20,130 nucleotides of DNA from a virus. A program made the position numbers and the translations under genes. The stretch covers positions 1 to 20,130 of the IMG/VR virus record IMGVR_UViG_3300036770_000775, one strand, 5' to 3'. Positions within the stretch are counted from its first letter, which is position 1. Every line of letters starts with the position of its first letter. Positions 1-20,130 of the stretch are shown here, piece after piece. A model generated the notes under the pieces. The model saw only the letters and a program-made list of their open reading frames with translations, was not told the origin of the DNA and ran no database searches.

Positions 1-110
1 CGCTCTGCTGCAATAATCAATAACATCGACAGTGCAATATTGTCTTGAACAGACTCACTTGCAATTCTCAATGTCTTAATAAGTTCTTGGTTTGTCAGTT
101 GGTCGTTCAT
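1..110 (-). CDS. Unknown small phage protein, 3' part outside the window
   Basis: The reading frame starts with ATG at 110 and runs off the window edge after about 36 codons, so only the N-terminus is visible. It begins MNDQLTNQELIK and continues as a mixed hydrophobic and polar, probably helical stretch. The start is supported by a 4-nt ATGA overlap with the stop codon of the upstream 62-residue gene, the same arrangement as in the genes before it. No family is recognised, and the length and function cannot be judged. Confidence 0.6.
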   Translation of the reverse strand, partial: MNDQLTNQELIKTLRIASESVQDNIALSMLLIIAAE

Positions 111-295
111 TGTTTTTCCTTGAACAATGGTACACCGTCAGTTAAATGGCGCACATACTCTAGATTAGTTGGAAAAGAGTCCAGTGTGCCTTTATGTCTC
201 ATAATACGTAGTGTATATGGTTCAGGATGTTCCAGGCCATAGAAAAACATTTCTGTAGCACCCTCTTTGATTTGATTTTTAAAGTGTTGGTTCAT
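107..295 (-). CDS. Unknown 62-residue phage protein
   Basis: The frame stays open further upstream, but the likely start is the ATG at 295 (MNQHFKNQIKEG), because it overlaps the stop of the 90-residue gene by 4 nt (ATGA). The protein is hydrophilic, with no membrane segment or signal peptide. A central stretch, EMFFYGLEHPEPYTLRIMRH, is rich in aromatic and basic residues. It is one of four consecutive tiny genes joined by ATGA overlaps, so it is probably translated by coupling with its neighbours. No family is recognised. Confidence 0.6.
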   Translation of the reverse strand: MNQHFKNQIKEGATEMFFYGLEHPEPYTLRIMRHKGTLDSFPTNLEYVRHLTDGVPLFKEKQ

Positions 296-564
296 GCTTC
301 CACCTTTGTCAACTGGTCCCATACCAAGCCATGCCAGGGGCGAAACCCAATAGTTTCGCCTATCCAGTTTATTAGTTTGACAATCTCTGCCCACTCGCCC
401 TGACTGTCTTGATAGACCACGCGGCAAGGACCGTGAGCATTTTGGCACTCCTCATACACTGCTTCGGCGTCGTTGGTCACACTGCGCCCGCCAAGGTCAA
501 GGTCTCGGATAAACACAATGTTTCCTTCTTTGCCAACAAATTCCCAACGACTTCTGGTGTTCAT
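292..564 (-). CDS. Unknown 90-residue phage protein
   Basis: This is a complete frame from ATG 564 to TGA 292, overlapping both neighbours by 4 nt (ATGA on each side), which supports both ends. The N-terminal half (WEFVGKEGNIVFIRDLDLGG) alternates like beta strands. The C-terminal half carries several tryptophans (WAEIVKLINWIGETIGFRPW). There are three cysteines or fewer and no clear metal site. It resembles the small single-domain accessory proteins common in early regions of large phages. Function unknown. Confidence 0.65.
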   Translation of the reverse strand: MNTRSRWEFVGKEGNIVFIRDLDLGGRSVTNDAEAVYEECQNAHGPCRVVYQDSQGEWAEIVKLINWIGETIGFRPWHGLVWDQLTKVEA

Positions 565-704
565 GCTTCACCTAGATATTGTGCTCGCCCAATAGGGCTT
601 TGGCCACGCCCGATGTCTTGAGCATTGAACCAAGTGTCTGCTGTGATGACAATGTCACTCCAGCGACTTTCGTTAAGAAATACACGTACTCGATATCCAC
701 GCAT
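561..704 (-). CDS. Unknown 47-residue phage protein
   Basis: This very short gene is easily missed. It runs from ATG 704 to TGA 561 and reads MRGYRVRVFLNESRW, then SDIVITADTWFNAQDIGRG. A strong ribosome binding site (GAGGAG, 7 nt before the ATG) lies over the end of the GIY-YIG gene. Its stop overlaps the start of the 90-residue gene by 4 nt. These signals and the lack of any other gene in the gap make it likely real. The amphipathic strand pattern at the start suggests a small beta-rich fold. No family is recognised. Confidence 0.65.
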   Translation of the reverse strand: MRGYRVRVFLNESRWSDIVITADTWFNAQDIGRGQSPIGRAQYLGEA

Positions 705-705
705 G

Positions 706-1041
706 TTACACTCCTCGTAAATCAGTGTTAAGGTTGGGACGATGCTGACGAATCAGTTCACGTTCCAGGGTGTGTGCCGCAGTCTTACCACGCAACACTG
801 CTAGAACTGCCACGCCAAATGCACCAACACCACGCTCACGCAGTGCTTCGTACAGTGCCCAAGACTTGTCTTCGCTACGCGAACGATACAAGTGCTTGCG
901 GCAACGAGTCATCACACTCTTGCGCACAGTGCTTTCAGTCTTGGCAGTAACGCCAATATAAAAGTCACTGCCAGAAGTAATCATGTACACAACATGAGTA
1001 CGATCTGTACGCTTTTTACGGGTCGCTTTTTGCATCATCAT
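706..1041 (-). CDS. GIY-YIG nuclease-like protein
   Basis: The 111-residue protein carries a plausible GIY-YIG domain: VYM at residues 18-20, then FYIGVT at 27-32 (the GIY and YIG elements), a basic helix with R46, K49 and H50, and ERELIRQHRPNLN at about 93-105. There the glutamate and terminal asparagine fit the metal-binding and C-terminal motifs. GIY-YIG enzymes cut DNA, as homing, repair or restriction nucleases. No separate DNA-binding domain is present, so this is a minimal domain. Three ATG codons in tandem (1041, 1038, 1035) begin the gene with no Shine-Dalgarno sequence, directly behind a sigma70-like promoter. It may be a free-standing homing endonuclease or a nuclease-derived accessory protein. 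Confidence 0.7.
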   Translation of the reverse strand: MMMQKATRKKRTDRTHVVYMITSGSDFYIGVTAKTESTVRKSVMTRCRKHLYRSRSEDKSWALYEALRERGVGAFGVAVLAVLRGKTAAHTLERELIRQHRPNLNTDLRGV

Positions 1042-1047
1042 GTTATT

Positions 1048-1076
1048 ATTATAGCAAATGAGTAATTTTTGGTCAA
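1048..1076 (-). promoter_or_regulatory. Sigma70-like promoter of the GIY-YIG gene
   Basis: On the minus strand, TTGACC (1076-1071), a 17-nt spacer and a perfect TATAAT (1053-1048) form a near-consensus sigma70 promoter. Transcription would begin about 7 nt past the -10 box, that is at or within one or two bases of the first ATG (1041). It sits just after a terminator, so it restarts transcription for the distal genes. Confidence 0.75.
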
Positions 1077-1079
1077 CCG
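1069..1079 (-). repeat. 11-nt repeat CGGTTGACCAA, copy 1 (second copy 1387-1397)
   Basis: The same 11 nt, CGGTTGACCAA on the minus strand, occurs at the -35 region of both promoters (1079-1069 and 1397-1387). It extends the TTGACC box by 3 nt upstream and 2 nt downstream. The shared extension beyond the box suggests one promoter family in this phage or a shared activator contact. Confidence 0.6.
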
Positions 1080-1090
1080 TTTTTGTGCAG

Positions 1091-1118
1091 AAAAAGGTAG
1101 TACTTTTGTAGTACTACC
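1091..1118 (-). terminator. Rho-independent terminator of the 64-residue gene
   Basis: The minus strand has GGTAGTACT, loop ACAAA, AGTACTACC, then TTTTT: a 9-bp perfect stem with a 5-nt loop and a U tract. It follows the stop codon of the 64-residue gene by 11 nt. A second, smaller hairpin (6-bp stem GTAAAC/GTTTAC, 4-nt loop, 1123-1138) covers the stop codon itself. The arrangement ends the short upstream transcript before the next promoter. Confidence 0.85.
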
Positions 1119-1129
1119 AGGTGTAAACT

Positions 1130-1324
1130 TTAGTTTACTTTTTCAATGCTGGCACGGAAATAATATTCTGGATTTCCGTCCTTTTCCCAGTGTGCTTTGT
1201 ACGCTTCGGCTTCGTGCAGTGTAGTGAAGAACCGGGTATCACTGGGGTCAACCCGTTGTCCCCAGCCTCGCTCATATTCAGTCACTGTGACTTTGTACAG
1301 TCCGGAAAGTTTGACTTCTGCCAT
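1130..1324 (-). CDS. Unknown 64-residue protein in its own transcription unit
   Basis: It starts at ATG 1324 with a good ribosome binding site (AAGGAG) and ends at TAA 1130. It has its own sigma70-like promoter upstream and a strong terminator downstream, so it can be expressed alone. The sequence (MAEVKLSGLYKVTVTEYERGWG, read as two short pieces MAEVKLSGLY and KVTVTEYERGWG, later FFTTLHEAEAYKAHWEKDG) suggests a beta strand followed by an amphipathic helix. It is soluble, with no cysteines. No family is recognised. An isolated, strongly promoted small gene in a phage is often an early host-takeover or regulatory protein, but that is only context. Confidence 0.7.
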   Translation of the reverse strand: MAEVKLSGLYKVTVTEYERGWGQRVDPSDTRFFTTLHEAEAYKAHWEKDGNPEYYFRASIEKVN

Positions 1325-1365
1325 CTTGAGCTCCTTTCTCTTGGGTTATCTGGGACGGTACTTAT

Positions 1366-1394
1366 AGTATAAGCGATCGGGATTTATTGGTCAA
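1366..1394 (-). promoter_or_regulatory. Sigma70-like promoter of the 64-residue gene
   Basis: On the minus strand, TTGACC (1394-1389), a 17-nt spacer and TATACT (1371-1366) match sigma70 consensus at 5/6 in each box. Transcription would start near 1359, giving a leader of about 35 nt that contains the AAGGAG ribosome binding site of the gene at 1324. Confidence 0.75.
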
Positions 1395-1399
1395 CCGGA

Positions 1400-1759
1400 T
1401 CAAGCCAGGCTAGCAATCCACTTTTCCACAGTTCCGTACAGGTTGATCATCATAGCGTCGCGGCTGCTGAACACCATCAAGCTGGTGATTTTTTTGTTGT
1501 CCACCATGTAGTAGGGCGCAGTGAGATGGTGATCCAAACGCAGATAGATCCAGGCCGGGATGCCCTGTTTTGCAAAATCAAACTGCCAGTACTCAATGTC
1601 CAGGTCATTGACCAACACAGTGTAACCGGTCCAGTTCAGTCTCAGTCCTCCAGTGGGTCTAGAATCGTACCACCAAGCGGTCATGGCCTGATCCTGGGTC
1701 GGACGGCCATCCGGGGGCAACTGATCTAAAAACTGTTGGGTGTAGTTAAGGCGCAACAT
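1400..1759 (-). CDS. Unknown 119-residue phage protein
   Basis: This complete frame runs from ATG 1759 and overlaps the end of the 99-residue gene by 14 nt. It is rich in tryptophan and tyrosine (AWWYDSRPTGG, IEYWQFDFAKQGIPAWIYL) and looks like a compact beta-rich globular domain. A positively spaced LDHH sits in the middle. There is no signal peptide or membrane helix. The start has no obvious Shine-Dalgarno sequence, so translation is probably coupled to the upstream gene. The gene ends 6 nt before the promoter of the next unit. No family is recognised. Confidence 0.65.
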   Translation of the reverse strand: MLRLNYTQQFLDQLPPDGRPTQDQAMTAWWYDSRPTGGLRLNWTGYTVLVNDLDIEYWQFDFAKQGIPAWIYLRLDHHLTAPYYMVDNKKITSLMVFSSRDAMMINLYGTVEKWIASLA

Positions 1760-2045
1760 CAGGGTACACTTGCTGCCCCTGTGTTAGTAGAACCACAGTG
1801 AACTTGTTGGTCTTGAACTGTGTGTTCAGTTTCTTGGCCAAGTTTTTGGCATGTCCAGGATTGCTGAACGAAACTTTTTTGTACTTGGGACCTGGGTACT
1901 GTGTGAGCATGTGCGAAGTCTTGAGGTTGATGGGCTTGGTATCATAGAATACTGCCCACACTCCTTCGCTGGCCAACACCTGCTCAGTTTTGTAGGTTTG
2001 CTTGTTGGTGTTCTCAATCAACACTTGTGGTTTGGGTCTGCTCAT
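1746..2045 (-). CDS. Unknown 99-residue basic phage protein
   Basis: The frame runs from ATG 2045 to a stop at 1746. The protein is lysine-rich (KYKKVSFSNPGHAKNLAKKL) and strongly basic, which would fit nucleic-acid binding, but no named motif is visible. The predicted pattern is beta strands around one helix (AKNLAKKLNTQF). The gap to the upstream gene is only 20 nt, and no clear ribosome binding site is seen. Function unknown. Confidence 0.65.
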   Translation of the reverse strand: MSRPKPQVLIENTNKQTYKTEQVLASEGVWAVFYDTKPINLKTSHMLTQYPGPKYKKVSFSNPGHAKNLAKKLNTQFKTNKFTVVLLTQGQQVYPDVAP

Positions 2046-2065
2046 ACAGTTATTTATGCCATAAA

Positions 2066-2284
2066 CTATGTAGTTTTAAAACCACCGCCAGTGAGTTCCA
2101 CAGTGATCACCTGGTCCGTTGGTGCCGCAGGTGCCCGGTTGTGCAAGGCTTCTAGCGTGAGCAATAGCTTGGTAATGTCAGCATGCAGGTCTTTGGCATC
2201 GCGCATGCTCATGGTAAAGTCACGTTGACCACGTGCTTCGTGTGCTTTGATCGAATCGACGAATCTATTGATGTGTAGGCTCAT
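2066..2284 (-). CDS. Unknown 72-residue phage protein, helical with a beta tail
   Basis: The first two thirds look alpha-helical (RDAKDLHADITKLLLTLEAL) and the end is a short beta strand (ITVELTGGGFKTT). This type of small helical protein is common in T4-like phages, but I cannot name a function. The ATG at 2284 overlaps the stop of the dioxygenase gene by 4 nt (ATGA), which fixes the start and indicates coupled translation. Confidence 0.65.
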   Translation of the reverse strand: MSLHINRFVDSIKAHEARGQRDFTMSMRDAKDLHADITKLLLTLEALHNRAPAAPTDQVITVELTGGGFKTT

Positions 2285-3168
2285 TTTACTAACTCCAGTG
2301 CTTGGGACATTTTAGAAAAATCAATGTAATCAAAGTTGGTTTCGATTCTGTCAAGTACCCGATTCTTCATGCCATCGAACGCTGGTCTACGGTGTACACC
2401 CAACCATTGTTCCATCAACAACACATCGCCGTCCTCCCAGTGATGCTCATAACGATGCGCAGGGTCGCCAAGAATGTGATCTCTCAGTTGATCAACGATA
2501 GGAGCAGATTGTTCGGCAGTCATACCTTCAAAATAGTCCACATGTAACCAACTTAAATGAATACCTGTTTGCCCAACAGGATTAGTGTAAACCAGTGACG
2601 GAGTATGCCATCCAGCTGAATCCTTGCCATGATCGTACTTGGGATTGCTGTACGGAAATGTACCTTTGTAGTTGATTTTGAGATCTTTGATTTGTTCTTT
2701 AAACGCAGTATCCAAATGGTTGTAGGCCACAACATGATTGGTAAACTCAGTAACGCTGCCTGCGGTACCACGTTCTCCATACAACCAAACCATACTGCGT
2801 CGGTGTGGTTGCTCAACTTTGTTGGCATGCCATTCTAACTCATGATCAAATCCAAACAATCCTGGCTTGCCTTCGTGGTCAGTTTCACCGGTGACTCTGA
2901 GAGTCACCTCGCCATCCTGATGTTTTAGATGTTTTGTCATGTTTTTAAAAGTTTCGGCGTCAACTCGATCTAGCAATGTGGATCCGAACTGCTTGCAAAC
3001 TTTTTCCTGCACTGGAATTGGCAGTGCTGCCTGCTGATGTTTAACAACTACTAACGTATAGTAGTTGGTCAGACATCCTAACAAGTCGATATCGTGTTTG
3101 GTGGCAGTATTGAAATCAAAATCAGTGATCTCAACTGGCCAGGAGTTATTAATTAATCTTGCTTTCAT
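2281..3168 (-). CDS. TauD/TfdA-type Fe(II)/2-oxoglutarate dioxygenase-like protein
   Basis: At 295 residues it matches the usual TauD length. Enzymes of this family use Fe(II), O2 and 2-oxoglutarate to hydroxylate or cleave small substrates. The putative iron site is WHAN (H114, N116) with H259 in GVHRR, and R270 sits 11 residues on, where TauD binds 2-oxoglutarate. The usual HxD/E carboxylate is asparagine here, which is atypical. MVWLYGERGTAG and FTNHVVAY resemble the beta-core segments of the family. The ATG at 3168 shares a base with the stop of its downstream-overlapping neighbour (TAATG). Phage homologues exist but their substrates are mostly unknown, and it is not assignable to DNA or sugar chemistry. 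Confidence 0.75.
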   Translation of the reverse strand: MKARLINNSWPVEITDFDFNTATKHDIDLLGCLTNYYTLVVVKHQQAALPIPVQEKVCKQFGSTLLDRVDAETFKNMTKHLKHQDGEVTLRVTGETDHEGKPGLFGFDHELEWHANKVEQPHRRSMVWLYGERGTAGSVTEFTNHVVAYNHLDTAFKEQIKDLKINYKGTFPYSNPKYDHGKDSAGWHTPSLVYTNPVGQTGIHLSWLHVDYFEGMTAEQSAPIVDQLRDHILGDPAHRYEHHWEDGDVLLMEQWLGVHRRPAFDGMKNRVLDRIETNFDYIDFSKMSQALELVK

Positions 3169-3536
3169 TATTTTTTCAGGAATGGTGTTAAATTGGGGGC
3201 AGTCCAGCCTAGCGGCTTTAGAACCTTGCCATCCTCACGCTTACGCACCTTGCCTGTTTCTCGATCAATCTTGGCGAAGTTTGTTCGCATAACTTCTTTC
3301 CATCCGCCTTCGCCGTCCATACCTGCTGAGTGCATAGCACCAGCAGTTACAACCATGATGTCTTCGAGAGCGTCTAAGATCTCAACTCGATCTCCAGCAG
3401 CGATTGCTTCTTTGAGTTCTTTAAATTCTTCTTCGATTAGATTAACATAAAGGTCAAACTGTTCTTGATTCCAAATGTCTGTGCTTTGGTCACAGGCCTT
3501 CATGAATTTTTCTTGATCACGAAACGGATTTGTCAT
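3168..3536 (-). CDS. MazG-like nucleotide pyrophosphohydrolase
   Basis: The frame is open well upstream, but the likely start is ATG 3536 (MTNPFRDQEKF), giving 122 residues and a 20-nt overlap with the preceding gene. The MazG/HisE-type all-alpha motif is visible: EEEFKELKEAI at 36-46, then EILDALEDIM at 52-61, the paired EExxE and ExxD metal-binding sets. These enzymes hydrolyse (d)NTPs or related nucleotides to monophosphates. The C-terminal tail (GKVRKREDGKVLKPLGW) is typical of phage forms. It is a second MazG-like protein in the window, probably acting on different nucleotides. The substrate cannot be told from sequence. Confidence 0.75.
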   Translation of the reverse strand: MTNPFRDQEKFMKACDQSTDIWNQEQFDLYVNLIEEEFKELKEAIAAGDRVEILDALEDIMVVTAGAMHSAGMDGEGGWKEVMRTNFAKIDRETGKVRKREDGKVLKPLGWTAPNLTPFLKK

Positions 3537-3966
3537 TTGCTTCTTCTTTAGAATGAAATGGGCCTTGATACGCATAGCGTTGCAAGGTAATAAGTTTGGG
3601 ATTTTGAACCAGCTTCCAGGTGCGATGTTGCTTGACCCTATACCAACCTGCTGCATACCAACTTTTGCTTTTGTCCTCTTTGGTAAACAGTGGCAAACGA
3701 TGCTTGACATCCCACAGCACATTAAACACTTGAGAACCTGTGTTGTATCCATAGGCCTGGTTGACAGGTGGTTCAGATGCAGACTCAGCGGGTGCAAACT
3801 CAATGTTGGCTTCTCGCCCTAACATCTTAATGGTAGTATAACGCTTGACTGTGTTTTGAATTTTCACAGTGTAACCGTTTTCTACTGCTTCAATTTCTCC
3901 AACTTTGTGATTATCTTTTTTCAAAATCCAGTAGCGGTCTGCTACCACTGGTTTAGCTACGATCAT
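3517..3966 (-). CDS. Unknown 149-residue phage protein
   Basis: The start at ATG 3966 has a GGGAG ribosome binding site 7 nt upstream and overlaps the exonuclease gene by 14 nt. The N-terminal half is beta-rich (YWILKKDNHKVGEIEAVENG, then YTVKIQNTVKRYTTIKML). A proline/alanine-rich linker (EFAPAESASEPP) follows, and then an aromatic C-terminal part with WYAAGWYRVKQHRTWKLV. This suggests two small domains. It resembles conserved proteins of T4-like phages of unknown role. No catalytic motif is visible. Confidence 0.65.
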   Translation of the reverse strand: MIVAKPVVADRYWILKKDNHKVGEIEAVENGYTVKIQNTVKRYTTIKMLGREANIEFAPAESASEPPVNQAYGYNTGSQVFNVLWDVKHRLPLFTKEDKSKSWYAAGWYRVKQHRTWKLVQNPKLITLQRYAYQGPFHSKEEANDKSVS

Positions 3967-4996
3967 TCAATACTCCCTGATATGTTGAGTTCAACCAGCG
4001 ACCCACAGCATCTGCATGGTCACTGAGTTTGGTAAGTTCATACTGGCCGCAAAACTTCAAAAAGTGTGCACCTACCATGCCAATGTCGCGATGTGAAACT
4101 TGTTCTCGAATGCATGCGTCCACAGTGTCCTTGATGTCTTGTGGCTGTGCAGTAAGATCAATCAAAGTGCAGTTGCGTTCGTAGTCTTCCAAGACCTTGT
4201 GCTCCGTTTTTTCGTGATCAACCCAACGCTGTAACATCATGTTATTCCACGAGTAACCTTTACGACCGCGATCTTCAAATGCTTCAGTAAGCCCAACAGA
4301 GTTTTTAGTACCTTTGATACGCACTCCTGGATAAGCTGAGAACACATTGTCGCCTGGGTCACCGCGCATGCACTTCAAAAACAGCACCCACTTTTGATAG
4401 TCAACAGGTGTTTCAAAGCCGGCATCAGCCTTGCCTACTTTGATCTTGGAGTTGCTTTCGATAGTAAATCCCAATTTCTGACCTTTGGCATTAAATGCAC
4501 CATCTACAGTAAACAAGTGATCATTGATACCGTTGTAGAGTCGCACATTAGGAGCCACTAACTGTACAAAATCTGAGTCGGTGCTTACGATAGTGTGTTC
4601 GTCTTGGGGGTGCAGGGCAATCCAACGTGCAATTACATCATCTGCTTCTGCTGTGGCACAACGAATAACGCTACAATTGGTTTTGGTAGACAAGTATTTA
4701 GTCAGGCTATCGTAGGTTTCCCAGAACAGTCGGTCTTCTTCTGCTTCTGTTTCGTTCATTTTGCCGCGAGCAACAGCACGATTGGCCTTGTAGGGTTTGT
4801 AAAAATCCTTGCGCCAGCTCCGACCTTCTAGTGCAAATACCACGTGATCTGCGCCTAAATCACGTGCTACTTTGTTGGCGCTCATGATAGTTAAGTGCAG
4901 TGCAAAACCCAGCTTGGTCCATGTGTCTGCTGCTCGGTGCGCCTGATGTCGAGCACGAAAAAACATGTTGCTGGTGTCAATAAGAAGGTATTTCAT
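3953..4996 (-). CDS. T4 RNase H-like 5'-3' exonuclease (FEN family)
   Basis: The 347-residue protein shows the acidic metal-binding set of 5'-nucleases: D7 in LLIDTSN, EADD at 117-120, STDSDF at 138-143 and GDPGDNV at 212-218, the last being the helix-hairpin start of the H3TH DNA-binding region. The order and spacing match phage T4 RNase H, which removes RNA primers and flaps from lagging-strand fragments. The start at 4996 overlaps the SGNH gene by 20 nt and has AAGG 7 nt upstream. It is the only replication gene here and links the window to T4-like phages. Confidence 0.88.
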   Translation of the reverse strand: MKYLLIDTSNMFFRARHQAHRAADTWTKLGFALHLTIMSANKVARDLGADHVVFALEGRSWRKDFYKPYKANRAVARGKMNETEAEEDRLFWETYDSLTKYLSTKTNCSVIRCATAEADDVIARWIALHPQDEHTIVSTDSDFVQLVAPNVRLYNGINDHLFTVDGAFNAKGQKLGFTIESNSKIKVGKADAGFETPVDYQKWVLFLKCMRGDPGDNVFSAYPGVRIKGTKNSVGLTEAFEDRGRKGYSWNNMMLQRWVDHEKTEHKVLEDYERNCTLIDLTAQPQDIKDTVDACIREQVSHRDIGMVGAHFLKFCGQYELTKLSDHADAVGRWLNSTYQGVLNDRS

Positions 4997-5747
4997 CTGG
5001 CCTTAGGAGTTGGTTGCGTTTGATGTATTGTAACAGATATTCGGCCCAAAAGCAATGGGCATCTGCACCAAAATGGTAACTAGCCGGGTTTTTGTATTCA
5101 AAACCGTTGTTTTTTAGCACACGGTCATAGGTCAACTCAGCATCATAAGGCCCTAGATAGCTAGTGCCCCAGTCTTTTTGGTCTTCGGGTAAAATTACTG
5201 GATCAAATCGATTTCGGTTGTTTAACACTGGCATAGCAAAATGACTATTGGCATTAAAGAACAAATGCCGTATTCCTTGTTGTTCTAGTTCACAATGAAA
5301 GTTCCAAATATCTTCATGCGCCTGGCGAGTACACTTGACCCAGTCAATATTGGCCACGAACTCTTTATAACGTTGTGTTAGTTCCGGGGGCACATGATCC
5401 CATCCAGACGCATTCACTTGCCACCAGACGTCATTGTAGAACCATTCTTCGCGTTCCCAAGTAGACCACTGTATCAGCACAAACGTGTCAGACAAGTTGT
5501 TTTGATTGCTGCGGATCCAGTCTCGTGTGGTGCGTATGATTCGGGCATTCGAACCACCAGCTTGTGCATCTAGATCTAGAACAGCAAATAGATGATTGGC
5601 CAGTTCGCAGCCAAAGCTAGCTTGGGCATTAGTAGGATGTGCCTGGCGGCCCATGCCCCAAAGAAATTCGTCGTCTTCTGCCCAAGCATGTGGGACCACT
5701 GCTTCTGCTGCTGCAGCATGGCTATCGCCGTTTACATAAAGGATCAT
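4977..5747 (-). CDS. SGNH-hydrolase-like protein (copy near 5 kb)
   Basis: The 256-residue protein begins MILYVNGDSHAA. The GDS serine is S9, at the end of the first strand, as in SGNH hydrolases. The C-terminal D229 and H231 in FGADAHCFWAEYL would complete the triad. The glycine block is plausibly GGSNARI near residue 64. The family contains esterases, acyl- and acetyl-sugar hydrolases, acting on polysaccharides or glycoproteins. There is no signal peptide, so it would act in the cell or virion. The start overlaps the upstream stop by ATGA. It is one of three divergent SGNH-like proteins in the window. Enzyme activity is inferred from motif placement only. Confidence 0.65.
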   Translation of the reverse strand: MILYVNGDSHAAAAEAVVPHAWAEDDEFLWGMGRQAHPTNAQASFGCELANHLFAVLDLDAQAGGSNARIIRTTRDWIRSNQNNLSDTFVLIQWSTWEREEWFYNDVWWQVNASGWDHVPPELTQRYKEFVANIDWVKCTRQAHEDIWNFHCELEQQGIRHLFFNANSHFAMPVLNNRNRFDPVILPEDQKDWGTSYLGPYDAELTYDRVLKNNGFEYKNPASYHFGADAHCFWAEYLLQYIKRNQLLRPDEIPSY

Positions 5748-5986
5748 TCTTGATATACAGGGTTGGGGATTTCTAATTCAAACACGTGGTATTTGGGCTT
5801 GGGCAGCTCGGTTTCTTTTAACAGTTCAAATGTGCGAGCTTGTTCTGCTTCGTTACGAGTACCGTAAAATCCAGGACCAAAATTTAAACTGTTGGGCATG
5901 CTCACGTAAACATAACTCATTGCTAGTCCTTTTTGTTTGATAACTGTGTAGACTTTGAATGTTGGCGGTGGATTAAGTGGTTCCAT
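5744..5986 (-). CDS. Unknown 80-residue phage protein (start uncertain)
   Basis: The start at 5986 (MEPLNPPPTF) has AAGG upstream and overlaps the cytidylyltransferase gene by 14 nt. A second in-frame ATG at 5920 (MSYVYVSMPNSLNFGPGF) has an AAGGA site 7 nt upstream and would give 58 residues. I list the longer form because the extra 22 codons look coding. The shorter may be correct. The protein is tyrosine- and aromatic-rich with one helix (EAEQARTFELLKE). No family is recognised. Confidence 0.55.
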   Translation of the reverse strand: MEPLNPPPTFKVYTVIKQKGLAMSYVYVSMPNSLNFGPGFYGTRNEAEQARTFELLKETELPKPKYHVFELEIPNPVYQE

Positions 5987-6455
5987 TGTTGAGTACCTTT
6001 AGTGTTTCAGCATGAGCAACACGTTTGCGCAAACTACTAGAACTAAAACTGTGATCTCTGCTGTTAAAAATGCATTCAATTCCGCGTTTGTAACATTCCT
6101 CGGCGCCACTAAAATCTGTACCTTGGTATTCTTCGCCAAGAATACGTACATCCACTGGCAGGATTAACAATAAGTCACAGAGATCTTGCTCGGTGCTGTA
6201 CACAACGACTTCATCAACATAACGGCATGCGGCAAGCTGTATTTGTCGCTCAACAATAGATTGTATAGGAAGATTTTTAGTCTGAGGTCTATCGATAGTT
6301 GGATCCGTTTGTAGCCCACAGATGAGGTAGTCACAATGATTCTTGGCTTCCGAGAGCATCGCAATGTGCCCGGCGTGTAGCATGTCAAAGGTTGAGAAAG
6401 TGATACCGACACGTTTGCCTTCTTTCTTGAGTTGTTTAATATGATTAAAAATCAT
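5973..6455 (-). CDS. Cytidylyltransferase-like nucleotidyltransferase (TagD/RfaE type)
   Basis: The family transfers a nucleotide to a phosphorylated alcohol or sugar acid, e.g. glycerol-3-phosphate. HAGH at 27-30, within FSTFDMLHAGHI, is the HxGH signature that binds the nucleotide. The C-terminal SFSSSSLRKR near 136-145 stands where the ISTT/TR motif lies. At 160 residues it matches single-domain TagD enzymes. The start overlaps the previous stop by ATGA. With the epimerase and glycosyltransferases elsewhere in the window, it could supply an activated polyol or sugar for a surface polymer. The substrate is not deducible. Confidence 0.75.
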   Translation of the reverse strand: MIFNHIKQLKKEGKRVGITFSTFDMLHAGHIAMLSEAKNHCDYLICGLQTDPTIDRPQTKNLPIQSIVERQIQLAACRYVDEVVVYSTEQDLCDLLLILPVDVRILGEEYQGTDFSGAEECYKRGIECIFNSRDHSFSSSSLRKRVAHAETLKVLNNGTT

Positions 6456-6874
6456 GATACTTCACTACGGCCCCCGCCGATGTTAGTGGTTTTGACCCAC
6501 ACACCTGAATTGTTTATTGCCTGTTCTTGTTCCCAGGTTTCCATGACTACATGACGGCATATGTTTTGAAACCAACGGTCAACTATTTCAGAATCAGTAT
6601 CTTCTTTCTTGATCATGTATCCGGCCTTGATCAAGCGATTCACAAATATCTCGTTCCAATCAAGTTCAAATGCACCTTGGTGTAAATTATCAGGATCTAC
6701 ATCCATGCTCAACACCGCAATGTAAGGTTCACCTTTTTCTGTAGCAATTTGTTTAGCAGTTTTAACTGGTTCTTTCTTTTTAGGAGGCGCTGGCGGCGGC
6801 TCAGGACGAGCCTGTGTTGGCTCAGGATTTACATTATGTCCTTTGCTGAACCATTTTTTAATATTATCTAACAT
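6452..6874 (-). CDS. Unknown 140-residue phage protein with a proline-rich linker
   Basis: The start is a choice. ATG 6874 (MLDNIKKWFSKGH) has an AGGAG ribosome binding site 8 nt before it. A longer form from ATG 6907 would overlap the upstream stop by ATGA but has no such site. The N-terminus has a short basic helix and then a proline/lysine linker (PEPPPAPPKKKEPVK). A conserved-looking domain follows (PYIAVLSMDVDPDNLHQGAF, then WNEIFVNRLIKAGYM) and ends in a helix with ETWEQEQ. It resembles a T4-like phage family whose function I cannot name. Confidence 0.65.
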   Translation of the reverse strand: MLDNIKKWFSKGHNVNPEPTQARPEPPPAPPKKKEPVKTAKQIATEKGEPYIAVLSMDVDPDNLHQGAFELDWNEIFVNRLIKAGYMIKKEDTDSEIVDRWFQNICRHVVMETWEQEQAINNSGVWVKTTNIGGGRSEVS

Positions 6875-6903
6875 GTCTATTACTCCTAATGCTACGTCCG
6901 GCG

Positions 6904-7152
6904 TCATTTTGTCAATTGCCACAATAAAAACTCATTCTTCTCAACCCAATAATGATCTTCAACTGGTTCTCCAGGACCGTGTATCAAACGAACGCCGTGG
7001 TATGCACGTTTGCCCCACAACTGTTTGCCAGTTAAAAAGCAAGTTTGCGGACGCCAACAGATCTTTAGTTTCCATGCTTTGGCACGTCGGAGACCCCAGT
7101 CTTCCGATGGTGGGCTGCCCTGTACTTCGCTGTCCATTCTACTTAGGCCCAT
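6904..7152 (-). CDS. Unknown 82-residue phage protein
   Basis: The frame is open upstream through a TTG codon. I choose ATG 7152, which shares one base with the queE stop (TAATG). The middle carries FLTGKQLWGKRAYHGVRLIH and the end HYWVEKNEFLLWQL, so aromatic and positively charged residues are evenly mixed. Two cysteines (CWRPQTC) stand five residues apart, but no second pair is seen, so a zinc site is unlikely. Function unknown; it may be translated by coupling with queE. Confidence 0.6.
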   Translation of the reverse strand: MGLSRMDSEVQGSPPSEDWGLRRAKAWKLKICWRPQTCFLTGKQLWGKRAYHGVRLIHGPGEPVEDHYWVEKNEFLLWQLTK

Positions 7153-7997
7153 TATTTGCCCCAACCATTGCCCCAGATATCTACGTGCAATCGAGGACTA
7201 TACCAGTAACCACGGCGTAGTGCTTCGTCTGCTACGTTGATTCTGTTGCCGTTGTACACAGACACAACACCACCCACAGGCATCACAAACACAGGACCTG
7301 AAAATCCACGCAAGCGATATTCGTCCACAGCACGATCTAGTTCGCCAAAGTCTTCGACTTTTTCTACCACAAACTTTAGATAGGTGATACCATAAGTCTC
7401 GTAATTCCACACAATGTCTGGTTTAATTGCGTCTGCCCAGGCTTCGCCTGACACGCTTAACTTTGGGCTTACGCTGAATGTAATCTCTCCATACCAGTTT
7501 GCTAGGTATTGTTTAAACTCTCTTGACAGTTCTTGGGTACCATTGGTTTCAAATGTAATGTGACGAAGGCCACGTTCGTGTAGCATGTCTAACAGCTCAG
7601 GGTATGCACGTTGCCAACCTAACAATGGCTCACCACCTGTGATAACCAAGTGTACAGGATTGCCGTTGGGCTGTTGCCAGTTGCCATTAGGTAGCAATGC
7701 TGTCATTTTCTCTACCAGTTCCTCGGGGGTAAAAGTAGGGCTGAGGTGCTTGAAGTCTGGATGCCACGATGCATAGCTGTCACATCCAGTTGCCACCAAG
7801 GGTAGTTCTTCAAACGTTTTATACAAGTGCACATTCTTTGCCACTTGGTCCGCCTCCGGGCTCTTCTCGCCCGGCTTACACCCAAAACCTGAGCACGTAA
7901 AGTTACAACCGAACGTGCGGAGGAAAATCGAAGGAACGCCAACATAACGGCCTTCGCCTTGCGCAGAATAAAATAGTTCACTTACTTTGAGTTTCAT
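7152..7997 (-). CDS. queE: QueE, 7-carboxy-7-deazaguanine synthase (radical SAM)
   Basis: QueE rearranges 6-carboxytetrahydropterin to 7-carboxy-7-deazaguanine, the base precursor of queuosine and of deazaguanine DNA. The start (YSAQGEG at 10-16) and FLRTFGCNFTC are typical. GGE at 121-123 (VITGGEPLL) binds SAM, and FETNGT and SVSPKL follow as in the family. The 281-residue length is a little above usual. The cysteines are odd: C31 and C35 are followed by C40, and CDSYASW, which normally contains the third cluster cysteine, is displaced to C72 by about 34 inserted residues. The start at 7997 has AAGGA upstream and overlaps the MazG-like gene by 20 nt. The assignment is firm, the cluster ligand is not. 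Confidence 0.9.
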   Translation of the reverse strand: MKLKVSELFYSAQGEGRYVGVPSIFLRTFGCNFTCSGFGCKPGEKSPEADQVAKNVHLYKTFEELPLVATGCDSYASWHPDFKHLSPTFTPEELVEKMTALLPNGNWQQPNGNPVHLVITGGEPLLGWQRAYPELLDMLHERGLRHITFETNGTQELSREFKQYLANWYGEITFSVSPKLSVSGEAWADAIKPDIVWNYETYGITYLKFVVEKVEDFGELDRAVDEYRLRGFSGPVFVMPVGGVVSVYNGNRINVADEALRRGYWYSPRLHVDIWGNGWGK

Positions 7998-8274
7998 TAT
8001 TGTCCTTGAAAATATTAGACCATTGTTTTAATTTTGCAATTTTGTTTTTTGCAGCTCTGTCAACTTCTTCTTTGCTAACAACGTCGTATACTATACACAA
8101 ATCAATCATTGCTTGCAAGTCCCCTAGTTCTTCTGCTAGATGTTGTCTGTTAGTTAGAGGTTTACCGGGTTTAAAGTTGTCTAGACCGAATCTACTGATC
8201 TTGCTGACTGCCACAATTACTTCGGCACATTCTTCTTGCGTGATATCTAGAATTTCTTTTTCTGTTGCGTTCAT
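7978..8274 (-). CDS. Small MazG-like nucleotide pyrophosphohydrolase
   Basis: This 98-residue all-helical protein carries the MazG metal motif: EECAEVIVAVSKI at 14-26 and then EELGDLQAMIDL, the EExxE...ExxD layout. It would hydrolyse nucleoside triphosphates, perhaps to remove unwanted or modified nucleotides. The start overlaps the SGNH gene stop by ATGA, and the gene ends inside the start of queE. The position next to queE may be chance, but a pyrophosphohydrolase near a base-modification gene is worth noting. The residues HLAEELGDLQ fit phage MazG better than HisE. Confidence 0.75.
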   Translation of the reverse strand: MNATEKEILDITQEECAEVIVAVSKISRFGLDNFKPGKPLTNRQHLAEELGDLQAMIDLCIVYDVVSKEEVDRAAKNKIAKLKQWSNIFKDNNETQSK

Positions 8275-8975
8275 AATCTTGTTACTTTGGCCATACCAGA
8301 CTTCTTAGGGTCTTTTCGTAGATTGATTGTTTCATCATGCATTGTAGCACGAGTTTCGGCTTTTGTCACCCAGCCCGGTAACACTGCGTCCAAATAGGCC
8401 AAATGCTCATCCGGAGTAGGATGAGGATCTGGTCCAGGCTTTGGCCAGTTGCCAGCAAACACTGTTTTGTCATACCCGGGGGCGATAGTGTCTAACACAT
8501 CGCTGTACAATCGCATTGCGTCACGGTGCAAACTGACATCATCGTCTGGACTTGGTCTGGCCATAAGCTCGACCATGCTCAAAAAACGCCAGTTGACTCC
8601 TGATCTTGACTCTAGCAAAGTTTTTACAGCTTTTATGAATGCTAGGTCTCTTATTAAATACCCGCGCTCGTCGATATGCGTCTTGAGGTACTCGGTATTG
8701 TATATAGGAGTAGAAAACATGTTACCCGGAGTATGCCAACGTCCATCTACATATCTATCGTCTCGAGTAAAACTAGTCCAGCATACTACAACAGTATCAT
8801 CGGGTCCAAAATGATGCCTTTGATCACACTCCATTACACTATTAAAAATATAATGATTACCACCGCCTGATTGCCCCCAGTTTTCAAAGTAATCAAACTC
8901 AGGTGCTAAACAGTCAGCCCAGGTACTCCATCTGTAATTAGTAAAACTGCATCCAAAAGCAAATAATCTGCTCAT
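8271..8975 (-). CDS. SGNH-hydrolase-like protein (copy near 8.5 kb)
   Basis: The 234-residue protein begins MSRLFAFGCSFT, with the nucleophile position S10 in GCS, and has a glycine/asparagine block GGGN at 37-40. D183 and H185 in DPHPTPDEHLAYL fit the C-terminal DxxH block, although the spacing is DxH. There is no signal peptide. It starts 1 nt past the stop of the radical SAM gene. It is clearly divergent from the other two SGNH-like proteins of the window. The role could be deacetylation of a glycan or a non-catalytic function. The substrate is unknown. Confidence 0.62.
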   Translation of the reverse strand: MSRLFAFGCSFTNYRWSTWADCLAPEFDYFENWGQSGGGNHYIFNSVMECDQRHHFGPDDTVVVCWTSFTRDDRYVDGRWHTPGNMFSTPIYNTEYLKTHIDERGYLIRDLAFIKAVKTLLESRSGVNWRFLSMVELMARPSPDDDVSLHRDAMRLYSDVLDTIAPGYDKTVFAGNWPKPGPDPHPTPDEHLAYLDAVLPGWVTKAETRATMHDETINLRKDPKKSGMAKVTRL

Positions 8976-8976
8976 G

Positions 8977-10980
8977 TTACCCTGTTACTTGTTTGACAGA
9001 AAACGCACCTTGCGCTTTGCTAGCGCCTTGGCCACGTTGTGCGGCATTGGTGTTGAGTGTTTTGCCCACACGATCAACTGTTGCTTTACCAAAGTTCCTA
9101 CGCCGAGCAAAGTAGAACAGTTCAAGGAATCGCGGAAAGCTCATGGTTTTGTCTTCAGGAAACTCTAAATGATAGGATACAGGAGCTTCTGTTAGATCTT
9201 GATTGAAACTCAAAAACTCCCAGATATTATAATCAAGGTCTAAATTCATCGGATAGTGATTACGTGCTTCGTAGGCCACTAGATAGTTTCGTTGAAACTT
9301 CATGGCAGAAGCCAGCAGCTTGGGCGGCAAGTTATAACGTGCCATGAACTGCTCAAGCATGTCAAAGATAGACTCGTATTGTTTTTCCACGTGCATGTTG
9401 ATAATGCTGCGGTGAATCAAGTTCCAACCGTGAATCTCGATGCCAATGTTGGGATGCTCAATCTTGCCAGAGGTCATCCAGTTGGTATAGTATTGACGCA
9501 CTTGATCTTGTTCTTTACGTAACCATGCATGGTCCTGAATATATGCAAACAAATCTTTATAAAAATCTGAATAACTTACACCTAGATGCTTATGAACTAA
9601 TCGACTCAGCAGTGTGCTCACGCCATTGATGTGCATGGTATTAATGAACCACGAAAATACGTGTGCGTCTAACATTACATCCCAGGGCATGTCTTTGGTA
9701 CCAGTAATAATGTCAATGCTTTCAATTACATGTTCGTTAGAATAGCTGCCTGAGAAGTAGTCAGTAACTGGTTGACTGCTGATTTTGAACAGTTTCTTTT
9801 GCAGTAGATTCATCTCAGCATTTTCCAACAACTGCGCCTGGAACACAGTAATACCAGTATGGTTGCCCATCTCAAACAGTCTGTAAAAGTTTTGCTTCCA
9901 TGAATCTAATGTTTCGCCTGGCAGACCGAGAATCAACTCTGTGTATACAGGAATGTTGCGCTGCTCGCATAGTTCAAACACCTCTTCCAGTTTGTTGATC
10001 TCCATGTTCTTGCGGCGAATGTTTTCTAGTACGTCAAGATCCAAGCTCTGTACGCTGAGGGTAAGTCCTTGGTTGAAGCCACGTGCATCTAAGAGTTTTT
10101 TTACAATGTCAATAACTTCTCGCTTTTGGTTCTTAGCCCAGGCAACAGAGAATGTTCTAGGACTGCCATACTTTTCTTGGCATTCAACAATCTTGTCAGC
10201 AATCAAACCGTCGCGCTCTGGAAACATGCCAAAGTTAGCGTCAGTGATTGAGATCCAATCAAAATTACGCTTGGCCATCCATTCTAATTCATCAAACACT
10301 CGTTCTAGGCCAAACTTTTTAACTTTGTTATATGTAAGACTACCCCAGTCACAGAACGTACACTGAAAGGGGCAACCGCGATTGGTCTCTAGTGTGCCCT
10401 GCCAAGTGATGTTAGGATTGTCTGCTACAAGCTGATCAAATACTCCGCTCAAATAAGGACTAGGAATTTCTTCTAAACTTTCAATACGTTTAGCGTCTTC
10501 AGTTTGTACAGACTCACCGTCGCGATTGATTAGCAGCCCGGGGATATTCTCCCAGTCTCGGCTGTCCATATGCTGCATGACCTTGCGGAAAGTGATTTCT
10601 CCTTCGTAACAGATCACTAAATCCATAAATGGATTCTTACGAAATAGATCCGGGTCAGTAATAGCAGGTTCTGGGCCACCAAAGATGGTCAACAGGTTAG
10701 GATTGATTTCTTTAGCTCGTCGTGCTAGCTCGTAGTTATAGTTGTGATTCCATACATAGGTACTGAATGCAACCACATCGTTCTGGGCCAAACGTTGTGC
10801 AATAGGTTCAACTTCATCTCTGCGCCAAATCCACTCAGTTACTTCCCACGCATCCTTAATAGCAGTATCAGCAATAGCATAGCTCCAGATTACCCCAGCT
10901 GAATAAGGCAAGTAGTAAGCATTAAACTCTTTAGGACCTTGTTGAAAGTTGGGCTGAACCCAGGCGATCTTTTTTTTCAT
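8977..10980 (-). CDS. B12-binding-type radical SAM enzyme
   Basis: Residues 1 to about 135 resemble a cobalamin-binding Rossmann domain (ending near ICYEGEITF). The cobalamin DxHxxG motif is not evident. The radical SAM domain carries CPFQCTFC at 203-210 (CxxxCxxC), which binds the 4Fe-4S cluster, and GLPGE near residue 350. At 667 residues it is in the usual range for this class, with a long C-terminal region of unknown use. Enzymes of this architecture do methylations, ring contractions and other radical chemistry. The start overlaps the glycosyltransferase stop by ATGA, and an A8 run lies at codons 1-4. It sits between queD and queE, but deazaguanine substrate specificity is not shown. Confidence 0.82.
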   Translation of the reverse strand: MKKKIAWVQPNFQQGPKEFNAYYLPYSAGVIWSYAIADTAIKDAWEVTEWIWRRDEVEPIAQRLAQNDVVAFSTYVWNHNYNYELARRAKEINPNLLTIFGGPEPAITDPDLFRKNPFMDLVICYEGEITFRKVMQHMDSRDWENIPGLLINRDGESVQTEDAKRIESLEEIPSPYLSGVFDQLVADNPNITWQGTLETNRGCPFQCTFCDWGSLTYNKVKKFGLERVFDELEWMAKRNFDWISITDANFGMFPERDGLIADKIVECQEKYGSPRTFSVAWAKNQKREVIDIVKKLLDARGFNQGLTLSVQSLDLDVLENIRRKNMEINKLEEVFELCEQRNIPVYTELILGLPGETLDSWKQNFYRLFEMGNHTGITVFQAQLLENAEMNLLQKKLFKISSQPVTDYFSGSYSNEHVIESIDIITGTKDMPWDVMLDAHVFSWFINTMHINGVSTLLSRLVHKHLGVSYSDFYKDLFAYIQDHAWLRKEQDQVRQYYTNWMTSGKIEHPNIGIEIHGWNLIHRSIINMHVEKQYESIFDMLEQFMARYNLPPKLLASAMKFQRNYLVAYEARNHYPMNLDLDYNIWEFLSFNQDLTEAPVSYHLEFPEDKTMSFPRFLELFYFARRRNFGKATVDRVGKTLNTNAAQRGQGASKAQGAFSVKQVTG

Positions 10981-11807
10981 TTTATTTTATTGTGTGGATT
11001 TGCAAACTGTACCATGAGCCGGTTGACATCATTCTTGGCTAACTTTTCCCAGGGGTCTTGTGTACCATTGAACACATTTTCAAAAAACTGTGTACTAACA
11101 CCAATAGTACGCATGTATGTAGCAAGTTTAGCAGCATCTCGGTGTCGCAGATCTAACATCTGTCGGCTGTGAAAATCTCGTGGGTCGTCGGGCTTGCCCT
11201 CTAGCATAGGACGATTGTTGTAAGTGTCGTCGAGATTGTTGCCTGTTAGATCATAACGATCGTGCAACACATCAACAGGAATACGCTCATAGATATCCAA
11301 CATGTATGCTTGCTGACTCACCCACCCGTCTTGTGTAGGATGTGGGCTAATGTAGCCCAATAGATCATACCACTTGCGAGGCACAATAGGGAAGATACTG
11401 TAAGGATGCAGATTGTGAGTACGATAGCTCAACAGCTTAAACTTGCCATCGTGGCTCATGATTTCTGTATCCCAACCTTGAGTTTCCATCACAGCATCGT
11501 CGTTCCAAATACACAGCCACTTGGAACTAGTTTGTGCTGCCATAGCATTGTTGTATTTGTGCAACCCGATATAGCCCATGCGGTCAAACTTCATTGCAGT
11601 ATACGCAATGTCTCTTGCATCTAACCAGGGCTGTAGATCTGTAGCAAAGTAGTTGAGACCAATGTCATCATCGCGATCAAATGCAAACATAATCTGCACT
11701 TGCTCGATGTTGTCAGCTAGTTCTACCAAACTACGGATACTGCGCCCAAGACTGTCAGTACGGCCACGAGTGGCCAACAGCATAGCAATGTTGTATTTGT
11801 ATTCCAT
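10977..11807 (-). CDS. GT-A type (family 2-like) glycosyltransferase
   Basis: The better start is ATG 11807 (MEYKYNIAMLLATRGR), giving 276 residues and a 1-nt gap after the queD stop. A longer upstream frame would overlap queD. LLATRGR and IMFAFDRDDD fit the first strand and nucleotide-sugar-binding region of GT-A folds. WNDDAVMETQGWD resembles the acidic motif that coordinates the metal and donor. The family uses nucleotide sugars, and the acceptor cannot be judged. The gene sits between queD and the radical SAM gene, within the same transcript. It may decorate a surface glycan, protein or, speculatively, a modified base. Confidence 0.7.
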   Translation of the reverse strand: MEYKYNIAMLLATRGRTDSLGRSIRSLVELADNIEQVQIMFAFDRDDDIGLNYFATDLQPWLDARDIAYTAMKFDRMGYIGLHKYNNAMAAQTSSKWLCIWNDDAVMETQGWDTEIMSHDGKFKLLSYRTHNLHPYSIFPIVPRKWYDLLGYISPHPTQDGWVSQQAYMLDIYERIPVDVLHDRYDLTGNNLDDTYNNRPMLEGKPDDPRDFHSRQMLDLRHRDAAKLATYMRTIGVSTQFFENVFNGTQDPWEKLAKNDVNRLMVQFANPHNKIK

Positions 11808-11808
11808 A

Positions 11809-12312
11809 TCACTCAAATAAGTCTTCGTTCCACTCACGATGGCCTTCACGGAAAGCCATGTTGCTTTGTGTTTCGCGTACTTCTACGCGGTAGCACCACA
11901 AACGTGCTGCTTCTCCCGGCCCCCACATTTCCGGAATGTAAACTCCGTTGACATATTTGTAAAGCATGTCTGATAACCCTTCACAGCCTAGTCGAGGTAG
12001 CACAACAATCTTGGCCATATTCTTCTCTTGTAGCAGTTTAAATGTTTCCATTTCTGGATCATCAGCGGCTACAATGAGTGTATGGTCAAACTGATCTTCC
12101 AGCTGCTTCTTGAGTTCTTTGAGCCCACCGTAGTCAGCAGCCCAGTTGCGAACGTCTAGATCGTTGGTACCGAAGTAGAACTTCATGCTGAACGAATAGC
12201 CATGAATCAAGTTACAATGGCTGTCGGCACGCCATTGACGATACGCACATGGAAATGCGTCATGATACTCCTTAGTCGAAGTATATTTGTATGTAATAGG
12301 TTGATTTGCCAT
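11809..12312 (-). CDS. queD: QueD, 6-carboxytetrahydropterin synthase
   Basis: QueD converts dihydroneopterin triphosphate to 6-carboxytetrahydropterin, the second step to deazaguanines. Length (167) and T-fold landmarks fit: C33 in HCNLIHGY is the catalytic cysteine, DHT at 76-78 supplies the Asp-His pair, and VEVRET near 143-148 holds the pterin-binding glutamate. DYGGLK at 60-65 matches the DxxxLK region. Two of three usual zinc ligands differ: the N-terminal AAH is AY (Y24) and HGH is HGY (Y39); the latter recurs in a known subfamily, the former looks unusual. The start has AGGAG and lies 87 nt after folE. Confidence 0.88.
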   Translation of the reverse strand: MANQPITYKYTSTKEYHDAFPCAYRQWRADSHCNLIHGYSFSMKFYFGTNDLDVRNWAADYGGLKELKKQLEDQFDHTLIVAADDPEMETFKLLQEKNMAKIVVLPRLGCEGLSDMLYKYVNGVYIPEMWGPGEAARLWCYRVEVRETQSNMAFREGHREWNEDLFE

Positions 12313-12399
12313 CTCTAGTCTCCTTTTAAAAGTAGCAAGTTTGATGACATGCAGAATTTATATAGCGGGGTGAACGTCTAAGACCGCTCAAGCAATTAC
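12313..12399 (-). other. Intergenic leader between folE and queD
   Basis: These 87 nt contain an AGGAG ribosome binding site just before queD and, further up, a TATATAAAT stretch (12364-12356) that resembles part of a T4-type late promoter (TATAAATA) without matching it fully. No good -35 box at a suitable distance and no terminator hairpin were seen. Transcription probably reads through from folE. Confidence 0.4.
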
Positions 12400-13101
12400 T
12401 TATCGCGGAGCAAAGTCTTGTTGGAGTTTAATATTGTCCATAAACTCTTTCTTAACGCCTGCATCAGTTTTAAATGCGCCCTTGAGCACAGTGGTTTGTG
12501 TTAGACTAGAGTGTGCCATAATACCGCGATTCTCGCAGCAGCCATGCACCGCCTGGATATAAACACCTACGTCTGTACTGCCTGTTGCTGCCATAATTTC
12601 TTTGGCAATGTCCATGGCAAGTTCTTCTTGTAGTGTACCTCTACGAGCACACCACTGAGCAATACGTGTGTATTTGCTCAGGCCAATAAGTTTGTCAGCA
12701 GCCAAAATACCGATGTAAGCAACACCGGAGACAGGCTGGTGGTGATGGCTACACATAGATTTAAGTTCACTTCGTACCACAAGCATGCCGTCATATGCGT
12801 CATCGGTGTGGTTAGGGAAGGCTGTTGCATTTGGTTTGTGTTCATAACGTCCACTCATGATTTCGTTAAAGTACATTTTAGCAAGTCGTCTTGCTGTACC
12901 ATAACTGTTGGGATCGTTCTCACGATCAATAAGCAAACGATCTAGCACTAGTTCAAATGCTTCTGTTGCTTCGTCAATGAGTTTGTGTTTTACTTCGGGG
13001 GTAATATATTCGCTAATATTATCACCGGCCCAAAAGCGTTTTCCGTCTAGGACCATTTTTTCGCGAATTGCTTGCGAAAGATTTTTACTTGTATCTGTCA
13101 T
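12400..13101 (-). CDS. folE: FolE, GTP cyclohydrolase I
   Basis: FolE opens GTP to dihydroneopterin triphosphate, the first step of folate and of deazaguanine synthesis. The zinc ligands C117, H120 and C188 are in SMCSHHHQPVSG and HGCCENRG. GLSK at 140-143 and RIAQWCARR follow, as in the family. The 233-residue length matches. SMCEHH is SMCSHH here, a mild departure. The start has GGAG and follows its own promoter with a palindrome. Since queD and queE are downstream on the same strand, this copy most likely serves base modification rather than folate. Phage folE is known in that role. Confidence 0.9.
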   Translation of the reverse strand: MTDTSKNLSQAIREKMVLDGKRFWAGDNISEYITPEVKHKLIDEATEAFELVLDRLLIDRENDPNSYGTARRLAKMYFNEIMSGRYEHKPNATAFPNHTDDAYDGMLVVRSELKSMCSHHHQPVSGVAYIGILAADKLIGLSKYTRIAQWCARRGTLQEELAMDIAKEIMAATGSTDVGVYIQAVHGCCENRGIMAHSSLTQTTVLKGAFKTDAGVKKEFMDNIKLQQDFAPR

Positions 13102-13132
13102 TTATTTCTCCGAGTTTGTGACGAGGATGTCA

Positions 13133-13149
13133 TACAATTATTAATTGTA
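13133..13149 (-). promoter_or_regulatory. Palindromic operator-like site overlapping the folE -10 box
   Basis: TACAATTA-T-TAATTGTA on the plus strand is a perfect 8-bp inverted repeat with one central base. One arm contains the -10 box TACAAT (13149-13144). A regulator bound here could block the polymerase, so it may be an operator. A chance AT-rich palindrome is also possible. It lies 32 nt before the folE start. Confidence 0.5.
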
Positions 13150-13173
13150 CTGTATTTAGACCAACGGTGTCAA
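13144..13173 (-). promoter_or_regulatory. Sigma70-like promoter of folE
   Basis: On the minus strand, a perfect TTGACA (13173-13168), an 18-nt spacer and TACAAT (13149-13144, 5/6) precede folE. The -35 box covers the stop codon of the short DegT-like gene. A start near 13137 would give a leader of about 35 nt with a GGAG ribosome binding site. It would allow folE, queD and the downstream genes to be transcribed separately from the dpdA end of the cluster. Confidence 0.65.
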
Positions 13174-13775
13174 TCTATAATTTTTATTTTTCTGCAATCT
13201 GGATATTCTACATACACCGGATCTGGGTTAGTTTCTTTGAGACCTTCAAGTAATGCAATACCTAATTCGGCTTCTTCGGGTGTGGGCTTGTAGTGGTAGC
13301 CAACACGAAACACTTGTTGATCTTGCCAGGGTTTAATAGCAAGATCCCTGCCATCATACCGCATACGGATAATAGATTCATATGCTACAGAATCATCTAG
13401 CAGGATGGCACCACCACGTCCAATGTGCAGAGGTTTGGTATGTCCAAAACTCAAACACTGTATTTGGCCTGCGCGATACATGTCTCTACGGCATAATCTA
13501 GCACTGTCCCAAATGCGTGTACCTTCAAATTTGTATTCACCAATCCATTGTTGTCTGTGCGACAAATGGTCTGGGAAATAATCGTATTTGATACCTAGCT
13601 TGTGCATGGTCATAGGAATGCTCAAATAAGTGAAAGGCGTAAAAGAACACTCTTTGATCTGGTCGTGCCGCAAACAAAGTTCAATTGCATGCGTACAGCA
13701 ATCAGTCATAATTGCATAAGGTGCGCCTGTGAACCGGGCTAACTCTTGTTCAAACTTTAAAATTTTATCAAACAT
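13170..13775 (-). CDS. Short DegT/DnrJ/EryC1-like PLP aminotransferase domain
   Basis: The family makes amino sugars (nucleotide-sugar aminotransferases or dehydratases). TDCCTHAIELCLR near 24-36, FTPFTY near 45-50, IWDSA (D90) and SFGHTKPLHIGRGG (K114, the PLP lysine) follow the family order. The protein is about 201 residues, roughly half the usual 370, and lacks the C-terminal small domain, so it may be inactive, a partner, or a compact phage form. I choose ATG 13775 because GGAAG precedes it. The gene overlaps the epimerase stop by 8 nt. A substrate role with the neighbouring epimerase is plausible. Confidence 0.75.
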   Translation of the reverse strand: MFDKILKFEQELARFTGAPYAIMTDCCTHAIELCLRHDQIKECSFTPFTYLSIPMTMHKLGIKYDYFPDHLSHRQQWIGEYKFEGTRIWDSARLCRRDMYRAGQIQCLSFGHTKPLHIGRGGAILLDDSVAYESIIRMRYDGRDLAIKPWQDQQVFRVGYHYKPTPEEAELGIALLEGLKETNPDPVYVEYPDCRKIKIID

Positions 13776-14712
13776 ACCACTTCCATGCATGCTGGATTAC
13801 GTCATCCAACTCGTAGTCTCTCCAGCGCACTAACCGATTAAACTTGTCTGCGCTGGCAACCAAAGCGTCTGGATCGCCTGTTCGGCGCTGTCCTGCTACT
13901 ACGTTTACTTTGCGTCCAGTGATGCGTTCTGCTGCTGCAATTATTTCTCTATTGCTGGTGCCAGTATTGCTGCCAAGATTATAAACACCTGCAGGTATAT
14001 TGCTGCTCAATGCAGCAATGTGTGCTCGAGCAATATCGGCTACGTGCACATAGTCACGCACACAAGTACCATCACGAGTATCGTAATCAGCACCGTTGAG
14101 CACAAACTCTTGCCCGTTGGCAATGCTTTCTAACACTCGGGCAATGATGTGAGTAGCACCTAGCTCTTGTCCGTGTCGGCCTTGTGGATCAGCACCACAG
14201 GCATTGAAATACCTAAACGCCACATAGTCAAGACCATAAGCAAGATGATAGGCAGCAAGTATCTGTTCTACCATCATCTTGCTTTCGCCGTAAGGACTAA
14301 TAGGCTTTAGTGCATCAGTTTCTTGGCAAGGCAATGCTGCCGCCGGAACACCATAGGTGGCAGCACTGGAACTAAAAATAAATCTAGTTTTGGGTATTGC
14401 TGCTAACACTATGTCCAATAGGTGCAGTGTTTTGACTACATTGTTGTTGTAGTAGTCGCTGGGGTTTTTTATGCTAGGGCCTACCAGGCTAGTACCGGCG
14501 CAGTGTACAATAGCTTCGGGGCGAGACTCAATGATCTTTCTAAAGGACTCGTCGCTGTCAAAGTCTGCTTGCACAAACTCCATTAGTCCGCCAAGGTGGT
14601 GCGGCAGTGGTCTGCGATCAATGCCAATGACTTCGTGCCCAGCATCACGCAATTGAAGGGCGATTTGCCCCCCGATGTAGCCAGCTGCCCCTGTGACTAC
14701 TACAGTGCTCAT
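13768..14712 (-). CDS. UDP-glucose 4-epimerase-like NAD-dependent sugar epimerase
   Basis: The 314-residue protein has the NAD-binding GAAGYIG at 8-14, the catalytic-site run SSSA at 114-117, and Y141 and K145 in SPYGESK, the extended short-chain dehydrogenase YxxxK pair. YDTRDGTCVRDYVHV and YNLGSNTG are typical of GalE. It would interconvert UDP-glucose/UDP-galactose or the acetylamino forms. The start overlaps the glycosyltransferase stop by ATGA. It supplies UDP-galactose-type donors to the glycosyltransferases of the window. Exact sugar specificity is not decided. Confidence 0.88.
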   Translation of the reverse strand: MSTVVVTGAAGYIGGQIALQLRDAGHEVIGIDRRPLPHHLGGLMEFVQADFDSDESFRKIIESRPEAIVHCAGTSLVGPSIKNPSDYYNNNVVKTLHLLDIVLAAIPKTRFIFSSSAATYGVPAAALPCQETDALKPISPYGESKMMVEQILAAYHLAYGLDYVAFRYFNACGADPQGRHGQELGATHIIARVLESIANGQEFVLNGADYDTRDGTCVRDYVHVADIARAHIAALSSNIPAGVYNLGSNTGTSNREIIAAAERITGRKVNVVAGQRRTGDPDALVASADKFNRLVRWRDYELDDVIQHAWKWYV

Positions 14713-15923
14713 GATTCAATCTTTACAACTTGATACTTTTCGTGAGCAACGTGGTCGCGATAGCGATTGCCCGATCGTAGCCATTGCTCACCAGCGCCAG
14801 TGAGTATATCAACAACGCGGTCAATAGTACCATCGTTCCACGCAGAAATAAGACCCATGTTGTGATGCGGCTCACGCAGGTTGTTTTGAACTTTGTGATA
14901 AGCGTCATCTATACTCCAAGGTACGTAGAGACGGTTTGGATCGTTGGCAAAAGTCTCGGGGAAGCTGCGATAAGCAGGATATACCACATTACAACCAAGA
15001 GTGTCAGCTTCTGAAACTGTATTGCTGACCCAGTCTTGTAAAGCACAATTAAACAGCACACGAGTATCATTAACAAGAGCATAGTATTCGTCTTTCTTTA
15101 AGTTTTCGTAGATTTTGAGACGACCTTGGCGCTCGAGCTTGCGGGCACGTAGAATATACTCCGGGTTGTTGCTTCGGAGTGGCCCACCTGAAAAGATCGC
15201 AAACTCACAAGGTTCTGTGGTAAGTTCATGATACATTTCAATAAGGTCCATGAAGAAGCCAGGTTGCTTTTCTTGGTCGAAACGTGCTGCGAAACCCACC
15301 CTCCGGGTACGCTGATCAAACGGTTTGATATTTGCTTTGCCGCCAATGCGCTCAAGAACTTCTTCTCGTCCAAATGCAAGGCCGGAAATGTTGTAGATCG
15401 GAGCAGTCCATCCAGCAATTCGCATGTGAGCGACCATTTCTTCATTGGTAGCCAGTACTGCACCGCCGCTAAAGGCAACCATTTCATTGACCATTTGTTC
15501 ATATAAACTCATCCATTTGCCCATGCCCCAGACATGCACAAAGTCATCGGGGTCAATTGCCTGTGCTAGACAACGAACATAAATTCTTGGTCGTTGTTCT
15601 GCAGGAATTTGATTCATGATGTAACCAAGACTTTCAAACCCTGGTTGGAACATATCTTCAAAGTAGACAACGTCCTCGCTGGTAACTTCGCCGTTCTTCA
15701 TCATTTGAACCAAGTTCATCATTTGGCTCATAGCAAAGTAACTGCGACCGTGTGCGTCTAGTACTTGTCCTACAGAGATAGCTTGTGTGTTATCAATTGT
15801 AGTACCGGGTACGTAGACAACATCGAGTCCGCGACGATCAAACACACGTCGATTCCACTCTGTAAGCTGTAGTGTGTAACGGGCTTCATAACTTTCCAGG
15901 CCCATGTAAAATAGTTTTCTCAT
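14709..15923 (-). CDS. GT-B (GT4-like) glycosyltransferase
   Basis: The 404-residue protein has a GT-B appearance: RRVGFAARFDQEKQPGFFMD near 200-225 matches the start of the C-terminal Rossmann domain, FAIFSGGPL follows, and near 300 comes FNCALQDWVSNTVSEADTLG, with the donor-binding acidic position of family 4-type retaining enzymes. The start at 15923 has AGGA upstream and overlaps the SGNH gene by 38 nt, a long but common phage overlap. With the epimerase and the other glycosyltransferase it suggests a dedicated glycan pathway. The acceptor is unknown. Confidence 0.78.
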   Translation of the reverse strand: MRKLFYMGLESYEARYTLQLTEWNRRVFDRRGLDVVYVPGTTIDNTQAISVGQVLDAHGRSYFAMSQMMNLVQMMKNGEVTSEDVVYFEDMFQPGFESLGYIMNQIPAEQRPRIYVRCLAQAIDPDDFVHVWGMGKWMSLYEQMVNEMVAFSGGAVLATNEEMVAHMRIAGWTAPIYNISGLAFGREEVLERIGGKANIKPFDQRTRRVGFAARFDQEKQPGFFMDLIEMYHELTTEPCEFAIFSGGPLRSNNPEYILRARKLERQGRLKIYENLKKDEYYALVNDTRVLFNCALQDWVSNTVSEADTLGCNVVYPAYRSFPETFANDPNRLYVPWSIDDAYHKVQNNLREPHHNMGLISAWNDGTIDRVVDILTGAGEQWLRSGNRYRDHVAHEKYQVVKIES

Positions 15924-16902
15924 TTTGTGTTCCTATGTTTAGAGTTTTAATTTTTTCAAGTATTTGTTGTGCATAATATCGATGGGTTTTTGGACCCGGG
16001 TGCCTATTGTCGCTACCAAAATCCAAAAAACTACTGTCAAAATCTAATCCCTTTTTTCCATGTATCATTACAAAACCTTTGTGTTTCGCACACTCAGCTA
16101 GTAACTCTAAATTTCCATGTATGTTTACGAGTATTAAGTGAGCACCAATTTTATTGCAAAAGTTACCAACTTGTTGTATTGACGACAGAGCCTCATATAG
16201 TCTATTTGGTGTGTCTAACAACGATAGAGGCACTACATTATTAAATTCGGGATCTGACTCGTAGTAACGAGAACCAACATGCGTTATTTTAGCACCATCA
16301 AACCACAAAAATCTACCCTTTGTGGTAATACCCCATACAACAATATCATCCTTGTTGATGTCAGATTTTAATATTTGATCTCTGGACCAAGAAATAGAAG
16401 ATCCTGATTGAGATAGATCAGTTACCGCAAGCGCAAGATCGTGTGCCAGAATATTTTGATATCGAGAATCTTTGTCTACACCGATCCCAAGTGTTGTACT
16501 ACATCCTGCAACCCATAATTGTCTTTGTGGTGTTTTTCTTGGAATTAGGGCCTCTACTCCGGTTACTTGATCGGGTACATTTTCAATAGGAATATTATAA
16601 AGATTTGCTACTAATCTAATATAATTTTCTGTTATCCAGGCGGCAGAGTAAGGAGAGCTACTTGTTTTCTTGTCATTCCACACTTTCGGAGGCATGTAAA
16701 TGATTTTACTAGCACTAGAGAGTAAATTAAAAAACTCAGCGATAGAAACGTCACCGATACTAGTATATGCTGTACCTTGATGCTTAACAAATATGTTGTT
16801 GTTGCTGATAAGGTAGGCCGATGGATCGTGTTGTTTAGCAATATTTGCCAAATATTCCGATGTGTCTCCAACGTACAATACTAACGGTGATTGTTCTCTC
16901 AC
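15886..16902 (-). CDS. SGNH-hydrolase-like protein with long N-terminal region
   Basis: The gene starts with GTG at 16902 (GTGA overlap with the preceding stop; AAGG upstream). Residues 1-128 show no recognised domain; an SGNH-like domain follows. AGCSTTLGIG at 132-141 carries the serine (S135) and SDNRHP at 297-302 carries D298 and H301. A G/N block (QSGSSISW near 165) may be the oxyanion part. The base composition is lower in GC (about 37-42% in sampled lines versus about 48-58% next to it), suggesting recent gain. It is one of three SGNH-like proteins. No signal peptide. The substrate is unknown. Confidence 0.6.
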   Translation of the reverse strand: MREQSPLVLYVGDTSEYLANIAKQHDPSAYLISNNNIFVKHQGTAYTSIGDVSIAEFFNLLSSASKIIYMPPKVWNDKKTSSSPYSAAWITENYIRLVANLYNIPIENVPDQVTGVEALIPRKTPQRQLWVAGCSTTLGIGVDKDSRYQNILAHDLALAVTDLSQSGSSISWSRDQILKSDINKDDIVVWGITTKGRFLWFDGAKITHVGSRYYESDPEFNNVVPLSLLDTPNRLYEALSSIQQVGNFCNKIGAHLILVNIHGNLELLAECAKHKGFVMIHGKKGLDFDSSFLDFGSDNRHPGPKTHRYYAQQILEKIKTLNIGTQNEKTILHGPGKL

Positions 16903-17348
16903 TTGAATAGACCTTGTATTTTGCCTTGTGCCTTGTTTTTGAGAGTGTTCAGTAAATCTTGATCGATATGAGCTGCTTGGGCTGCTGCTACCTTGCTTTG
17001 AATTTGCTCTTTGAGGCCATACTTCTCGTAAGGATAATCATGCTTGTAAGCGTAGTTATATCCTTCTTTAGCTTGTACGGCTTCTCGGTCTCGACGTTGA
17101 ATCTCGGCCTCAACTCGATGTAGACGATTATTTAGATGATTTATATCTTCGAACACTCTTCGCAAAGGACCACGATTGCGATCAATTGCAGGCTCGCTGC
17201 TTTCTGGGCGAGTCAGCGTTACAATCATCATGAGACTGCGTAGCGCATTTATTACACGCGGATCTGGACTGGTTAGTGCTTCATCAAACATGTCGACAAA
17301 GCGTTCTAGGTCAAAGTCTGCTTGGTCTGGGTCTCTTGCAGCGCTCAT
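16899..17348 (-). CDS. Unknown 149-residue helical phage protein
   Basis: The protein is charged and mostly alpha-helical, with a long central helix (EDINHLNNRLHRVEAEIQRR) that could form a coiled coil, and a C-terminal KVAAAQAAHIDQDLLNTLKN. A tyrosine cluster (YNYAYKHDYPYEKYG) separates the two. A multimerising or scaffold-type protein would fit but is not shown. Both ends are overlap-linked: ATGA with the 75-residue gene and GTGA with the SGNH gene. No family is named with confidence. Confidence 0.65.
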   Translation of the reverse strand: MSAARDPDQADFDLERFVDMFDEALTSPDPRVINALRSLMMIVTLTRPESSEPAIDRNRGPLRRVFEDINHLNNRLHRVEAEIQRRDREAVQAKEGYNYAYKHDYPYEKYGLKEQIQSKVAAAQAAHIDQDLLNTLKNKAQGKIQGLFK

Positions 17349-17572
17349 GCTGGACGATATCCTGCAAAACGTCTGCTATCTTCTGACCACATGTTCTTGG
17401 CGTTCTTGCCTTGAGCATGCTTGCTATACTGTTGCCATGCATAACTCTTGAAGTTATGCAGGTCCGCTTCGTTGTAGCGATACCCAAAGTCTTGGCAGAA
17501 TTCCAAGAACTTTTCCAGTTCGTCAAAAATTTCGTTGACACGGGGATTGGGTTTGATAGTTGGCTTGGCCAT
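17345..17572 (-). CDS. Unknown 75-residue phage protein
   Basis: It begins MAKPTIKPNPRVNEIFDELE with a proline-rich tail and then helices (FLEFCQDFGYRYNEADLHNF and YAWQQYSKHAQG). Small helical proteins of this kind are common next to deazaguanine genes in large aquatic phages, but I do not claim a function. GGAAA precedes ATG 17572, and the stop overlaps the next gene by ATGA. There is no membrane segment. Confidence 0.6.
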   Translation of the reverse strand: MAKPTIKPNPRVNEIFDELEKFLEFCQDFGYRYNEADLHNFKSYAWQQYSKHAQGKNAKNMWSEDSRRFAGYRPA

Positions 17573-17583
17573 GATATTTCCTA

Positions 17584-18027
17584 TTAGATATTGATAGATT
17601 GAACAGGTCGGTGAGTTTCATATTTGATGAGGGCGCCGTTTTCACCATCTTCGGCTACCTCAATCCACACTGCACGTTCGGGATACCGATCGGCAATTTG
17701 TAGATACAGGTCGTCTGCGATCATTTCGCAGCTTTTGAAATTGAGTTGCAGAGTGTCGGAGGCGTAAAGATTTTCCAACCATCTTTTGAACTGAATAAAT
17801 TCAATGTCTCGATCATTGTGGAATACATCGATCCATACTCGGAAATGGAAGATGTGGCGATGTGGGACACCCAGGAAAGATACGTCATACTCATCTCCTG
17901 TTGCAAGAGCAGGATCTGTAGCGGCAGCGGGATATTTGTGAATTCCTTCTTTTCTGAAGGTGACCCAGATTTTTCTTTCTGCATGTTGTTTAACCCTTTC
18001 GATGGTTTCGCGTTGTTGTTGATTCAT
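17584..18027 (-). CDS. T-fold (QueD-like) protein of unknown activity
   Basis: The 147-residue protein resembles QueD in secondary-structure order. HRHIFHFRVWIDVFH (56-70) corresponds to the HGH strand, IEFIQFKRWLENLY (75-88) to the DxxxLK helix, NFKSCEMIADDLY (96-108) to the NPTSEN helix, and WIEVAEDGENGALIKYE (121-137) to the last pterin-binding strand. The catalytic cysteine-histidine pair is not visible, and metal ligation by H56 and H58 is possible. It may bind a pterin or deazaguanine without QueD chemistry, or assist DpdA. The start overlaps the upstream stop by ATGA. Assignment to the T-fold is an inference from pattern, not from a database search. Confidence 0.5.
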   Translation of the reverse strand: MNQQQRETIERVKQHAERKIWVTFRKEGIHKYPAAATDPALATGDEYDVSFLGVPHRHIFHFRVWIDVFHNDRDIEFIQFKRWLENLYASDTLQLNFKSCEMIADDLYLQIADRYPERAVWIEVAEDGENGALIKYETHRPVQSINI

Positions 18028-18521
18028 AGTGGTTGGTCCTTGCTGTATTCATCCCAGCTGGTAAAAGTTTCTCGACTCATTAGGCTGTGTAAACTATGCG
18101 TCCACACACCGGGGTTAGTAGCATCAAAATCATTGTCGTCGATTTTGATCATAGTGTTGTAGTTCCATAATTTTACATATGGAATGCTTATACGAATCTG
18201 CGGAACAAAGTTGTTATACTCGCATAGGCCAGTATCATTAAATTCTTCTACATGGGTAATAGGAATGTCTAGGCTGCAAAGATAACCTCGGTCCAGGAAG
18301 TATTCAATCATACTTTCCCACCGTTGCCATTCTAAATGATCGTCAGGGTGGAAACTATGGTTAGCACCAAAGAAGATGTGCTCTGCACCGTTGATGTTTT
18401 CTGCAATAGTTTCCACAGGCATAATGCCTACTACAAACAAAGTAAGTTTACCAAACGCTGGAGTATGTTCCACTTCTTTGCCATGAAACAATGTTACATT
18501 ATCATGTCCTGCACGATTCAT
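18024..18521 (-). CDS. Unknown 165-residue protein next to dpdA
   Basis: It lies directly downstream of dpdA (20-nt overlap; AGGA before ATG 18521) and upstream of the T-fold protein (ATGA overlap). The order of regions is a beta strand (FGKLTLFVVGIMPV), HIFFGANHSFHPDD, a helical part (RWESMIEYFLDRGYLC), and an acidic end (KIDDNDFDATNPGVWTHSLH). Several His/Asp residues cluster there, but no known metal motif is matched. The tight coupling to dpdA suggests a shared process. Function unknown. Confidence 0.65.
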   Translation of the reverse strand: MNRAGHDNVTLFHGKEVEHTPAFGKLTLFVVGIMPVETIAENINGAEHIFFGANHSFHPDDHLEWQRWESMIEYFLDRGYLCSLDIPITHVEEFNDTGLCEYNNFVPQIRISIPYVKLWNYNTMIKIDDNDFDATNPGVWTHSLHSLMSRETFTSWDEYSKDQPL

Positions 18522-20109
18522 TGTGGATATCCTGTTCCATTTTATCTAATGTTGATGCGTCTAATTCTACACTATCATCGCTAGTGTTGTCAACTTCTGG
18601 TTGCCCAATATCAAACAATGCATTAAATTGGGTACGAGCATTCTTGGCTTTTTTGCCTTTGAACCCACGTGTACCCACAATTTGCATCCAATATGAATCG
18701 TATTGCTCGATGATATCTTCAGCGGTTTGTCGATTGGGCGCCGCAAAGATAGCTTCTACAATGTCTTCAAACTTGGCATAGTCACCGCCCTGGCGCCGCA
18801 TCATAGCAGGGTGTTCACCAGCATCGAAACGCCGATTAGCCTCTTGCACAGCAGTCAAGTGCATCCAAACATTGTGTCCCATGAGCAATGCATAAGAGAA
18901 ACTATCCCAGGATGTTTTGCCTTCCTTGCCAATCTTATTTAGATCACCAGGTTTGTAAATGCAAATATCTTTCATTGTCAGCATATCGCTTATTGGACTA
19001 TCCTGCCAGACATCGTAGATACCGTCGGCAACTACACCGGTTGACCACTTTCTTGTGTCAGTGGCGTATTTTTTGTCATCGGCCGAAGGAGCCATGCGAT
19101 ACGACCACTTTTCATCGTGGGGGAAAGTGTTTTCAAAATATACTTGTCCGTTGGCTGTTGCGAGGAACGGACTTGCGCAGTCAAAAGAGATGGTAAACGA
19201 CGGGTTGACATATTTCCTTACGGCTCGTTGAATGACGGTTAAGAGAACCGCCCACTCTAGCTTGCTGGTTCCCAAGAAGTGCATCCAATCATGCACACCT
19301 GGTTGTAGCAAGTTATCATAGCGTAGCGCAACTAGTCTTTTTAGTACTAGGTGCACATCGCACATGTTTTGTCCCCCCATGGCCCAGCCATCGAAGTGTG
19401 TATCAGGATATTTTGCAGGATCGCAAAAGTCTTTCATTTCTTGATACCAAGCTTCTGCTGAGGTATGGTTGTCACCTTGTAGCACGTTTAGGTACTTGGC
19501 GCCGCCGTTGTTCTTGCCTTTACGGTTGGCCATAAAGTATTCATTGTTATACTTTGTGGCTGCTACTGCTTCGGGCAGCGTTCGAATACCGCAAGCATCG
19601 CTGGCTTTTTTATCGTGAATAACCCAGGTTGGGATATCCAAGATCATACCGTAGTCAGCAATGTTGTCTAACCAGTTTAGGATCAGCTCACGCTTCTTTT
19701 GAGCACGGGGGCAACCACTGTTGGCTTTCCAATCACCTTCCCACAAACCTTTAGCGATCTGGAAACCGCCCGAGTCCCCAAGGATGAACGTGCCGGGTTC
19801 ACGGTTTCGGACCATGTCTTCCGACCAGTCCTGTTTGGCAAGATCGAGGTTGGCGTGGCCACCACTGTAAAGGCTCCACTTATAAGGAAATAAAGCCTTA
19901 GTGGCATTGAGCCAGTTAAGCTGCTCCATATCCTTAAGACCGTTAGGAAATCTCTGCGGATCGACATAAGGTTCGTTCCTTTGCTTGCCTATAAACGTAG
20001 CATAGAAGCCAGAAATTGCCGGTAAGAACACAGCATAATCATTCTGCTTGGCAGTGAGATTATCTTGGGTCAACTCGACCCCATTTGATTCTGAGCCAGA
20101 TTCGTTCAT
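18502..20109 (-). CDS. dpdA: DpdA-like DNA guanine transglycosylase (TGT superfamily)
   Basis: DpdA swaps guanine in DNA for a 7-deazaguanine base, by analogy to tRNA-guanine transglycosylase. GDSGGFQ (D112 from ATG 20109) matches the TGT DSGGFQ general acid/base. NVLQGD (201-206), WAMGGQN and HFLGTS (278-283) follow TGT order. FDCASP (309-314) carries the nucleophile position D310. The TGT zinc cysteine motif CxCxxC is absent, as in DpdA proteins. The size (535 residues) exceeds TGT by a C-terminal extension. An in-frame TTG at 20124 gives an alternative start and TAA at 20128-20130 closes the frame, so the 5' end is complete. Confidence 0.85.
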   Translation of the reverse strand: MNESGSESNGVELTQDNLTAKQNDYAVFLPAISGFYATFIGKQRNEPYVDPQRFPNGLKDMEQLNWLNATKALFPYKWSLYSGGHANLDLAKQDWSEDMVRNREPGTFILGDSGGFQIAKGLWEGDWKANSGCPRAQKKRELILNWLDNIADYGMILDIPTWVIHDKKASDACGIRTLPEAVAATKYNNEYFMANRKGKNNGGAKYLNVLQGDNHTSAEAWYQEMKDFCDPAKYPDTHFDGWAMGGQNMCDVHLVLKRLVALRYDNLLQPGVHDWMHFLGTSKLEWAVLLTVIQRAVRKYVNPSFTISFDCASPFLATANGQVYFENTFPHDEKWSYRMAPSADDKKYATDTRKWSTGVVADGIYDVWQDSPISDMLTMKDICIYKPGDLNKIGKEGKTSWDSFSYALLMGHNVWMHLTAVQEANRRFDAGEHPAMMRRQGGDYAKFEDIVEAIFAAPNRQTAEDIIEQYDSYWMQIVGTRGFKGKKAKNARTQFNALFDIGQPEVDNTSDDSVELDASTLDKMEQDIHNESCRT

Positions 20110-20130
20110 GGATATAGTAGTCAATGCTTA

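Follow-up and report, generated by a model that had tools for sequence, protein, structure and literature searches.

The window analysed here is a record of 20,130 bases, a fragment of a large freshwater phage. It contains genes for FolE, QueD and QueE and a DpdA-like gene (Table 1), and the positions and shared minus strand that an earlier, sequence-only reading had assigned to these four were borne out. The same four genes recur in identical order in dozens of IMG/VR contigs, so that their grouping is not due to chance. Two linked genes, encoding a QueD-fold paralogue and a glycosyltransferase (GT), had been overlooked in that reading.

Table 1. Genes of the putative DNA modification module and its surroundings in the window.
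Product	Position	Strand	Basis of assignment
QueE, CDG synthase, radical SAM	7152–7997	-	phrog_2076, E 2.7e-52
MazG-like pyrophosphohydrolase, overlaps queE	7978–8274	-	PF03819, E 8.5e-5
QueD, CPH4 synthase	11809–12312	-	PTPS PF01242, E 2.5e-15; phrog_2389, E 5.5e-35
FolE, GTP cyclohydrolase I	12400–13101	-	PF01227, E 3.3e-39, above cut-off
GalE, UDP-glucose 4-epimerase	13768–14712	-	TIGR01179, 300.8 bits, above cut-off of 262.3
GT-B/GT4-like glycosyltransferase, N-terminal (E)xRYT motif	14709–15923	-	Glycos_transf_1
phrog_17812 protein, 147 aa	17584–18027	-	phrog_17812, E 5.6e-37; QueD/PTPS-like T-fold
Conserved protein between dpdA and the phrog_17812 gene	18024–18521	-	IMG/VR gene neighbourhood
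DpdA-type transglycosylase, divergent jumbo-phage branch	18502–20109	-	TGT motifs, hhalign, predicted fold

Residues C33, D76, H77 and E111 are kept in the window QueD, as seen by alignment, and the QueE cysteines Cys31, Cys35 and Cys72 (C31-x3-C35-x36-C72) align with those of other phage QueEs. Whether the MazG-like gene is part of the module is uncertain; in Cellulophaga phage phiST, too, a MazG gene lies between folE and phrog_17812. GalE, whose position in the gene order is kept among relatives, is a possible source of the sugar donor, and other sugar genes of the window are a DegT-like gene and a glycosyltransferase match, phrog_14945, at 10977–11849. A B12-radical-SAM protein (8977–10980) was rejected as a pathway member: its family is also present in G005, which has no QueD, FolE, DpdA or QueE-level match, and it is therefore probably independent. 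For the conserved protein upstream of phrog_17812, the window member matched no Pfam family at E≤0.1, and there are homologues in PA5oct-like phages and ACP17.

The DpdA-like ORF, which has an alternative TTG start at 20124, had been labelled on motifs only, since its product gave no sequence match in Pfam, PHROG, NCBIfam or the PDB. The label is nevertheless right. The DSGGFQ and SFDCASP motifs align with E. coli TGT and with DpdA2 of phage nt-1, so that both the catalytic Asp of DSGG(F/L)Q and the nucleophilic Asp of the (F/Y)D motif are present; these residues, D117 and D315, are invariant across 27 family members and aligned with those of E. coli TGT. Profile comparison by hhalign gave 94.6% (E 7e-8) with nt-1 DpdA2, although nt-1 was left unmatched by tblastn, and 64.6% (E 6e-5) with E. 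coli TGT, a value that fell to 16% with a deeper, narrower alignment. No profile similarity was detectable with DpdA of phage 9g, of the DpdA1 subfamily (hhalign 1.1%). The DpdA2 subfamily, as compared here, comprised nt-1, ACP17, X1 and ZZ01. Comparison with the transglycosylase fold was made with an AlphaFold2 model (pLDDT 83): the top seven PDB matches found by Foldseek were all TGT or QTRT2 (E 2e-7 to 5e-4, probability 1.00, target-normalised TM 0.46–0.54). By its predicted structure, the protein is thus a transglycosylase of the TGT superfamily, with a TIM-barrel fold, and would exchange guanine in DNA. Its divergent branch is common to PA5oct-like, Phosso and Vibrio 2.275.O jumbo phages. 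Because genes leading from GTP to CDG and a DNA-guanine transglycosylase are both present, modified guanines are likely in the DNA of this phage.

QueC (PF06508) was not found in the 20,130-base record, which is too short to show genome-wide absence directly. It was not found either in the large contigs of the lineage (up to 364 kb), in PA5oct, in Phosso, or in eight of nine further phages with phrog_17812, and no convincing QueC was found in 21 more large contigs. The ninth phage, Vibrio D479, carries phrog_17812 together with a divergent QueC-like ORF. Weak QueC matches in relatives were discarded, being mostly NAD-synthetase-like (NadE-like), asparagine-synthase-like or other PP-loop proteins. 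QueF was not found. As the large relatives of the lineage, PA5oct, Phosso and nearly all other phages with the same cassette are without QueC, its absence is more than an effect of the short record. Throughout the lineage the loss of QueC is stable, and it tracks the presence of phrog_17812. The earlier proposal had been a near-complete preQ0 route, with QueC supplied by the host or by a distant gene. Its route from GTP to CDG and its DNA-guanine transglycosylase stand, whereas completion towards preQ0 by such a QueC is not supported.

The phrog_17812 protein is annotated in PHROG as of unknown function. Its model (pLDDT 92) has as best PDB matches the PTPS structure 2dj6 and E. coli QueD, 4ntk (E 5e-5 to 1e-4), and hhalign placed it with QueD (90%, or 38% with a narrower alignment) versus FolE (1.9%). 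It shares with the QueD/PTPS family the T-fold and apparently the three Zn-binding histidines (H30, H56 and H58, all invariant). It differs from the family in that the catalytic Cys, expected four positions ahead of the Zn-binding HxH motif, is replaced by an invariant Leu52, and in that, by eye, the LDH dyad is missing; moreover, the phage encodes a separate, true QueD. Within one test set, phrog_17812 was present in 15/15 QueE-bearing records devoid of full-length QueC, and in none of the three deazaguanine phages that do carry QueC, namely nt-1, 9g and Vibrio 2.275.O. Conversely, all 24 phrog_17812 records tested had QueE. No fusion of phrog_17812 with GT or DpdA was seen among the examined loci. 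From this distribution and the predicted fold, we propose that phrog_17812 is a CDG-processing enzyme acting in place of QueC; it may be DpdL, a previously proposed CDG decarboxylase.

Glycos_transf_1 matched the six named members of the GT family (E≤1 for 6/6, best E 8e-12), and for the window GT alone the match (E 0.026) is below the Pfam cut-off. In its EX7E-like motif, the first glutamate is replaced. Of 50,697 phage records, 20 contain the family, and 16 of these 20 are phrog_17812 phages; we propose from its sequence and context that it glycosylates the modified base. Glycosylation would not be obligatory, since six phrog_17812 phages have no GT. GT is present in PA5oct, Paride, ACP17 and BUCT-ZZ01, and absent from Cellulophaga phiST. 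A resemblance to QTMAN, the queuosine-tRNA mannosyltransferase, was seen by eye only and is unsupported by Pfam: the QTMAN N-terminal domain did not come up when 6 and 14 members of the family were compared with Pfam.

Nearly all relatives with a checkable neighbourhood carry phrog_17812 and GT, and named phages with the cassette are PA5oct, Paride, ACP17, Phosso, X1 and BUCT-ZZ01. Relative to phrog_17812, among distinct IMG/VR loci, DpdA lies upstream in 196/200, the family of the 18024–18521 protein upstream in 198/224, and GT at most 3 kb downstream in 180/181, counts that are not independent because the loci are related to one another, and that correspond to about five independent gene arrangements. 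The association recurs with different DpdA types. It was also found on bacterial contigs, as compact GT-phrog_17812-DpdA cassettes in Magnetospirillum, and in Aurantimonas and Methylobacterium with a weak match to the Vut_1 transporter between DpdA and phrog_17812.

Phages 9g, CAjan and nt-1, with DpdA or DpdA2 (Hutinet et al. 2019, PMC6884629), likewise have FolE, QueD, QueE and a TGT-like DpdA, and restriction protection of DNA is the expected role. The window lineage differs from them in that no QueC or QueF was found, by a DpdA that is only remotely similar to nt-1 DpdA2 and not detectably so to 9g DpdA, and by the addition of phrog_17812, the 18024–18521 family and the glycosyltransferase. 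Four additional phage 7-deazaguanines are reported in Cui et al. 2023 (NAR gkad657), which is cited in PMC12783734. Sugar transfer to a modified DNA base after replication is a known phage strategy (PMC13216743). The window GT would resemble the T4 alpha- and beta-glucosyltransferases treated there in placing a sugar on a modified DNA base, and would differ from them by its GT4-like family, by the base and by the putative nature of its function.

As judged from sequences and predicted models, homologues of FolE, QueD and QueE, a DpdA-type transglycosylase, phrog_17812 and a GT-B-like GT are kept together without QueC. We infer from this a chemistry for CDG processing, base exchange and sugar addition. 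FolE, QueD and QueE would produce CDG, on which phrog_17812 would act instead of QueC, by decarboxylation or another Zn/purine-dependent step. DpdA would swap guanines of the DNA for the resulting 7-deazaguanine, and GT would then put a sugar on the inserted base, perhaps from UDP-Gal/Glc interconverted by the adjacent GalE. The sugar-bearing base would mask the DNA from host nucleases. That the module as a whole is such a QueC-free hypermodification system of a large freshwater phage we consider about evenly poised between right and wrong. CDG could still be used by a host QueC, and Vibrio D479 pairs phrog_17812 with its QueC-like ORF.

Alternatively, CDG itself, or a 7-deazaguanine decarboxylated by phrog_17812 as DpdL, might be the base inserted, GT being a frequent neighbour from an unrelated glycan or surface pathway. 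Glycosyltransferases are common in phages for other purposes, and GalE, the DegT-like gene and the phrog_14945 match do suggest a sugar cluster. The absence of QueC, the QueD likeness of phrog_17812 and the six phages without GT also agree with this account. The four additional phage 7-deazaguanines reportedly go with DpdL, DpdM, DpdN and DpdA3/4, include dCDG and dDG, and DpdL is said to be a predicted CDG decarboxylase. To our knowledge, no glycosylated deazaguanine was described in that work, nor is one in the abstracts, as far as these go, on 7-deazaguanine and glycosyltransferase; no paper was found that names DpdL, or DpdA3 in the deazaguanine sense. We nevertheless regard the account with an unrelated GT as rather unlikely, given a family almost confined to deazaguanine phages, its proximity to phrog_17812 (within 3 kb in 180 of those 181 loci) and the compact cassettes on bacterial contigs.

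The phage might also merely boost CDG, with the host making preQ0 and DpdA inserting it. QueC is often encoded by hosts; host reliance, however, leaves unexplained why stable QueC loss tracks phrog_17812, and we find this scheme improbable even though measurements have established phage DNAs with preQ0, preQ1, ADG or G+ (PMC6884629). A role in tRNA, the genes raising queuosine in the host tRNA during infection, seems very improbable. In its favour, such an effect may occur in phages that have queuosine genes and no DpdA (PMC6884629). Against it, the phage encodes a DpdA-type transglycosylase that is conserved, and the queuosine precursor needs QueC, which is absent together with QueF.

If our reading of a sugar-bearing base is extended beyond this phage, glycosylated 7-deazaguanine, made without QueC by way of phrog_17812 as a QueD-derived enzyme, together with a divergent DpdA and a dedicated GT, could be widespread and unrecognised among giant phages of aquatic habitats and in some bacteria, a generalisation that we put forward tentatively, as somewhat short of an even chance. 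An ordinary deazaguanine-phage call becomes the prediction, open to experimental test, that a new base exists. If true, a sugar-bearing guanine would join the known phage DNA modifications, phrog_17812 would gain a role, and the QueC-less state of many phages would be explained.

All genes examined in the window, which is the whole IMG/VR record (20,130 bases), lie on the minus strand. The sequence-only reading had assigned FolE, QueD, QueE and a DpdA to a deazaguanine DNA modification route, and its first three calls were borne out by Pfam and PHROGs matches. The window proteins matched the NCBIfam equivalogue models of QueE and QueD below cut-off only, and FolE, QueD and QueE are, on their sequences, divergent. 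Aligned with other phage QueEs, the window QueE keeps Cys31-x3-Cys35 and has Cys72 aligned; a long insert, common to nt-1, PA5oct, ZZ01 and Vibrio 2.275.O, displaces the third cysteine. The window QueD retains C33, D76, H77 and E111.

Location of the genes discussed
Sequence	Position	Feature
Window (-)	7152-7997	QueE
Window (-)	8977-10980	cobalamin-binding radical SAM protein, 667 aa
Window (-)	11809-12312	QueD
Window (-)	12400-13101	FolE
Window (-)	13170-13790	short DegT/DnrJ-type aminotransferase, 206 aa
Window (-)	13768-14712	GalE
Window (-)	14709-15923	glycosyltransferase (GT)
Window (-)	17584-18027	phrog_17812
Window (-)	18024-18521	conserved protein
Window (-)	18502-20109	DpdA-like
L240 (Synechococcus phage BUCT-ZZ01)	12855-13316	annotated xanthine-guanine phosphoribosyltransferase
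L271 (Xanthomonas phage PhiXhv-15)	7747-10981	glutamine-amidotransferase-QueC fusion, LmbE-like deacetylase, related GT in succession
L607, L608, L609, L610, L615 (Magnetospirillum contigs)		GT-phrog_17812-DpdA, then a QueD

The radical SAM protein most resembles methylcobalamin-dependent C-methyltransferases of the KedN5 type (NF033712 at E 2.8e-79, which does not reach the cut-off). Its relatives occur on 99 stretches of viral contigs, not all of which have DpdA. Several additional radical SAM matches were seen in large jumbo relatives (G001-G012, G020-G029), with nine QueE-profile matches in G001. The aminotransferase, about half the usual length, is conserved in relatives.

The DpdA-like protein had no family match in Pfam, PHROG, NCBIfam or PDB sequence searches. 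By tblastn, relatives were found in PA5oct-like phages (32.6%), Sinorhizobium phage Phosso (29%), Vibrio 2.275.O (33%) and hundreds of IMG/VR stretches. Its motifs DSGGFQ, GWAMGG, HFLG and SFDCASP aligned with E. coli TGT and nt-1 DpdA2. Profile comparison gave 94.6% for nt-1 DpdA2 (hhalign), 64.6% or 16% for E. coli TGT with a diverse or a narrower alignment, respectively, and no similarity for 9g DpdA. The seven best PDB matches of its AlphaFold2 model (pLDDT 83, pTM 0.82) were TGT or QTRT2, so the predicted structure does match the transglycosylase fold, a mismatch with which would have spoken against the proposed DpdA, and that identity stands.

The PHROG of unknown function phrog_17812 was detected by tblastn in 26 of 50,697 phage records. 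In the annotated phages ACP17, phiST, X1, RHph_I1_18, Ahp1, D479, MA9V-3, Bakedbeans and Phosso it lies near folE, queE or a transglycosylase gene, and QueE was present in all 24 phrog_17812 records tested. Whole-record searches found it in 15 records with QueE and without full-length QueC, and did not find it in the QueC-bearing nt-1, 9g and Vibrio 2.275.O, nor in the large relative G005. The exception is D479, in which phrog_17812 occurs together with a divergent QueC-like ORF whose P-loop is degenerate. The distributions of phrog_17812 and QueC are complementary, and we propose that the former replaces the latter.

In a set of 15 records (12 long relatives from IMG/VR plus three named phages), QueC and QueF were each found in Vibrio 2.275.O only; weak QueC matches inspected in other records were NAD-synthetase-like or asparagine-synthase-like. 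QueE (at family level), FolE and QueD were each present in 14 of these 15 records, all three being missing, like DpdA, from G005; the G012 fragment has QueE and no DpdA. There was no QueC profile match in 256 distinct IMG/VR loci and no convincing QueC in 21 further large contigs, one of which (L594) carries an ambiguous PP-loop ORF of 215 aa that has a Zn-like motif. NadE-like (NAD-synthetase-like) genes, which mimic QueC in weak searches, recur in jumbo phage contigs (L165-L173, L589-L597).

Comparison by hhalign related phrog_17812 to QueD (90%, E 1.5e-6), versus 1.9% for a FolE control; a deeper but narrower alignment gave 38% (E 3e-4). The best PDB matches of its AlphaFold2 model (pLDDT 92) were PTPS and QueD, from E 5e-5 onward. 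H30, H56 and H58, invariant in the family, would fit the QueD zinc triad, H56 and H58 being backed by a weak alignment to 2dj6. Because an invariant Leu replaces the catalytic Cys of QueD, phrog_17812 is not a CPH4 synthase; the phage encodes a separate QueD of its own.

Each of the six named members of the window GT family hits Glycos_transf_1 at E<=1, the strongest at 8e-12. Searching from the ACP17 member located this family in 20 of the 50,697 phage records, 16 of which also have phrog_17812 (ACP17 twice, eleven PA5oct-like phages, Phosso, X1 and ZZ01). The remaining four are Erwinia Ep032, with a QueC-type match nearby, and three Xanthomonas PhiXhv phages. The GT is absent from six phrog_17812 phages.

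In distinct IMG/VR loci, the GT is located downstream of phrog_17812, no more than 3 kb away, in 180 of the 181 with enough flank; FolE is likewise downstream (88 of 99), while DpdA (196 of 200) and the conserved 18024-18521 family (198 of 224) lie upstream; these loci are related, therefore the counts are not independent and distinct arrangements are better evidence. One arrangement has a jumbo-type DpdA (window, PA5oct), another the DpdA2 type (ACP17, X1, ZZ01), and a further one, on bacterial-genome contigs, the order GT-phrog_17812-DpdA with overlapping reading frames, five being Magnetospirillum loci. Aurantimonas and Methylobacterium loci show a weak Vut_1 (YhhQ-like transporter) match between DpdA and phrog_17812 (E 7e-5 and 0.009). 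The phosphoribosyltransferase gene of BUCT-ZZ01 lies between queE and queD, in the vicinity of a DpdA2-type gene and the GT.

Cui et al. (2023) reportedly proposed a CDG decarboxylase, DpdL, and phrog_17812 may be this enzyme. That work is cited in PMC12783734. Deazaguanine modification in phages is already known, and the QueC-less phage Bipper was noted earlier as a possible CDG carrier (PMC6884629); the abstracts of the literature searched contain no report of glycosylated deazaguanine in phage DNA. The gene set and its association are evident at the sequence level, and the folds in the predicted models. FolE, QueD and QueE would convert GTP to CDG, which a step carried out by phrog_17812 would consume; DpdA would perform the insertion, and the GT would transfer a sugar, possibly with nucleotide sugars from GalE. 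The gene succession in PhiXhv-15 hints that the same idea may exist in a second version, based on amino sugars.
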